Source: a virus
Direction: 5' to 3' (one strand)
IMG/VR virus record: IMGVR_UViG_3300046715_000106
Span: 1 to 52,704 of that record
DNA length: 52,704 bases
Positions 1-52,704 of this stretch are shown piece after piece (within the stretch, counting starts at the first letter, position 1; each line of letters starts with the position of its first letter). Both the position numbers and the translations under genes were made by a program. The notes beneath the pieces are model-generated. The model was given only the letters and a program-made list of their open reading frames with translations. It did not search any database and was not told where the DNA came from.

Positions 1-142
1 ACGCGAAGCCGCAGAGGCCGACCCTCCCGCGAGGCAGGGCCACGTCACGTACATGGCCGGCGTGAACCTCGTCGAGGCGGCCCTCGTCAAGGAGGGGCTG
101 CTGTACAAGCGGTACGCCGGGGACGGCTCGTTCGGCTCGGCG
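1..142. repeat. Terminal repeat, left copy
   Basis: Bases 1-142 recur at 52563-52704 with a single difference (C at 127, T at 52689; synonymous GGC/GGT glycine). The repeat lies inside the endolysin reading frame, which continues in frame across the join. This is what a circular or circularly permuted genome looks like when opened at an arbitrary point; it is unlikely to be the physical packaging end. Confidence 0.9.
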
Positions 143-268
143 ACCCGGGATGCGTACGCGAAGTGGCAGCGCCACCTCGGCTACTCGGGCAGCGCCGCCG
201 ACGGCATCCCCGGCATGACCTCCCTCAAGAAGCTCGGGGCCCGTCACGGCTTCGACGTCATCGCCTGA
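1..268 (+). CDS. Endolysin, C-terminal part (continues from 51910)
   Basis: This is the 3' end of the lysin gene whose start lies at 51910. The frame entering at base 2 (CGC) is open to TGA at 266-268. Joined over the 142-base repeat, the protein is 306 residues, and this part carries its C-terminal peptidoglycan-binding-like domain (about residues 235-300), with the GDGSFGSATRDAY and DGIPGMTSLKKLG patterns of the PG_binding_1 fold. An internal ATG at 53 could be mistaken for a start, but the upstream frame has no stop and encodes the rest of the lysin. It is followed after 17 bases by the holin-like gene, so catalytic and membrane lysis functions are adjacent. Confidence 0.9.
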   Translation, partial: REAAEADPPARQGHVTYMAGVNLVEAALVKEGLLYKRYAGDGSFGSATRDAYAKWQRHLGYSGSAADGIPGMTSLKKLGARHGFDVIA

Positions 269-285
269 TCTGGAAGGACTGGCCC

Positions 286-489
286 ATGAAACTCTCGAAG
301 ATGTGGAAGGCGGTCGTCGGCGGCTTGGCCGCAGGCACCGCGGCCGCAGCCACCGCAATGCAGGACGGCACGCTGACGACCGGCGAAGGCGTCACCGTCG
401 CGCTCGCCATCCTCGGCGCCTACGGCGTCACGTGGGCTGTACCGAACCGGCAGGCAGACCCGAAGCACGCCGCCCCGTCTGGTCAGTAG
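286..489 (+). CDS. Holin-like small membrane protein
   Basis: Encodes 67 residues. The ATG at 286 is preceded by GGAAGGA, which favours it over an upstream in-frame start inside the lysin gene. There are two hydrophobic stretches (about residues 8-22, Ala/Gly-rich, and 35-50), separated by the TAMQDGTLTTGEGV loop, and a short polar tail. Size, two membrane segments and position directly after the endolysin fit a class II type holin that permeabilises the cytoplasmic membrane at the end of the lytic cycle. The holin role is inferred from context; holin families are too divergent to assign by sequence alone. Confidence 0.75.
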   Translation: MKLSKMWKAVVGGLAAGTAAAATAMQDGTLTTGEGVTVALAILGAYGVTWAVPNRQADPKHAAPSGQ

Positions 490-499
490 GGAGCCCTGA

Positions 500-760
500 T
501 TGGACGCCACCGCCCTTGGCGCGGTCCTCGCCTGCGTGGGCGTGCTGTCCGGCTCGGTGGTGGCGTACATCGGGAAGCGCGGCGAGAACGCCAACTCGCT
601 GACGGACCAAGTCCAAGAGGAACGCGACGGACTGGTGAGGCGCCTCGCCGAGAAGGACGCACAGATCTCGGCGTTGGAGCAACAGCGGCACGACTACCTC
701 GTCAGGATCACGCAGCTTGAGATAGAAAACATTCGACTCGGAGGAACCCCGACCCCATGA
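500..760 (+). CDS. Membrane-anchored coiled-coil protein of the lysis cassette
   Basis: Encodes 86 residues from a TTG start with GGGAGCC upstream. The N-terminus (residues 4-24) is one hydrophobic helix, followed by a charged, heptad-like stretch (about 28-75, with NSLTDQVQEERDGL) typical of a short coiled coil. It lies between the holin-like gene and the collagen-like gene and overlaps the latter by ATGA. The arrangement suggests an accessory lysis membrane protein (a second holin or holin regulator). No catalytic motif is visible and the exact role is unknown. Confidence 0.7.
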   Translation: MDATALGAVLACVGVLSGSVVAYIGKRGENANSLTDQVQEERDGLVRRLAEKDAQISALEQQRHDYLVRITQLEIENIRLGGTPTP

Positions 761-1419
761 CCCGGACAGAGCGCACGATCGTCCTGCACTGGCGCGGCCT
801 CGTCGTGGCGTGCGCGATCGTCGCTCTGTTCGGGATCGCGTGGGCGACGTGGCACCGCATCGACGCCTCGGACCGCAGCTATGCGGCGGCCGCGGCTGAG
901 GCGAACAAGCGTGGCGACGCGGTCAGCACGCTCGCCGGGGACGTGCGAGCCCTACGTCAGCAGGTGCAGGACTCGGGTAAGACCCCGGTGGCCCCGGACC
1001 CGACGAAGGCCGTCGACAATCTGCCCGCCCGCGCTGAGGTTCCGGTGCCGATCCCGGGCCCGAAGGGCGAGCCGGGGTCGCCCGGCCCGTCTGGGTCGCC
1101 GGGGAAGTCGGGTGCGGCGGGGTCCGCGGGGAGTCCCGGAGCGGTCGGCCCGACCGGGCCAGCTGGTCCCGGCGGTCCTGCTGGCCCGCAGGGTGAGCAG
1201 GGTCCGGCTGGACCCGCAGGGCAGGACGGCACGGACGGTACCGACGGCAGGGACGGGCAGGATGGGCAGACCTGCCCGGACGGCTACAGTCTCCAGGCCC
1301 CGTCGTATGACCCGGATGCGCTGGTGTGCCGCCGGAATGGGGCGCCGGACCCGGGCGGCAGTGAGACGCCGACACCACAGGCGGCCGGACTGGACCCAAC
1401 TCGCCGGATCTACGCCTAA
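757..1419 (+). CDS. Membrane-anchored collagen-like protein
   Basis: Encodes 220 residues; the ATG overlaps the preceding stop (ATGA). Residues about 10-32 form one transmembrane helix, then a short coiled coil (about 40-70), then about 25 Gly-X-Y triplets (roughly residues 98-172, e.g. GPKGEPGSPGPSGSPG) and a C-terminal patch with two Cys (CPDGYSLQAPSYDPDALVC). Collagen-like triplets in phages usually form trimeric fibres on virions; the N-terminal membrane anchor and the position in the lysis cassette are less usual and suggest a cell-envelope role in the infected cell or lysogen. The gene ends four bases inside the convergent gene 1416-1595. Confidence 0.8.
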   Translation: MTRTERTIVLHWRGLVVACAIVALFGIAWATWHRIDASDRSYAAAAAEANKRGDAVSTLAGDVRALRQQVQDSGKTPVAPDPTKAVDNLPARAEVPVPIPGPKGEPGSPGPSGSPGKSGAAGSAGSPGAVGPTGPAGPGGPAGPQGEQGPAGPAGQDGTDGTDGRDGQDGQTCPDGYSLQAPSYDPDALVCRRNGAPDPGGSETPTPQAAGLDPTRRIYA

Positions 1420-1595
1420 GCCGCTTCGACGACCTCAGCACGGACAGCGGCCGCCCACTCCACCAACAGGCGTTCGTACGCCGCCCGTTCCTTCGCTGTC
1501 AGCTGCGTCCCCGCGCGCGGCCACAGGGCGCGGATGTCCCCGTTCACGACCGCGGCAGGCCGCACGCGGCCCGGGGCCAGGGGGTTGGGGGACAT
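1416..1595 (-). CDS. Small hypothetical protein
   Basis: Encodes 59 residues from ATG at 1595 (a TTG two codons upstream is possible). The sequence includes GDIRALWPRAGTQLTAKERA followed by an amphipathic Arg/Ala/Glu helix. It is convergent with the collagen-like gene, overlapping its stop, and divergent from the XRE regulator at 1695. Small proteins of this look sit beside regulators in actinobacterial genomes, but I do not recognise a named family. The coding call rests on the fit of the frame into the gap and on composition, so it is moderate. Confidence 0.5.
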   Translation of the reverse strand: MSPNPLAPGRVRPAAVVNGDIRALWPRAGTQLTAKERAAYERLLVEWAAAVRAEVVEAA

Positions 1596-1647
1596 GCGCA
1601 AAGTCTACGAGCCTGGCACGACAACCACGAGGCCCCCGCACACGTCA

Positions 1648-1687
1648 CCCGCCAGCAGTACCGTAGAAAGACAAACCTTCTGGCGGG
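1648..1687. promoter_or_regulatory. Inverted repeat before the XRE gene
   Basis: CCCGCCAG (1648-1655) and CTGGCGGG (1680-1687) form perfect 8-base arms around a comparatively AT-rich centre that contains TAGAAA, a plausible -10 element. The right arm runs into the GGCGGGGG ribosome binding site of the gene starting at 1695. It could be an autoregulatory operator or a 5' leader hairpin that occludes the ribosome binding site. Confidence 0.4.
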
Positions 1688-1694
1688 GGTACAC

Positions 1695-2900
1695 ATGAAC
1701 ACTTCCATCGGCGACCGCATCCGCAGCTTGCGCGAGTTCCGCGATCTCACCCAAGAGGAACTTGCCGCGCGGGCCGGCGTCCACGTCGACACCATCCGGA
1801 AGCTCGAGCAGGGCACACGCCAGTCCGCGCGCATCAACACCCTCCGCGCGCTCGCACGCGCTCTCGATGTGCAGCTCGAGCGTCTGGTAGGACAGCCCAC
1901 TGTGACGCAGCAACTCTCCGACGACGGCGGCCTCCTCGCTCTGCGCGACGCAATCCAGGACGTCAGCGCCCTGCCTGGAGTCCTCGAGGAGGACGACCTT
2001 GAGGACCCGCCGGGCGAGCAGGCGTGGGCCGACAGCGTGAAGGCCGCGACCACCATGTATTGGCGCGGCGACTACACGCGGCTGTCCGGCGCGCTGCCGC
2101 TGCTCCTGCGCGACGGGCGCGCGGTGGCCCGGGAGACCCCAACGGAGCTGGTGTGGCGGCGCCTCGCTCTCGCCTACCAGCTTGCCGCTTGCCTGGCGAC
2201 GCAGGCCGGGCACAGCGATTGGGCGTTCGCCGCGGTGGAGAAGCAGCTCGCCGCCGCGGCTCGAGCTTCCGACCCTCTGACGGAGGGAATGGGAGTGTCC
2301 ACGCTGTCGTGGGTGCTGCTGCGGCAGGGGCGTTGGGAGCAGGCGCAGACGGTCGCTGAGCGGAAAGCCGACGCGCTCGAGCCCAGCTTCCGCAAGTCCA
2401 CGCCGACACAGCTCGCCGTGTACGGGAACCTCCTCATCGCCGCGGCGACGCCGGCCGCGCGCCGGGACCAGCGTGACGACGCCATGCAGCTGCTGACGGC
2501 CGCCGAGGCGGCAGCGATCCGCTCCGGGCCGGTCCGCGCGTACGGGAGCGCATTCTCGGTGGTCGACGTCCGCACCCAGAAGGTGAACATTGCGCTGGCG
2601 GGCAACGACAACCGGCCCGCAGATGCGCTCAGGTTCTCGAACGACGTGGCCGTCGCCGACATCTCCCGTCCGGTGCACTCTGCCGCGTACCGGGTGGATG
2701 TCGCGCAGGCGCGCTATCAGACGGGTGACTGCGGCGGGGCTCTCGAGACGCTCCTCGAGGTGGAGGAGGAGCAGCCGGAATGGATCCGTTTCCAGACGCT
2801 GGCTGCGGCGACGGTGCGGGAGATGCTCGAATCGGAGCGCCGCCGCAATACGCCGTTGCGGGGTCTCGCGGCGCGTCTTGGGGTGGACCCGACTTTGTGA
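1695..2900 (+). CDS. XRE-family regulator with C-terminal helical repeat region
   Basis: Encodes 401 residues from ATG with GGCGGGGG upstream. Residues about 5-60 are a clear XRE/lambda-repressor HTH (IRSLREFRDLTQEELAARAG, then HVDTIRKLEQG). The rest (about 100-390) is alpha-helical, rich in Ala/Leu/Trp, with TPR-like spacing. This architecture is common in Streptomyces chromosomal regulators that sense peptides or protein partners. In this phage it stands alone next to the lysis genes and is followed by small proteins of host type, so it may be a lysogenic-conversion regulator rather than the immunity repressor. The antisense strand also has a long open frame, which I treat as a GC-codon artefact. 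Confidence 0.85.
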   Translation: MNTSIGDRIRSLREFRDLTQEELAARAGVHVDTIRKLEQGTRQSARINTLRALARALDVQLERLVGQPTVTQQLSDDGGLLALRDAIQDVSALPGVLEEDDLEDPPGEQAWADSVKAATTMYWRGDYTRLSGALPLLLRDGRAVARETPTELVWRRLALAYQLAACLATQAGHSDWAFAAVEKQLAAAARASDPLTEGMGVSTLSWVLLRQGRWEQAQTVAERKADALEPSFRKSTPTQLAVYGNLLIAAATPAARRDQRDDAMQLLTAAEAAAIRSGPVRAYGSAFSVVDVRTQKVNIALAGNDNRPADALRFSNDVAVADISRPVHSAAYRVDVAQARYQTGDCGGALETLLEVEEEQPEWIRFQTLAAATVREMLESERRRNTPLRGLAARLGVDPTL

Positions 2901-2905
2901 GCGGG

Positions 2906-2922
2906 TAGGACAACACGTCCTA
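2906..2922. promoter_or_regulatory. TAGGAC-N5-GTCCTA inverted repeat
   Basis: A perfect 6+5+6 inverted repeat lies six bases after the stop of the XRE regulator and upstream of the small gene at 3072. It is too short to be a convincing terminator and has the size of a dimeric regulator's operator, possibly for the regulator just upstream. The rest of the 2901-3071 gap also has a TTGACG hexamer (about 2937) but no clear -10 partner. Confidence 0.35.
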
Positions 2923-3071
2923 GTGCGGGGAGAATTGACGGTGCGACTGGTGGCTTCTGTCACTGGGCTGTGACGACACGCTTCCATAGCGTGATCCTCG
3001 TCACGCGGTGCCGCCCCATGCCCCCGCCAGAGGTCGGGGCGGCGCCGCAACCCGCAGCCCAGGGAGCGATC

Positions 3072-3293
3072 GTGAGCGCCAGCGTCAGAAGCATCCGGAC
3101 GACTATGGACGAGCCGGCGCGTCTGGCCCTGCCCCTGGAACCCCCCGCCCCAAAGCCCGGATGCGGCGTGTGCGCGGCCCTCGGCCGCCAGCGCGCCGAG
3201 GCCGAAGCCACTGGCGACATGTCCAAGGCCTCGGACTGCAACGTCGAGATCCGCAACCACCCGCACCCCACGCGCCGCGGCGGCACGTCATGA
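3072..3293 (+). CDS. Small hypothetical protein
   Basis: Encodes 73 residues from GTG at 3072, with AGGGAGCG upstream; a longer frame opens further upstream without a matching ribosome binding site. It contains CGVCAALGRQRAEAEATGDMS, a Cys pair before a helix, and a His-rich tail. The stop overlaps the next start (ATG 3290), which implies translational coupling. Actinobacterial chromosomes carry similar small proteins beside XRE regulators, so this looks like host-derived cargo. Function unknown. Confidence 0.6.
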   Translation: MSASVRSIRTTMDEPARLALPLEPPAPKPGCGVCAALGRQRAEAEATGDMSKASDCNVEIRNHPHPTRRGGTS

Positions 3294-3499
3294 CCGGCGC
3301 CCGGTGGGAGTGGCAGGACTCTGGCAGCTCATCCGGCCACCTGCAGCGGGTCGCCGACAGCGGCACGTTCAACCGCGTGCAGGCCGCATACCGCGCCTAC
3401 CTCGACCACTCGACCGCATGCGTCGGCTGCGAGCACGGAGAGATCCGCTGCCCCACGGCGGCCGAGCTGTGGGCCGTGTATCAGGCTGCCCGCTCATAG
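3290..3499 (+). CDS. Small hypothetical protein with Cys pair
   Basis: Encodes 69 residues; the ATG overlaps the preceding TGA. The sequence contains FNRVQAAYRAYLDHSTACVGC followed by a third Cys (IRCP), so a small metal-binding knuckle (C-x2-C ... C) is possible. It is the second gene of the mini-operon after the XRE regulator and is closed by a strong hairpin at 3503. No function can be assigned. Confidence 0.6.
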   Translation: MTGARWEWQDSGSSSGHLQRVADSGTFNRVQAAYRAYLDHSTACVGCEHGEIRCPTAAELWAVYQAARS

Positions 3500-3502
3500 A
3501 CC

Positions 3503-3549
3503 CCCGCCCCGGCTCCCCAACCCTGGACAGGTCGAGCAGCCGGGGCGGG
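3503..3549. terminator. Hairpin terminator or attenuator
   Basis: CCCGCCCCGGCT (3503-3514) is perfectly complementary to AGCCGGGGCGGG (3538-3549) around a 23-base loop. It lies directly after the stop at 3499 and before the gene at 3591. There is no U-tract, as is usual for actinobacterial intrinsic terminators. Confidence 0.6.
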
Positions 3550-3590
3550 CCGCAAGTGCACTGCTCCACCACATCCGCAGAGGAGTGAGC

Positions 3591-4064
3591 ATGACTGCAC
3601 CTGTCATCACTGCCGTGCAGGCCAGGACACTGGCCGACCCGGCGTTCTTCACGCGGCTCAGCCGCCGCGTCGCCACCGTCCACGGCCTGGACCAGGAGGA
3701 GGCCGAGGGCATCGCCGATCAGACGCTGGCCTATCTCGCCACGGCGGCTCAGAAGCCGGCCGGGACGGGAACGCTGAGCCCCAGCCCGACTGTGGACCTC
3801 GGCCTGCACTGCTTCCTGGAGTACACCGCAGAGTACGACAGCTTCTTCCGGGCCCATGGCTGGCCGAAGGTCCACCACCACCCGTGGGACAACCCGAGCA
3901 AGACGTACGAGAGTTCCGCGGTGGTGATCCCGCGCACCGTCGCGGCGATCCGTGCGGCCGGGTACACGGTGGCGCCGGCGCTGTGGGACGCGGACCGCGT
4001 CGACTGCTCCGACGACAGCGACGGCCAGGAGGGCGACCCGCCGCCGTGCGGTGACCACGGCTGA
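3591..4064 (+). CDS. Glycine-rich-domain-protein-like (GRDP-like) hypothetical protein
   Basis: Encodes 157 residues; the ATG at 3591 is preceded by AGAGGAG (GTG at 3585 is an alternative). The core has VDLGLHCFLEYTAEYDSFFR and a HHHPW cluster, which recalls a small actinobacterial family with a conserved LGxHxFxxYTxEY signature. The N-terminus (about residues 15-55) is helical, and the C-terminus has an acidic, Cys-containing tail. It is flanked by hairpins on both sides, so it is probably expressed independently. The family resemblance is recalled, not searched, and its biochemical function is unknown. Confidence 0.55.
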   Translation: MTAPVITAVQARTLADPAFFTRLSRRVATVHGLDQEEAEGIADQTLAYLATAAQKPAGTGTLSPSPTVDLGLHCFLEYTAEYDSFFRAHGWPKVHHHPWDNPSKTYESSAVVIPRTVAAIRAAGYTVAPALWDADRVDCSDDSDGQEGDPPPCGDHG

Positions 4065-4079
4065 CCAGAACAGGTAGGT

Positions 4080-4118
4080 GGTGTGGGCCCGCACCGGTAC
4101 GGTGGCCGGGCCCACACC
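4080..4118. terminator. Hairpin between 3591-4064 and 4143-4595
   Basis: GGTGTGGGCCCG (4080-4091) pairs perfectly with CGGGCCCACACC (4107-4118) around a 15-base loop. It can act as a terminator for the upstream gene or a leader structure for the gene starting at 4143. Confidence 0.55.
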
Positions 4119-4142
4119 CTCACGCACGAGAGAGGCACACGA

Positions 4143-4595
4143 ATGGCGAAGAACACGTCGGGGATCGGCCGGGTCACGATCTTCCCGTTCATCCACGACT
4201 GGGAAACCGGCTCCCGCTGCGCCCTCGCCTACACCACCACCGACGGCGGAACGACCGCCGTGATGGGTGTGATCCCTGTCGAAGGCAACGTGCACGAGCC
4301 GGGTGACCTGTTCGCCATGGCCGGACGGCACGGGTTCATCGGGGAGTGGAAGGGCAGCCACGAGCAGCGCTGCGGCGCGTGGCTCGCTTGTACCGGCGCG
4401 GGCTCTCGGACGGTGCAGAAGGCAGGCACGATCGACGTGCCCGACGCTGGGTGGGCGCTGGACATGGCGCGGGCCGCCGACCTCGAAGGCGCCTACTACG
4501 GGCACCTGCGGGTCGCTGCCGGCCGGATCACACTCGACGACCCGGCGTTGATGGAGCGGGCTCGCGCTCTAGTGCCCCTGCCGGTGGCCGTGTAG
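4143..4595 (+). CDS. Hypothetical protein
   Basis: Encodes 150 residues from ATG at 4143, preceded by GAGAGAGG. The protein is compact and mixed alpha/beta, with Trp- and Gly-rich strands (FIHDWETGSRCALAYTTTDG) and no membrane segment or recognisable catalytic motif. It is the last rightward gene before the convergent repressor-like gene at 4662 and shares a bidirectional terminator with it. I do not recognise the family. Its position among regulators and near attP suggests lysogenic cargo. Confidence 0.6.
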   Translation: MAKNTSGIGRVTIFPFIHDWETGSRCALAYTTTDGGTTAVMGVIPVEGNVHEPGDLFAMAGRHGFIGEWKGSHEQRCGAWLACTGAGSRTVQKAGTIDVPDAGWALDMARAADLEGAYYGHLRVAAGRITLDDPALMERARALVPLPVAV

Positions 4596-4605
4596 CCGAG
4601 GTGCT

Positions 4606-4647
4606 GGCCCCGTCTGTCCGCTTCCCCCGTGGCGGATGGGCGGGGCC
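4606..4647. terminator. Bidirectional terminator between convergent genes
   Basis: GGCCCCGTCTGTCCGC (4606-4621) pairs with GCGGATGGGCGGGGCC (4632-4647) with a few mismatches around a 10-base loop. It lies between the stops of 4143-4595 (+) and 4662-4895 (-). Confidence 0.65.
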
Positions 4648-4661
4648 TCTTGCGGCCCGCT

Positions 4662-4895
4662 TCAGCGCACGAGGTCGGCGAGCGGCACGTTGAGGGCGTC
4701 GGCGATGAGGAGCAGGTCTTCCAGGTTCGGGATGCGGGTGGCGTGCTCGTATCGGTGGACCGTTTTGTGGTCGCGGCCGATGCGGTCGCCGAGCTGGACC
4801 TGCGTGAGGTTCGCCTCCTCGCGCGCTGCGCGGACGCGCGCTCCGATGACCGCACGGCGGGCTGGAACCCAGGCAGGCAACGGATCGAGTGGCAC
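4662..4895 (-). CDS. Small XRE-family repressor
   Basis: Encodes 77 residues from GTG at 4895. Almost the whole protein is an XRE HTH: VRAAREEANLTQVQLGDRIG, HKTVHRYEHATRIP, then LEDLLLIADALNVPLADLV. There is no dimerisation or cleavage domain, so it is Cro/SinR-like in size. Its promoter (-35 TTTACC and -10 TATGAT on the minus strand, 4919-4946) has the -35 inside a perfect inverted repeat, which predicts autorepression. It lies between the accessory block and attP and may control that block or integration. Confidence 0.8.
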   Translation of the reverse strand: MPLDPLPAWVPARRAVIGARVRAAREEANLTQVQLGDRIGRDHKTVHRYEHATRIPNLEDLLLIADALNVPLADLVR

Positions 4896-4918
4896 CCGCC
4901 CACGCTTGCCGCACCATG

Positions 4919-4946
4919 ATCATAAGTCTTTACCTGACCGGGTAAA
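4919..4946 (-). promoter_or_regulatory. Promoter and operator of the 4662-4895 repressor
   Basis: Read leftward, TTTACC (4941-4946 complement) and TATGAT (4919-4924 complement) are 16 bases apart and match sigma70-type -35/-10 boxes. The -35 is one arm of TTTACC-TGACCG-GGTAAA (4929-4946), a perfect 6+6+6 inverted repeat. Binding of the encoded XRE protein there would block RNA polymerase. The site is strikingly AT-rich for this genome. Confidence 0.65.
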
Positions 4947-5087
4947 TTTAAGGATCTTGAACCGGGGAAACTGACCGATGCCGCACCATCGCACGTCAGA
5001 GTATGGACCGCGGCCGTGAAGCGGTCGCCGGGTGTACGCGTCTCCACCCGATCCGGCCGTTAGACGCTAAGACTCGGTCAAAGCGTC

Positions 5088-5117
5088 CCGCCCCGGAGGT
5101 GTTCACCTCCGGGGCGG
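5088..5117. terminator. Strong hairpin upstream of attP
   Basis: CCGCCCCGGAGGT and ACCTCCGGGGCGG form a perfect 13-base-pair stem with a GTTC loop. It lies in the 730-base gene-free interval 4896-5626. It probably insulates the attP region from rightward readthrough, or terminates host transcription after integration. Confidence 0.7.
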
Positions 5118-5133
5118 TCTACGTTGTACGTCA

Positions 5134-5168
5134 AGAGGCCCTCACCGACATATCCGGCGAGGGCCTCT
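5134..5168. terminator. Hairpin in attP interval
   Basis: AGAGGCCCTC (5134-5143) pairs with GAGGGCCTCT (5159-5168), with partial inner pairing. It is one of three hairpins in tandem (5088, 5134, 5365) on the left of the attP core. Confidence 0.6.
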
Positions 5169-5335
5169 CCCCGTGAGGCCGGCCTCCCCGCCGGACACCC
5201 ACAGGACGTGAGAGACGCGTCTCAGGCGCGCGTGGGGAGACGCGCCTGCCTCTCTCAGGGCAGCACTGTACGTGGTTGTTGAACATAGTCCAGCCCCTCA
5301 TTCGAGTGAACTGCACGACATGATCACGTGAGGGT

Positions 5336-5353
5336 GTGGCATCTATGTGGCAC
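5336..5353. repeat. Left GTGGCAT arm-type sites
   Basis: GTGGCAT at 5336-5342 and GTGGCAC at 5347-5353 are spaced exactly 11 bases apart. The same motif occurs three times, also with 11-base period, at 5592-5620 on the other side of the attP core. This is the pattern of arm-type binding sites for the N-terminal domain of a tyrosine integrase. Confidence 0.7.
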
Positions 5354-5364
5354 TCGATCATGGA

Positions 5365-5398
5365 AGAGGCCTCCCGTTCGAATGAACGAGAGGCCTCT
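5365..5398. terminator. Hairpin immediately left of attP core
   Basis: AGAGGCCTC (5365-5373) pairs with GAGGCCTCT (5390-5398), with an inner GTTC/GAAC stem. It ends 28 bases before the tRNA-derived attP core. It can serve as the terminator of leftward integrase transcripts that run through attP. Confidence 0.6.
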
Positions 5399-5425
5399 CA
5401 ACTCTCTGACCTGCTGTACAGGCAG

Positions 5426-5467
5426 TGCCCCCGGCAGGATTCGAACCTGCGACACCCGCTTTAGGAG
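5426..5467 (-). other. attP: attP core: 3' half of tRNA-Arg(CCU)
   Basis: Read on the minus strand, the segment gives a complete anticodon loop CTCCTAA (anticodon CCU), the 3' anticodon-stem strand AGCGG, variable loop GTGTC, T arm GCAGG-TTCGAAT-CCTGC, acceptor strand CGGGGGC and discriminator A. The 5' anticodon-stem strand and the rest of the tRNA are absent (pairing breaks down upstream of the loop). This is what attP looks like for an element that integrates into the 3' end of a host tRNA-Arg(CCU) gene and restores it. The neighbouring leftward tyrosine integrase supports this. Confidence 0.85.
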
Positions 5468-5490
5468 AGAACGTAAAGCGATCATGAGGC

Positions 5491-5583
5491 TCAGTGAGGC
5501 CGAATGGGGCTCAGTGAGTCTCGGACCATAGGGGCGTGACCTGCACAAACAAGAATCAGCGAGTCTCAGTGAGGATCAATGAG
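5491..5583. repeat. TCAGTGAG repeats right of attP core
   Basis: TCAGTGAG occurs at 5491-5498, 5511-5518 and 5566-5573, with variants TCAGCGAG at 5556-5563 and TCAATGAG at 5576-5583; the last three are spaced 10 bases apart, one helical turn. They lie between the attP core and the right GTGGCAT repeats, where excisionase or accessory architectural sites are found in lambda-like systems. This is a second motif class, distinct from the putative integrase arm sites. Confidence 0.6.
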
Positions 5584-5591
5584 GGGGTGTT

Positions 5592-5620
5592 GTGGCATCC
5601 ATGTGGCATCTGCGTGGCAT
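5592..5620. repeat. Right GTGGCAT arm-type sites
   Basis: GTGGCAT at 5592, 5603 and 5614, with a strict 11-base period. They immediately precede the 3' end of the integrase gene (stop at 5627 on the minus strand). Together with the left pair they frame the attP core. Confidence 0.7.
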
Positions 5621-5626
5621 CCAGCC

Positions 5627-6910
5627 TCACACCGCCCGCAACGTTCGAACACCCTCGGTCTCCGGGGCCATCCGCGCGAGCACCTTCGCGGCCACGTCCT
5701 CGGGGGAGTGCTGATAGATCCACGTGACCTTCGAGCCGCGTTCGTGGCCCATCACGGTCTGCGTGTCCTTCTCATCGATCCCGAGCTCCTTGAGCCACGT
5801 CGCGAACACGTGCCGCAGATCGTGCACCCGCGGCCACCACTCCAGCCGACCCGTCTCCGGGTTCTTGACCTGCCTTGCAAGACCCGCGTCCTGGATGGCC
5901 GGCACCCACACACGGCGGAAGTTGTGCCGCGTGAGCGTGCCCCCCTGCGGCCCACGGAAGACAAGCTCCTTCGGCACGAGGTCGTACGGGTCGTCGCCGA
6001 TCGGTGTCACCTTCTCCGACGGCCGCCACCGATCCACCATCGTGCGGACCGCGTCGGCCGCCTGCGGGGTGAGCGGCACTGTGCGGAACCCAGCGACGCT
6101 CTTAGGTGCAGGCTTCCGGAAGAGCCGCCCGTGGTCCTCACTGAGCACTTCCTTCACCTTGAGGTGGTTAGCCTCCAGGTCCACGTTCTCCCACCGCAGC
6201 GCCGTCGCCTCACCCCACCGCAGACCGGTGTGCTCCAAGAACACGACCAACGGCCGGTAGTACATGGGCAGATGCTCGACGATGAGCGCGCACTGTGCAC
6301 GGCTCGGCGGCCGAAGATCATCGGGGTGCTTGGTCTGCGGCTCCCCGATGTCGAGGTCAGCAGCCGGGTTGAAGGGGATGCGGCGCCCGTCCTTCACTGC
6401 GGCCTTGAGCATCTGGTTCAGGACCTCGTGGACCTTCTTCCGCGTGTGGTAGCCCTTCACTTCCTTCGTGATCCATGCCTGTAGCTCGATGTACTCCAGG
6501 TCGCACAGCCGCCACTCGCCCCACTTCGGTTTGATGTGGGCATTCCAGTTGGACACCTTCCGGTTCGTCGTCGTGACCGCCCGGTCCGGCTGCGCCTCCC
6601 ACCACTTCACCCACCACTGCGCGAGAGTGATCTGCCCGCGCTTGGGGTCGGAGTACGTCTTGGTGCGGACTTGGTCGCGCATCTTGTCGAGGTGCGCCTC
6701 GGCCGCCTTGAAGCCGCCGTCTTCGATCGAGAAGCACTTCTGCTTCTGGTTTCCGGCGCGATCCCGGTACCGGGCCTGCCACGAACCCGTGCAGTCCCGG
6801 CGCCTGTTGCGCTCGCCGTACTCCTCGGGCGGGTACTTGGCCATGCACAGCTGGCATCCGCAACTCTTCGCGCGCAGCTGCCGCGGGTTGTTCGAAGCCC
6901 TACGCCCCAT
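5627..6910 (-). CDS. int: Tyrosine-family integrase
   Basis: Encodes 427 residues. The N-terminal part (about 1-90) has a Cys-containing segment (SCGCQLC) and the arm-binding/AP2-like sequence GSWQARYRDRAGNQ. Residues about 95-180 form the SAM-like core-binding domain, and 195-420 the catalytic domain. Catalytic residues are visible: Arg in TGLRWGEA (about 230), His and Arg in HDLRH (about 363-366), the second His in MGHERG (about 388) and nucleophile Tyr in WIYQH (about 398). It catalyses site-specific integration and excision between attP, just downstream of its stop, and a host tRNA-Arg. The gene starts 11 bases inside the gene at 6900-7154, so the two are co-transcribed leftward. Confidence 0.95.
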   Translation of the reverse strand: MGRRASNNPRQLRAKSCGCQLCMAKYPPEEYGERNRRRDCTGSWQARYRDRAGNQKQKCFSIEDGGFKAAEAHLDKMRDQVRTKTYSDPKRGQITLAQWWVKWWEAQPDRAVTTTNRKVSNWNAHIKPKWGEWRLCDLEYIELQAWITKEVKGYHTRKKVHEVLNQMLKAAVKDGRRIPFNPAADLDIGEPQTKHPDDLRPPSRAQCALIVEHLPMYYRPLVVFLEHTGLRWGEATALRWENVDLEANHLKVKEVLSEDHGRLFRKPAPKSVAGFRTVPLTPQAADAVRTMVDRWRPSEKVTPIGDDPYDLVPKELVFRGPQGGTLTRHNFRRVWVPAIQDAGLARQVKNPETGRLEWWPRVHDLRHVFATWLKELGIDEKDTQTVMGHERGSKVTWIYQHSPEDVAAKVLARMAPETEGVRTLRAV

Positions 6911-7154
6911 GATGAATCACCACCTGGTCTCCGTTCACTCGCTGCTGAGATACCTGAGCGAGGAGACGGACTCTCTCCCCACAGAAGCAGCGTGCACCCA
7001 ATTCGGGCTGCTCGACGGCGAGTTCGGAGAGGACCTTACGGACGGCGCGCAGGGCGTATATGCCCTCCAGCTGCGCCGGGATCCGGATCAGCCGCCGCTC
7101 TGGGTCCCATGGGGAGGCCGTGCCAGAGGAGACGTAATGGACGCGGATACACAT
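6900..7154 (-). CDS. Small protein co-transcribed with integrase
   Basis: Encodes 84 residues from ATG at 7154, preceded on the minus strand by a GGGGG motif; an upstream ATG-like start at 7262 exists but adds an Arg/Pro-rich leader with non-coding appearance. It contains the hydrophobic-basic segment ERRLIRIPAQLEGIYALRAV and ends in QQRVNGDQVVIHHGA. It overlaps the integrase start by 11 bases. Genes in this position often encode excisionases or integrase partners, but no winged-helix or MerR motif is obvious, so function is unknown. Confidence 0.6.
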   Translation of the reverse strand: MCIRVHYVSSGTASPWDPERRLIRIPAQLEGIYALRAVRKVLSELAVEQPELGARCFCGERVRLLAQVSQQRVNGDQVVIHHGA

Positions 7155-7337
7155 GCCGAACCCCCGGAGACGCAGGCGACAGGATGGAAGCCGTGGGGGA
7201 GGACATCGGCCGTGTGAGCGACCGTACTCGCAGATTGGTGAATATGCGACCAGTCTGCGCATGCTCCGTGTGCATAAATGCGCGCAGTGTGAACGAGCGT
7301 ATTTCGCTCAGGCTTGCGAACGGGTCAGAAGGTTGCG
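7155..7337. other. Intergenic region between leftward genes
   Basis: This 183-base gap separates 7338-7703 and 6900-7154, both leftward. It contains a small stem GAGCG-TATTT-CGCTC (about 7301-7315) and several TGCGC-type repeats, and it is richer in A/T than its neighbours. It presumably holds the integrase promoter, but I cannot fix convincing -35/-10 boxes. Confidence 0.4.
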
Positions 7338-7703
7338 CTACGTCCGGTTTGCTTCGTTCAGCGCCCGCATCTCGATCTCCTTCGCCCGCTGCTGCTCCTC
7401 GGTGAGCCCGCGGAAGTACTCCAGTACGCGAGCTTCCCTGGCTGCGTCGAGGGGGCCCGGGGTGGCGCGGCCGGCGGCGGCGAAGATCTGTTCCTCGGTG
7501 AACTTGGGGAACTCGCGGGCGAGTGCGCGCAGGCTTTCCGCCTTGACGCCGCGCTTGGTGCCGCGCAGGCGGTGTGTCCAGGCGTTGACCGTGGCTGGGG
7601 CGACGCCGATGCGGCGCGCGACTTCGCTCTCGTTGACGTCGTACTCCGACTTCAGACGGGCGAGCAGCTGCGCGAGGTCTTCAGTGCGCTCCTCATGCTC
7701 CAC
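7338..7703 (-). CDS. XRE-family repressor (probable immunity repressor)
   Basis: Encodes 121 residues from GTG at 7703; longer frames begin upstream but run through the operator region. Residues about 5-60 are an HTH (LAQLLARLKSEYDVNESEVA, then RRIGVAPATVNAWTHRLRGT). The remainder is a helical Glu/Arg-rich tail ending in LTEEQQRAKEIEMRAL. No good ribosome binding site precedes the GTG, so the mRNA may be leaderless, as is common for actinobacterial repressors. It is divergent from the early genes at 7974 across a 270-base region with a perfect 28-base inverted repeat. Position and operators make it the best immunity-repressor candidate. Confidence 0.8.
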   Translation of the reverse strand: MEHEERTEDLAQLLARLKSEYDVNESEVARRIGVAPATVNAWTHRLRGTKRGVKAESLRALAREFPKFTEEQIFAAAGRATPGPLDAAREARVLEYFRGLTEEQQRAKEIEMRALNEANRT

Positions 7704-7725
7704 GGGGCTAAGAGTGCACGCCAGT

Positions 7726-7753
7726 CTTCTACTTTCGCAAGTGAAAGTAGAAG
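7726..7753. promoter_or_regulatory. Perfect operator palindrome at the repressor promoter
   Basis: CTTCTACTTTC and GAAAGTAGAAG form perfect 11-base arms around GCAAGT. It lies 22 bases upstream of the repressor GTG, the right place for autoregulation. The AGTAGAA core recurs at 7910 and 8248. Confidence 0.75.
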
Positions 7754-7887
7754 CGTGGCGCGATGTCAGCGCGGCGCGTAACCTCCCCGTCACGCACCGG
7801 CGCACGTGGCATATGCACCGAGAATAGAACGCACATTCGATGACCGCCAGTGGGGCGCACAACTTGCAGAAACAACCCGCCACTCAC

Positions 7888-7924
7888 TTGACCTCACTGA
7901 CACTGACACAGTAGAAATGTGTCA
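7888..7924 (+). promoter_or_regulatory. Early rightward promoter with overlapping operator
   Basis: TTGACC (7888-7893) and TAGAAA (7912-7917) are 18 bases apart and resemble a sigma70 promoter reading toward 7974. The -10 lies in the centre of TGACACA-GTAGAAA-TGTGTCA (7904-7924), perfect 7-base arms. A dimeric repressor here would occlude the -10. The AGTAGAA core is shared with the palindrome at 7726-7753. Confidence 0.65.
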
Positions 7925-7973
7925 ACGGCAGCCCGGCAGGCCGCACCACTCACCAACTGGCACGAGGTCCCAC

Positions 7974-8252
7974 ATGTCCAACCTGATCCGCAAGGGCAAA
8001 GGCAAGCCACTCAGAGACGCACTGGAGCGGCACGGCCTGAACGCCCCCCAGCTCGCCGCCGCCACCAAAAGCGTGGACGCGAAGGGGCGCGGGATCAGTA
8101 CAGCCACCGTCTACAACGTCCTCGACGAAGACAACGGCGCATCCGACACCTGCCACATGCGCACCGCATGGCTGATGACCACGGCCATGGGTGAACCCCT
8201 CCAAACGCACTTCGACTTGCCCTCCGTTTCAACTGACACAGTGGAAAAGTAG
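7974..8252 (+). CDS. Small HTH-like early protein (Cro-type candidate)
   Basis: Encodes 92 residues from ATG at 7974 with GAGG upstream. The N-terminal two-thirds read as an HTH: KPLRDALERHGLNAPQLAAA, then ISTATVYNVLDEDNGAS. It is the first gene rightward from the switch, opposite the repressor, the position of cro in lambdoid maps. An additional operator-like copy sits in its 3' end. The role as an antirepressor or Cro is inferred from position. Confidence 0.7.
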   Translation: MSNLIRKGKGKPLRDALERHGLNAPQLAAATKSVDAKGRGISTATVYNVLDEDNGASDTCHMRTAWLMTTAMGEPLQTHFDLPSVSTDTVEK

Positions 8253-8254
8253 AA
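8231..8254. promoter_or_regulatory. Third operator-like copy
   Basis: ACTGACACAGTGGAAA nearly duplicates ACTGACACAGTAGAAA at 7902-7917, and AGTAGAA follows at about 8248. It overlaps the 3' end of the 7974 gene and lies just upstream of the gene at 8268, so it could control the rest of the early operon. Confidence 0.5.
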
Positions 8255-8267
8255 AGGCTCCCCCCTC

Positions 8268-8540
8268 ATGGCGAGCAAGACCCTCGCTGAACGCGTCGAG
8301 ACCCTCCGCCCCACCGGACTCGCCCCCCTCCTCAACAGCGCCCAACTGATGGCCCACTACGGCGTCTCCAACTGGACCGTCAACGAGTGGATCAAGGACG
8401 GGTGCCCCGTCGAGCGACTCCCCGGCGGCAACCGCCGCTTCGACCTCTCCAAGGTCAAGGAGTGGATGGACTCCCGCAGCGAACAGGCCGCAGAGATCGG
8501 CGCGCAGCGCTCCCGCCGCGCCGTCGCCGGCCGCGCCTGA
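8268..8540 (+). CDS. Excisionase-like MerR/HTH_17 DNA-binding protein
   Basis: Encodes 90 residues. Residues about 20-68 are a MerR-type winged helix of the excisionase family: LLNSAQLMAHYGVSNWTVNE, then a Gly-Gly turn and an RRFDLSKVKEWM strand-helix. Small proteins of this type bend DNA as recombination directionality factors for tyrosine integrases or act as regulators. It is early, immediately downstream of the switch, which suits expression on induction. It is the better excisionase candidate than the gp3-like protein at 11650, but this is not proven. Confidence 0.75.
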   Translation: MASKTLAERVETLRPTGLAPLLNSAQLMAHYGVSNWTVNEWIKDGCPVERLPGGNRRFDLSKVKEWMDSRSEQAAEIGAQRSRRAVAGRA

Positions 8541-8626
8541 CCCCACAAGAAAAGCGGGGCCGCCCGGACGGCCAGGTCCAGGAAGCCCCTCGGCACACCT
8601 CAACCAGTCAGAAAGAAGAGGTCACC

Positions 8627-8845
8627 GTGACCACACAGATTACCGACCCCGAGAACACCGCTGGCGACTTGATCGCCCCGAACGGCAAGGTCTGGCGGAT
8701 CACCGAGCACACGCGGAACGGCGCGGCGCTGTACGTGATCGACGGCGTGGACCCGGTGAAGTGCCCGCGTCTGGTGATGTCGACGCGGATGGAGCTGGAG
8801 GCGATCTTCGGCGCGGAGCTGCTGCCGCTGGGTGGTGCCGCGTGA
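8627..8845 (+). CDS. Small hypothetical early protein
   Basis: Encodes 72 residues from GTG at 8627, preceded by AGAAGAGG. It is a compact beta-rich sequence (APNGKVWRITEHTRNGAALY) without membrane segments, ending in a hydrophobic helix. Its stop overlaps the GTG of the next gene (GTGA). Function unknown. Confidence 0.6.
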   Translation: MTTQITDPENTAGDLIAPNGKVWRITEHTRNGAALYVIDGVDPVKCPRLVMSTRMELEAIFGAELLPLGGAA

Positions 8846-9432
8846 ATACGAAGCTCGTGAACTCGGCGGCGGGCGTGATCCTGGCCGCTCTCACGCAGAA
8901 CCGGACGGCCGCGGGGATCGCGCTGGCGTTGGACTCGGCGCAGCTGCTGATGACGCCCGAGAAGGCCGTCGAGCTGGCCGAGTTGCGGCGGCAGTTGGAG
9001 TCCTCCCGTGTCGACGGTCGGCGTCTGATCCGTGCTGAGCAGCGGTGTGCGGAGTTGGAAGCGGTGCTGGGCACGCACCGGAAGGACGACCAGGCCGTGA
9101 TCGAGCGGCTGCGGGCTCGGGTCGCCGAGCTGGAGCAGAGGGGCGCTGAGGCGCCTGTCGCAGTCGCCTTGACGCCGAAGGCGGCCGAGTCGGCGGACAA
9201 GCTGACCGCGCTGTTCGCGCCGACGCAGGCCCTCCGCGAGGGCGCGCCCGCACCGACGGCCGTCACCTGCGCCGACCACGACCCGGCGATGGAGTGCACG
9301 GACGGAAAGTGCACCTGCCCCTGCGGCAAGCCGTGCACGTGCGGCGGCTGCTGCGGCTGCTGCACCTCGTTCTGCAGCCACACCTCCTACTGCGAGTCAG
9401 CGTGGCTCCACTCGGGTCGTGATGACGCGTGA
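8842..9432 (+). CDS. Coiled-coil protein with cysteine-rich C-terminus
   Basis: Encodes 196 residues, starting at GTG 8842 overlapping the previous stop. Residues about 40-115 are a Leu/Glu/Arg coiled coil. The last 40 residues are exceptionally Cys-rich (CTCPCGKPCTCGGCCGCC and more), a metal-cluster-like tail with a few His. The tail could bind zinc or other soft metals or form a disulfide-stabilised knot. No homologous family is recognised. It is co-translated with 8627 and 9429. Confidence 0.7.
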   Translation: MNTKLVNSAAGVILAALTQNRTAAGIALALDSAQLLMTPEKAVELAELRRQLESSRVDGRRLIRAEQRCAELEAVLGTHRKDDQAVIERLRARVAELEQRGAEAPVAVALTPKAAESADKLTALFAPTQALREGAPAPTAVTCADHDPAMECTDGKCTCPCGKPCTCGGCCGCCTSFCSHTSYCESAWLHSGRDDA

Positions 9433-9653
9433 TGCACGAGTCCTCCACCGACGTCCTCGCCTGCGTCCTCCTCGCGATCAGCCTGTTCGCCGCGTCGCTG
9501 GTGCCGTGGCTGCTCCTCGTCAACGCCGAGCACCTCACCCCCGCGTGGATGCGTGAACTCCCCGCGAAGGCCTCCGAGTTGCGGCGTGATGCCGCTCTGT
9601 CGGCGGCGGCTCTCCTGCTTCTCCTCTCTGCTCCGAAGGGGTCGACCTCATGA
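9429..9653 (+). CDS. Small membrane protein
   Basis: Encodes 74 residues. GTG at 9429 and ATG at 9432 are adjacent; the GTG overlaps the previous stop. Two hydrophobic segments (about residues 8-30 and 55-68) predict a two-pass inner-membrane protein with a basic linker. It is coupled by ATGA to the next gene. Function unknown; superinfection exclusion or membrane tethering are possibilities only. Confidence 0.65.
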   Translation: MMHESSTDVLACVLLAISLFAASLVPWLLLVNAEHLTPAWMRELPAKASELRRDAALSAAALLLLLSAPKGSTS

Positions 9654-10024
9654 CCACCACTCCCGTTGACGGCCCGTTCCCCATCAAGGTCACGGCCACC
9701 CCGTCCGGCGCCGAACTCGACTTGTCCGCCTTCCTGTTCAAGGCCGTGTTCACCGAGCTCATCACCAAGGCGGACGAGGACCCCGAGGGCCTCGTCTCCG
9801 AGCTCACGGACATGGCGGACCTGCTCCGCTCGGCGGCTCACGGCGGCCGGGACAGCCACGCCAGGCACGAGTTCGACGAGCGGATGAACTCGATGCTCAA
9901 GGAGTTCGCCAACGACGGTGTGATCCCCGTGTACGGGGAGCAGGTCGGCAGGCTTCGCGACCGGCTGGCGGAGATCGCGGCCCCCCGCCCGGTGCCCTCG
10001 CAGCAGGACCGGAGGGCGTCATGA
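9650..10024 (+). CDS. Hypothetical early protein
   Basis: Encodes 124 residues; the ATG overlaps the preceding stop. The protein is acidic and largely helical (GLVSELTDMADLLRSAAHGG; EFDERMNSMLKEFANDGVIP). There are no catalytic, membrane or zinc motifs. It is translationally coupled on both sides (ATGA), so it is a genuine member of the early operon. Confidence 0.65.
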   Translation: MTTTPVDGPFPIKVTATPSGAELDLSAFLFKAVFTELITKADEDPEGLVSELTDMADLLRSAAHGGRDSHARHEFDERMNSMLKEFANDGVIPVYGEQVGRLRDRLAEIAAPRPVPSQQDRRAS

Positions 10025-10272
10025 GCGCCATCGTCTCCCCGTACAGCAGCAACCCCCGCTCCCGGGTCGCCCGCCTCGTCGCGCTCCTCGTCGAACGGCA
10101 GCGCGCCGCCGCCGAGCAGGAGAGGCTCACCGCCCTCGACACCTACCGCACGCACCTCCCCGTCGACCACCCGTACCGGCACATGCTCGACACCGTGGAC
10201 GTGGCGTGCGCCCGGATGGTGTGCACGCCCACGGAGATCTGCTCGTGCCCGCCGCAGGACGGTGCCGCATGA
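10021..10272 (+). CDS. Small hypothetical protein with Cys-rich C-terminus
   Basis: Encodes 83 residues, overlapped by ATGA at both ends. It has an Arg-rich helical N-terminus (SRVARLVALLVERQRAAAEQ) and a C-terminal Cys set (CARMVCTPTEICSCPP), so a small metal site is possible. Function unknown. Confidence 0.6.
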   Translation: MSAIVSPYSSNPRSRVARLVALLVERQRAAAEQERLTALDTYRTHLPVDHPYRHMLDTVDVACARMVCTPTEICSCPPQDGAA

Positions 10273-10769
10273 ACGCCCGCCGCCAGATCATCGCCGCCCT
10301 GTCCGAGGACAGCCTCGGCGGGATCGCCACCCTCCACGACGTGACTCGCGCGGAGCAACTGGCCGACGCCTACCGCGCCGAGCTGCTCGCCGAGGTTGAT
10401 GCCCTCCTCGAAGCCGAACGCATGGAACACGCGGACCGCCGCCTGTTCAGCGAAGGCATCGAGCAGGGCCGGCAGGCCGTCAAGCGGCTGGCCGCTGAGA
10501 CCAGGGAGAAGGCCACCGCCACGGCGGCGACGGCCACTCCCAACGCCGCCGCCCGACAGACCAAACTCCTGGCCCGCATCCGCGACGAAGGCGGCCACTG
10601 GAAGACCGGTCGCGTCGTCCGCACCTACGGCCAACTCGGCTACAGCGGCAGCGTCCGTACCGCCCGCTTCGACCTCGCCATCCTCCGCGACTCAGGCGCC
10701 ATCACCGAGCACAACGAGAAGGGCGTCAGGTTCTACACCCTCAACTCCCAGAAGGGCAGCCGTTCGTGA
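10269..10769 (+). CDS. Winged-helix-like hypothetical protein
   Basis: Encodes 166 residues. The N-terminal half is an amphipathic helix (LAEVDALLEAERMEHADRRL). The last 65 residues (LARIRDEGGHWKTGRVVRTY; SVRTARFDLAILRDSGAI) look like a winged helix, with a recognition helix and a beta wing. It could be a DNA-binding accessory to the recombination genes immediately downstream, with which it overlaps (10766). Confidence 0.6.
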   Translation: MNARRQIIAALSEDSLGGIATLHDVTRAEQLADAYRAELLAEVDALLEAERMEHADRRLFSEGIEQGRQAVKRLAAETREKATATAATATPNAAARQTKLLARIRDEGGHWKTGRVVRTYGQLGYSGSVRTARFDLAILRDSGAITEHNEKGVRFYTLNSQKGSRS

Positions 10770-11650
10770 GCACCACCGCGCAGGCCGGGGCGAGCGTCGC
10801 CCCGGCCGCCGGCCCCGACCGAATCCCCCGCCCCTCGCAGGGCTGGTACCGCGTCCCCGGCACCGACATCAAACTCCGCCGCGTCACCACCATCCTGTCG
10901 CAGGGATTCCCCAAGCCGCAGCTCGTGTTCTGGGCAGCCAACCTCACCGCGGCCGACGCCTTCGCCACCCTGCCCCGCCTCGTCCACGCCTCGCTCCGAC
11001 CGGCCGACAAGGAAGCCGCATACGACTGGCTGCGCAAGGGCCACATCCGCAAGAAGGACGAACGCGGAGAGATCGGCGGCGCCGTCCACGACGTCATCGA
11101 AGCGAAGGTCCTCGGCACCCCCATCCCCGAAAGCTTCCTCACCGACGACGAGATCGCCCCGTTCATCGACCACTTCCTCCGCTTCGTCGAGGAGTGGGAG
11201 ATCGAGTTCGAGGCCTCGGAGATGACCGTCGGGAACTTCACCGACGGATGGGCCGGGAAGCTCGACTACCTGTTCCGCTCACCTCGCATCGCGGCCGCGC
11301 TCCGAGTCCCCACGAACACGCTGTTCATCGGCGACACGAAGACCGGCGGTGAGCTCGACGAGAAGGGCGTGTACCCGGAGGCCGGCGCGCAGATGTCCGC
11401 GTACCGGCGGGCCGAGGTGGCGTGGCTGCCGGACGGCACGCAGGTCCCCATGCCGAAGGCGCACCCAGTCGGAATCGTTCTGCACCTGCGCCCGGAGGGT
11501 TACCGCCCTATGCCGCTGAAGTGCGGCGACGACGTGTACGAGGCCTTCCGCCACGTCCAGCAGGTCGCCGAGTTCCAGCGCGTCCTCGCCAAATCCGTTG
11601 TGGGTGAGGCCCTCACCCTTCCCGCCACCACTGAAGAGAGGGCCGCCTGA
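10766..11650 (+). CDS. PD-(D/E)XK nuclease, RecB/Cas4-like exonuclease
   Basis: Encodes 294 residues. The core contains a conserved His in GGAVHDVIEAKVLG, a helix, FTDGWAGKLDYLF (the Asp of motif II), GDTKTGG (the D-x-K of motif III) and QMSAYRRAEVAW, the QxxxY helix. This order (H ... D ... DxK ... QxxxY) is the signature of the RecB/lambda-exo-like PD-(D/E)XK family, which degrades or resects duplex DNA ends for recombination. It directly precedes the gp3-like gene (one-base overlap), a pairing that suggests a two-component recombination system. Confidence 0.8.
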   Translation: MSTTAQAGASVAPAAGPDRIPRPSQGWYRVPGTDIKLRRVTTILSQGFPKPQLVFWAANLTAADAFATLPRLVHASLRPADKEAAYDWLRKGHIRKKDERGEIGGAVHDVIEAKVLGTPIPESFLTDDEIAPFIDHFLRFVEEWEIEFEASEMTVGNFTDGWAGKLDYLFRSPRIAAALRVPTNTLFIGDTKTGGELDEKGVYPEAGAQMSAYRRAEVAWLPDGTQVPMPKAHPVGIVLHLRPEGYRPMPLKCGDDVYEAFRHVQQVAEFQRVLAKSVVGEALTLPATTEERAA

Positions 11651-12759
11651 TGCCCATCCTCGATCTCCAGCAGCGCATCCGCGAGTTGGGCCGGATCCGC
11701 ATCGGCCAGAAGGTCGCCACCTCCAACGGCAAGACCCGCCCGTCGAAGCTCAACCGCTTCCGCCTGACGTCGCCCTCCCGCGAGCTCCTCGACAGGGTGG
11801 CCACGCAGTACGGCGGGACCGTCGCCCCGTGGACCCCCGACGGCGGGGCCGGGCAGTACGAGGTCATCACCGAGGCAACCCGCATGCCGATCCTCGTACC
11901 GCACCAGCCCGTCTCCCAGTACTACGAGCTGTGGTCGGGCGGCGGATGCCAGCGTCGCTGCGACGGCGTCACCGAGCTGCTCAAGGATCGGCCGTGCATC
12001 TGCGGCCCGGACCCCGAGGAGCGGCAGTGCAAGCCCACCACCCGCCTGAACGTCGTCCTCTCCGAGGTGCCCGGCGTCGGCGTGTGGCGGCTGGAGTCCC
12101 ACGGCTACTACGCAGCCCTCGAACTCCCCGGGGTGGCCGAGCTGCTGGCGAAGGCTGGCGGGTACGTGCCCGCGTTCCTCGGTCTGGAGGAGCGCACCGC
12201 GAAGCGGGACGGGCAGACCCGGCGGTGGATGGTGCCGACGATCGACGTCGACATCACCCCGACTGCACTCATGGCGGGCAACACGACCGCGGTTCCGGCG
12301 GTGACGGGCGGCCCGGAGCGGGCCGCGATCGAGGCGCCGCGCCCGGACTACGTGCAACTCGCGTCTGTGGCGAAGACGTCGGCCGAGGTGCGGGACCTGT
12401 ACAAGCAGGCCGTCGCGGCGAAGCACATGACCAAGGACATCGCGAACGCCCTGACCGCGCGGGCTGCGGAACTGGACACGCCGAAGAAGACACCGGACGC
12501 GCCGGACGCCACCCCGCAGGACCAGACACCGCCTCCGTCTGAGGAAGGCGAGGTGTATGAGGCCGAGTTCGTCGACGACCCGGCCGACGTGCAAGACGTC
12601 TGGTTCCAGGTCATCGCCGCCGCCGGCGCCCACGGCCTGACGACGGAGCAGGTAGAGGCCGGGTTTGCGCAACGCCACGGCGGGCTGCACCCGTCGTCCG
12701 CGACCGTCGCGCAGATGAACACGTACCTCGCCGCGGTGAAGGCCGGTGAGGTCCGATGA
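11650..12759 (+). CDS. phiC31 gp3-like protein (recombination directionality factor family)
   Basis: Encodes 369 residues. The N-terminal two-thirds match what I know of the phiC31 gp3/Gp3-like family: IRELGRIRIGQKV, YYELWSGGGCQRRCDG, a second Cys group (PCICGPDPEERQCKPTTRL) and WRLESHGYYAALELPGVAEL. In phiC31, gp3 is the recombination directionality factor for a serine integrase. Here the integrase is a tyrosine enzyme, so this protein must have another primary function, probably in DNA recombination or replication with the PD-(D/E)XK nuclease at 10766. The C-terminal 100 residues are a Pro/Asp/Glu linker plus a small helical domain. Family assignment is by recall; the functional inference is mine. 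Confidence 0.75.
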   Translation: MPILDLQQRIRELGRIRIGQKVATSNGKTRPSKLNRFRLTSPSRELLDRVATQYGGTVAPWTPDGGAGQYEVITEATRMPILVPHQPVSQYYELWSGGGCQRRCDGVTELLKDRPCICGPDPEERQCKPTTRLNVVLSEVPGVGVWRLESHGYYAALELPGVAELLAKAGGYVPAFLGLEERTAKRDGQTRRWMVPTIDVDITPTALMAGNTTAVPAVTGGPERAAIEAPRPDYVQLASVAKTSAEVRDLYKQAVAAKHMTKDIANALTARAAELDTPKKTPDAPDATPQDQTPPPSEEGEVYEAEFVDDPADVQDVWFQVIAAAGAHGLTTEQVEAGFAQRHGGLHPSSATVAQMNTYLAAVKAGEVR

Positions 12760-13505
12760 GCACCTTCGCCGAGGTCCCCAAGACCGCGTGGGACACCGAG
12801 ACAACCGGCCCGAATCCGCTCGAAGACCGCATCGTCACCGCCGCCTTCATCGTCCGGGGCGGAGGCCAGGACGAGCGCGACCTGTCGTGGCTCATCAACC
12901 CAGGCATCCCGATCCCGGCCGAGGCAACTGCGGTTCATGGGATTACCGACGCCATGGTGCAGGCCAACGGACTGGACCCGAAGGTCGCCCTCGACGAGGT
13001 CGCCAACTGCCTGGCCTACGCGATCGAGTCGCACATGCCGGTCATCGCGTTCAACCACAGCTTCGACTGGTCGATCCTCCACTACGACCTGATCCGCAAC
13101 GGACTGCCCACCGTCCACGACCGGGTCGGCGCGGGCCCGCTGCCGCTGCTGGATCCGCACGTCATCGACCGGCAGTGCCTCCAGCGGCTGCGCGGTGCGG
13201 GCATGCGGAAGTTGAAGCCGACGGCCGAGCGGTATGGCGTCGAGCTGAAGGACTGGCACACCGCGGAGGCGGACGCATTGGCCGCGCTGCTCATCACCGA
13301 GGCCCTGTTCGCCAAGTACGGGCAGCTCAACAGCATGGGTCCGCAGCAGTTGTACGCGGCGCAGAAGGCGTGGCGGGCGGAGCAGCAGGCCGGGTTGCAG
13401 GACTGGTTCCGGACGAAGGCCACGCCGGAGCAGGGCGGCGCCCCGGACAAAGTGATCGACGGCTCCTGGCCTCTCATCCCGGCGCAGCGTGGGGAGGGCG
13501 AGTGA
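12756..13505 (+). CDS. DnaQ-like 3'-5' exonuclease
   Basis: Encodes 249 residues. Exo I is WDTETTG (D13, E15). Exo II lies in VIAFNHSFDWSIL with its Asp, and Exo III in DWHTAEADALAALLI (H-x4-D). The INPGIPIPAEATAVHGIT segment is typical of the PolC/DnaQ group. It removes 3' nucleotides from DNA. In the absence of a phage polymerase it may support host-polymerase replication, recombination or nucleotide recovery. It lies between gp3-like and coiled-coil genes, with overlaps at both ends. Confidence 0.9.
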   Translation: MSTFAEVPKTAWDTETTGPNPLEDRIVTAAFIVRGGGQDERDLSWLINPGIPIPAEATAVHGITDAMVQANGLDPKVALDEVANCLAYAIESHMPVIAFNHSFDWSILHYDLIRNGLPTVHDRVGAGPLPLLDPHVIDRQCLQRLRGAGMRKLKPTAERYGVELKDWHTAEADALAALLITEALFAKYGQLNSMGPQQLYAAQKAWRAEQQAGLQDWFRTKATPEQGGAPDKVIDGSWPLIPAQRGEGE

Positions 13506-13843
13506 TGTTCGTTGCCCGCCCGAGATACGCCGCCCTCCGCGCCCGCTATCAGGAGGTCGTCGAAGAACGCGACGAAGCCGTGAAGCTCGCCGCGGAACGC
13601 CTGTCCACGATCACCCGGCAGGCCGAGACGATCACCCATCTCCGCGACACCACCCCCGACAGCCCGGTGTCACAGCCCCAGCCCGTGCAGGGCGACGCAG
13701 AGCTGCGCCGTCAGCTGCGCCTCTCGCAGAAGGCGCGGGCCGCACTGGAGGAGCAGCTCCTCACCGTGCAGCGGTCAAACGAGGTGCAGGCCCGGCAGTT
13801 GCGTGAGCACGCCGAGGCAGCGCGGGAGGTGACCGAGTCGTGA
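13505..13843 (+). CDS. Coiled-coil hypothetical protein
   Basis: Encodes 112 residues; ATG at 13505 shares a base with the previous TGA (GTG at 13502 is an alternative). It is almost entirely heptad-like (YQEVVEERDEAVKLAAERLS; LRRQLRLSQKARAALEEQLL), predicting a dimeric coiled coil with a Pro-rich break at about residue 55. It overlaps the next gene by four bases. Possibly an oligomerisation partner for the neighbouring nucleases; otherwise unknown. Confidence 0.6.
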   Translation: MFVARPRYAALRARYQEVVEERDEAVKLAAERLSTITRQAETITHLRDTTPDSPVSQPQPVQGDAELRRQLRLSQKARAALEEQLLTVQRSNEVQARQLREHAEAAREVTES

Positions 13844-14130
13844 CCAGTCCCATCCATGTCCTGCGGCAGATCGTCAACGGCGGCGGCCGACACCGGCCGC
13901 GCCGCCCGCTGCTCCTGCCGGACGCCCCGCTCGCGCCGGCCGCAGAGCCGGTACCGCATGTGGTGCTCGACGAAGACGAGTTGGAGCAGCTCCTCAACAC
14001 CGGCGACGCTCTCGCGAACGAGTTCGACACCTGCCCCGCCGAACAGCGCACCACCTTCCACGCCCTGTACCGCGACGGCTCCCGCCGCTGCTGGACCTGC
14101 GGTGTGGAGACGCTAGGGGGCGGCCAGTGA
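13840..14130 (+). CDS. Small hypothetical protein
   Basis: Encodes 96 residues from a GTG overlapping the preceding stop. It has an Arg-rich N-terminus, an acidic middle (VVLDEDELEQLLNTGD) and a C-terminal RRCWTCGVET with a C-x2-C pair. Function unknown; coupled by overlap to the resolvase gene. Confidence 0.6.
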   Translation: MTSPIHVLRQIVNGGGRHRPRRPLLLPDAPLAPAAEPVPHVVLDEDELEQLLNTGDALANEFDTCPAEQRTTFHALYRDGSRRCWTCGVETLGGGQ

Positions 14131-14714
14131 GCACGCTCTTCGACCTCAGTCCCGAGGTTCCGGCCGCCCTTCCGGCGGTCGGGCCCCGGCCCCTGGTGGT
14201 CGTGGCACTCGATGTCTCCCTCACCTGCACCGGCGTGGCCGGACTCGGCTGGACCGACCGCATCCGTACGAAGCTCCGCGGCGACGAACGGCTCGCGTAC
14301 CTGGAGACCGAGATCGCATCGTTCATCCGGGCCGCGGACATGGTCGCCATGGAAGGCCCGTCGTACGGACACAGCGGGCCGCGGTACCACGAAGACCTCG
14401 CCGGGCTCCGCGTGTTGGTGCGCCGCTACTGCCACCGGCATGGCATCCCGTACGCCCTGGTACCGCCGTCGAACCTGAAGCTGTACGTCACCGGCCGCGG
14501 CAACGCCGCGAAGGGCGAGGTGCGTTCGGCGATCGCCGACCGGTACGACGTCCACACGGAGGGCGTCGGCCGGTACGACATGGCGGACGCGTATGGCGCG
14601 CTCGCCGCGGCGTCGGACTGGTTGGGCCAGTCGCTCGCCGCGGTGCCGGACAAGAACCGCGGGGCTCTGGCTGGCTGCCAGTGGCCGGACCGCGAGGCGG
14701 TGACCGCGCGATGA
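14127..14714 (+). CDS. RuvC-like Holliday junction resolvase
   Basis: Encodes 195 residues. The RNase H-fold signature is visible: first strand VVVALDVSLTCTGVA (Asp), then DMVAMEGPSYG (Glu), the K-containing GNAAKGEV segment, and a final acidic helix RYDMADAYGAL (D-x-x-D). This is the arrangement of RuvC resolvases, which cleave branched DNA and in phages clear junctions before packaging. It lies in the recombination/replication part of the early operon and overlaps the WhiB-like gene by four bases. Confidence 0.85.
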   Translation: MSTLFDLSPEVPAALPAVGPRPLVVVALDVSLTCTGVAGLGWTDRIRTKLRGDERLAYLETEIASFIRAADMVAMEGPSYGHSGPRYHEDLAGLRVLVRRYCHRHGIPYALVPPSNLKLYVTGRGNAAKGEVRSAIADRYDVHTEGVGRYDMADAYGALAAASDWLGQSLAAVPDKNRGALAGCQWPDREAVTAR

Positions 14715-15199
14715 AGCTCGTACACGCCGCCCCCGACACCGCCGAACCCGAGCCCGCCTGGCAGGACTCCGCATCCTGCATCGGACCCGAACACGACGAC
14801 CACCGCGACCTCTGGTACGCGCCCGACAGCGACCACAAGGGAGTGGCCCACGCGGTCAGCATCTGCAAGCAGTGCCCCGTCGTAAAGGAGTGCGCGGCCG
14901 CCGCGTTCGCGAGCGGTGAGAAGTTCGGTATCTGGGGCGGGATGACGGCCCGGCAGCGCAAGCTCGCCCTGCGCCGGGCGACGAAGGCCCGCGCCCGCGC
15001 CAAGGCGGCCGCCCCGGAGACCGCTCCTGTTCCGGTCAAGGCGAAGCGCAGCCGGAAGCCTGCCGAGTGCGGCACCCGCAGCGGCTACCAGAAGCACCTC
15101 CGGGACAAGACGGAGATCTGCGCGCCGTGCCGTCAGGCGAATACGGACGCAGACAACCGGCTGCGCCGCACAGGGACCACCAAGGAGCTCGCGGCATGA
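14711..15199 (+). CDS. WhiB-like iron-sulfur regulator with extra zinc-knuckle tail
   Basis: Encodes 162 residues. The WhiB domain has the four Cys of the [4Fe-4S] cluster (ASCIGP, then CKQCPVVKEC) followed by the FGIWGG turn and a basic helix. WhiB proteins bind sigma factor region 4 and redirect transcription, and phage copies can displace host WhiB. The C-terminus (about 120-150) adds a C-GT-x2-GY-x2-H-x7-C-x2-C element (ECGTRSGYQKHL, then EICAPC) that also occurs three times in the HNH protein at 35183. This fusion is unusual for host WhiB proteins. Confidence 0.9.
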   Translation: MKLVHAAPDTAEPEPAWQDSASCIGPEHDDHRDLWYAPDSDHKGVAHAVSICKQCPVVKECAAAAFASGEKFGIWGGMTARQRKLALRRATKARARAKAAAPETAPVPVKAKRSRKPAECGTRSGYQKHLRDKTEICAPCRQANTDADNRLRRTGTTKELAA

Positions 15200-15414
15200 C
15201 GGGCCCGTGGATCGGCGGCCTCACCGTCCGCCGCACCGAGCGCGGCCAGACCCCGATCGCCGACTTCCTGTGCACCGCATGCGGCCTCCATCGCCGCGTC
15301 ACCGGCCGCGCGAAAGTCCAGGACTTCACCCGCGCCAACCCCATCACCGACCACCGGGCCACCTGCCCGGCCACCACCCGCACCGCCAACCCGCAAGGAG
15401 CACACGCCGCATGA
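15196..15414 (+). CDS. Small zinc-ribbon-like protein
   Basis: Encodes 72 residues; the ATG overlaps the WhiB-like stop. It has FLCTACGLHRRV with a C-x2-C, then HRATCPAT, giving a C2-H/C metal pattern in a basic protein. It is probably a small nucleic-acid- or protein-binding accessory. It overlaps the HTH gene at 15411. Confidence 0.6.
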   Translation: MTGPWIGGLTVRRTERGQTPIADFLCTACGLHRRVTGRAKVQDFTRANPITDHRATCPATTRTANPQGAHAA

Positions 15415-15605
15415 CCACCCGGCACCTCACCGGCGACGACCGCGACACCACCCGCAACGAAGCCGCCCGCCTCTACCAGACCGGCTTCACCATCCGCGTC
15501 GTCGCCAAACAGATCGGCCGCTCCTACGGCAACACCCGCGTCCTGCTGCTGGAGGCCGGGGTGGCGCTCCGCTCCAAGGGCGGCTACCACCCCAAGACCT
15601 CCTGA
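15411..15605 (+). CDS. Small HTH protein of actinobacterial type
   Basis: Encodes 64 residues. The whole C-terminal part is a helix-turn-helix with the conserved actinobacterial pattern TGFTIRVVAKQIGRSYGNTR, VLLLEAGVALRSKGG. Similar single-domain HTH proteins occur in Streptomyces chromosomes and mobile elements. It presumably binds DNA; its target is unknown. Confidence 0.75.
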   Translation: MTTRHLTGDDRDTTRNEAARLYQTGFTIRVVAKQIGRSYGNTRVLLLEAGVALRSKGGYHPKTS

Positions 15606-15649
15606 CCTCAACACCCGTGCACCACAACGAAGAAAGGCACCACCAGCAC

Positions 15650-16024
15650 ATGACCACCCAGCACGAGACCGACACCGAGGCCACCGTCGAGCGCGCCGAC
15701 ATCGCCGCCTTCCTCGCCAGCCACCTCAACGGCCGCACCGCCGAAGAACTCTCCACCGAGTTCCACCAGTTGCTCGACGCCGTCCGCGCCCACGGCAAGA
15801 AGGGCCAGCTCGTCATCACCGTCGTCGTCGACCCGCCGGCGAACGGCGTCGAGTCCGCGCCGATGCCCATCGGTGTCGAGTCCGCAGTGAAGGCCCCGAA
15901 GCCGACGCCGGTGAAGTCCCTCTACTTCCTCGACGACGACGGCAACCCCGTCCGCGAGGACCCGCGGCAGCTCTCCATCGAGTTCCGCACCGCGCCCACC
16001 ACCGACAACTACAAGAAGGCCTGA
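15650..16024 (+). CDS. Hypothetical protein
   Basis: Encodes 124 residues from ATG at 15650, preceded by AAGAAAGG; an upstream GTG would add a His-rich leader. It contains a helical N-terminus (IAAFLASHLNGRTAEELSTE), a beta strand (GQLVITVVVDPP) and an acidic, Pro-rich C-terminus (YFLDDDGNPVREDPRQL). Two genes downstream is the DUF2303-like protein, often accompanied by similar small partners in phages. Function unknown. Confidence 0.65.
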   Translation: MTTQHETDTEATVERADIAAFLASHLNGRTAEELSTEFHQLLDAVRAHGKKGQLVITVVVDPPANGVESAPMPIGVESAVKAPKPTPVKSLYFLDDDGNPVREDPRQLSIEFRTAPTTDNYKKA

Positions 16025-16029
16025 CCACT

Positions 16030-16866
16030 GTGACGACCTACACCACCGCCCCGGCCACCGACCTCGACGGCATCCAGTCCGTCATCGACATCGCACAGCA
16101 GGCCACCGAGCCGTTCCCGCTGGAGACCGGCAGGGTCTACGCCGTCACCACCCCGCGCGGCGTCGAGCGCATCGACCTCACCGGCATCGAGTACAAGGAG
16201 GCACCCGACCGGAAGACCGGCACCACCGTCGTCCGCGACAGCGCATCCTTCCTCGCCTACTTCGCCAAGCACTCCGACGACAACACCGAGGTCTACGCCG
16301 ACGCCGAGCGGCTCACGACGACCGCCATCCTCGACGCCAACACCCGCGAGGCAGCGCGCTGGGAAAGCCACCGCCTCGCCCTCATCCTGCGCCGCACGGA
16401 GGCGTGGCAGCAGTGGATCGACAACGACGGCCGTCTCATGAAGCAGGACGCGTTCGCCGAGTTCATCCAAGACCACCTCCCCGAGCTCCGGACGCCGTCG
16501 GCCGCCGAGATGCTGGAGATCGCGCAGTCCATCCAGGGAGTGTCGAAGGCGGAGTTCCAGTCCGGCAGCCGCCTCTCCGACGGGCGCCGACAGTTCCAGT
16601 ACGTCGAGACCGTCACCGCGAAGGCCGGGCAGAAGGGCCAGCTCGAAATCCCGGACACGTTCGTCGTCGGCCTGGTGCCGTTCGAGGGCTCGGAGGGGTA
16701 CGAGCTCACCGCCCGCTTCCGCTACCGCATCGGCAGCGGCGGCGAGTTGACGATGGGCTACAAGCTCGAACGGCCCACCGACACGCTTCGCGCCGCCTTC
16801 GCGGACGTGGTCACCGCGATCAGTAGCGAGATCACGGTGCCGGTTATGAACGGGACGCCCGCCTGA
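16030..16866 (+). CDS. DUF2303-family protein
   Basis: Encodes 278 residues from GTG at 16030. It has the family features I know from phage YfdQ/DUF2303 proteins: a central FLAYFAKHSDDNTEVYAD strand, ARWESHRLALILRRTEAWQQ, and a C-terminal beta-rich half (QLEIPDTFVVGLVPFEGSEG). DUF2303 proteins sit in phage recombination/replication regions and their biochemical function is not established. The neighbouring DnaB-like ATPase suggests a role in DNA metabolism. Confidence 0.8.
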   Translation: MTTYTTAPATDLDGIQSVIDIAQQATEPFPLETGRVYAVTTPRGVERIDLTGIEYKEAPDRKTGTTVVRDSASFLAYFAKHSDDNTEVYADAERLTTTAILDANTREAARWESHRLALILRRTEAWQQWIDNDGRLMKQDAFAEFIQDHLPELRTPSAAEMLEIAQSIQGVSKAEFQSGSRLSDGRRQFQYVETVTAKAGQKGQLEIPDTFVVGLVPFEGSEGYELTARFRYRIGSGGELTMGYKLERPTDTLRAAFADVVTAISSEITVPVMNGTPA

Positions 16867-17165
16867 TGGCCGGCCGGACGCGGGGCGGCGCCGACTCCCG
16901 CTGCCCCGCGTGCGGCCGCCCCCTCCTCGTCCAGTGGGTCGGAGACGTCGCAGCCCTCCAAGCCGTCGTCACCCTCCACCCGCCCGAGGAGCACCTCCCC
17001 TACCCGCAGGCGGCGCAAGACCAGACGGCGAACGACCTCGTCTGGTGCCTGCCCCGCCTCCCGCACCGGGCGCCACGCCTCCGCTGGACCAGCAGCCGAC
17101 ATCCACCCGACTGCCCCCACCAGCACCTCACAACGCACAAGTGCCCGACGCAACCGCTCTTTTGA
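16866..17165 (+). CDS. Zinc-finger-like hypothetical protein
   Basis: Encodes 99 residues and starts within the previous stop. The N-terminus has SRCPACGRPLLVQWV (C-x2-C); the C-terminus adds further Cys/His (DCPHQHLTTHKC). The middle is low in coding character and Pro/Arg-rich, so the second half is less secure. It immediately precedes the ATPase. Confidence 0.55.
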   Translation: MAGRTRGGADSRCPACGRPLLVQWVGDVAALQAVVTLHPPEEHLPYPQAAQDQTANDLVWCLPRLPHRAPRLRWTSSRHPPDCPHQHLTTHKCPTQPLF

Positions 17166-17177
17166 GGAGACCCGCCC

Positions 17178-18980
17178 GTGGACAACGTCCGCCACATGCC
17201 GCGCGACCAGGCGGACCAGGACGGCCTCAACCGCGTAAGCCCCCACGACGCCGAGGCCGAAAACTGGATGGCCGGCGTCATCATGCACAGCCGCACCGCC
17301 TACCTCGAATGCGCCGAAGTCCTCGACCGCGACGACATCTACCAGCCCGCGGTCCGCCTCATCTGGGACGTCGTCGGCGGCATGGTCGCCGAGCAGAAGC
17401 AACTCCACCCCATCACCGTCCGCGCCGACATCGAGAAGCAGAAGCAGCTCCGCCTCGTCGACGAGGGCCGCCTCCTCGACCGCCTCGGCGCCGAGACGAT
17501 CAGCCCGACGATGGCGCAGGCCTTCGCCGAACGCATCGCGGACGTCGCGAAGATCCGCCGCCACGACGAGCACGCCAACCGCGTCAAAGCACAGATCATG
17601 CTCGGCGCCACCGCCGAAGAGCTCGACAAGCTCGACGCCGACCACCGCCAGTACGAAGAGCGCCGCGCCACCACCGGCCACGGCCCCTCACACCTCACCG
17701 CCGCGTTCATTGACTGGAACCCGTTCTTCGCCACCGACTTCGGCCGGGTCCAGCTCCTGCCCGGCCGGCTCCTCGGCCCCGGCCAGCAGATCACCATCGT
17801 CGGCGAGGGCAAGGCCGGTAAGAGCCTGGTTGTCCAAGAGTGGCTGTGGCGCATGGCCACCGGCCAAAGCTTCCTCGGCGACCGCCCTCAGGCCCCCATC
17901 CCCCTGCTGTACGTCGACGCGGAGAACGGCCACCAGGACATTCAGGAACGGTTCGTGTCCTACGGCGGCGGCCCCGGACGGATGGGCCTGCTCACCTACG
18001 CGTCCTTCCCGCCGCTGCGCCCCCTCGACACTGCGGGCGGCGGCGCCGACCTGATGGCCATGGTCAAAGAGTCCGAGGCCCAACTCGTCTGCCTCGACAC
18101 CGTGTCCCGGTTCATCTCCGGCCCGGAGAACGACGCCGACACGTGGCTGTCCCTGTACCGGCACACGCTGCTCCCGCTGAAGCGCGCCGGCATCGCCAGC
18201 GTGCGCTTGGACCACATGGGCAAGGACGGGGAGCGGGGCGCCCGCGGGTCGTCCGCGAAGACCCAGGACGTCGACCACGTGTGGGAGCTGCGGGCGCAGG
18301 GCGGCGGCACGCTCGTGCTGAAGCGCACGCACACGCGTACCGGGATCGGCCCGGATGCCTTCGTCGTGGTGCGGCAGTCGCAGAAGGACGGAGACCGCTA
18401 CCGGCCGGGCTGCACCCGCCACGTCCTCATGGACTACGACCGCATGGAGCAGGCCGCCGAGGGCTCGGTGGAGTGGCTGATCCAGAAGATCGACGACCTC
18501 GGTCTGCCGAACGATGCGGGCAACCCGCGGACGATCGCAGCGCTCGCACACGCACAGATCAAGATCGGCAAAGACAAGATCGCGACGGCCGTCCGGGCAC
18601 GGAAAAACCGGGACAACTTGGGTTCCCCGGAAACCTTCCCCGAGACCTTCCCCGAAGGGGTTCCCCGGGAACCTTCCCCGGGAACCCCCGCGGGAACTGA
18701 AAAACCCCAGGTCAAACATTCCCCGGGAACCCTCCGGGAACCTTCCCCCGACCCGGGTTCCCCCCCTTCCCCCCCTCTACGAGAGGGGAAGGGGGAGGGA
18801 ACGCCCGCCACACAGGTTCCAAGCGGGCCCCCCTGCACCATCTGCGACCGCCCCATGACCACCGACTGGGCAAGCCGCGGCTACGACACCCACATCGGCT
18901 GCGACCCCGCCACCGGCAGCCACCCCGACAGGCCCCAACACCCCACCGCAGACGCCCACACCGAAAGGCACAGCGCATGA
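17178..18980 (+). CDS. DnaB/RepA-like replicative ATPase
   Basis: Encodes 600 residues from GTG at 17178. Residues about 20-130 resemble the DnaB N-terminal helical domain (SPHDAEAENWMAGVIMHSRT). Residues about 190-420 are a RecA-fold ATPase of the AAA_25/RepA type: Walker A GEGKAGKS (about 209-216), Walker B LVCLD (about 302), then RLDHMGKDGERGARGSS. A long Pro/Glu/Gly linker (about 480-535) carries DNA palindromes at 18621-18790. The C-terminus has a CTICDRP ... HIGC zinc knuckle. It is the likely replicative helicase or helicase-loader of this phage, which encodes no visible polymerase. Confidence 0.85.
   Translation: MDNVRHMPRDQADQDGLNRVSPHDAEAENWMAGVIMHSRTAYLECAEVLDRDDIYQPAVRLIWDVVGGMVAEQKQLHPITVRADIEKQKQLRLVDEGRLLDRLGAETISPTMAQAFAERIADVAKIRRHDEHANRVKAQIMLGATAEELDKLDADHRQYEERRATTGHGPSHLTAAFIDWNPFFATDFGRVQLLPGRLLGPGQQITIVGEGKAGKSLVVQEWLWRMATGQSFLGDRPQAPIPLLYVDAENGHQDIQERFVSYGGGPGRMGLLTYASFPPLRPLDTAGGGADLMAMVKESEAQLVCLDTVSRFISGPENDADTWLSLYRHTLLPLKRAGIASVRLDHMGKDGERGARGSSAKTQDVDHVWELRAQGGGTLVLKRTHTRTGIGPDAFVVVRQSQKDGDRYRPGCTRHVLMDYDRMEQAAEGSVEWLIQKIDDLGLPNDAGNPRTIAALAHAQIKIGKDKIATAVRARKNRDNLGSPETFPETFPEGVPREPSPGTPAGTEKPQVKHSPGTLREPSPDPGSPPSPPLREGKGEGTPATQVPSGPPCTICDRPMTTDWASRGYDTHIGCDPATGSHPDRPQHPTADAHTERHSA
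18621..18790. repeat. TTCCCCGGGAA palindrome cluster inside the ATPase gene
   Basis: TTCCCCGGGAA occurs at 18661-18671, 18674-18684 and 18719-18729; the first is part of GGTTCCCCGGGAACC, a perfect 15-base palindrome. Degenerate copies lie at about 18621, 18733 and 18753. They fall in the Pro/Gly/Glu linker, where the protein sequence is free to vary. Iterated sites in a replication ATPase gene are a typical arrangement for an origin. Confidence 0.55.
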
Positions 18981-19135
18981 CCCGAGGCATGACCATCCGC
19001 GGCTACACCGGCTTCACCTACTCCATCGACTGGGAATGCGGAGCATGCGGCGCCACCGGAGAGATCGACAACAGCGATGAAAGCGGCGAAGTCATCGAGT
19101 CCATCGACCACCGATGCGAAGCAGACGACGACTGA
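18977..19135 (+). CDS. Very small zinc-knuckle protein
   Basis: Encodes 52 residues; the ATG overlaps the ATPase stop (ATGA). Its core has DWECGACGATGEI (C-x2-C) and DHRCEADDD at the C-terminus, so it may bind one zinc ion. It is acidic overall. The tight coupling supports it despite its size. Confidence 0.6.
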   Translation: MTRGMTIRGYTGFTYSIDWECGACGATGEIDNSDESGEVIESIDHRCEADDD

Positions 19136-19188
19136 GCCCCGCCGTCTGACCGTCCACCACCCCACCCACACGAACGGACAAACCACCC

Positions 19189-19626
19189 ATGACCGCCCGA
19201 CAGATCGCCCTCGACACCCAACCCCGCCGCATCCAACGCCGCCGCACCAAAGGCTGGCGCGCACCCGCCGGAGCCATCTACGTCGGCCGCGGCACCCGAT
19301 GGGGCAACCCCTGCACCCAAGTCCGCTACCCGGCCCTCGACGGCACCGAGTGGGAGCGAGAGGGACGCCTCGGCAAGACCTCCGGACAACGACACGCGTT
19401 CGTCCACCCCGACAAAACCGTCACCTGGCACCTCGTCCAGGACGCCACCCCCGAGCAGGCAGTCGAGATGTTCCGCCGCTGGCTCACCGAGGCGCCTTCG
19501 CTGACTGCCGCTGTCCGTGAGCACCTCTCGGGCCGCGACCTCATGTGCTGGTGCCCCACCGACGAGCCCTGCCACGCCGACATCCTCCTCGAACTCGCCA
19601 ACACGCCGGCCCCCGCGTCTTGCTGA
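19189..19626 (+). CDS. DUF4326-domain protein
   Basis: Encodes 145 residues. The family signature is clear: AIYVGRGTRWGNPCTQ near the N-terminus, a central AVEMFRRWLTE helix, and LMCWCPTDEPCHADILLELA at the C-terminus. DUF4326 proteins are common in phages and bacteria; their activity is unknown. The paired Cys/His residues may bind metal or form an active site. It follows the ATPase after a short gap with no hairpin. Confidence 0.85.
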   Translation: MTARQIALDTQPRRIQRRRTKGWRAPAGAIYVGRGTRWGNPCTQVRYPALDGTEWEREGRLGKTSGQRHAFVHPDKTVTWHLVQDATPEQAVEMFRRWLTEAPSLTAAVREHLSGRDLMCWCPTDEPCHADILLELANTPAPASC

Positions 19627-19705
19627 CGTTCCCGTCACCAACTGAACCCACCACAACCCAACACAACTGACCAGCCAGTCAGTGGCAACCAGACAGGATC
19701 ACACC

Positions 19706-20179
19706 ATGCCCGACCAGCCCACACCCCTCACCGAGCAGCAGCTCACCGACATCGAGACCCGCGCCGCCCACCTCTACGAGTACGTGACCATGCCGACCGA
19801 CGAGGCCGACCAGATGGCGGGTGTGGACGTGCCCGCCCTGCTCGCCGAAGTCCGCCAGCTGCGCGCCCGCACGCTCACCGAGAGCGAGTACGACTCCGCC
19901 TGGCACGCCGTCGAAGGCGCCGCAGGAGAGGAAGGAGCGGACCCCGGCACGGTCCTGCATGCCGTTCTCGACAGGCTCGGGATCACCGTCCCCGGCGCCG
20001 TAGAGCAGCCGGCCGTCGATGCGTCCGAGGCGTGCGGCAAGTGCCGGCAGCCCTTCGACCCGGCCGACACCCGCTTCGACGGACAGGCCCGCCACTACCT
20101 CACCCCGTACTGCCGCGGGTGTGTCGACCGCTGCCACGACAACGAGATCGCCGACCACCGATGCGTCATCTGCGCCTGA
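19706..20179 (+). CDS. Hypothetical protein with C-terminal zinc ribbon
   Basis: Encodes 157 residues from ATG at 19706 (an upstream GTG at 19682 is possible). The first 100 residues are helical. The C-terminus has two Cys pairs, ACGKCRQPF ... YCRGCVDRCHD ... HRCVIC, typical of a small zinc-binding treble-clef or ribbon. Possible nucleic-acid or protein interaction module. Closed by the hairpin at 20191. Confidence 0.65.
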   Translation: MPDQPTPLTEQQLTDIETRAAHLYEYVTMPTDEADQMAGVDVPALLAEVRQLRARTLTESEYDSAWHAVEGAAGEEGADPGTVLHAVLDRLGITVPGAVEQPAVDASEACGKCRQPFDPADTRFDGQARHYLTPYCRGCVDRCHDNEIADHRCVICA

Positions 20180-20190
20180 CCACAGCAGGA

Positions 20191-20219
20191 CGGCGGCCCC
20201 GCTCGAACCGGGGCCGCCG
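20191..20219. terminator. Perfect intergenic hairpin
   Basis: CGGCGGCCCC pairs perfectly with GGGGCCGCCG around a 9-base loop. It lies between 19706-20179 and 20257-20814 within the early operon, so it is a partial terminator or mRNA processing/attenuation point. Confidence 0.65.
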
Positions 20220-20256
20220 CCCGCCCATCCTCTCGCACGATCAAGGAGCAGCAGCA

Positions 20257-20814
20257 ATGACCGACACCACCGACCCGCAGCCCCTCTGCCGCACCTGCAT
20301 GACCCAGATCGGCTACATCGGCGCCCCCACCGGCGGCTGGTGGGCCCACGAGACGCATCCCACTGACGAGCACGACGCTGTACCCGGCGGATGGGTGGAC
20401 GGCGACGAGCTGATGGAGGCGATCGCCGCCGCGGTGTGGGAGCACTGCTCGATCGAGGGCACCGCGAGCCTCGTCGTCGACGACCCGCGGAACATCGCGG
20501 GCACGGCTGCCGCGGTCGCTCGCCGACTGCTCGCCGCGCCTGTCGCCGTGCCGTCTGCGCCCGCCGACCGGGCCGCGATCTACCGCGAGGTCGCCGACCG
20601 CCTCGCCGCCGACGCTGAGCAGGGCGCCAAGGAAGGCTTCACCCGGATCTACCGCAGGTCCGCCGCGCGGCAGGTCCGCGAGTGGGCCGGCGAGGCGCAG
20701 CAGCCCGAGACGGGGGCGTTTGTCTGCAAGTGCCCCGCCGAGCTCTGCCACTGCGGCCACCACGCCACCGTGTCCCAGCCCGCCGTCGGGGCGCAGCAGC
20801 CGAAGGAGGCCTGA
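20257..20814 (+). CDS. Hypothetical protein with terminal Cys clusters
   Basis: Encodes 185 residues from ATG at 20257 with AAGGAG upstream. An N-terminal CRTCMTQIGY pair is followed by a helical middle (AIYREVADRLAADAEQGAKE) and a C-terminal CKCPAELCHCGHH cluster. The arrangement suggests two separate metal sites. No family recognised. Confidence 0.6.
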   Translation: MTDTTDPQPLCRTCMTQIGYIGAPTGGWWAHETHPTDEHDAVPGGWVDGDELMEAIAAAVWEHCSIEGTASLVVDDPRNIAGTAAAVARRLLAAPVAVPSAPADRAAIYREVADRLAADAEQGAKEGFTRIYRRSAARQVREWAGEAQQPETGAFVCKCPAELCHCGHHATVSQPAVGAQQPKEA

Positions 20815-20816
20815 CC

Positions 20817-21008
20817 ATGGCCCGCCAGCTGAACGCGTGCGGGTTCTCCATCGAGACCATCGCCGCCGAATACGAGACCGACGCTGCCCTCGCCGAGGCC
20901 GGACAGGACATGGACGACCCGTACTTCCTCGCCGCGTTCGCCGCCGAGGACGCGCACCGGATCCTGGACCGCGCCACCGCGTCCCAGCCCGCCGAGGAGC
21001 CGTCGTGA
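20817..21008 (+). CDS. Small hypothetical protein
   Basis: Encodes 63 residues, acidic and helical (SIETIAAEYETDAALAEAGQ). It starts two bases after the previous stop and overlaps the next GTG by four. Function unknown. Confidence 0.55.
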   Translation: MARQLNACGFSIETIAAEYETDAALAEAGQDMDDPYFLAAFAAEDAHRILDRATASQPAEEPS

Positions 21009-21313
21009 TCGCTGAGGCCATCGACACCGCGTACACCATCGGCTGGGCCATCGTCGCCTGGATCATCCTCACCGCCGCCGCGGGCACGCTCGCCCTGTAC
21101 ACGCTGGCCGTGACCGCATGGACCGTGTGCCGGCTCATCTGGCGGGCGGGGCACGCAGCCTGGCGTGCCATCAGGCGGCGCCACACGCCCGCCTCCCCGC
21201 CGCACACCGTCCCATGCGACTCCAGCGACGCCAACACACCCCAGAAGGCCACACAGGCCCGCTCAGTCCCCTCGTGGGCGCGCGAACCACACGACCACCA
21301 GGAGGCAGCGTGA
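21005..21313 (+). CDS. Membrane protein
   Basis: Encodes 102 residues from GTG overlapping the previous stop. Residues about 8-50 contain one long or two short hydrophobic helices (IGWAIVAWIILTAAAGTLAL), followed by an Arg-rich cytosolic tail. It is coupled to the HAD-like gene by a GTGA overlap. Function unknown. Confidence 0.6.
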   Translation: MIAEAIDTAYTIGWAIVAWIILTAAAGTLALYTLAVTAWTVCRLIWRAGHAAWRAIRRRHTPASPPHTVPCDSSDANTPQKATQARSVPSWAREPHDHQEAA

Positions 21314-21702
21314 CCATCGCAATCGACTTCGACGGCGTCATCCACACCTACAGCAAGGGCTGGGCCGACGGCACCATCTACGACAAGCCGCTCCCCGACG
21401 CCCTATTCGCCCTCGAACTCCTCATGCGGCAGGACGCCGTGTTCATCCACACCACCCGCAACCCGCGCCAAGTCGCCCGCTGGATCGAACGCAAGTCCTG
21501 GCACGACATCGACTGCACCACCCACCTGCCCCGCACCTGGTACGGGCGCCGCAAACCGTTCTGGAACACGCGCGGCCTACTCCTCGTCACCGACCGGAAG
21601 TTGGCCGCCGCGGTGTACGTCGACGACCGGGCGCTCCGCTTCGAGAGCTGGGATCAGACGCTCGCCGTGCTGGCGCCCGACGTCCCCGGGCCCACCTTGT
21701 GA
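21310..21702 (+). CDS. HAD-like phosphatase
   Basis: Encodes 130 residues. Motif I is AIDFDGVIHTY (D-x-D), motif II IHTTR, and motif IV VYVDDRALRF (DD). This is a minimal HAD fold without an obvious cap, similar to small phage HAD proteins that act on nucleotides or polynucleotide 3' ends. The substrate is unknown. Neighbouring genes are membrane proteins and unknowns, so context does not help. Confidence 0.75.
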   Translation: MTIAIDFDGVIHTYSKGWADGTIYDKPLPDALFALELLMRQDAVFIHTTRNPRQVARWIERKSWHDIDCTTHLPRTWYGRRKPFWNTRGLLLVTDRKLAAAVYVDDRALRFESWDQTLAVLAPDVPGPTL

Positions 21703-21842
21703 GCCGCGTCGACTGGGGCTGGGTCCTCGGCGTCACCGTCATCTGCTGGCCCTTCGCGTTCTGCGCCCTCCTCGGCATCCGCCGGGGCGGGCGCGCCCTC
21801 ACCCGCTACGCACGCACCCACCTCCGACGGGGGACCCGATGA
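21699..21842 (+). CDS. Single-pass small membrane protein
   Basis: Encodes 47 residues from GTG overlapping the HAD stop. Residues 6-26 are hydrophobic (WVLGVTVICWPFAFCALLGI), and the rest is strongly Arg-rich, giving a one-pass protein with a basic cytosolic tail. The overlap at both ends supports it. Confidence 0.55.
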   Translation: MSRVDWGWVLGVTVICWPFAFCALLGIRRGGRALTRYARTHLRRGTR

Positions 21843-22201
21843 CCACAGCTCAGCTCACCCTCGACATACCGGCCACACCGCCCCCACCTGGTGCTGCCCT
21901 GCGCGTCGACGAGATAGGCGTCGCCCTGCATGCCCCCCGCGAGACCCGGGCGACGTGGGAGCTGTACCGGCTGCGCCACGCCACCCGGTTGACGACCGTC
22001 GCCGTGCGCATGCCCGGCGACCTGATCGACATCGCCTGCGACGACCGGGCCCACGCGCAGTGGCTGGCCGACTGGCTGCACTCCCTCGGCGTCCCGAAGG
22101 TCTCGCTCAAGGTCCACGGCGGCGCAGCGATGACCCGCCGCGACCCCGAACCCGACGACGACGACAACGGGCCATGGTGCCCGGCAAGGGGGCAGCGATG
22201 A
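21839..22201 (+). CDS. Hypothetical protein
   Basis: Encodes 120 residues. It has a beta-rich centre (TRLTTVAVRMPGDLIDIACD) and an amphipathic helix (AHAQWLADWLHSLGVP), ending in an acidic tail. It overlaps both neighbours by four bases. No family recognised. Confidence 0.6.
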   Translation: MTTAQLTLDIPATPPPPGAALRVDEIGVALHAPRETRATWELYRLRHATRLTTVAVRMPGDLIDIACDDRAHAQWLADWLHSLGVPKVSLKVHGGAAMTRRDPEPDDDDNGPWCPARGQR

Positions 22202-22401
22202 TCGCCGCGCTCGTCGCCACCCTCACCCTCGCCGCCGGCTGGACCATCGGCTACCGCATCCGCCCCCACACCCCGCCCGCGCCCGGCTGCCCCTGCGCCG
22301 ACGAGGCCGCGATCGCCGCCGACACCGCGTTCATAGCCGAGCAGCGCGCCCGCTTCGACGAGATCGTCGCCGGGTTCAACGACAAGGACCAAGCCGCATG
22401 A
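22198..22401 (+). CDS. Small membrane protein
   Basis: Encodes 67 residues. It has an N-terminal hydrophobic helix (IAALVATLTLAAGWTIGY) followed by a Cys pair (GCPCADE) and an acidic tail. The Cys pair just outside the helix could be periplasmic or cytosolic, depending on topology. Coupled by ATGA to the nucleotidyltransferase-like gene. Confidence 0.55.
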   Translation: MIAALVATLTLAAGWTIGYRIRPHTPPAPGCPCADEAAIAADTAFIAEQRARFDEIVAGFNDKDQAA

Positions 22402-22769
22402 ACGACCGCCCCATGATCGGCGTCGGCATGCCCGCCGCCCTCCACCTCGAAGCCTTCGGCCGCGAGATCAACGACGCCTTCGGCCACCTGCCCTACCTCG
22501 TCGGCACGGCCGCCGTCGGCAAGCAGTGGCGGGACGTCGACGTCCGCCTGATCCTGACCGACGACGAGTTCGACGCACTGTTCCCGCAGCCCACCGGACC
22601 CGGCCAGCCCGACGGGCGGTGGGGCCTGCTGTGCGCAGCGATCTCCGAGCTGGCCCGCGTCCGCACCGGGCTGCCCGTCGACTTCCAGATCCAGCGGCAG
22701 AGCTACGCCAACGACCGCTTCCCCGGGGTGCGGCAGGCCCTCGGCCTCCACGACAGGAACGGCCAATGA
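22398..22769 (+). CDS. Nucleotidyltransferase-fold-like protein
   Basis: Encodes 123 residues. The segment VGTAAVGKQWRDVDVRLIL matches the core of the minimal nucleotidyltransferase fold: a glycine-containing loop followed by R-D-V-D-V (D-x-D) on a beta strand. A further strand (LPVDFQIQR) could carry the third acidic residue. Minimal NTases modify tRNAs, proteins or small molecules, often in toxin-antitoxin or defence settings. No HEPN-like or antitoxin partner is visible next to it, so its role is open. Confidence 0.55.
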   Translation: MNDRPMIGVGMPAALHLEAFGREINDAFGHLPYLVGTAAVGKQWRDVDVRLILTDDEFDALFPQPTGPGQPDGRWGLLCAAISELARVRTGLPVDFQIQRQSYANDRFPGVRQALGLHDRNGQ

Positions 22770-23161
22770 CCGACCGCCACACCGCCGACACGATCAACAG
22801 CGACGCCCTCGACCAGCTGTACGAGCGGCTCGACCGAGCACGGGCCGCCGCCGCTCTCCACCGGCAGGGGCTGCTCACCACGGCTGAGCTGTACGCCGTG
22901 ATCGAGGCCGCTCACGAGTCCGGCCCGGCAGCGACCCAAGCGACCGACAGCGAGCAGCCGCTGTTCCTGCCCCGCGCCGAGGTCACCACACTCCACCGCA
23001 CCCTCGGCCAACTCCTCGGCGACGAAGACGCACAAGCCATCGCCCGCGTCCGCGCCCTGCACCACGAGGAGTACGGGTCGTGCGCCGAGTGCACCCACGA
23101 GTTCAGCGTGCCGTTCCCATGCCCGACGGTCCGCGCGATCGACGGAGAGGAGCAGCCGTGA
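22766..23161 (+). CDS. Hypothetical protein with Cys motif
   Basis: Encodes 131 residues, mostly helical (LYERLDRARAAAALHRQGLL; TTLHRTLGQLLGDEDAQAIA), ending in SCAECTHEFSVPFPCPTV with three Cys. It overlaps both neighbouring genes. Possibly a small zinc-stabilised helical protein; function unknown. Confidence 0.6.
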   Translation: MTDRHTADTINSDALDQLYERLDRARAAAALHRQGLLTTAELYAVIEAAHESGPAATQATDSEQPLFLPRAEVTTLHRTLGQLLGDEDAQAIARVRALHHEEYGSCAECTHEFSVPFPCPTVRAIDGEEQP

Positions 23162-23352
23162 CCACCTGCCGCGACTGCCGCCACCCCTACCACCCCGGCA
23201 CCAGCTGCCAACTCGCCGCCGAACGCCGCGAACTATGGGAAGCCTTCGACGCCTACGCCGGACAGAGCCTCAACTTCCTCGCGTCCCTCGCCGGGCGCAC
23301 CCCGATGTCCGAGGTGCCGCCCGCGCTGCGCGGCCCCAACTGGAAGGCGTAG
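23158..23352 (+). CDS. Small zinc-knuckle protein, last gene of early operon
   Basis: Encodes 64 residues from GTG at 23158. The N-terminus is TTCRDCRHPYHPGTSCQLAA (C-x2-C ... H ... C), which can bind one zinc, followed by a helix. It is the final gene before the double hairpin at 23366-23498. Confidence 0.6.
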   Translation: MTTCRDCRHPYHPGTSCQLAAERRELWEAFDAYAGQSLNFLASLAGRTPMSEVPPALRGPNWKA

Positions 23353-23365
23353 CCCGGACACGAAC

Positions 23366-23498
23366 GCGGCCCGCCGCTGGTGGAGAGAACGACGGGCCGC
23401 GCGCCTCCAAGGGCATCCCTCGCGGGGTGCAGCCGACGGTACGCCCGCACCAGGCAGGCATGGAAGAGCCCCGACCGAGAGGTGGTCGGGGCTTCTTC
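23366..23498. terminator. Tandem terminators ending the early operon
   Basis: Two hairpins: GCGGCCCG/CGGGCCGC at 23366-23400, and AGCCCCGACC/GGTCGGGGCT at 23467-23493, extended by GAAG/CTTC pairs. The second ends in TTCTTC. They separate the rightward early operon from the leftward pair at 23531-24123 and probably work in both directions. Confidence 0.75.
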
Positions 23499-23530
23499 GT
23501 GTGCGGGGTGTCATCCCCAAGCGGTGTCGC

Positions 23531-23914
23531 TCATGATGCCCACTCCTCCCGGTATCCAGGACGGTCAGCGTACGCCGACGCGAGCAGGCGCACCGCGGTG
23601 ATGCCGCTCGGGTTGGTCTCCAGGCACAGGCCTGCGGCGATCTCGTCGGCGTCGTGGCAGCATCCCCACTCGCCGTCGATCTTCGCCTCGTAGATGAACA
23701 CCTCGTCGAGCATCTTCCGCTTGGCGTCGATCTCGCGCAGCACCCGAGCCGGATCATGACGGGCCATGTGGGCGAGGACTTCCACGCCGAGGTGCGGGCC
23801 GTAGATGGCGATGTCGCGCTCGGCCCACTTGCCGTCGCCCGAGCAGGCGCGCGCTACCCGCTCGTCCTCGTCGAGTTGGGCCGTCAGCCACTGCACAAGA
23901 TCCACGCCGCTCAC
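23531..23914 (-). CDS. DUF6221-like hypothetical protein
   Basis: Encodes 127 residues. It shows the pattern of a common Streptomyces family: DLVQWLTAQLDEDERVARAC at the start, HMARHDPARVLREIDAKRKM in the middle, a Cys/His pair (GCCHDADEIAAGLC) and a C-terminal ADRPGYREEW. The function of the family is unknown; it is common on actinobacterial chromosomes and mobile elements. It is the distal gene of a leftward pair with the ribbon-helix-helix protein (overlap at 23911). Confidence 0.7.
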   Translation of the reverse strand: MSGVDLVQWLTAQLDEDERVARACSGDGKWAERDIAIYGPHLGVEVLAHMARHDPARVLREIDAKRKMLDEVFIYEAKIDGEWGCCHDADEIAAGLCLETNPSGITAVRLLASAYADRPGYREEWAS

Positions 23915-24123
23915 TCCTCAGCACCATCCGACTCAGGCGCCTCCCACACGTTCCGGGCAGGACGCTCGGGCATCCGCGCACCCGGCGTACGCAGGTACCA
24001 AGCGATGAACTCCCTGATCACCGTGGCCCGATCAGTGCCCAACGCCTTCGCCGCTGCGTCGAAGTCGTACCACTCATCGCCGATACGGATCTGGCGAGCA
24101 GGGGTCTTCGGCGCGTTTGGCAT
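23911..24123 (-). CDS. Ribbon-helix-helix-like DNA-binding protein
   Basis: Encodes 70 residues from ATG at 24123. Residues about 7-45 show the RHH pattern: a basic strand (ARQIRIGDEWYDF), helix A (DAAAKALGTD) and helix B (RATVIREFIAWYLR). RHH dimers bind short palindromes in arrays. Immediately upstream lie five copies of GTAGCTAC, so it is the natural candidate to bind them and to control both its own operon and the rightward cassette from 24302. Confidence 0.7.
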   Translation of the reverse strand: MPNAPKTPARQIRIGDEWYDFDAAAKALGTDRATVIREFIAWYLRTPGARMPERPARNVWEAPESDGAEE

Positions 24124-24142
24124 GCGCAAACCGTATCCGGGC

Positions 24143-24289
24143 GTAGCTACACGCGGCAATGGAAGCTCCTCTCATCGGTAGCTACACGCGTCTCGGATCG
24201 AACGGCTTGCGGTGTAGCTACACCTCACTCTAAGGTGTAGCTACACCTCCAATCAAGGCGGTGCAATCCAACGGGGTGTAGCTACACCC
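24143..24289. promoter_or_regulatory. Five-copy GTAGCTAC operator array
   Basis: GTAGCTAC occurs at 24143, 24178, 24214, 24238 and 24278. The last three are extended palindromes GGTGTAGCTACACC, and the rightmost is GGGTGTAGCTACACCC (16 bases). Centres are 35, 36, 23 and 41 bases apart. The array fills the gap between the divergent genes 23911-24123 and 24302-24451. Such iterated palindromes are typical of cooperative repressor operators or plasmid iterons/centromere-like sites. Confidence 0.85.
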
Positions 24290-24301
24290 GAGGGGGAGCA
24301 A

Positions 24302-24451
24302 GTGACCGCAGAACCCGAGCCGGACCTCACGCCGCAGCCGAACCAGATCCTCGCCGCACCCGCCACCGTGCAGGCCTGCCAGCAGGACTACGCGGCCGGC
24401 GCCGACGTCCGCCAGACCATGGCCGACCAGGAAGCGAGGGCGCAGCGCTGA
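24302..24451 (+). CDS. Very small hypothetical protein, first gene of cassette
   Basis: Encodes 49 residues from GTG at 24302, preceded by GAGGGGGAGC, a strong ribosome binding site. It has a Pro/Glu N-terminus and the helical segment VQACQQDYAAGADVRQTMAD. Its stop overlaps the ATG of the next gene. Unknown function; the strong site directly behind the operator array argues that it is real. Confidence 0.6.
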   Translation: MTAEPEPDLTPQPNQILAAPATVQACQQDYAAGADVRQTMADQEARAQR

Positions 24452-24648
24452 TGAGCTTCCTCGGACGGATCTTCGGCGGCGGCAACGACCGCGAGCTCGC
24501 CGAAACGAAGTACGCCGGGCGTGAGTCCGCCACCGCCAGCGCCGCCCGCGGCCGCCGCCAAGGCCACAAGCGCAGCGGCGCCACCAAGGCCGCCCGCGCC
24601 GGCCAGTCCTGGGAGGACAAGTACTTCCACGACCACGGCGGCTACTGA
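24451..24648 (+). CDS. Small basic hypothetical protein
   Basis: Encodes 65 residues. It has a hydrophobic N-terminus with glycines (MSFLGRIFGGGNDRE), a basic middle (AARGRRQGHKRSGATKAARA) and the C-terminal WEDKYFHDHGGY. It is coupled to the preceding gene and closed by a strong terminator at 24662. Function unknown. Confidence 0.6.
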   Translation: MSFLGRIFGGGNDRELAETKYAGRESATASAARGRRQGHKRSGATKAARAGQSWEDKYFHDHGGY

Positions 24649-24661
24649 CCACCACCAACCA

Positions 24662-24698
24662 CCGGGCCCGTGCTGTCCACCCCCCAGCACGGGCCCGG
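24662..24698. terminator. Strong hairpin terminator
   Basis: CCGGGCCCGTGCTG (24662-24675) pairs perfectly with CAGCACGGGCCCGG (24685-24698) around a 9-base loop, with a pyrimidine run downstream. It limits readthrough from the operator-proximal genes into the lipoprotein gene. Confidence 0.75.
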
Positions 24699-24724
24699 CC
24701 CCTTCTTCCGAGAGGCACCACCCC

Positions 24725-25066
24725 ATGAAGATCCGCCGTATCACCGTCGCCCTGCTCGCCGCCGCCGCGTTCGCGCTCACCGCCTGCGGCCACAGCAGCC
24801 CGCCCGCCAGCACCAGCAGCGCCACCACCACCGTCGCGCCCGAGCCCACGCCGACACCCGAGCTCACCCCCGACGACATGACCGACGCCATCGTCGACAT
24901 CACCTGGGGCCAGACCAGCGAGGCCGACAAGGACGACCTGTGCGCAGGCATCGCGCTCCTCGGCACCGACTGGGCTGCCGAGCAGCTGGCCATCGGAGGC
25001 GGCGACGACAGCCTCGACTGGGACCGGGCCGCCGTCCTCTACGAAGCGAAGTGCAACGCGCGCTGA
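24725..25066 (+). CDS. Secreted lipoprotein
   Basis: Encodes 113 residues from ATG at 24725. The signal peptide has a KIRR n-region, a hydrophobic core and the lipobox ALTAC with Cys at about residue 21. A Ser/Thr/Pro-rich linker follows, then a small acidic domain with two Cys (about 70 and 110) that could form a disulfide. Phage-encoded lipoproteins expressed from lysogens often block superinfection. A second one is at 28286-28738. Confidence 0.8.
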   Translation: MKIRRITVALLAAAAFALTACGHSSPPASTSSATTTVAPEPTPTPELTPDDMTDAIVDITWGQTSEADKDDLCAGIALLGTDWAAEQLAIGGGDDSLDWDRAAVLYEAKCNAR

Positions 25067-25110
25067 CCCGCCATCCGTTCGCCACCCTCGCCGCCACCCA
25101 GGAGCTCTTC

Positions 25111-25578
25111 ATGACCACGCCGCCCGCCGTACTCGAACAGCGCCGCGCCACCGTGCGCCAACTGCACGCGGCCGGCCACTCCAACCGCGCCATCGCGCGC
25201 CAGCTCGGCGTCAGCAAGGACGCCGTGGCGCGCGACCTGCGAGCCACCGAGCCACCCCCCGGTGAGCCGCAGGCCGCGCCGGACGCGCCACCCGCCGAGA
25301 CGGCTGTGCACGCCACCAGCGAGCCGGACCGAGCCACGCCCGCGCCGCCCATCCCGACCAGCGGCAACCCAGTGAAACCGTGGCTCGTCCACGACATGGA
25401 CCCGCGGCTCGTCCAGGACCTCAACATCCTCATCGACCCGCGCACCGGCCGCCTGCCCGCGCCACTGGAGCGCGCCATCAGCATCGCCGCCGCGGCCCGG
25501 CGCGCCGCCTGGCGCGGCAGCGAGTCGAGCCAGGCGCGCGACGACCGCGCCACCGCGAGCCAGGGCGGCGCGCGATGA
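25111..25578 (+). CDS. HTH protein of the membrane-protein cassette
   Basis: Encodes 155 residues from ATG at 25111 with AGGAGCTC upstream. Residues about 8-45 form an HTH of resolvase/HTH_38 type: RRATVRQLHAAGHSNRAIAR, QLGVSKDAVARDL. A Pro/Ala linker follows, then a helical C-terminus (DPRLVQDLNILIDPRTGRLP). In Streptomyces integrative conjugative elements such HTH proteins accompany spread genes. It overlaps the next gene by four bases. Confidence 0.65.
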   Translation: MTTPPAVLEQRRATVRQLHAAGHSNRAIARQLGVSKDAVARDLRATEPPPGEPQAAPDAPPAETAVHATSEPDRATPAPPIPTSGNPVKPWLVHDMDPRLVQDLNILIDPRTGRLPAPLERAISIAAAARRAAWRGSESSQARDDRATASQGGAR

Positions 25579-26168
25579 GCGACCAGAAGCCGGGCGCAGA
25601 CGAGCTCCGGATGCGCGGCATCCTCCGCAGGCGCGGTGTCGGGTATGACGCCGGACCCCCTGCTGTCCCACCGGCCCTGCCCGACGGGTACGAGCCCGCG
25701 CAGGCCGACGCCGACTGGTGGGACGACCTCTACGACGAGGACGACCCCGGGCCCGCAGAAGGGGAGGAGCCCGCGGCGACGGACGCTGCCCCGTCCGGGC
25801 CCGGCTGGTGGCAGACGCAGCCCAACTACTACCCGCGCCCCCACATGCCGGCCGCCCTCACCCGCACCCGCGACCGCGCCGACGCCGCGCTCAGCCCCCG
25901 CACCCGCAAGCTCCTGTACAACGCGTCCGCGGCCGGGGCCGGTTGGGTCCTCGGCCTCTACGACCAGCTCGCCCACGCGATCGCGGACTGCGGCCAGCAG
26001 TACAGCATCAGCGGCGCCCTCACCCTCGGCATTGGCGCCTGCCTCCTCATCGCCCACGTGTGGGACCGGCGCACCCGCCACTGGTGGCCCGGCATCGCCT
26101 GGGTCGCCCGCATCCCGCTTGCCACCGCCCTCACTGCGCTCGCCCTGTGGGCGCCCGCGTCAGCCTGA
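25575..26168 (+). CDS. Polytopic membrane protein (Spd-like candidate)
   Basis: Encodes 197 residues. The first 110 residues are soluble, acidic and Trp-rich (ADWWDDLYDEDD). The C-terminal half has two or three membrane helices (SGALTLGIGACLLIAHVW; WVARIPLATALTALALW). The signature LSPRTRKLLYNASAAGAGW with HVWDRRTRHWWPG recalls membrane proteins of Streptomyces conjugative elements, which support plasmid spread through mycelium. No TraB-type translocase is present here, so transfer itself is not implied. Assignment is from memory of the family and tentative. Confidence 0.55.
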   Translation: MSDQKPGADELRMRGILRRRGVGYDAGPPAVPPALPDGYEPAQADADWWDDLYDEDDPGPAEGEEPAATDAAPSGPGWWQTQPNYYPRPHMPAALTRTRDRADAALSPRTRKLLYNASAAGAGWVLGLYDQLAHAIADCGQQYSISGALTLGIGACLLIAHVWDRRTRHWWPGIAWVARIPLATALTALALWAPASA

Positions 26169-26181
26169 ACAGGGGAAAACT

Positions 26182-26694
26182 ATGTTCACGCACATCATCG
26201 CCGCCGCCCCCGCCATCAGCGTGGAAGGCGGACGCATCCTCGGCTCGGTCGGCGCGGGCGGTATCGCGACCGCGCTCACCGTGATCCTCGTCGCCGGGAT
26301 CCGCGAGCCGAAGGGTGGTGGAGGCGCCGGCCCGGGCGGCGGCGGGGGTGGCGGGAAGAAGGGCCGCATCCGCAAGCGGCTGACCAGCGACCAAGCCCAG
26401 TGGACGGGTGTCGCCGCGGGCACGTTCTACATGACCGCCGGGTCCATCTGGACGGTCGGCAAGAACCTCTCCGACGCGTTCGCCACCGTCTTCACCGGCG
26501 GCGGGTTCGGCACGGCGGGCATGGGCGCGGTCAGCCTGCTGCTCGCGGCGCTCATGTACTTCCGTGAGCTGGCCCCGGCGAAGGCTGCGTTCGTGGGCGT
26601 GTTGGCGGCGGGGGTGTGGTCGCAGGCGGGCGGGATTTGGGGTCTGCCGCAGGCGTTGATCCTCACCGGGGCGCATGCGGTGGGCGCCATCTAA
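26182..26694 (+). CDS. Polytopic membrane protein with Gly-rich loop (Spd-like candidate)
   Basis: Encodes 170 residues from ATG at 26182 with AGGGG upstream. About four hydrophobic helices: one N-terminal (ILGSVGAGGIATALTVILVA), then a Gly-rich basic loop (about 48-70), then three near the C-terminus (WTGVAAGTFYMTAGSIW; MGAVSLLLAALMYF; AAFVGVLAAGVWSQAGGIWG). The arrangement resembles small integral membrane proteins of the Streptomyces spd loci. It overlaps the next gene by one base. Confidence 0.55.
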   Translation: MFTHIIAAAPAISVEGGRILGSVGAGGIATALTVILVAGIREPKGGGGAGPGGGGGGGKKGRIRKRLTSDQAQWTGVAAGTFYMTAGSIWTVGKNLSDAFATVFTGGGFGTAGMGAVSLLLAALMYFRELAPAKAAFVGVLAAGVWSQAGGIWGLPQALILTGAHAVGAI

Positions 26695-27353
26695 TGAAGA
26701 TCATTACGAAGGCAGGGGAGCGGCTCCCCCAATGGCTGGCCACCGAGATCCGGCCCGTCCTCGCATTCACCGGAGCAGGCCGCGCCCTCGTGACCGGGTC
26801 CCGGATCCTCACCCGCCGCGGATGGGACGCCCTCAGCGAACGCCTCTACGGGTGGGAAAAGTACGGGGCCCTGGCGTTCACCGGATACGCGGCCGTCTAC
26901 ACCGGCGGCCACGCCCCGCACATCGCACGCTTCGTCATCCCCGCGGCCGCCGTCGTCTGGTGTGTCGCCGCATGGTGGGTGGCCCCGCCCGTTGTGCAGC
27001 CGGCCGTCGAGGACACCGAACCGGAACCCGACGAGCAGCCCGGCGCCAGCGACCCCCAAGGGGTGTACGAGGCCACCCTCGAATGGATCTGGCAACAGAT
27101 CGGCGACGCCCAAGGCGTACACCTCCGCGACCTCCTCGCCCACGCCCACGCCCACGGCATGTTCGAGGACCTGGAAGTGACCGACCTCAAGGGCCACTTG
27201 GAGCGGTGGGCGATCCCCATCCGCAAGCGCTGCCGAGTCCGCGGACTCGGGGTGACCGTCGGCATCCACCGGGACGACCTGCCAGCCCCTTCCCGCCCCT
27301 CCCCCGGGCGAGAGGCCCAAGACCCCCCGGAATCTGAACTACACGCTGGGTGA
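26694..27353 (+). CDS. Membrane protein with cytosolic C-terminal domain (Spd-like candidate)
   Basis: Encodes 219 residues. One or two membrane helices at about 55-105 (ALAFTGYAAVYTGGHA; FVIPAAAVVWCVAAWWV) are followed by an acidic linker and a soluble domain (GVYEATLEWIWQQIGDAQGV; GHLERWAIPIRKRCRVRG) that looks like a small winged-helix or DNA/protein interaction domain. Third of three consecutive membrane proteins, consistent with a membrane complex. Conjugative-element relatives are suspected but not proven here. Confidence 0.55.
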   Translation: MKIITKAGERLPQWLATEIRPVLAFTGAGRALVTGSRILTRRGWDALSERLYGWEKYGALAFTGYAAVYTGGHAPHIARFVIPAAAVVWCVAAWWVAPPVVQPAVEDTEPEPDEQPGASDPQGVYEATLEWIWQQIGDAQGVHLRDLLAHAHAHGMFEDLEVTDLKGHLERWAIPIRKRCRVRGLGVTVGIHRDDLPAPSRPSPGREAQDPPESELHAG

Positions 27354-27417
27354 CCTGCGAAACCACACCCCGACTACGCCCCGACTACAGGGGCCGACCA
27401 CAGGACGGAGGCCCGGG

Positions 27418-27669
27418 ATGCCGTACGTGTACCGCTGCCGGAAGTGCCGCGCATCAAGCCCCCCGGGCCCCCGAAGAACCGCCGAGGAGTACCGGCAGGA
27501 GCACCGCGACGAGAGGCACGGCGGGCTCGTCCCGCGCGGCGAAGAGATCGTGCGGGTACCAGGGAGCACCCCGAATCCGGACGGCAGATACGTCAGCACG
27601 GGTGGGCTCCTCGGTCTGCTCGGTCTGCTCGCGGTCGCCGAGTTCCTGGCGCGGGTCCTCGGCCGGTGA
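27418..27669 (+). CDS. Zinc-ribbon plus membrane-anchor small protein
   Basis: Encodes 83 residues from ATG at 27418. The N-terminus PYVYRCRKCRASSP has a C-x2-C ribbon half, with a His further on (QEHRDERHGG). The C-terminal 20 residues are a hydrophobic helix (GGLLGLLGLLAVAEFLARVL), giving a tail-anchored topology. Similar MPYEYRC-type small proteins are found in Streptomyces mobile elements, which fits the preceding membrane genes. Confidence 0.6.
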   Translation: MPYVYRCRKCRASSPPGPRRTAEEYRQEHRDERHGGLVPRGEEIVRVPGSTPNPDGRYVSTGGLLGLLGLLAVAEFLARVLGR

Positions 27670-27735
27670 CCGGTTGCCCGGACCGCCTGCACCCGCGGGC
27701 GGTGCGGGGAGCCAGGCACCGCCTGAACTCCACAC

Positions 27736-27779
27736 CCCGGGACGGCTGTTCCTCCGCCAAGACGTCCAGCCGCCCCGGG
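27736..27779. terminator. Intergenic hairpin
   Basis: CCCGGGACGGCTG pairs with CAGCCGCCCCGGG with one bulge, around an 18-base loop. It lies in the 143-base gap between 27418-27669 and 27813-27959. Confidence 0.5.
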
Positions 27780-27812
27780 CCCATCCCGATCACACGAGAC
27801 AGGAGCGCCATC

Positions 27813-27959
27813 ATGGCACTCGGCTGGACGACCAACCCCGAGCCGGACGACGAGCGGCTGCAAGGACACGAGACCGTCTACCAGGCAAGCCGCGGCGGGC
27901 ACTTCCCCGTCGAGGAGAAGCCCGTACCGGGAACACCGCAGGAGCCGCAGCAGAGTTGA
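27813..27959 (+). CDS. Very small hypothetical protein
   Basis: Encodes 48 residues from ATG at 27813 with AGGAGCG upstream. It is hydrophilic and acidic (WTTNPEPDDERLQGHETVYQ). It is framed by hairpins at 27736 and 27997, so it is a separate small transcription unit. Function unknown. Confidence 0.5.
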   Translation: MALGWTTNPEPDDERLQGHETVYQASRGGHFPVEEKPVPGTPQEPQQS

Positions 27960-27996
27960 CGCGCCCTGCCACACTGGCGGCAGGTCGTCAGTGCCA

Positions 27997-28031
27997 GGCC
28001 CCGCCACGCAACCCCCCGTCGTGGCGGGGCC
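27997..28031. terminator. Perfect hairpin after 27959
   Basis: GGCCCCGCCACG pairs perfectly with CGTGGCGGGGCC around an 11-base loop, between 27813-27959 and 28064-28213. Confidence 0.65.
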
Positions 28032-28063
28032 GTCCCACACCAGCACAGCGATAGGACAAGACC

Positions 28064-28213
28064 ATGACGGACAACAGGCCGGCCCGCCGCACGCACACCC
28101 GCCTCGCCGACATCGATCCGACCGCGCAGTCGACGGTGCGCTCGGCTGGCAGGGTGCGGGACATCCCGGGCCGCCGGCCCGCCAAGCCGATCACCTTCGA
28201 CTCGGCGCTGTAG
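28064..28213 (+). CDS. Very small basic hypothetical protein
   Basis: Encodes 49 residues from ATG at 28064, preceded by GATAGGACAAG. It is Arg-rich (RPARRTHTRLADIDPTAQST) and ends in KPITFDSAL. Isolated between two hairpins. Coding status rests mainly on the ribosome binding site and frame composition. Confidence 0.45.
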   Translation: MTDNRPARRTHTRLADIDPTAQSTVRSAGRVRDIPGRRPAKPITFDSAL

Positions 28214-28223
28214 CACCCATACG

Positions 28224-28264
28224 CGAAGGGCCCCTGCTGGCTTGGGAGCAGCAGGGGCCCTTCG
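28224..28264. terminator. Bidirectional terminator
   Basis: CGAAGGGCCCCTGCTG pairs perfectly (16 bases) with CAGCAGGGGCCCTTCG around a 9-base loop. It lies between the convergent genes ending at 28213 (+) and 28286 (-), the strongest hairpin of the region. Confidence 0.85.
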
Positions 28265-28285
28265 TCATCCCCGAGACCGGCCGCG

Positions 28286-28738
28286 TCAGTTCTTCGCCTC
28301 GTCAGCCTCCAAGCTGAGCGTCAACGCCGACCCGCCCGCCAGGATGGTCCGCGCATCGTCAGGACACGGCGACCCCTCGATGCTGGCGTTCTCATCGCCG
28401 AGACACTCGTGCTTGGTGTACGCCTCGACAGCATCGTTGACCTTGCCGATCTCCGCGACAGTCCGCGGGTACGAGTCCTTCCCCCCAGCCTCCGTGACCG
28501 CCTGCTCCAGATCGGTGACGGCGAGAGCAATGTCCGTGAGGTGGTCGGCGCAGGCCTCGTCGCCGGCCTGGTTGCAGATCCCGGTGTCGGCTTTGGCCGC
28601 GGCTTCGAGCTTCGGTGCCCACTCCGCGGCGAGGCTGCTGCTGCTCGGGCTGGGCTTGCTGTCGCTGCCGTTGCTGCTGCTGGTGCATGCGGTGGCGGCG
28701 GCGAGGATGAGCGCGGCGGCGATGGCGTGTCTGTGCAT
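28286..28738 (-). CDS. Secreted lipoprotein
   Basis: Encodes 150 residues from ATG at 28738; upstream in-frame starts add a Pro/Arg leader and have no site, whereas AAGGGGGG precedes this ATG. The signal peptide (HAIAAALILAAATAC) ends in a lipobox with Cys at about residue 18, followed by a Ser-rich linker and a helical domain with four Cys, two of them in a GICNQAGDEACADHL context, probably disulfide-bonded outside the cell. It is leftward and probably expressed in lysogens. Superinfection exclusion is a reasonable but unproven role. Confidence 0.8.
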   Translation of the reverse strand: MHRHAIAAALILAAATACTSSSNGSDSKPSPSSSSLAAEWAPKLEAAAKADTGICNQAGDEACADHLTDIALAVTDLEQAVTEAGGKDSYPRTVAEIGKVNDAVEAYTKHECLGDENASIEGSPCPDDARTILAGGSALTLSLEADEAKN

Positions 28739-28822
28739 GGTGGTGCCCCCCTTGTGTTGCCGGTGAGGGTAGATGACCGGCGGGTTGGGGGGTGAGGGGT
28801 TCGCGTGGATTCGTTCGCGAGG

Positions 28823-28851
28823 AGGCCCCGCTCGGTGTCCGGGCGGGGCCT
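28823..28851 (-). terminator. Terminator after the 28855-29608 leftward operon
   Basis: AGGCCCCGC (28823-28831) pairs with GCGGGGCCT (28843-28851). It directly follows the stop at 28855 on the minus strand, separating the three-gene HTH operon from the lipoprotein gene. Confidence 0.6.
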
Positions 28852-28854
28852 TCG

Positions 28855-29106
28855 TCATGCGGGGAGTTGGGCGTCGCAGTCCGGGCAGAGGTAGGCCAGC
28901 AGCTCGCCCGTGACGACGCTGCGCACCTCGGCCGGGGTGAGGTGACGGCAGGCGCCCTTCACGTACTCGGGGCGGCCGTCAATGCCGGTTACGTCGATCC
29001 ATTCCCAGCGCGGGTCGAGATCGAGGGTGGGGCCGAAGACTGCGTCGAGTATTTCCGCCCCGCGGGCCAGCTCTTGGAGCCGGGCCTGGTTCTCGGCGTC
29101 GCTCAT
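28855..29106 (-). CDS. Hypothetical protein with C-terminal Cys/His
   Basis: Encodes 83 residues. It contains WEWIDVTGIDGRPEYVKGAC, HLTPAEVRSVVTGELLAYLC and a terminal PDCDAQLP; the C...H...C-x2-C spacing resembles a small zinc site. It is the last gene of a leftward operon with 29103 and 29366 (four-base overlaps). Function unknown. Confidence 0.65.
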   Translation of the reverse strand: MSDAENQARLQELARGAEILDAVFGPTLDLDPRWEWIDVTGIDGRPEYVKGACRHLTPAEVRSVVTGELLAYLCPDCDAQLPA

Positions 29107-29369
29107 GTGGCCGGCTCCTCGCCCGGACGCACCGGCGGTTGCGCCTCGAACACCTCGGCTACGGCCCCGTCGTAATCCCGAACCTCGAACCGTCCGGTCG
29201 GGACGAACGTCGCCTGCGCATACGTGCCGTCACCAGGCGGCGTCCAGTCGTCGGGCGGGGGCGGTGGAAGGGCCGTCCGGTCGATCCAGCGGCCGTCCCA
29301 GCGTGGTGGGAGGAACCAATCGGGGGCGCCGGGTGCTGCGCGGAGAACGACGTAGTCCGGCTCGCTCAT
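29103..29369 (-). CDS. Hypothetical protein
   Basis: Encodes 88 residues from ATG at 29369. It is Trp/Pro-rich (DWFLPPRWDGRWIDRTALPP) with a short beta-rich tail (ATFVPTGRFEVRDYDG). Middle gene of a leftward three-gene operon, overlapping both neighbours. Function unknown. Confidence 0.6.
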   Translation of the reverse strand: MSEPDYVVLRAAPGAPDWFLPPRWDGRWIDRTALPPPPPDDWTPPGDGTYAQATFVPTGRFEVRDYDGAVAEVFEAQPPVRPGEEPAT

Positions 29370-29608
29370 GCGTTCTTCTCCTCGCCGCCCGGCGGGCGCT
29401 CGCGCAGGTCGGTCCGTGCGCCCTGGCCCGGCCGCTCGAACCCGATGATCGTGGCTGGCTTCCAGACCGGGGAGCGGCCGAACACCTGGTCGGGCTCGGG
29501 GAGTTCGCCGCGCTTCCGGGAGCGGTAGGTGCGCACGGTCTGTGGGCTGATGCCCCAGTGTTCGGCGACGTCGGTGATGGTCCAGTAGTCGGCGTTGGGG
29601 TCGGGCAT
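29366..29608 (-). CDS. HTH_17/AlpA-type DNA-binding protein
   Basis: Encodes 80 residues from ATG at 29608. Residues about 5-50 are a MerR-like HTH (WTITDVAEHWGISPQTVRTY, then RSRKRGELPEPDQVFGRSPV). Such proteins are excisionase- or AlpA-like regulators. It is divergent from the WYL gene at 29747 across a perfect inverted repeat with -35 elements on both strands, so it probably regulates this node and perhaps itself. Confidence 0.75.
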   Translation of the reverse strand: MPDPNADYWTITDVAEHWGISPQTVRTYRSRKRGELPEPDQVFGRSPVWKPATIIGFERPGQGARTDLRERPPGGEEKNA

Positions 29609-29681
29609 GGTCCGCCTCGTTGTCGTTGTGGTGTGGACAAAGTCTAGCGGGTCCAGCCTCGAATACTTCGCTGCATTCATG

Positions 29682-29734
29682 TTGACAAGGTTCCATCGGG
29701 AGGTCTAACCTTGTCAATATCAAGGCGACAAGGT
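29682..29734. promoter_or_regulatory. Divergent promoter/operator with TTGACAAGGTT inverted repeat
   Basis: TTGACAAGGTT (29682-29692) and AACCTTGTCAA (29707-29717) are perfect 11-base arms 14 bases apart; a third half-site GACAAGGT follows at 29727-29734. Each arm starts with TTGACA read outward-in, so each contains a consensus -35. On the plus strand TTGACA is 18 bases from TAACCT. A protein bound to both arms would block promoters in both directions. Confidence 0.75.
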
Positions 29735-29746
29735 GAGGGGAACGAC

Positions 29747-30136
29747 ATGAGGCACACGGCGAACGAGACCAGCACCACCACCCTCACCCGCCTCATCAAG
29801 GCCCTCGACGCCAAGCACCCGGTGACGATCACCTACACCAAGGCCGACGAGACCGTCACGGTGAGGACGATCGAGGTCTACGACATCGTGGTCAGCGCCG
29901 CCGGCGACATCCTGCTGAAGGCCATGGACCGCGAGACCGGCGAGTCCCGCTCCTTCCGCCTCGACCGCCTCGTCTCGTACACGGTCCACCGCACCGAGTA
30001 CACCGTCGCCCGGCCGGCCGCCGACGAGCCCAAGACCCGCCCCACCCACGGCCTCGCTTCGGTCACCGTGCTCTACCCGGTCGACCTCCCCGCCCTCGCC
30101 CGCGTCGAGCTGCTCGCCGACGCCCTCGCCGCCTGA
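29747..30136 (+). CDS. WYL-domain protein
   Basis: Encodes 129 residues from ATG at 29747, preceded by GTGAGGGG. Residues about 20-80 match a WYL domain: HPVTITYTKADETVTVRTIE, DIVVSAAGDILLKAMD, ESRSFRLDRLVSYTV. WYL domains are Sm/SH3-like ligand sensors, usually fused to HTH regulators. Here the domain stands alone and is divergent from an HTH protein, so the two could act together as a split regulator. The C-terminus is a short helical tail. Confidence 0.75.
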   Translation: MRHTANETSTTTLTRLIKALDAKHPVTITYTKADETVTVRTIEVYDIVVSAAGDILLKAMDRETGESRSFRLDRLVSYTVHRTEYTVARPAADEPKTRPTHGLASVTVLYPVDLPALARVELLADALAA

Positions 30137-30154
30137 CCCCGACCGGAGGCACCG

Positions 30155-30373
30155 ATGGCCCGCGCCGTAATCAACGAGACCCTCACCGAAGCCTGCGCCC
30201 AATTCGCGGCGCTGAAGAAGACGCTCCCCATGGAGTCGAGCATCCGCGGCGCCGAACGCACCGCACTGATGCACGCCCTGTACTGCCCAACCTGCCAGCC
30301 GATCGCAGACGATCTGCGCCGTCAGCAGGCCGCCGAGATCGCTCGGCTCGCTAACGAAGGAGAGGAGTCCTGA
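30155..30373 (+). CDS. Small hypothetical protein with Cys pair
   Basis: Encodes 72 residues from ATG with CCGGAGG upstream. Helical throughout (NETLTEACAQFAALKKTLPM), with LYCPTCQPIADDLRR providing C-x2-C. It shares a base with the next start (TGATG). Function unknown. Confidence 0.6.
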   Translation: MARAVINETLTEACAQFAALKKTLPMESSIRGAERTALMHALYCPTCQPIADDLRRQQAAEIARLANEGEES

Positions 30374-30528
30374 TGCCCCGCATGATCGGCCGCCACGCCC
30401 CGGACGGCCCTGGTGGCCGCGACTGCCACTGCTGCGGCCAGCCCCCCGGCCGGCAGCGCACCACCGCCCGCCGGCGTGTGAAGCGCAGCGAACGCAACGC
30501 CTGGAAGCGCGACACCCGCCGCGCCTGA
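30373..30528 (+). CDS. Very small Arg-rich zinc-knuckle protein
   Basis: Encodes 51 residues. It has GGRDCHCCGQPPGRQR (a C-H-C-C cluster) followed by an Arg-rich tail (RRRVKRSERNAWKR). The Cys cluster and basic tail suggest nucleic-acid binding. Start overlaps the preceding stop, supporting it despite its size. Confidence 0.6.
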   Translation: MPRMIGRHAPDGPGGRDCHCCGQPPGRQRTTARRRVKRSERNAWKRDTRRA

Positions 30529-30570
30529 CCGCCACCAGCACCTGCCAGACCTGAACTGAAGGAGCAAGCC

Positions 30571-31017
30571 GTGGACTTCCGCGACGCCATCAACATCGTC
30601 ACCGCCGAACTCACCCCGCAGCCCTGGGAGTACACGGACCAGGCCGGGACGACGCTCACCGTCATCCCCGCCGGCCTACGCGAGGCCCCGGGCTGCGCCG
30701 AGGTCGTCGTCCGCGTCACTGCCAGCCGCACCCTGGCCGCCGAGACCCGCGTCCCCACCGTGGACCTCCCCGAGATGATCGCGGCAGTCGCCGAGGCGCT
30801 CGGCTGGGAACACTTCACCGTCACCGACGACCGCCTGGCCCTCATCCCCGACGACAACGGTGACCTCATCCTGACCATCGGCGAAATGGGCTACGGGAGG
30901 GGAGAGCCGGTCGAGACGACCGCCGCTGTCCGCGTCCCCGCCGCTCAGCGGCTGCCGCTCGCCTCGGCGCTGCGCAGGGCTACCGATGTCGCCCGCGGCT
31001 GGGAGGACGAGGCGTGA
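30571..31017 (+). CDS. Hypothetical protein
   Basis: Encodes 148 residues from GTG at 30571 with AAGGAGC upstream. Mixed alpha/beta (AINIVTAELTPQPWEYTDQA; VVVRVTASRTLAAETRVPTV; MIAAVAEALGWEHFTVTDDR). No motif recognised. The following 57-base gap holds the first copy of a 26-base repeat. Confidence 0.6.
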   Translation: MDFRDAINIVTAELTPQPWEYTDQAGTTLTVIPAGLREAPGCAEVVVRVTASRTLAAETRVPTVDLPEMIAAVAEALGWEHFTVTDDRLALIPDDNGDLILTIGEMGYGRGEPVETTAAVRVPAAQRLPLASALRRATDVARGWEDEA

Positions 31018-31027
31018 TCTACCGCCT

Positions 31028-31288
31028 CTGACCCCGCGCACGCCGAAGGCCCGACCCTCACCGAGGAGAACCCCATGCAGGTCATCACCGTCGCCGACGA
31101 CGGCACCCTCCGTATCGAGTTCACCGCCGAGGAGGCCAAGCAGATCCGCGAAGCCCTCGAACGGAACTGGAACAGCATCTACAGCCCGGCCAAGGAGTTC
31201 GTCCGCTACGTCGACACCCTGTACGGCGAGCGCCCGCGCCCGACGTTCCCCGGCGGCGGCTTCTGACCCCGCGCACGCCGAAGGCCCG
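31028..31288. repeat. 26-base direct repeat flanking 31075-31266
   Basis: A 26-base sequence starting CTGACCCCGCGCACGCCGAA occurs at 31028-31053 and 31263-31288. The second copy includes the TGA stop of the gene at 31075-31266; the first follows the previous gene. The gene lies between the repeats, as expected after a tandem duplication or an insertion by recombination between short repeats. Confidence 0.7.
31075..31266 (+). CDS. Small hypothetical protein
   Basis: Encodes 63 residues from ATG with CCGAGGAG upstream. It has the helical segment FTAEEAKQIREALERNWNSI and a Gly-rich end (PTFPGGGF). Sited between two direct repeats and just upstream of the terminase genes. Unknown function. Confidence 0.6.
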   Translation: MQVITVADDGTLRIEFTAEEAKQIREALERNWNSIYSPAKEFVRYVDTLYGERPRPTFPGGGF

Positions 31289-31367
31289 CCCCGGACGCCC
31301 GACCCGGAGTGGGCCTTCAACGCGTGCACCAAGGCCACCAGTTGCACACCCTCGTTACCATCAGACC

Positions 31368-31931
31368 ATGAATACCGGTAACGAGCCACCCGTACCGGCC
31401 GAGCCCAACCAGCCCGCCGGCCAGGACGAAGCCGCGCCCGCACGCGCTGACGGCTGGTACCGCGCCCGCGACAGCCGAGGCCACTTCTTCCAAACCCTCG
31501 ACAGCGCCGAACGCGACGCAGCGGCCGCACGGCTCGCGGCCCAAGGCCGGAAGTACCAGGACATCGCCGAGGAACTCGGATACCACGGCAGGGGCGACGC
31601 CTGGCGCGCCGTCCAGCGGTGCCGCAAGGCCGCCCTCAAAACCGCCGGCGCAGAGCTCATCGCGACCGAGGCTGCCCAGCTCGATGACCTGTACGTTGCC
31701 GCGCTCGAAGTCCTCGAACGCGACCACTACGCCCACGGAAACGGCAAGGTCGTCACCATGGACGGCGTGCCCGTCCTCGACGACGGGCCGAAGCTCGCTG
31801 CAATCCGGGAGCTGCGGCAGATCCGCGAGTCCTACCGCAAGCTCACGGGCGCCGACGCGGCACAGAAGATCAACGTGGAAGGTGCCGTGCGGTACGAGGT
31901 CGTTGGCGTCGACGCAGAAGACCTCACGTGA
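31368..31931 (+). CDS. Terminase small subunit
   Basis: Encodes 187 residues from ATG at 31368. After a Pro/Ala leader, residues about 55-95 form an HTH (AAARLAAQGRKYQDIAEELG, YHGRGDAWRAVQRC) like those of small terminases that bind pac/cos DNA, followed by a helical oligomerisation region (LDDLYVAALEVLERDHYAHG). It overlaps the large terminase by four bases, the canonical pairing. The upstream 31289-31367 gap is a reasonable place to look for the packaging site. Confidence 0.8.
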   Translation: MNTGNEPPVPAEPNQPAGQDEAAPARADGWYRARDSRGHFFQTLDSAERDAAAARLAAQGRKYQDIAEELGYHGRGDAWRAVQRCRKAALKTAGAELIATEAAQLDDLYVAALEVLERDHYAHGNGKVVTMDGVPVLDDGPKLAAIRELRQIRESYRKLTGADAAQKINVEGAVRYEVVGVDAEDLT

Positions 31932-33277
31932 CGACCGCGCTCGACCAGGACGCGATCGTCCGGTACGAACCCCGCGGCGCGGCACGCGAGTTGTTCAAGG
32001 CGCGGGGCTCCGAGGTCGTCCTCGCGGGCCCGGCCGGCACGGGCAAGTCGCTGGCCGCGCTGTTCCGCCTGCACCTTGCCGCGCTCCACAACCCCGGCAT
32101 CCGCTGCCTCATCGCCCGCAAGACCGCGGTATCGCTCGGGTCGACGACGCTGGTGACGTACGAGAAGAAGGTCGCCGCGGACGCCCTCGCCCGGGGCATC
32201 GTGTCCTGGTTCGGCGGGTCGGCGCGGGAAGCCGCCTGCTACCGGTACTCCAACGGCTCCGTCATCGTGGTCGGGGGCCTCGACAAACCGGAGAAGATCC
32301 TCTCCGCGGAGTATGACCTCGTGTTCTGCGACGAGGCGACCGAGCTGACGGAGACCGACTGGGAGACGATCGGCACCCGGCTCCGTAACGGAGTCCTGTC
32401 GTGGCAGCAGCAGATCGCGGCGTGCAACCCGGCGCACCCAACCCATTGGATCAAGCAGCGGTCCGGGCGCGGCCAGATGCGGATGCTGGTGTCCCGGCAC
32501 CGCGACAACCCCGCATACGTGCTCGCGGACGGCACGTTCACAGACAAGGGCCGCGACTACTTCGCGAAGCTCGACGCGCTCACCGGTGTCCGCCAACTCC
32601 GCTTCCGCGACGGGATCTGGGCTGCGGCCGAGGGCTTGATCTATGAGTCGTTCGATGAAGCGCTGCACGTCATCGAGCCGTTCAAGATCCCGAACGAATG
32701 GACGCGGTGGCTCGGCGTCGACTTCGGATACACCAACCCGATGGTCATGCAGTGGTGGGCCGAGGACGGCGACGGCCGCCTCTACCTCTACCGCGAGACC
32801 TACCGCACGCAGCGCCTCGTCGAGGACCACGCGAAGACCGCCCTGTCCCTGATGCGGTACCCGCGCGGGCAGTGGAAGGAGCCGCAGCCCCGCGCGATCA
32901 TCTGCGACCACGATGCGGAGGACCGGGCCACGCTGGAGAAGCACATCGGGTTGGGCACGGTCGCCGCGAAGAAGACGGTGTCCGACGGGATTCAGGCGGT
33001 GCAGTCGCGGCTGAAGGTCCAAGACGACGGCCGGCCCCGCCTGTTCATTGTGCGGGGTGCGCTCGCGGAGCGGGATGACGCGCTCGCCGAGCGGTCCCTG
33101 CCGACCTGTACGGCCGAGGAAGTCGCGGGCTACGTGTGGGCGGTGAAGCCGGGGACGGGCGGGGCGGGGCTGAAGGAGCAGCCGCTCAAGGAGAACGATC
33201 ACGGGCTTGATGCCCTGCGCTACGTCGTCGCGGAGCGGGATCTCGGCGGGCGGCCCCAGTTGAGGTGGGTGGGATGA
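31928..33277 (+). CDS. Terminase large subunit
   Basis: Encodes 449 residues from GTG. Walker A is GPAGTGKSLAAL (about 34-45), Walker B LVFCDEATE (about 131-139), and the motif III region is AACNPAHPTHW. The nuclease domain has GVDFGYTNP (Asp), AIICDHDAED and NDHGLDALRY (Asp), as in Terminase_3/PBSX-like RNase H-fold nucleases. It powers DNA translocation into the procapsid and cuts the concatemer. Its stop overlaps the start of the small gene at 33274. Confidence 0.95.
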   Translation: MTTALDQDAIVRYEPRGAARELFKARGSEVVLAGPAGTGKSLAALFRLHLAALHNPGIRCLIARKTAVSLGSTTLVTYEKKVAADALARGIVSWFGGSAREAACYRYSNGSVIVVGGLDKPEKILSAEYDLVFCDEATELTETDWETIGTRLRNGVLSWQQQIAACNPAHPTHWIKQRSGRGQMRMLVSRHRDNPAYVLADGTFTDKGRDYFAKLDALTGVRQLRFRDGIWAAAEGLIYESFDEALHVIEPFKIPNEWTRWLGVDFGYTNPMVMQWWAEDGDGRLYLYRETYRTQRLVEDHAKTALSLMRYPRGQWKEPQPRAIICDHDAEDRATLEKHIGLGTVAAKKTVSDGIQAVQSRLKVQDDGRPRLFIVRGALAERDDALAERSLPTCTAEEVAGYVWAVKPGTGGAGLKEQPLKENDHGLDALRYVVAERDLGGRPQLRWVG

Positions 33278-33450
33278 GGAAGCTTCGCGTGAACCCCAAG
33301 AGGCTGAAAGATTTGCGGCCAGCAAGCATGTTGACAGGAGGATTTACACTCATCACAGCGGGATGCTGGAACATCTTCGGCACCGGGGTTGGCCTCATCG
33401 CCGGAGGAGTCCTCACTTGCGTCTTGCAGTGGGTGCTCGACAGCGACTGA
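33274..33450 (+). CDS. Small membrane protein between terminase and portal
   Basis: Encodes 58 residues from ATG overlapping the terminase stop. It has a basic N-terminus (MRKLRVNPKRLKDLR), then two short hydrophobic helices (LTGGFTLITAGCWNIF; VGLIAGGVLTCVLQWVL). Codon use is visibly less GC-rich than the flanking genes (AAG AGG CTG AAA GAT TTG), suggesting separate acquisition. A membrane protein in the packaging region is unexpected. Confidence 0.65.
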   Translation: MRKLRVNPKRLKDLRPASMLTGGFTLITAGCWNIFGTGVGLIAGGVLTCVLQWVLDSD

Positions 33451-33467
33451 CGTGAAGGGGGTGGCCG

Positions 33468-35042
33468 GTGGGCAAGACCCTCTTCGGCTCCCTCGGCCGA
33501 GCAGCCGCGACGTTCGCCAACCGCACCCCCGTACCCTTCGCCCCCACCACCGGCCGCGCCGGACTCGGCTCCGGACTCCTGCGCCCCGCCGGGCAGGAAG
33601 CCCAGATGCGCGCCATGGGCGGCAGCAGCACGCTGTACGCGATCGTCGACCGCATCACCACCACGTACGCCGGCGTCGAGTGGAAGCTGTACCGCAGCTC
33701 CTCGACTGGCCGTGACGAGGATCGTGTCGAGGTCACCCGGCACGCGGCGCTCGACTTGTGGAACAAGCCCAACGCGTTCATGACCGGGCCGTCGTTCCGT
33801 GAGTCGGCGCAGCAGCACGAGGAACTCACCGGCGAGCAGTGGTGGGTGATCGCCCGCCACGAGAACAGCACGATCCCGCTGGAACTGTGGCCGGTGCGCC
33901 CCGACCGCATCGAGCCCGTCCCGGACGCGGAGGAGTTCCTGCTCGGCTACCTGTACCGCGGCCCGTCCGGCGAGCGCGTGCCGCTCGGTGTCGACGACGT
34001 GATCAGCCTGCGCCGCCCCAATCCGCTGGACCCGTACCGCGGTATGGGTGTGGTGCAGACGATCCTCATGGACATCGACGCCACCCGCGCGAGCGCCGAG
34101 TGGAACGCAAACTTCTTCCGCAACTCGGCCGAGCCGGGCGGTGTCGTCGAGGTCGACCGACGTCTGGACGACGGCGAGTTCAACGAGTTCCGCGACCGGT
34201 GGGCCGAGCAGCACCGCGGCGTATCGAACGCGCACCGGGTGGCCGTGCTGGAGAACGGCCTCAAGTGGGTGGACCGCAAGTACTCGATGCGGGACATGCA
34301 GTTCACAGAGCTCCGCGGTGTGAATCGGGAGATCATCCGGGAGGCGTTCGGGTTCCCCAAGCCCATGCTCGGTGCGACCGACGACGTCAACCGGGCCAAC
34401 GCTGAGGCGGCCGCCTACGTGTTCGCCCGCTGGCTGATCCAACCCCGGCTGGAACGGATCCGCGAGATCCTCAACACGCGGCTCCTGCCCATGTACGGGA
34501 CCACAGGCAGCGGCCTGGAATTTGATTTCTGCAACCCCGTCCCCGAGGACAAGGAAGCAGACGCCCGCACCCTGCAACAGCGCGCCCTCGCGGCCGCGTC
34601 GCTGCACGGCGCGGGCTGGTTCTCCGCCGACATCCTCTCCGTGGTCGACCTCCCCGAGATGGGCTCCCGTGACCCGCAGGAGCAGCTCCTCGTCGACATC
34701 GTCCGCGGCGCCCCATCGACGGCGCCCGTCATCCTGCCGCTCCTCGGCTTCGACATCGCGCCCGGTGCGCTTGCCCCGGCCGCGTCGAACGCATGGCAGC
34801 CGCCGGCGTGGGCGGTCCCGGAGATCGAAGCGGCTCAACGCTGGGTCGTGAAGATCGTCGACGACGGCGACACCTGCCACAACTGCCGCGAGCAGGACGG
34901 CCGCACCTACAAGAACCGGCAGCAGGCGTACGAGGACTATCCGGGCGGCGAGGGCTACGTGCGCTGCGAGGGCGTGGCGTACGGCAACGCCTGCCGCTGC
35001 AAGGTCGTCAAGCGAGGCCGTAAGGGCGGTGACGGCGAATGA
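33468..35042 (+). CDS. Portal protein with MuF-like C-terminal motif
   Basis: Encodes 524 residues from GTG with GGGGGTGG upstream. The core (about 50-400) follows the HK97/SPP1-type portal pattern: IVDRITTTYAGVEWKLYR, WWVIARHENSTIPLELWPVR, RRPNPLDPYRGMGVVQTI, FGFPKPMLGATDDVNRANAE. It forms the dodecameric DNA gate at the capsid vertex. The last 60 residues (DDGDTCHNCREQDGRTY, then RCKVV) look like the terminal motif of MuF capsid proteins, and no separate MuF gene is seen, so this may be a portal-MuF fusion remnant. Confidence 0.9.
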   Translation: MGKTLFGSLGRAAATFANRTPVPFAPTTGRAGLGSGLLRPAGQEAQMRAMGGSSTLYAIVDRITTTYAGVEWKLYRSSSTGRDEDRVEVTRHAALDLWNKPNAFMTGPSFRESAQQHEELTGEQWWVIARHENSTIPLELWPVRPDRIEPVPDAEEFLLGYLYRGPSGERVPLGVDDVISLRRPNPLDPYRGMGVVQTILMDIDATRASAEWNANFFRNSAEPGGVVEVDRRLDDGEFNEFRDRWAEQHRGVSNAHRVAVLENGLKWVDRKYSMRDMQFTELRGVNREIIREAFGFPKPMLGATDDVNRANAEAAAYVFARWLIQPRLERIREILNTRLLPMYGTTGSGLEFDFCNPVPEDKEADARTLQQRALAAASLHGAGWFSADILSVVDLPEMGSRDPQEQLLVDIVRGAPSTAPVILPLLGFDIAPGALAPAASNAWQPPAWAVPEIEAAQRWVVKIVDDGDTCHNCREQDGRTYKNRQQAYEDYPGGEGYVRCEGVAYGNACRCKVVKRGRKGGDGE

Positions 35043-35125
35043 GCATCGTCACGTTCACGCCCCAACTCGCCTGCTCCGCACGGGTATTGACCTGCGGAAA
35101 CGATAGAATCAGCAGCAACAGAGGA

Positions 35126-35155
35126 CCCCGGCGAGTGCTGGTAACACTCCCGGGG
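35126..35155 (+). other. Stem-loop upstream of the HNH gene
   Basis: CCCCGG-C-GAGTG and CACTC-CCGGGG form an 11-base-pair stem with one bulged C around CTGGTAA. It lies in the portal-HNH spacer, with a TAGAAT box at 35104-35109 just before it. In memory, similar hairpins precede HNH genes of other actinophages, so it may travel with the endonuclease as a leader or insertion mark. Confidence 0.55.
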
Positions 35156-35182
35156 CGCGGCCGATCTGAGATGGAGATCGAC

Positions 35183-36046
35183 ATGACTGAGGTTACCCCT
35201 GCCTGCGCGAAAGCGACCGCCAAGTTCCCTCAGGGGCGCACGGGCACCCCTGCCGGATATGCGGCGCACCGGAAGCTGAGCGAGATGGCATGCGAGGCGT
35301 GCCTCGCCGCTTGGACATTGAAGTGTGTTGAGCAGAAGCGGAACGCCGCGCCGGAAGACCGGAAGCGCTGGAACAAGGCAGCCAAGGCGGCCGAGAAGCT
35401 CCGAAGGGCTGAGCGTCGGGCGTGTGTACCAGGCGGCCAGGAGGGGACTGAAGCGGGCTACGCCGCACACATGGCGACGGGGCAATACCCCTGCAAGGCG
35501 TGTAAGGAAGCGGTGCTGATTCCTGGAGCCGCTTGCGCTCGGCCGACGCTTGGACTCCCCGAAGGGCGCACCGGGACGACGGCCGGGTACCAGGCGCATC
35601 GGGACGCCAGTGAGGTTGCATGCCGAGCGTGCATGGACGCGTTTTCGGCCAAGACCATCTCGCGGCGGCGCAACCTCCCGCCTGAGGCGCTGGAGGCCTA
35701 CCGCCGGGGGAACACCGAGGCGTCCAGGCGCCGCAGGGAGCAGAATCCCGAGGCAGTTCGGGCCGCGAAGCACAGGCTGCTGGCCAAGACCCGCGCCGCT
35801 GTCCATGCGGCAAAGAGCAGGCCGTGCGCCGACTGCGGCACCCAGTACCCGTACTACGTCATGGAGTTCGATCACCTCGATGCGAGCTCGAAGGAGTTCA
35901 ACGTCAGCGCGGGCGTCACGAGCGTGAGCTACGAGCGGCTCCTCGCCGAGATCGCCAAGTGCGAAGTGGTGTGCGCCAACTGCCATGCCGAGCGCACACA
36001 CCAGCGGAAGCAGACCCGGAAGGGGGCGCAGGTTGATGCCGTTTGA
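35183..36046 (+). CDS. HNH endonuclease with three zinc-knuckle repeats
   Basis: Encodes 287 residues from ATG at 35183 (GGAG seven bases upstream; ATG 35171 is possible). Three repeats each follow C ... GT-x2-GY-x2-H ... C-x2-C (GTPAGYAAHRKLSEMACEAC; GTEAGYAAHMATGQYPCKAC; GTTAGYQAHRDASEVACRAC). The C-terminal domain is a HNH: CADCG, EFDHLD and VCANCHAERTHQR. It lies between portal and protease, where most related phages have none, and its codon use is less biased than its neighbours. It is probably a free-standing homing endonuclease; a role in packaging cannot be excluded. Confidence 0.85.
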   Translation: MTEVTPACAKATAKFPQGRTGTPAGYAAHRKLSEMACEACLAAWTLKCVEQKRNAAPEDRKRWNKAAKAAEKLRRAERRACVPGGQEGTEAGYAAHMATGQYPCKACKEAVLIPGAACARPTLGLPEGRTGTTAGYQAHRDASEVACRACMDAFSAKTISRRRNLPPEALEAYRRGNTEASRRRREQNPEAVRAAKHRLLAKTRAAVHAAKSRPCADCGTQYPYYVMEFDHLDASSKEFNVSAGVTSVSYERLLAEIAKCEVVCANCHAERTHQRKQTRKGAQVDAV

Positions 36047-37088
36047 CCCGTCGAAGGTCCGGGCTCGTCTCGCGCCCAAGACCGACTGGTACCGCATCGA
36101 GAACCTCGTTAGCGGCGAGGTCGACGTCATGCTGTACGGAGAGATCGGCTGGCTCGGAACGACCGCCGACGACTTCGTGCGCGACCTCAAGGGCCTCAAC
36201 GCCTCACAGATCAATCTGCACCTGTCCTCGCCAGGCGGAAGTGTGTTCGACGGGATCGCGATCATGAACGCGCTCCGGGCTCACCAGGCTGACGTCACGG
36301 TTTACGTCGACTCGCTGGCCGCGTCGATCGCGTCCGTCATCGCCATGGCCGGGGACCGCGTCGTGGCAATGCCTGCTTCTGAATTCATGATCCACGAAGC
36401 CAGTGGATTGTGTGTCGGGGGGGCCTCGGACCTTCGCGAGCTGGCTGACCTGCTGGACCGCCAGTCCGACAAGATCGCCGGTATCTATGCCGAGCGTGCT
36501 GGCGGGACCGTCGAGGAGTGGCGGGCCGCGATGGAGCGGGAGACCTGGTACAGCGCTGAGGAAGCCGTCGCGGCCGGGCTCGCGGATGAGGTTGCCGAGC
36601 TGCCCCGCAAGGGCGCCGACACCCGCCAGGAAGAGGCCGTGGCCGCACGCGCCGAGTGGGACCTGTCCGTGTTCCAGTACGCCGGACGCGAGCAGGCGCC
36701 CGCTCCGGTGCTGGCAGCCAAGCCTGAGACGCCGAAGCCCGCACCGCCGGCCCCGCGCGCGGAGGGCGAGCCGACGCTCACGATCGCTCTCGCGGATCTC
36801 CTCGACGAGGACACCGTGGCCCGGCTGCGCGCCGCGGTGCAGCCCCCGGCCGCCGAACCCGAAGCCGTTGTCGACCCGGAGCCTGTGGCCGAGCCCGAAG
36901 TCCCGGCCGAGCCTGTGGCCACGGCCGAACCCACCGAACCCGCGGAGCCCGGCACCCAGCCGGACAACGCCGACGACTGGACGGCCATGGTCGCCAGCCT
37001 CATCCCCGACGACGACGACGACACCTGGTCGGCGCTCGTCTCCAACCTGATCGAGCCCGATGCGTCGTCCAGCGCGGCGACGGCCTGA
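36036..37088 (+). CDS. ClpP-like head maturation protease
   Basis: Encodes 350 residues from ATG at 36036, overlapping the HNH 3' end by 11 bases, so its ribosome binding site (GAAGGGGGCG) lies inside the HNH gene. The ClpP fold (about 20-190) is clear: INLHLSSPGGSVFDGIAIMN, nucleophile Ser in SLAASIASV (about 95-98), His in FMIHEAS (about 119), and AEEAVAAGLADEV. It cleaves scaffold and itself during HK97-type capsid maturation. The C-terminal 160 residues are acidic and Pro/Ala/Glu-rich, suitable as a scaffold-like delta segment. Confidence 0.9.
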   Translation: MPFDPSKVRARLAPKTDWYRIENLVSGEVDVMLYGEIGWLGTTADDFVRDLKGLNASQINLHLSSPGGSVFDGIAIMNALRAHQADVTVYVDSLAASIASVIAMAGDRVVAMPASEFMIHEASGLCVGGASDLRELADLLDRQSDKIAGIYAERAGGTVEEWRAAMERETWYSAEEAVAAGLADEVAELPRKGADTRQEEAVAARAEWDLSVFQYAGREQAPAPVLAAKPETPKPAPPAPRAEGEPTLTIALADLLDEDTVARLRAAVQPPAAEPEAVVDPEPVAEPEVPAEPVATAEPTEPAEPGTQPDNADDWTAMVASLIPDDDDDTWSALVSNLIEPDASSSAATA

Positions 37089-37099
37089 AGGAGGCAACA

Positions 37100-38452
37100 G
37101 TGGCACCCACGATGACCATCCCGCGCAACGCCGACGAGCTCGCGGAGATGCTCGCCGACGGCGCGAAGCTGAAGGAGGTCATGGCCTCCCGCGAGTCCCT
37201 GACCGAGTTCATCACCGCCTACGGCAACGCTCTGCAGGGTGAGGGCACCGACCTGAACCGCATGGTGGCCGAGGAGACTCAGCGGGTGTTCGCGCAGATG
37301 ATGCGCGAGAACGGCATGTCCGATACGAAGGACGGCATCAAGCGTCTCGACCTGGACCCGCAGGCGAAGCGCGGTGGGATGCTCACCTCGCACCGACAGG
37401 GCACCGCCCACAACGCCTCGGCCCCGGGCGCGGCGGTCGACAAGCACTTCGCGAACGCCATCGAGTACGTGCAGCAGATCTGGCACAAGAACGTGAACGC
37501 GGACGCGGAGAAGCTCGGCGCGCTCCGCAACGCGGCGGGCAGCGTCAGCCCGGCTGACGGCGGGTTCCTGGTCCCTGAGACCCTCCGGTCGCAGCTGCTT
37601 CAGCTCGCACTGGAGAAGGCGGTCGTCCGGCCGCTCGCGACGGTCGTCCCCATGGACAGTGCCCGCGTCCCGTTCCCGATGATCGACACCACCACCAACG
37701 CCGGGTCGGTGTTCGGCGGCATGGTCGCCTACTGGGGTGAGGAAGGTGCCCTCCTCCAGGACTCCAACCCGAAGTTCGGCCGCGTCGAACTCGACGCGAA
37801 GAAGCTCACCGGCCTGTCCGCCGTCCCGAACGAGCTGCTCCAGGACTCCATCGTCTCCTTCTCAGCGCTGATCGAGACGCTGTGGCCGACCGCCCTCGCG
37901 TTCGAGGAGGACAACAAGTTCCAGACCGGCAGCGGTACGGGCGAGCCCCTCGGGTTCCGCGGTGCCGGCAACTCGGCCGCCGTGACGGTGACTCGCACCA
38001 CCGCCAGCAAGATCCAGTACGTGGACGTCATCGCCATGTACGCCCGCATGCTGCCCTCGTCGCTGTCCAACGCGGTGTGGATGTGCTCGCCGGACGCACT
38101 GCCGCAGCTCCTTCAGCTGTCCCTCACCGTCGGCACCGGCGGCAACTCGGTGTTCGTCGTCAACGCCGCAGCCGGGATGCCGATGTCCATCTTCGGCCGC
38201 CCGCTGATCATCACCGAGAAGGGCGGCATCCTCGGCGCCCGCGGCGACCTCGCGTTCGTCGACCTCTCGTACTACTTGGTGGGCGACCGGCAGGTCATGA
38301 CCGCCGACTCCTCGACGGACTACAACTTCGGCACCGACAAGACGACGTTCCGGATCATCCAGCGCGTCGACGGCCGCCCGTGGATCCAGTCGGCGATCAC
38401 CCCGGCCAACGGTTCGACGGCCACGCTCTCCCCGTTCGTCGAGCTCCTGTAA
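37100..38452 (+). CDS. Major capsid protein, HK97 fold
   Basis: Encodes 450 residues from GTG with AAGGAGG upstream, the strongest type of site in the window. The first 130 residues are helical and charged (ADELAEMLADGAKLKEVMAS), as for a removable delta/scaffold domain. The HK97 core follows: GGFLVPETLRSQLLQLALEK, TGLSAVPNELLQDSIVSFSA, EEDNKFQTGSGTGEPLGFRG and SIFGRPLIITEKGG. It forms the icosahedral shell. It is followed by a hairpin at 38461 that may set the ratio to downstream genes. Confidence 0.95.
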   Translation: MAPTMTIPRNADELAEMLADGAKLKEVMASRESLTEFITAYGNALQGEGTDLNRMVAEETQRVFAQMMRENGMSDTKDGIKRLDLDPQAKRGGMLTSHRQGTAHNASAPGAAVDKHFANAIEYVQQIWHKNVNADAEKLGALRNAAGSVSPADGGFLVPETLRSQLLQLALEKAVVRPLATVVPMDSARVPFPMIDTTTNAGSVFGGMVAYWGEEGALLQDSNPKFGRVELDAKKLTGLSAVPNELLQDSIVSFSALIETLWPTALAFEEDNKFQTGSGTGEPLGFRGAGNSAAVTVTRTTASKIQYVDVIAMYARMLPSSLSNAVWMCSPDALPQLLQLSLTVGTGGNSVFVVNAAAGMPMSIFGRPLIITEKGGILGARGDLAFVDLSYYLVGDRQVMTADSSTDYNFGTDKTTFRIIQRVDGRPWIQSAITPANGSTATLSPFVELL

Positions 38453-38460
38453 CACCCCTG

Positions 38461-38492
38461 GCCGCCGCCGGCATTCACACCCCGGCGGCGGC
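38461..38492. terminator. Hairpin after the major capsid gene
   Basis: GCCGCCGCCGG pairs perfectly with CCGGCGGCGGC around a 10-base loop, right after the capsid stop. Placed to attenuate late transcription or stabilise capsid mRNA. Confidence 0.7.
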
Positions 38493-38548
38493 TACCACCA
38501 ACCCGGCAGTGTCGCCCCGGCGCGGCCCCCAGACGGAAGGAACACTCG

Positions 38549-38989
38549 ATGTCTCAGAAGGCACTCGGCAGGCTCTTCAACACCACCCCCGCCGCGGATG
38601 GCGTGTGGATCGCCCTCAAGGGCGCCGCGGCGGGCGTCACGTTCTCCTGCTACCTGGCGGGCGCGGTCGGCGACACGTACACGCTTCAGGAGGCGAAGGA
38701 CTCCGCAGGCACCGGCGCGCAGAACCTCCTTGCGATCACGGAGCGGTACACCTGCACCGGCAACGGCACGGACGCGTGGACCCGGACGCCGCAGACTGCG
38801 GCCGCAACCGTCGTGACCACGGCCACTGCCGCGCAGAACGCCATGGTGTGCGAGGTCGAAGGCACCAGCCTCTCCGACACCTACAAGTACGTGAAGCTCA
38901 CCAGCACGGGCGCGGGCACGGTGAACGCGATCACCCGTGACCTGGGAGCGATGCGCGCCCCGCAGAACCTGCCCGCGACGGGCGCCTGA
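38549..38989 (+). CDS. Probable capsid decoration protein
   Basis: Encodes 146 residues from ATG with CGGAAGGAAC upstream. Beta-rich, Thr/Ala/Gly-rich sequence (GVWIALKGAAAGVTFSCYLA; AATVVTTATAAQNAMVCEVE) without catalytic motifs. Position immediately after the major capsid gene, size and strand-rich composition fit a decoration/cement protein binding the outer capsid. Inferred from context. Confidence 0.6.
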   Translation: MSQKALGRLFNTTPAADGVWIALKGAAAGVTFSCYLAGAVGDTYTLQEAKDSAGTGAQNLLAITERYTCTGNGTDAWTRTPQTAAATVVTTATAAQNAMVCEVEGTSLSDTYKYVKLTSTGAGTVNAITRDLGAMRAPQNLPATGA

Positions 38990-39369
38990 TGGCTGTGTGG
39001 ACGTGCGCCGACTGCACCACCGACTACGCGGTGGGTGCCCCCGAGTGCCCGCAGTGCGGGTCGGTGGTGCGGATCGACGAGAGGCCCCGGCCGAAGGAGG
39101 AGGGCAACGACATGCCGAAGATCACCGTGCACGGCGGCCCCAGCAACGCGGCCGCCAGCGAGGGGAGTGAGGACGTATCAGCTGGTACGAGCTCCTCGAC
39201 ATCCTCCGAGAAGGAGCTGAGCTCCACCGAGCCGAGCGAGCAGCCCCGCCCGTCGCGTGCCCGCGGGACGGCGAACCGCTCGAAGCAGGCCCGGAAGGCA
39301 GCGGGATCCTCCACTGCCGAAGCGACGGATACCAGTGGCCCCGAGACGGCCGCTGCTGACGAGTCCTGA
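38989..39369 (+). CDS. Zinc-ribbon head protein with internal start
   Basis: Encodes 126 residues from ATG at 38989, which shares a base with the preceding stop. The N-terminus is a zinc ribbon (WTCADCTTDYAVGAPECPQC). An internal ATG at 39112 (MPKITVHGGPSNAA) has a near-perfect ribosome binding site, AAGGAGGAGGG, seven bases upstream, so a second, 85-residue product without the ribbon is likely. The C-terminal part is Ser/Thr/Glu-rich and disordered. Role in head assembly is inferred from position. Confidence 0.7.
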   Translation: MAVWTCADCTTDYAVGAPECPQCGSVVRIDERPRPKEEGNDMPKITVHGGPSNAAASEGSEDVSAGTSSSTSSEKELSSTEPSEQPRPSRARGTANRSKQARKAAGSSTAEATDTSGPETAAADES

Positions 39370-39409
39370 CCCCGCCCCGACTACGCACACCGAGAGGAGG
39401 TGACGAGAG

Positions 39410-40468
39410 ATGACGACACCCTGGTACGCGACCCGCGAGGAGATCAAGGCCGAGCTGGACGTGAAGGAGACCGCGCGCAGCAACGCCCGGATCGACCGCG
39501 CGCTGGCCGACGCGACCGAGGCCGTCGAGGGCCTGACGCACCGCGTGTTCTACCCGGTGCAAGACACCCGCAAGATGGACTGGCCGCCCCGGGCCGGGGC
39601 CACGCCGTGGATCCTGCGCCTCGACGCGAACGAACTCATCTCCGTCACCTCCCTCACCTCCGGCGGCGTGGCCATCGCCGCAGCCGACTACCTGCTGCGG
39701 CGCGCCGACGATCGCAGCGAACCCCCGTACACGCGCATCGAGATCAACCTCGGCTCCAACGCCAGCTTCGGCGGCGGCGACACCTACCAGCAGGACATCA
39801 CCGTCACCGGCCTGTTCGGCTACCGCAACGACGAGACTGCCGCGGGCACCCTCGCCGCGCAGGTCGCGACCGCGGGCGCCACCACCATCACCGTCGACGG
39901 CCCCGCGGGCGCCGCGCTCGGTATCGGCTCGCTGCTGCGCATCGACAACGAGCGGATGATCGTCACCGGCCGAGCGATGCTCGACACCGGGCAGGGCTTC
40001 GGCGACTCGATGACCGCCACCAACAACGACGTGGCCATCGGCGCGGCCAACGGCACAGCGTACGCCGTCGGCGAGGTAATCCTCCGAGATTCCGAGCGGA
40101 TGCTGATCACTGAGATTGCAGGCAACACGCTCACGGTGACCCGTGCGTGGGACGGCTCCGTGCTCGCCGTCCACACCGACTCGGCGATCTACGCCCCCCG
40201 CGTCCTCACCGTCACGCGCGGCGCGCTCGGCACCACGGCCGCCACCCACAGCAACGGGGCGAGCGTGGCCCGCTGGGATGCGCCCGGCAGCGTCCGGCAG
40301 CTGTGCATTGCCGAGGCCCTTACTGATCTGTTGCAGGGCCGCTCCGGTTACGCACGCACCGCCGGGTCTGGGGAGAACGAGCGGGAGACGTCCGGGAAGG
40401 GCCTCGCTGACCTGCGGGCCCGCGTGTACACCAGCCACGGCCGCAAGGCCCGGACGAGGGCGGTCTAG
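39410..40468 (+). CDS. Head-tail connector (adaptor) protein
   Basis: Encodes 352 residues from ATG preceded by GAGAGGAGGTGA. The N-terminal 60 residues (TREEIKAELDVKETARSNAR; ALADATEAVEGLTHRVFYP) are the helical bundle typical of gp6/gp15-like connectors; the C-terminal helix is VRQLCIAEALTDLLQGRSGY. Between them are two beta-rich inserts, one with AGATTITVDGPAGAALG and one with EIAGNTLTVTRAWDGS, probably Ig-like surface domains. It links the portal to the tail. Confidence 0.75.
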   Translation: MTTPWYATREEIKAELDVKETARSNARIDRALADATEAVEGLTHRVFYPVQDTRKMDWPPRAGATPWILRLDANELISVTSLTSGGVAIAAADYLLRRADDRSEPPYTRIEINLGSNASFGGGDTYQQDITVTGLFGYRNDETAAGTLAAQVATAGATTITVDGPAGAALGIGSLLRIDNERMIVTGRAMLDTGQGFGDSMTATNNDVAIGAANGTAYAVGEVILRDSERMLITEIAGNTLTVTRAWDGSVLAVHTDSAIYAPRVLTVTRGALGTTAATHSNGASVARWDAPGSVRQLCIAEALTDLLQGRSGYARTAGSGENERETSGKGLADLRARVYTSHGRKARTRAV

Positions 40469-40470
40469 TC

Positions 40471-40845
40471 ATGCGCCTCGACGTGTCCACCAGCAGCCGC
40501 GGCCCCCTCTTCGACGGCCGGGCCCGCGCCGCAGCCAACGCCTACGTCAACCGGCTCGAACGCGACCTCGCCGAAGAGGGCCTCAACATCCTCCGCGGCG
40601 AGATGCACCGCGTGTTCCGCAACCCGACGGGCTACTACGAGTCCCGTTGCAAGGTCGTCGACGGCCACACCATCTCGGACAGCCGTGTCGTCTACGGGCC
40701 GTGGCTCGCAGGGATCGGCTCCCGAAACTTCCCCGCGACCAAGTTCAAGGGCTATGACCACTGGATCGTGACGCGGGACAAGCTCAACGCCCGCAAGCGC
40801 GGTATCGGTGAGCGACTCCTGCGCCGCTACACAGGCAGGATGTGA
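40471..40845 (+). CDS. Head-tail/neck protein (HK97 gp10-like position)
   Basis: Encodes 124 residues from ATG two bases after the connector. It contains ANAYVNRLERDLAEEGLNIL, GYYESRCKVVDGHTISDSRV and a basic C-terminal helix. Position between connector and tail terminator and size fit a neck/head-closure-type protein. I see no stronger signature. Overlaps the next GTG by four bases. Confidence 0.65.
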   Translation: MRLDVSTSSRGPLFDGRARAAANAYVNRLERDLAEEGLNILRGEMHRVFRNPTGYYESRCKVVDGHTISDSRVVYGPWLAGIGSRNFPATKFKGYDHWIVTRDKLNARKRGIGERLLRRYTGRM

Positions 40846-41309
40846 GCGCCGTGGCCCTCGATCTCCTCGCCTACCGCAGCGCGGCCCTGTCGCACGCACA
40901 GGGCCTCGGCCTGTTCGAGCAAGTCCTCGGCCACGAGCCCGTATCCGCGCCCGGCTCCGGGCTGGTCTACGCGATGTGGGTCACGGACATCGCGCCGATC
41001 CCGGCCCGCTCCGGCCTGGCGTCCGTGTCGGTGCGGCTGGAGCTGACCGGCCGGATCCTCATGCCCGCGGACACGGAGCCGCAGGACGGCATCGACATCG
41101 CCGTGACGGGCGCGGTCGACGGCCTCATGCAGGCGTACAGCGGTGACTTCGACCTCGGCGGGACGGTTGCGAACGTCGACCTCCTCGGCATGCACGGCGC
41201 CGGCCTGCGGGCGCGGTTCGGGTTCACCCGCTTCGACAGCACGACTTACCGGGTGGCCACGCTCACTATCCCGCTTGTGATCAACGATGCATGGAATGAG
41301 GTGGCGTAG
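40842..41309 (+). CDS. Tail terminator protein
   Basis: Encodes 155 residues from GTG at 40842. Helix-strand pattern LDLLAYRSAALSHAQGLGLF, strands (VSVRLELTGRILMPAD) and RYRVATLTIPLVINDAW-like C-terminal strand match the small alpha/beta tail terminator class that caps the tail tube. It directly precedes the major tail protein, the usual order. Confidence 0.75.
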   Translation: MSAVALDLLAYRSAALSHAQGLGLFEQVLGHEPVSAPGSGLVYAMWVTDIAPIPARSGLASVSVRLELTGRILMPADTEPQDGIDIAVTGAVDGLMQAYSGDFDLGGTVANVDLLGMHGAGLRARFGFTRFDSTTYRVATLTIPLVINDAWNEVA

Positions 41310-42062
41310 GTGGCCAAGTCGGGCGGTCTTGGAGACGCGCTCTTCATCGCCGGGTTCAACAGCAGCGGTGACATTCAGCAGCTCGGGCGGATTGGCGGCG
41401 GGCCTGCGCTGCTCAACTTCACGGGCATCGACAAGAGCGCCTTTGAGCGGCAAGGCGGCCTCCGCGACGGCGCCATCGAGTACACGGCGTTCTTCAACCA
41501 CGTCGCGGCGGGTGTCGGTACGCATGAGCGGTTGTCGGCGCTGCCGCGTACGGACCAGATCGTCACGTACTGCCGGGGTACGACCATCGGGGATCCGGCG
41601 GCGTCGCTGGTGTCGAAGCAGATCAACTACGACCCGAACCGCGGCGACGACGGCATGTTCACCTTCGGCGTCAGCGCGCAGGCGAACGGCTTCGGGTTGG
41701 AGTGGGGGCAGCAGCTCACCGCGGGGATGCGTACGGACACTGCGGCAACGAACGGGACCGGGCTCGACACTCTCGCGTCGGCCGCGTTCGGCGGGCAGGC
41801 ATATCTCCAGGTGTCGGCGTTCACGGGCACGGACGTGACGGTGAAGGTCCAGGACAGCGCGGACAACATCACGTTCGCGGACGTCGCCGGCTTCAACTTC
41901 ACGCAGATCACCGCCGGGGCCCCGCTCGCGGAGCGGATCGCCCTGTCGAACACGGCCACCCTGCGCCGCTACCTGCGGGCGACCACGGTCACGACGGCCG
42001 GGTTCAGCGCGCTCACCTTCTCCGTCAACGTGATCAAGAACGAGACGACGGTGACCTTCTGA
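41310..42062 (+). CDS. Major tail protein (tail tube)
   Basis: Encodes 250 residues from GTG directly after the preceding stop. The first 140 residues are a tail-tube fold (FTGIDKSAFERQGGLRDGAI; MFTFGVSAQANGFGLEWGQQ). The C-terminal 100 residues are a beta-sandwich addition (AYLQVSAFTGTDVTVKVQDS; NTATLRRYLRATTVTTAGFS), like the Ig/BIG-type surface domains of other siphophage tubes. It polymerises around the tape measure to form the tail tube. Confidence 0.85.
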   Translation: MAKSGGLGDALFIAGFNSSGDIQQLGRIGGGPALLNFTGIDKSAFERQGGLRDGAIEYTAFFNHVAAGVGTHERLSALPRTDQIVTYCRGTTIGDPAASLVSKQINYDPNRGDDGMFTFGVSAQANGFGLEWGQQLTAGMRTDTAATNGTGLDTLASAAFGGQAYLQVSAFTGTDVTVKVQDSADNITFADVAGFNFTQITAGAPLAERIALSNTATLRRYLRATTVTTAGFSALTFSVNVIKNETTVTF

Positions 42063-42511
42063 TGGGCGCCCAACTGTCCAGGATCCAGCCCCTCATGGGC
42101 GCGGAGTCGTACAAGACGTACGAGGTGCGGTCGCCGTTGTCGACGCACTTCCGGAAGGCGACTTGCGTCGAGGCCGGGTGCGAGCACTACCGCCTCGGCT
42201 GGCAGACCCGCGTCGAGGGACTTCCCCCGGAGATGCTGCACGCCGCGAAGACGTCCGGCCGGAAGTACACGGAGCAGCGGATCGCCGAGGGCGAGACCTA
42301 CCTCGTGTTCGAGGCCGGGCAGCCCTGTTTCCGGGCGTCACAGCACCGGATGCGCATCAACGACCGGCCGCCGCTGTACGTCGTCCGGGACGGCGACTTC
42401 CGCGGGAACCCGCGCGGCACGAAAGCCCGGCTCCACCAGAACCCGGGCGACTGGGTGGACGACTTCGCCGAGCACCAGCAGGCGATTGCAGACGAAATCG
42501 AGAAGGGGTGA
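42062..42511 (+). CDS. Hypothetical tail-region protein
   Basis: Encodes 149 residues; ATG shares a base with the previous stop. It has RKATCVEAGCEHYRLGWQTR with two Cys, a YLVFEAGQPCFRASQHRMRI strand-helix and a C-terminal helix. Located between two tube-like proteins. No known family recognised; perhaps a tail-assembly factor. Confidence 0.6.
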   Translation: MGAQLSRIQPLMGAESYKTYEVRSPLSTHFRKATCVEAGCEHYRLGWQTRVEGLPPEMLHAAKTSGRKYTEQRIAEGETYLVFEAGQPCFRASQHRMRINDRPPLYVVRDGDFRGNPRGTKARLHQNPGDWVDDFAEHQQAIADEIEKG

Positions 42512-42517
42512 TTGGCC

Positions 42518-42919
42518 ATGGCGAAGACCTCCGGCCTCGGCCAGACAGTACTGTCGGTGGACACCAGCGCAGGGACGCCGACGGACATCCGTAACGATGT
42601 CACCAACTGGCAGATGTCCACGCCGCGCGGCGTGCAGGACACCACGGGCGTCGACAAGAGCGCGAACGAGCGGCTGCTCCTCCTCGCGGACATGAGCGCC
42701 ACCTACAACGGCGTGAACAACGCGGTCGGGGCCCACCTCGTGTTCCGCACCGTGTCGTCCACCAGCGTGGCTCGGACCTGCACGAACACCGTCAACGGCG
42801 TCACCCTCGCGGCCGAACTCCTGTTCTCCGACTACCAGCTGACCCGCTCCGACTCGGGCGAGCTCACCTGGTCCGCGCCCGGCTCGCTGGCCGACGGCAC
42901 CGTCCCCACCTGGGCCTGA
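42518..42919 (+). CDS. Second tail-tube-like protein
   Basis: Encodes 133 residues from ATG at 42518 (TTG at 42512 possible). The TGVDKSANERLLLLADMSAT segment parallels TGIDKSAFERQGGLRDGAIE in the major tail protein at 41310, and the flanking strands are similar (AAELLFSDYQLTRSDSGELT). It lacks the C-terminal beta-sandwich. This looks like a paralogous tube subunit, so the tail may contain two tube proteins. Immediately upstream of the tail chaperone gene, the usual position of the major tail protein. Confidence 0.75.
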   Translation: MAKTSGLGQTVLSVDTSAGTPTDIRNDVTNWQMSTPRGVQDTTGVDKSANERLLLLADMSATYNGVNNAVGAHLVFRTVSSTSVARTCTNTVNGVTLAAELLFSDYQLTRSDSGELTWSAPGSLADGTVPTWA

Positions 42920-42932
42920 GAGGCACACACCC

Positions 42933-43340
42933 ATGGGCTACAAGGCCAAGCTGAAGACCTACCTCGTCCGCTTCGACGAGGGCCACGAGTTCCACGGCGC
43001 AGAGGCCCGCCTCAGCGGCATGACCTACGGCGAATGGGAAGTCGCCGCCGGACTCGACGGAGGCGACGGCGACACCAACGGCGCCGCCTCCGTACGACGA
43101 TTCGTCGACCACCTCATCTCCTGGAACATCGAAGAAGAGGACGGCAAGCCACTGCCGACCACGATGGACGCGGTCAAGACCATCGACCACGACCTCGTCA
43201 CCGCGCTGAACAACGCGTGGATCCGGACGCTGATCGGGGTGCATGACGCTGACCCTTTGCCGGAGAGCTCGCCCTCTGGCGAGCCGTCCCTGGTGGAGTC
43301 CGTTCCGATGGAAGCACTGTCGGAGAGCCTGGCGAGCTGA
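42933..43340 (+). CDS. Tail assembly chaperone, short form (gpG-like)
   Basis: Encodes 135 residues in the zero frame. Helical, acidic domain (ASVRRFVDHLISWNIEEEDG; DAVKTIDHDLVTALNNAWIR), followed by a Ser/Pro/Glu-rich tail. Position between tail tube and tape measure is diagnostic. It binds the tape measure before tube polymerisation. A -1 frameshift at 43253-43259 yields the longer form. Confidence 0.9.
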   Translation: MGYKAKLKTYLVRFDEGHEFHGAEARLSGMTYGEWEVAAGLDGGDGDTNGAASVRRFVDHLISWNIEEEDGKPLPTTMDAVKTIDHDLVTALNNAWIRTLIGVHDADPLPESSPSGEPSLVESVPMEALSESLAS

Positions 43341-43492
43341 CCCGAGCCCGCTACCTGCTCGGACTCTTGGAGCGGTTCCCGGGCTACACCCTGACCTCCC
43401 TGCTGGAGGAGGACACCGAGCTGATGCGGCTGGTTGCCATCGAGGAGCTCGGCGGCGCACGCGACAACGGAGAGGAGGCGGGCGATGTCTGA
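42933..43492 (+). CDS. Tail assembly chaperone, -1 frameshift fusion (gpGT-like)
   Basis: Ribosomes reading CCT TTG (codons 108-109) can slip back one base on C CCT TTG (43253-43259) to CCC TTT and continue at 43259 in the -1 frame to TGA at 43490-43492. The fused product is about 186 residues, adding a Leu-rich T domain (YLLGLLERFPGYTLTSLLEE, ELMRLVAIEELGG). The -1 frame is closed by TGA at 43250-43252, immediately before the slip site, which limits where shifting can occur. The stop overlaps the tape measure start at 43485. Confidence 0.9.
43253..43259 (+). other. Slippery heptamer CCCTTTG for -1 frameshift
   Basis: C CCT TTG fits the X XXY YYZ rule exactly (X = C, Y = T) with zero-frame codons CCT and TTG. 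It is the first -1-compatible site after the -1 frame stop at 43250. GC-rich sequence downstream can supply a stimulatory structure. Confidence 0.85.
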
Positions 43493-46400
43493 CGACGTGA
43501 CGATCACAGTGCGGGTCAACGACCAGACCGCGGCCGGGTTCCGCGACGTCAACGGGCATTTGCGCACCCTCGACGGCCGGTTCGCGGCGACGGCCGGATC
43601 GGTGAACCGCCACTCTTCGGCCATGTCGAAGGCCATGGTCGACATCAAGGCGTCACTGCTGTCGCTGGCCCCGGCCGCCGTTCCTGTGGCGGCGTCGCTC
43701 GCGCCGATTGCTGTGCAGGCCGGCGCGGCCGGGCTGGCGGTGGCGGCGTTCGGCGCTGCGGTCATTCCGCAGATATCGAACCTGAAGAACGCGGCGCAGG
43801 CGCAGACCAAGTACACGCAGGCGGTGCAGCAGTACGGCAAGGGTTCGCAGCAGGCGGCCGCGGCGCAGCACCAGGCGGCGCAAGTCCTCGGCGCGATGCC
43901 GAAAGCCACGCAACGCGCGGCCGCCGGATACATGGTGCTGAAGGACCAGTTCAAGAGCTTCTCCGACAGCACCGCCAAGTTCACGATGGTGCCCGTTGAG
44001 AAGAGCTTCGCGGTCCTGGGGCAGATCATTCCGAAGCTGAAGCCGATGGTGGAGGGCACGGCGACGCAGCTGGACCGGCTGATGACAGTGGCGGGCGGGG
44101 GCGTGAGCACGGCGGCGTTCGACACGCTGTCGAAGAAGGTCTCCGACTTCGCGAACAGTGCGCTGAAGGGCGCCACCGACAAAGCCATCCACTTCATGCG
44201 GGTGCTGTCGGAAGGCAGCGCGCGCGGGCCGATCGCCTCGTTTTTCGACTACGCGCGGGCGCAGGGCCCGGCGGTGAAGGAGTTGTTGACCAACGTTGCG
44301 AAGGCCGTCAGTAACCTGCTGGAGGGTGCGTCGCAGGCCGGGCCGGGGCTGCTGACGCTGGTGAATGCGTTTGCCAAGCTCGTTGCGGCGCTGCCGCCGT
44401 CGTTGATCGCGAACCTGATGCAGGTGTACGCGGCTTTCAAGCTGATCAAGCTGGCGGGTGCGGGGGTCGGTGCGATCGCCGGGGGGTACGCCACCCTGGC
44501 GACGAAGGTGACGGCGTTGCGCACGGCTGCTGCTGCTGCGGGCGGCGGTATCGCGGGCATGAACGCCGCGCTCGGCACGCTGTCGACGGGCGGTAAGGCT
44601 GCGCTCGCGCTCGGTGTGGTGGGCGGGCTGGCGCTGGCCATGCACAAGCTGTCCGACAACAAGGCCCCGATCTCGGTTGATGATCTGACGGCGTCGCTGA
44701 ACACGCTGGGTTCCACGGGCAAGGTGACCGGAAACCTGGCCGCGAACTGGGACGAGATGACCGCGTCGATCGCGATGATGTCGAAGGGCGCGAGCGACAA
44801 CAAGTTCTTGCAGATGGCATCCGACTTCGGCACCTGGGTGGGTATCGCCAAGGGCCCCAGCATTTCCGACGCGACCAAGAATTTGGACGCGTGGGACAAG
44901 GTCATGGCGAACAACGTCAGATCTGGCAACGTCAAGCTCGCGGCGGCTCAGTTCGAGAAGCTCAAGAGTGGGTGGAGGGGCGGCCATGGCGACTTGGACC
45001 GCCTGAAGTCGCTGACCAACGACTACAACAACGCGTTGGCGGACCAGGCGTTCGAGCAGAAGATGGTCGCCGACAGCATGGGTATCTTCGGGCAGGCTTC
45101 GCTCGATACCCAGGCCAAGCTGGACGCGCAGAAGAATGCAGCGGATGGGCTGCGGTCCAGCATCATCGCCCTCAACGACGTCAACCGGTCCGCGTACGAC
45201 GCGCAGATCGGATTTGAGGCCTCCCTCGACAGCCTGACCGCTTCTTTCAAGGAGCACGGCGCGACCCTGAACCTGGACACGGAGGCCGGCCGGGCGAACG
45301 GCACGGCAATGTCGACGGCAGCGAAGGCGCAGGATGAGCTGATCGCGTCGGGGTTGGCGGCGGGCGACTCTCTGGGGTCGATGACGAAGAAGTCCGACGA
45401 ACTGCGCACCACGATGATGCGGCTCGCAACGGACGCGTTCGACGGGAACAAGAAGAAGGCCCGCGAGTACGTCAATGAGCTGCTCGGGGTGCCGAGCGAG
45501 ATCAAGACCTTGATCAAGGCGGAGAAGGACCAGGCGGTCGCCGGGCTGAAGGAAGTCGAGGCGGCGATCCAGCGGACGCCGGGCGCCAAGTCCATCAAGG
45601 TGGACACGCTCAACGGTGCGGCGATCAAGGCGCTCGAAGCGGTGGGTTTCAAGACGAAGCAGCTGCCCGACGGCAGGACCGAGGTGTCCACGAAGAACGG
45701 GCAGGCAATCGGGTCGATCGCCGCGGTAGCGAAGGCCCTGCGGAACCTGAACGGCAAGACCGCTACGACGTGGACGTATCACAACGTCAAGACCACGTAC
45801 ATCAACAGCCTCGCCAAGCCGGGCCAGTCGGTCCACGACGTCGTGGGCGCCACCGGCGGGCTCTTCACCGGCAGTTCGTTCCGGCACGGCTACGCGGACG
45901 GCGGCCCGGTCCGCGGGCCTGGTACGGGCACCTCGGACGATGTGTTCGCGCCGTGGCTGTCCAACGGCGAGTTCGTCATGAAGAAGACGGCTGTTGACCG
46001 GTACGGCGAGAGGTTCTTGCAGCTCCTCAACGAGGGTCGCCTGGACATGCCACGGTTCGCCAAGGGCGGCAAGGTGACGAAGGCGGAGAAGCAGGCCCGC
46101 GCCGACGCCCAACACGACCTCACGATCAGCCACTTCGGGCAGATGGCCGGGTATCAGCGGAGCGAGTTCCGGTCGGGGCTCGCGAAGCCGGACTCGCTGG
46201 GTTCGCTGGTCGACTCGCTGAACCAGTGGCGTCACATGATCGAGAAGATGACGCACGGCGCGACCGAGAGCAAGTTGCTGAAGGCTCTGGACTCGACAGG
46301 CAAGAAGCTTCTCACCTACGAGAAGCAACTGAACTCGGTGAACGCGAGCCTCGGCAAAGCGAAGGACAAGCTGGAGTCGCTGAAGTCCGCGGCCGCATCG

Positions 46401-47225
46401 CTGGCCGACTCGGTGAAGGGCGGGGTTCTCAGCTCGGCGAACATCACCAAGGGTGCACGTGGGGATGCGCCTGTCACGACCAAGAGCATCATGGCGGGCC
46501 TCACGGCGTCCCGCGACAAGGCCACCAGCTTCGCATCCGCGCTGAAGCAGCTCCAAAAGAAGGGGCTGTCGAAGGACCTGATCCAGCAGATCGCGGAGGC
46601 CGGGATCGAGGGCGGCGGTCTGGAGACCGCGGGCGCCCTGTTGGGTGCGTCGTCGTCGGAGATCAAGTCGGCGAACAGTCTCCAGGGCCAGATCGGGAGC
46701 GCCGCCACCAGCGCGGGGAAGACGACCGCGGACAGCGTGTACGGGGCGGCGATCAAGTGGCAGGAGAGGGTCGTCAAGGATCTGACGAAGCAGCAGGAGA
46801 AGCTCACCAAGGCCATGGACAACTTGGCCAAGGTCATGGAAAAGATGATTGAGAAGGCCACCGGGAAGGCCGCGGGCGGCATCGTCGGCGCGGCCGCGTC
46901 GGGCGGGGTCCGCAGCAACCTGACATGGGTGGGCGAACACGGGGCGGAACTGCTGGATCTGCCGGCGGGGTCGCGGGTGTGGTCGAACCCGGACTCGCGG
47001 AGGAAGGCCGCGCCGCCGTGGGCGTCGATGCTGAACACGCCGCGCGGTGGCGGGGTGCGGCGCACCGCCACCCCGGTGGGCGGGTCCGCGCAGCCGATCC
47101 TCGTGCAGCAGACGATCGAGCTCGACGGACGGGTGATTGCCCGGCAGATTTTTGACCCGTTGCGCGCTGAGATCGCGCACCGCGGTGGCAGTGTTCAGCG
47201 CTCGCTCGGGCAGGGGGCCGGCTGA
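43485..47225 (+). CDS. Tape measure protein
   Basis: Encodes 1246 residues from ATG at 43485, preceded by GGAGAGGAGG. It has the usual features: very long Ala/Lys-rich helices, hydrophobic segments in the middle (about 300-420, e.g. GVGAIAGGYATLATKVTALR, ALALGVVGGLALAMHKL), KAGGLFTGS/GGPVRGPGTGTSDDV turns and a GGIVGAAASGGVRSNLTWVG C-terminus. It fixes tail length; at about 0.15 nm per residue the tail should be near 190 nm. The equally long antisense reading frame is an artefact of codon bias. Confidence 0.95.
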   Translation: MSDDVTITVRVNDQTAAGFRDVNGHLRTLDGRFAATAGSVNRHSSAMSKAMVDIKASLLSLAPAAVPVAASLAPIAVQAGAAGLAVAAFGAAVIPQISNLKNAAQAQTKYTQAVQQYGKGSQQAAAAQHQAAQVLGAMPKATQRAAAGYMVLKDQFKSFSDSTAKFTMVPVEKSFAVLGQIIPKLKPMVEGTATQLDRLMTVAGGGVSTAAFDTLSKKVSDFANSALKGATDKAIHFMRVLSEGSARGPIASFFDYARAQGPAVKELLTNVAKAVSNLLEGASQAGPGLLTLVNAFAKLVAALPPSLIANLMQVYAAFKLIKLAGAGVGAIAGGYATLATKVTALRTAAAAAGGGIAGMNAALGTLSTGGKAALALGVVGGLALAMHKLSDNKAPISVDDLTASLNTLGSTGKVTGNLAANWDEMTASIAMMSKGASDNKFLQMASDFGTWVGIAKGPSISDATKNLDAWDKVMANNVRSGNVKLAAAQFEKLKSGWRGGHGDLDRLKSLTNDYNNALADQAFEQKMVADSMGIFGQASLDTQAKLDAQKNAADGLRSSIIALNDVNRSAYDAQIGFEASLDSLTASFKEHGATLNLDTEAGRANGTAMSTAAKAQDELIASGLAAGDSLGSMTKKSDELRTTMMRLATDAFDGNKKKAREYVNELLGVPSEIKTLIKAEKDQAVAGLKEVEAAIQRTPGAKSIKVDTLNGAAIKALEAVGFKTKQLPDGRTEVSTKNGQAIGSIAAVAKALRNLNGKTATTWTYHNVKTTYINSLAKPGQSVHDVVGATGGLFTGSSFRHGYADGGPVRGPGTGTSDDVFAPWLSNGEFVMKKTAVDRYGERFLQLLNEGRLDMPRFAKGGKVTKAEKQARADAQHDLTISHFGQMAGYQRSEFRSGLAKPDSLGSLVDSLNQWRHMIEKMTHGATESKLLKALDSTGKKLLTYEKQLNSVNASLGKAKDKLESLKSAAASLADSVKGGVLSSANITKGARGDAPVTTKSIMAGLTASRDKATSFASALKQLQKKGLSKDLIQQIAEAGIEGGGLETAGALLGASSSEIKSANSLQGQIGSAATSAGKTTADSVYGAAIKWQERVVKDLTKQQEKLTKAMDNLAKVMEKMIEKATGKAAGGIVGAAASGGVRSNLTWVGEHGAELLDLPAGSRVWSNPDSRRKAAPPWASMLNTPRGGGVRRTATPVGGSAQPILVQQTIELDGRVIARQIFDPLRAEIAHRGGSVQRSLGQGAG

Positions 47226-50200
47226 TGGTGTTCCCGCAGACCCCGCTCCCGCTGAAGGTGGAGTTGCAGGTCGGCTCCGTGTGGACAGACGTCACGACGG
47301 ATGTCCGCGGCGAGCAGCAGATCCGTATCCAGCGGGGCCGCTCCGACTGGGGCCAGGAAGTGGACTCGACGCGCTGCTCGTTCACGCTGGACAACAACTC
47401 GGGGAAGTACAGCCCGAGGAACGCGTCCGGCCCGTACTACGGGCAGATAGGTCGCAACACGCCGTGCCGCGTCAGCGTGATGACGGGCACCCCGTACCTC
47501 GACCTGCCCGGCAGCAGCAGCGACTTCGCGGAGACCGCCGACGTAGCCGCGCTGGACATCACGGGCGACCTCGACGTCCGGCTCGACGCATCGTTCGCGA
47601 ACTGGCTCCCGCCCCTGGCGAGCGGCAACGCTGCCAGCGTCGAGATGATCGGCAAGTTCTCGGGGACGGGCCAAAAGTCCTGGTTCCTCGGGTCACGGAA
47701 CGGCCTGCTCTACTTCGAGTGGTCCGCGGACGGCACGAACTCCCTGTCGGCGTCATCGACACTGCCGCCAGTAATTCCGGGATCAGGTCGCCTGGCGATC
47801 CGGGTCGCGCTGGACGTCAACAACGGCGCGAGCGGGAACACGGTCACCTTCTACACGGCCGACAACCTGGATGCGCCATGGACGCAGCTCGGCGCCACGG
47901 TCGTACAGGCTGGTACGACCAGCGTGTTCAGCTCGACGTCACCGGTACGGATCGGGAACGCGACGGGCTTCAACTTTGCGCAGCCCTTCAGCCGCGTGCA
48001 TTCGGCGGAGATCCGCAACGGCCTGTGGGGAACGATCGTTGCCCAGCCCTATTTCTCCAACCAAGCAGTGGGCGCCACCTCGTTCTCGGATGCGCCCGGC
48101 CGCACATGGACCGTGAACGGTGCAGCGTCGATCACGAACCGGCAGACCCGCTTTGTCGGCGAAGTCAGTGCGTGGGCTGTCCGCTGGGAGACACGGTTCG
48201 ACGTTGTCACCCAGATCGACGCGTCAGGCATCCTGCGGCGGCTCACGCAGGGCGCTTCCCCGGTCCGTAGTGCGATGTACCGGGAGCTGACGAACCCCTC
48301 GCGCACGGGGATCGTCGGGTACTGGCCGATGGAGGACGACGCCGGGGCCACGACGCTTGCGTCCGCGCTGCCTGCACAGGCAGCTATGCCTGCCCCGTCG
48401 TCGGGTATGTCGCTCGCGGCATTCTCGGACTGGGCAGCGTCCGCGCCGCTGCCGACGTTCACGTTCGGCACGACGAAGGCGCGGCTCGCCCCGTACACGG
48501 CAACAAACTTCCTCTTCGCCCGCTTCTTCACGCAGGTCCCTGCGGGCGGTGTCTCGGGTACTGACCGGCTGTTCAGCTTTACGACGACAGGGACCGCCCG
48601 CACCTGGAGCCTGTTCATCAACACGGCGGGTGCTCTCGCCTTGCAGGCGTATGACATCGACGGAACGCAGCTGTTCACTTCCGGGTTCGGGCTCTTCGCC
48701 ATCAACGGCGTACCGAGGCATATCGGAATCGAACTGACGCAGAGCGGCGCCAATATCAACTGGGTTCTGGTCGTCTACGAGATCGACGAGACGGACCTCG
48801 CCACCATCACATTGAGCACACTGTCCGGAACCCTCAACAGCAACACGGCAGGGGCCGCTACCGAGGTGCGGGTTGGGCAGGACGGCCTACTCAACGGAAC
48901 CGCGGTCGGCCACGTCGCCATGGCGAGCAGCAGCACCGCGTTCACGGCCACCCAGGGCGCGATGATCGGATGGCGGGAGGAGACCGCCAGCGGCCGCGTC
49001 CAGAGGCTGGGAAGTGAGGAGGGGTTCCCCGCGTACAGCGTGGCCGCGTCGGACCAGCAGATGGGCCCACAGGGGCGGTCGACGCTGGTGGACCTGCTGC
49101 GCGAAGCGGAGGCTGCCGACGAGGGCATCCTGTGCGAGGGCCGCTCCTACCTTGGGTTGCGGCTGCGTGACCGCATCAGCCTGTACAACCAGCGCTCGGC
49201 GCTCACCCTCGACTACACCGGCAGCTCGGGGCTCGTCACACCGCTGGAGCCCACCGACGACGACCAGTCCGTCCGCAACGACCGCACCGTCGCCCGGGTC
49301 GGCGGCTCGTCGTCGCGTCTCACTCTCGACACCGGGCCCCTGTCGACGCAGGCCCCGCCGACCGGGGTCGGACGGTACGACGACTCCGTCACCCGCAACC
49401 TCGCCACCGACGATCAAACCCTTGACCATGCGGGATGGCTGCTTCACGTGGGCACGTGGGATGAGACCCGCTATCCGGTTGTGCGGCTGGTCCTGTCGAA
49501 GGTGCCGGCGATGCTGGAGTCCGCGGCCGCGGTCGATATCGGGGACCGGATCCAGATCACGAACCCGCCGTCCTGGCTGCCGCTGGACACGGCCGATCTG
49601 CAAGTGCAGGGCTACTCCGAGGTGTTGGACCAGTTCACGTGGAACCTCGATTTCAACTGCATTCCGGCCGGGCCGTGGGATGTGGCGTGGGCTGGTGACG
49701 CGTCGACGGCGTCCAGCCCGCGCGAGTTCCGGTGGACGGACACTACAGGCAGTGCGCTGGTGGAGGCTCTGACGACGACGGAGACCGACGTTGACGTCCG
49801 CACCACTGACGGGCCCGTCTGGTCGCCGAACGTGCGCGACACCCCGTTCGACTGGCGGGTCGCGGGTGAGGTCATGACTGTCACCGCACCCCACACGCTG
49901 CTCAACCCGAACCCGTTCTTCAACACGACGGTGAACAACTGGACAGCACAGTCCAGCACGATGACGTGGTCGCAGACGTTCGTCCACCCGCACCCGCGCG
50001 CGGTCGGCTCGATGCGCATCGCCCCCGATGGGGTGTCCGCGACGGGTGGTGCGCTGGGTGACCTGACCGGGGTCGGCACGATCACGCCGGGAGCGGTGTA
50101 CGTGGTGTCGGCGTGGGTGTTCTCCGTGAACGGCTGGTCCGATCTGCAACCGGCGGTGAACTGGTACGACTCCGGTGGTGCGCTCATCAGCTCGGTGACG

Positions 50201-51079
50201 GGGACGAGTATGTCGGTGTCCGCGAGCGTGTGGACGTATCTGGAGCAGCAGTTCACGGCCCCGGCCAACGCATCGCAGGCGAAGGTGCGGCTACGCCATG
50301 GGGGCACGCCGGCCACGTCGGATATCTGGTACGTGTGGGCTGCGCGGATCACCCGGCCTACGTCGAGCTGGCTGCACGACAACTTCGGGCGGACGGCGTC
50401 GTCTACGTGGTCGCTGGCGGACTCGGGTCAGACGTGGTCGACGGGTGGCGGCACGGCCGCCGACTACAACGTCACGGCCGGGTACGGCGGGCATATCCTC
50501 GCCACCGTCAACGCGAGCCGTAGGACTTTCGTCGACTTCACGTACCCGGATTTCGACTACTACGCCGACGTCACCACCTCGGCGACGGCGACGGGCGGCT
50601 CTCTGTTCGGCGGGCCGACCGGGCGGTACCTCGACAGCGACAACCTGTACCAGGCGCGGCTGGAGTTCACGACGGCCAACGCGATCTTGCTGACGATCCG
50701 CAAGCGGGTCACCGCAGTGGAGACGCAGCTCGGCACGGCCACGGTGGAGCTCACCCACGCTGCCGGAGCGTTCGTGCGGGTGCGGTTCCAGGCGTCGGGG
50801 ACAACGCTGCGCGCCAAGGCGTGGCTGGCGTCGGCGCGGGAGCCCGACGTATGGCACGTGACGGTCACCGACTCATCGATCACCACCTCCAGCTTCATCG
50901 GCGTGCGGTCGGTCTCGGCCAGCACGACCACCAACGTCAACCCAGAGATCCGCTACGACAACCTCGCCGTGATCAACCCGCAGACGTACACGGTCACGCG
51001 CAGTGCGAACCGCGTCGTCAAAGCCCAATCGTCCGGTGCGAGCGTTGCACTCGCCTATCCCACCCCTACGGCCCTGTAG
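47225..51079 (+). CDS. Large minor tail/adhesin protein with LamG-like and CBM-like domains
   Basis: Encodes 1284 residues; ATG shares a base with the tape measure stop. The first 90 residues (VELQVGSVWTDVTTDVRGEQ; FTLDNNSGKYSPRNASGPYY) look like a Dit-type tail base. Two LamG-like beta-sandwiches follow (about 90-290, and 355-560 beginning GYWPMEDDAGATTLASALP). A CBM4/9-like domain lies at about 895-1040 (NPNPFFNTTVNNW, QAKVRLRHGG), and a third LamG-like domain at the C-terminus (SWLHDNFGRTASSTWSLADS). It probably combines baseplate hub and carbohydrate-binding adhesin functions. No separate receptor-binding protein is obvious elsewhere. Confidence 0.8.
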   Translation: MVFPQTPLPLKVELQVGSVWTDVTTDVRGEQQIRIQRGRSDWGQEVDSTRCSFTLDNNSGKYSPRNASGPYYGQIGRNTPCRVSVMTGTPYLDLPGSSSDFAETADVAALDITGDLDVRLDASFANWLPPLASGNAASVEMIGKFSGTGQKSWFLGSRNGLLYFEWSADGTNSLSASSTLPPVIPGSGRLAIRVALDVNNGASGNTVTFYTADNLDAPWTQLGATVVQAGTTSVFSSTSPVRIGNATGFNFAQPFSRVHSAEIRNGLWGTIVAQPYFSNQAVGATSFSDAPGRTWTVNGAASITNRQTRFVGEVSAWAVRWETRFDVVTQIDASGILRRLTQGASPVRSAMYRELTNPSRTGIVGYWPMEDDAGATTLASALPAQAAMPAPSSGMSLAAFSDWAASAPLPTFTFGTTKARLAPYTATNFLFARFFTQVPAGGVSGTDRLFSFTTTGTARTWSLFINTAGALALQAYDIDGTQLFTSGFGLFAINGVPRHIGIELTQSGANINWVLVVYEIDETDLATITLSTLSGTLNSNTAGAATEVRVGQDGLLNGTAVGHVAMASSSTAFTATQGAMIGWREETASGRVQRLGSEEGFPAYSVAASDQQMGPQGRSTLVDLLREAEAADEGILCEGRSYLGLRLRDRISLYNQRSALTLDYTGSSGLVTPLEPTDDDQSVRNDRTVARVGGSSSRLTLDTGPLSTQAPPTGVGRYDDSVTRNLATDDQTLDHAGWLLHVGTWDETRYPVVRLVLSKVPAMLESAAAVDIGDRIQITNPPSWLPLDTADLQVQGYSEVLDQFTWNLDFNCIPAGPWDVAWAGDASTASSPREFRWTDTTGSALVEALTTTETDVDVRTTDGPVWSPNVRDTPFDWRVAGEVMTVTAPHTLLNPNPFFNTTVNNWTAQSSTMTWSQTFVHPHPRAVGSMRIAPDGVSATGGALGDLTGVGTITPGAVYVVSAWVFSVNGWSDLQPAVNWYDSGGALISSVTGTSMSVSASVWTYLEQQFTAPANASQAKVRLRHGGTPATSDIWYVWAARITRPTSSWLHDNFGRTASSTWSLADSGQTWSTGGGTAADYNVTAGYGGHILATVNASRRTFVDFTYPDFDYYADVTTSATATGGSLFGGPTGRYLDSDNLYQARLEFTTANAILLTIRKRVTAVETQLGTATVELTHAAGAFVRVRFQASGTTLRAKAWLASAREPDVWHVTVTDSSITTSSFIGVRSVSASTTTNVNPEIRYDNLAVINPQTYTVTRSANRVVKAQSSGASVALAYPTPTAL

Positions 51080-51088
51080 GAGGCCCGC

Positions 51089-51613
51089 ATGTCGCAGTAC
51101 CCGGTCATCTACGCAGGGCAGCGCATCACCGCATCGCTCCTGACGTCCATGGAGCCGCTGGAGGCGTACAAGGCCACCGACACGACCCGCACGTCAACGA
51201 CGACGGTCGCCGATGACCCGGACTTGGTGATCGCCCTGGAGGCGAACGCCACCTACGTCGTGGAGATGCTCATCAAATATGCGGCCGTGACCGCCGAGCA
51301 GTTCAAGACCCAGTGGTCCGTTCCGGCTGGCGCCTCCGGCGGGCGTGGCCGGATCGGTGTCTCCTCGTCGGTGAACGACACCACGACCGGCGGTCCGTTC
51401 GGCGACGGCGCGTTCGGCCAGCACGGGTTTGCCACCCCTCTGACGTACGGAACCCGCGCCAGCGCAGTGAACCAAGTCATCGCGTATGAGCTCGGCACCG
51501 TGACGACGACGACCGCGGGGAACGTGGCCCTGTCGTGGGCGCAGAACGCGTCGGGGCTGACGGGGACGAAGGTGGCTGCGGGGTCGTACGCCCGCGCTAA
51601 GCGGATCTTCTAA
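51089..51613 (+). CDS. Minor tail/structural protein
   Basis: Encodes 174 residues from ATG with AGGAGGC upstream. N-terminal PVIYAGQRITASLLTSMEPL is a common start of actinophage tail-tip proteins with a helix then beta strands (VIALEANATYVVEMLIKYAA; GNVALSWAQNASGLTGTKVA). The strand-rich body suggests a small beta-sandwich on the tail tip. It follows the large adhesin and precedes the lysis genes. Confidence 0.7.
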   Translation: MSQYPVIYAGQRITASLLTSMEPLEAYKATDTTRTSTTTVADDPDLVIALEANATYVVEMLIKYAAVTAEQFKTQWSVPAGASGGRGRIGVSSSVNDTTTGGPFGDGAFGQHGFATPLTYGTRASAVNQVIAYELGTVTTTTAGNVALSWAQNASGLTGTKVAAGSYARAKRIF

Positions 51614-51628
51614 GCGAAGGAGTACGAG

Positions 51629-51895
51629 ATGGCCTTGCAGTGGGGCGTTCCCAGCACCATTACATTCCATCCGCAAACGTCGGTAGATGTCATAGCGACG
51701 AAAGCGCTCGGCGGCGGCAGCTCGACCGGCATGTTCTTCCGGGTCACCTTCGGCGGGGAAGGGCCTGAGCCGACAGAGGAGACGGTTCTCGGCTGGCTGG
51801 CCGTCCTCCACAACGCGTTCGAGGCGGACGGCTGGACAGCCGATCTGCGGTTCACGCAGACCACCAGCGTGACCCGGCAGATCGAGGAAGTCTGA
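51629..51895 (+). CDS. Small hypothetical protein before endolysin
   Basis: Encodes 88 residues from ATG with CGAAGGAG upstream. Mixed beta/alpha (GMFFRVTFGGEGPEPTEETV; LGWLAVLHNAFEADGWTADL), no membrane helix. It is probably a minor structural or lysis-accessory protein, judging by its position. Confidence 0.6.
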   Translation: MALQWGVPSTITFHPQTSVDVIATKALGGGSSTGMFFRVTFGGEGPEPTEETVLGWLAVLHNAFEADGWTADLRFTQTTSVTRQIEEV

Positions 51896-51909
51896 GAGAG
51901 AAGGTTCGC

Positions 51910-52704
51910 ATGGCCACACCAATGACGGCCGCCGAGCGGCTGGCCGCGTACAAGTACGAGGGCCTCACGGCCTTCGAGCACGACGGGTGGCGCACCCACA
52001 ACCGGGACACGGCGACCGGGAAGACGTTCGGCCCGGTGGTGGGGGTGCTCATCCACCACACGGCCGGGCACAACGACAAGGAGATCTGCTACAAGGGCAG
52101 ACCCGATCTCCCGGGCCCGCTGTGCCACAACTGGCTGGGCAAGACGGACGGCCTGTGGATGATAGGGCAGGGCCGGGCGAACCATGCCGGGCTCGTCGAC
52201 CTCGACGTCGTCAACGCCCTGCGCGCCGAACAGTCCCCGCTGCCGCACGACGACCAGGCCAACTACGACGGCAACGACGTCCTGTACGGGCTGGAGATCG
52301 AAAACCTCGGCGACGGCCACGACCCGTACCCGGCCGAGCAGTACCGGCAAGCGGTGCTGTGGGCGGCCGCGCACTGCCGGCACCACGGCTGGACGGAACG
52401 TTCCGTCGCCGGGCACAAGGAAGTTCAGCCCGGGAAGATCGACCCATCGTTCGACATGGACGTGTTCCGGGCGGACGTCCGCAAGCAGCTCGCGATACGG
52501 CCCGACACCCCGGCCACCCCGAAGCCCACGCCGTCCCGGCCACGCGTAAGCGTGAAGCGGCTACGCGAAGCCGCAGAGGCCGACCCTCCCGCGAGGCAGG
52601 GCCACGTCACGTACATGGCCGGCGTGAACCTCGTCGAGGCGGCCCTCGTCAAGGAGGGGCTGCTGTACAAGCGGTACGCCGGGGACGGTTCGTTCGGCTC
52701 GGCG
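51910..52704 (+). CDS. Endolysin, N-acetylmuramoyl-L-alanine amidase (start; continues at base 1)
   Basis: Starts at ATG 51910 after GAGAGAAGG and stays open to the end of the window; over the 142-base repeat it continues to TGA at 268, total 306 residues. The Amidase_2 zinc site is visible: VLIHHTAGHND (H49/H50), the substrate-pocket segments RANHAGL and GLEIENLG, then AGHKEVQPGKIDPSFD with H169 and D178. A Pro-rich linker (about 198-212) leads to the C-terminal peptidoglycan-binding-like domain. It hydrolyses the amide between muramic acid and the stem peptide at lysis. There is no signal peptide, so it depends on the adjacent holin. Confidence 0.95.
   Translation, partial: MATPMTAAERLAAYKYEGLTAFEHDGWRTHNRDTATGKTFGPVVGVLIHHTAGHNDKEICYKGRPDLPGPLCHNWLGKTDGLWMIGQGRANHAGLVDLDVVNALRAEQSPLPHDDQANYDGNDVLYGLEIENLGDGHDPYPAEQYRQAVLWAAAHCRHHGWTERSVAGHKEVQPGKIDPSFDMDVFRADVRKQLAIRPDTPATPKPTPSRPRVSVKRLREAAEADPPARQGHVTYMAGVNLVEAALVKEGLLYKRYAGDGSFGSA
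52563..52704. repeat. Terminal repeat, right copy
   Basis: Identical to bases 1-142 except T at 52689 against C at 127. It falls in the linker to peptidoglycan-binding domain of the endolysin. See the left copy: the most economical reading is a circular map with overlapping ends. Confidence 0.9.

What the first reader, a model, noticed from the sequence alone, without database searches (positions are those of the whole stretch)
24302..28213. Conjugative-element-like membrane protein cassette inside a phage
An HTH protein, three consecutive polytopic membrane proteins with Streptomyces spread-locus style sequences, a tail-anchored zinc-ribbon protein, a lipoprotein and several tiny proteins follow the palindrome array. 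This set belongs to plasmids or integrative conjugative elements rather than siphoviruses. No TraB translocase is present. It could be a domesticated spread/exclusion system: for example a membrane complex used by the prophage for superinfection immunity or for movement along mycelium.
Basis: partly seen in the sequence, partly recalled or inferred. Interest (0 to 1): 0.75.

Follow-up and report, generated by a model that had tools for sequence, protein, structure and literature searches.

The report
Phage-borne plasmid-spread-like membrane gene cassette
This Streptomyces virus carries a set of membrane and DNA-binding genes that is also found, in the same order, in small Streptomyces plasmids and integrating elements, which suggests that viruses and plasmids share one machine for handling or moving DNA in a filamentous bacterium, although its function has not been tested.

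Summary
The cassette is real. The window is a tailed temperate Streptomyces phage. At 25575-27669 it encodes membrane proteins A, B and C and a membrane-anchored zinc finger.

A, B and C keep that order in small Streptomyces plasmids (B 58-66% identical), in three att-bounded integrating elements and in prophages. So the link to mobile-element membrane proteins holds. The statement that the set is foreign to siphoviruses does not: 29 IMG/VR contigs carry it, and VWB, Kromp and OnionKnight carry diverged versions.

A, B and C are not homologous to pIJ101 SpdA, SpdB or KilB. They resemble the pSNA1-type set instead. No TraB is present in the phages, in pSNA1 or in the integrating elements.

The main new result is that C ends in a predicted winged-helix domain that occurs in four exchangeable types. 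L035 and L036 have 99% identical B but only 30% identical winged helices, and the DNA identity drop is confined to that part of C.

The best model is a membrane complex that captures element DNA and moves or holds it at a septum or hyphal tip, powered by a host or helper translocase. This is inferred; exclusion and DNA tethering remain open rivals.

The parts
23911..24123 (-). Small divergent gene (70 aa); by eye it resembles a ribbon-helix-helix repressor and is the candidate repressor of the cassette operon
   Evidence: Sequence; no Pfam hit; cluster c24 occurs in 6 loci. The regulator role is inferred from the divergent position beside the array.
24142..24286 (.). Array of five GTAGCTAC palindromes (three as the 14-mer GGTGTAGCTACACC); candidate operator array of the cassette operon
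   Evidence: 5 exact copies, 0.08 expected in shuffles. Related phages hold other sites in the same slot, e.g. AGACCCTAGGGTCT in L031 and L053.
24302..24451 (+). Tiny protein (49 aa), homologue of VWB gp23
   Evidence: 52% identity over 44 aa, E 4e-9
24451..24648 (+). Tiny protein (65 aa), recurrent early gene of the operon in related phages
   Evidence: Cluster c10, 12 loci
24725..25066 (+). Lipoprotein (113 aa)
   Evidence: Lipobox FALTAC; cluster c26, 6 loci
25111..25578 (+). Soluble HTH protein (155 aa); most relatives have a 4-TM protein in this slot (DUF2637 in several), but in L028 this HTH gene follows a 5-TM gene
   Evidence: HTH_38 E 1.3e-5; cluster c21; no DUF2637 in the window
25575..26168 (+). 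Protein A: acidic N-terminus with DWWDxLY motif, 2-3 C-terminal TM segments with conserved DRRTRHWW loop
   Evidence: Up to 60% identity to plasmid A proteins (E 3e-42); alignment A6; topology
26182..26694 (+). Protein B: 4-TM, Gly/Ala-rich, basic cytosolic loop; the most conserved member
   Evidence: 58-66% identity to plasmid B; 29 IMG/VR contigs; dN/dS 0.13-0.17 to the nearest phages; topology
26694..27353 (+). Protein C: 2-3 TM segments then a cytosolic C-terminal winged-helix domain
   Evidence: PHROG 5650 E 1e-11; homologues in VWB and Kromp; alignment A5
27063..27302 (+). Exchangeable winged-helix domain of protein C (type I in this phage)
   Evidence: AlphaFold2 mean pLDDT 84.9, order H-E-H-H-E-E; Foldseek hits mostly winged helices but E at best 0.27; four types independent of B; DNA-level exchange
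27418..27669 (+). Membrane-anchored zinc finger (83 aa; C-x2-C...H-x4-H, one C-terminal TM segment)
   Evidence: 47.5% identity to plasmid relative, E 5e-16; follows C in most phage loci
27813..27959 (+). Small protein 'S49' (48 aa, MALxxxxP...YQASRGG...KPVPGTP), shared by phages, plasmids and integrating elements
   Evidence: 57% to OnionKnight gp61 (E 2e-14); also in L032, L055, L061, L062 and L110, L111, L117
28064..28213 (+). 49-aa peptide ending FDSAL, FxSxx-COOH-like; membership of the cassette unsure
   Evidence: Cluster c14, 8 loci; TIGR04268 E 0.005 here, 3.7e-5 in a relative, below cut-off

Best explanation
The block is a phage-borne form of a membrane-plus-DNA-binding module that Streptomyces plasmids, integrating elements and temperate siphoviruses share (pSNA1-type set: an HTH or 4-TM protein, then A, B, C, a membrane zinc finger and small proteins), probably under its own divergent repressor. 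Shown: the homology, gene order, distribution, purifying selection and exchange of the C-terminal domain of C. Inferred: A and B form a membrane assembly; the cytosolic winged helix of C, the zinc finger and the HTH protein bring the element's own DNA to it; the complex sits at septa or hyphal tips and helps excised or replicating element DNA pass into, or be held for, the next compartment. Since no ATPase is encoded in the cassette, the motor must come from the host (FtsK/SpoIIIE class) or a co-resident TraB. The exchange of the winged helix would be a change of DNA (or partner) specificity.
For: (1) Plasmid homologues: A up to 60%, B 58-66%, same order A-B-C-zinc finger-small protein. (2) Fixed order in IMG/VR contigs, mostly beside the terminase. 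(3) Three 13-14 kb att-bounded integrating elements hold integrase, replication genes, regulator and this cassette but no TraB, relaxase or capsid gene was seen in them, and pSNA1 holds Rep, GntR, an SpdA-like gene and the cassette without a P-loop translocase; in such minimal elements the cassette is the only candidate mobility function. (4) C ends in a predicted winged helix with four types unlinked to B (Spearman 0.01), exchanged at DNA level. (5) Phage-plasmid exchange: a prophage cassette (L058) has B 90% identical to that of a plasmid (CP109521). (6) Purifying selection on A, B, C and the zinc finger. (7) Known biology: Spd proteins with TraB assemble in septa and spread plasmids along mycelium (PMC5133688); SpdB2 is a DNA-binding integral membrane protein that oligomerises (PMC4170104).
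Against: No experiment on any of these proteins was found. A, B and C have no sequence similarity to the Spd proteins of pIJ101, and in PLSDB the pIJ101-type TraB plasmids and the A-B-C plasmids are different records. No motor is encoded, and published spreading depends on TraB (PMC5133688). No DNA motif shared by phages of the same C type was found. The winged-helix assignment rests on one model with weak Foldseek E-values.
Confidence: 0.4

Rival explanations
2. Membrane tether for segregation or replication: the complex anchors episomal element DNA at the membrane so that it is inherited or replicated in the growing hypha.
For: Membrane proteins with DNA-binding domains in plasmids, integrating elements and temperate phages. 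SpdA2 of pIJ101, whose homologue was called a spread protein, turned out to affect stability (PMC4170104).
Against: Several carriers integrate and so need less segregation help. A tether does not by itself need two or three polytopic proteins.
Confidence: 0.2
3. Ordinary phage lysis or morphogenesis genes (holin-like membrane proteins).
For: In L049, L057 and L060 a gene that by its sequence is an amidase lies close downstream.
Against: The same genes occur in plasmids and integrating elements without lysis or capsid genes. PHROG matches are 'unknown function', not lysis, for C and the zinc finger. In most phages the neighbours are regulators and the terminase.
Confidence: 0.03
4. Another prophage-expressed trait: a new anti-phage defence, or change of host envelope or development.
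For: Function unknown; the cassette sits beside small lipoprotein and peptide genes.
Against: No match to PADLOC models; it is found in minimal plasmids where cargo is rare.
Confidence: 0.12

Closest known systems
pSNA1-type transfer/spread region of small Streptomyces plasmids (pSNA1 NC_002149; also CP109521, CP108176, NZ_CP108620)
   Same: Homologous A, B, C, a membrane zinc finger and/or S49 in the same order; pSNA1 also lacks TraB
   Different: The plasmids use a GntR (KorA-like) regulator instead of the window's divergent gene and array; their C is often longer; pSNA1 has a DUF2637-like 4-TM + HTH protein that the window lacks
Streptomyces phages VWB (gp23-26), Kromp (gp82-86), OnionKnight (gp57-61)
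   Same: Same layout of membrane proteins; C homologous in VWB (E 3e-13) and Kromp; tiny proteins homologous to VWB gp23 and OnionKnight gp61
   Different: Their B-position proteins form another family (PHROG 16379 in Kromp and OnionKnight) with no detectable similarity to B; all three have DUF2637 proteins
Classical Spd/TraB system of pIJ101 and pSVH1 (SpdA, SpdB, KilB, SpdB2)
   Same: Membrane proteins in a repressor-controlled mobile-element operon; proposed role at septa (PMC4170104, PMC5133688)
   Different: No sequence homology of A, B, C to pIJ101 SpdA, SpdB or KilB; no TraB; pSVH1 proteins could not be compared
Actinomycete integrative and conjugative elements (AICEs)
   Same: Integrase, excisionase, Prim-Pol or DnaB-type replication, GntR, and tRNA att sites in two of the three elements carrying the cassette
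   Different: AICEs are defined by Int + Rep + FtsK-type Tra (PMC3218068); no FtsK lies within these three

Membership tests
Classical Streptomyces Spd (spread) proteins, pIJ101 type | Sequence homology to SpdA, SpdB or KilB | tested here: not met
   BLAST and hhalign of profiles A, B, C and zinc finger against all pIJ101 proteins: no match
Classical Streptomyces Spd (spread) proteins, pIJ101 type | Linkage to a TraB/FtsK translocase | tested here: not met
   No FtsK or TraB in the window or in 12 other virus records; pIJ101 control positive
Classical Streptomyces Spd (spread) proteins, pIJ101 type | Loss reduces pock size (intramycelial spread) | not testable with these tools
   Needs mating and pock assays
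pSNA1-type mobile-element membrane cassette (DUF2637/HTH-A-B-C-Zn-S49) | A, B and C homologues adjacent in this order | tested here: met
pSNA1-type mobile-element membrane cassette (DUF2637/HTH-A-B-C-Zn-S49) | Membrane zinc finger and S49 downstream | tested here: met
   27418-27669 and 27813-27959
pSNA1-type mobile-element membrane cassette (DUF2637/HTH-A-B-C-Zn-S49) | 4-TM (often DUF2637) protein with HTH in the same element | tested here: not met
   The window has only the soluble HTH protein; no PF10935 match
Pfam/PHROG/NCBIfam described families | Match of A, B or C to a curated family of known function | tested here: not met
   No Pfam or NCBIfam match over cut-off; PHROG 5650 (unknown function) for C only
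Anti-phage defence system | PADLOC model match | tested here: not met
Winged-helix DNA-binding domain (C-terminus of C) | Fold H-E-H-H-E-E | tested here: met
   AlphaFold2 pLDDT 84.9
Winged-helix DNA-binding domain (C-terminus of C) | Significant structural match to a solved winged helix | tested here: inconclusive
   Hits include Fur DNA-binding domain, BlaI and SSV1 F-112, but E 0.27 or worse
Winged-helix DNA-binding domain (C-terminus of C) | Binds DNA | not testable with these tools
   Needs EMSA or DAP-seq

The most novel reading that the evidence does not exclude
Temperate Streptomyces phages, TraB-less plasmids and small integrating elements share a membrane DNA-handling machine with a swappable DNA-recognition head, which lets phage or element DNA move between compartments of a living mycelium without virions and without its own translocase.
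Probability: 0.25. Interest if true: 0.9.

Novelty: new variant of a known kind. Interest (0 to 1): 0.68.

Why it matters
Published spreading of Streptomyces plasmids along hyphae rests on Spd proteins whose mechanism is poorly known and on TraB. A conserved homologous set in phages, TraB-less plasmids and minimal integrating elements, with an exchangeable DNA-binding domain, gives a tractable system to test what such membrane proteins do, and whether phages use them for non-lytic movement or for exclusion in a multicellular host. The held paper library has no report of such a set in phages, but that library lacks most subscription journals.

Tried and rejected
AlphaFold2 of B gave pLDDT 48 and was not used. 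HMM of the C domain against PDB sequences: the two strong hits are designed repeat proteins with no stretch passing on its own; rejected. Search for clustered 10-mers shared by phages with the same C type: none. Idea that the C domain equals the TraB C-terminus: no sequence similarity to pIJ101 TraB; not pursued. Lysis cassette: rejected because of the plasmid and integrating-element carriers. Phage B proteins as one clade: rejected by the AU test (p 1.4e-5), but long branches make the tree weak. My first family scans read 27813-27959 one base out of frame; repeated correctly without a hit. PHROG calls the protein upstream of the terminase large subunit 'RNase E', so its role as small terminase subunit is only assumed.
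Full report
What is there. The window is one whole IMG/VR virus record. PHROG matches identify an integrase, a DnaB-like helicase, terminase large subunit, portal and major head protein, so it is a temperate tailed phage. The operon of interest starts after an array of five GTAGCTAC palindromes (24143-24285; 0.08 expected), beside a divergent 70-aa gene at 23911-24123. It runs: two tiny proteins, a lipoprotein, an HTH protein, A, B, C, a membrane zinc finger and more tiny proteins. A, B and C have no Pfam or NCBIfam match over cut-off; C matches PHROG 5650 of unknown function.

Relation to plasmids. DNA and protein searches against PLSDB place A and B in a group of small Streptomyces plasmids, pSNA1 included. 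There the order GntR regulator, small protein, A, B, C, then zinc finger and/or S49 is common. In pSNA1 the gene for C is not annotated in RefSeq; the ORF at about 4638-5141 holds its C-terminal domain. Shuffled window proteins never reached E below 0.004 against the same set, whereas B reaches 1e-61. The cassette shows no homology to the SpdA, SpdB and KilB proteins of pIJ101. The plasmids with pIJ101-type TraB are different records from those with B. So 'spread-like' is justified by homology to pSNA1, which is discussed with spd plasmids in PMC3212956 and PMC4170104, not by homology to characterised Spd proteins.

Relation to phages. Twenty-nine IMG/VR contigs encode a relative of B, nearly all close. 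Wherever the contig allows, A, B and C are adjacent, and the zinc finger follows in 26 of the 29. The terminase large subunit lies within the fetched stretch in 18 of 29. Gene clusters show a shared layout: a divergent regulator, tiny proteins, a lipoprotein, a 4-TM protein from one of several families, A-B-C, zinc finger. Seven further records of 50-69 kb were read whole beside the window; all carry the cassette and none shows TraB or a relaxase. VWB, Kromp and OnionKnight carry diverged versions with DUF2637 proteins. The window and its close relatives L024-L030 (where the contig reaches that far) have the soluble HTH protein before A, except L025 and L027; the window has no DUF2637. Within Streptomyces, 34 of 150 sampled genomes have the C-terminal domain of C; across the class only 3 of 247 do.

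Minimal carriers. Three genome loci are bounded by direct repeats of 83, 64 and 65 bases (two in tRNA-Ser) and span 13-14 kb. They hold integrase, excisionase, DnaB-like or Prim-Pol replication genes, the cassette and a GntR gene. No FtsK hit lies inside them. pSNA1 has no P-loop protein of translocase size. In these elements the cassette is the only candidate for mobility. This is the strongest indirect argument for a transfer or spreading role, but they could also be moved by helpers. A prophage locus in Streptomyces sp. sk2.1 (L058), flanked by major head and tail genes, has a B that is 90% identical to the B of plasmid CP109521, so exchange between plasmids and phages has happened.

The exchangeable domain. 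In 21 phages the median identity is 81% for B, 60% for the membrane part of C and 31% for the C-terminal domain of C. The last falls into four types that do not follow B (Spearman 0.01), e.g. L035 and L036 with 99% and 30%, L038 and L042 with 97% and 18%. At the DNA level identity falls to about 45% from about codon 95 of C to its end and recovers in the zinc-finger gene where that gene is called in both. The domain is predicted as a winged helix with pLDDT 84.9. Foldseek lists many winged-helix DNA-binding proteins, none significant. B is under strong purifying selection (dN/dS about 0.13-0.17), A and the zinc finger less so, C at 0.39-0.53 within its type.

Mechanism. I infer a membrane assembly of A and B with several cytosolic DNA-binding parts (C winged helix, zinc finger, HTH protein) that recruits element DNA. 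Published work places Spd proteins with TraB in septa and assigns the motor to TraB (PMC5133688). A phage without TraB would need a host or helper motor, or the complex does something else: exclusion or tethering. I rate movement or holding of DNA 0.40, exclusion 0.25, tether for segregation or replication 0.20.

Limits. No function was tested. The pSVH1 and pJV1 Spd proteins were not available. The B tree has long branches. Gene calls are my own, made by a codon-score script. The link between VWB gp25 and a 4-TM protein next to a TraB-like ATPase in CP108176 rests on E 3e-4 and 4e-5 and is only suggestive.

Noticed in passing
window 28064-28213; L024, L026, L028-L030, L043, L044: 49-aa phage peptides ending F-[DN]-S-A-[LA] resemble the FxSxx-COOH cyclophane RiPP precursors (TIGR04268, E 3.7e-5 in L026, below cut-off). 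Whether a partner radical SAM gene is present was not checked.
   Followed up: partly
L110, L111, L117: Three att-bounded 13-14 kb integrating elements with integrase, excisionase, replication genes and this cassette but no FtsK-type Tra, outside the usual AICE definition.
   Followed up: partly
window 28855-29106 (-): An 83-aa protein shares the stretch LCPxCDAQLP with an insert in the N-terminal part of protein A of plasmid pSNA1 (and a weaker match in CP109521), as if a zinc-binding piece were free-standing in the phage.
   Followed up: no
L031 upstream of 3583; L053 upstream of 7814: A different palindrome array (AGACCCTAGGGTCT) stands in the slot where the window has GTGTAGCTACAC, beside another regulator family.
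   Followed up: no
window 24451-24648: The 65-aa gene shows dN/dS near or above 1 against most relatives, with rather low dS; this may point to an overlapping DNA or RNA constraint.
   Followed up: no
L001/L016 (pSNA1) about 4374-5141: The gene for protein C is missing from the RefSeq annotation of pSNA1, which has an opposite-strand ORF there instead.
   Followed up: partly
window 28286-28738 (-): A second lipoprotein has 75% DNA identity to genes on about 88-kb Streptomyces plasmids (NZ_CP109172, CP108822, CP108843), which might be phage-plasmids.
   Followed up: no
L017/L018 (CP109521): The 26.9-kb plasmid record reads as a head-to-tail dimer of a 13.4-kb plasmid.
   Followed up: no
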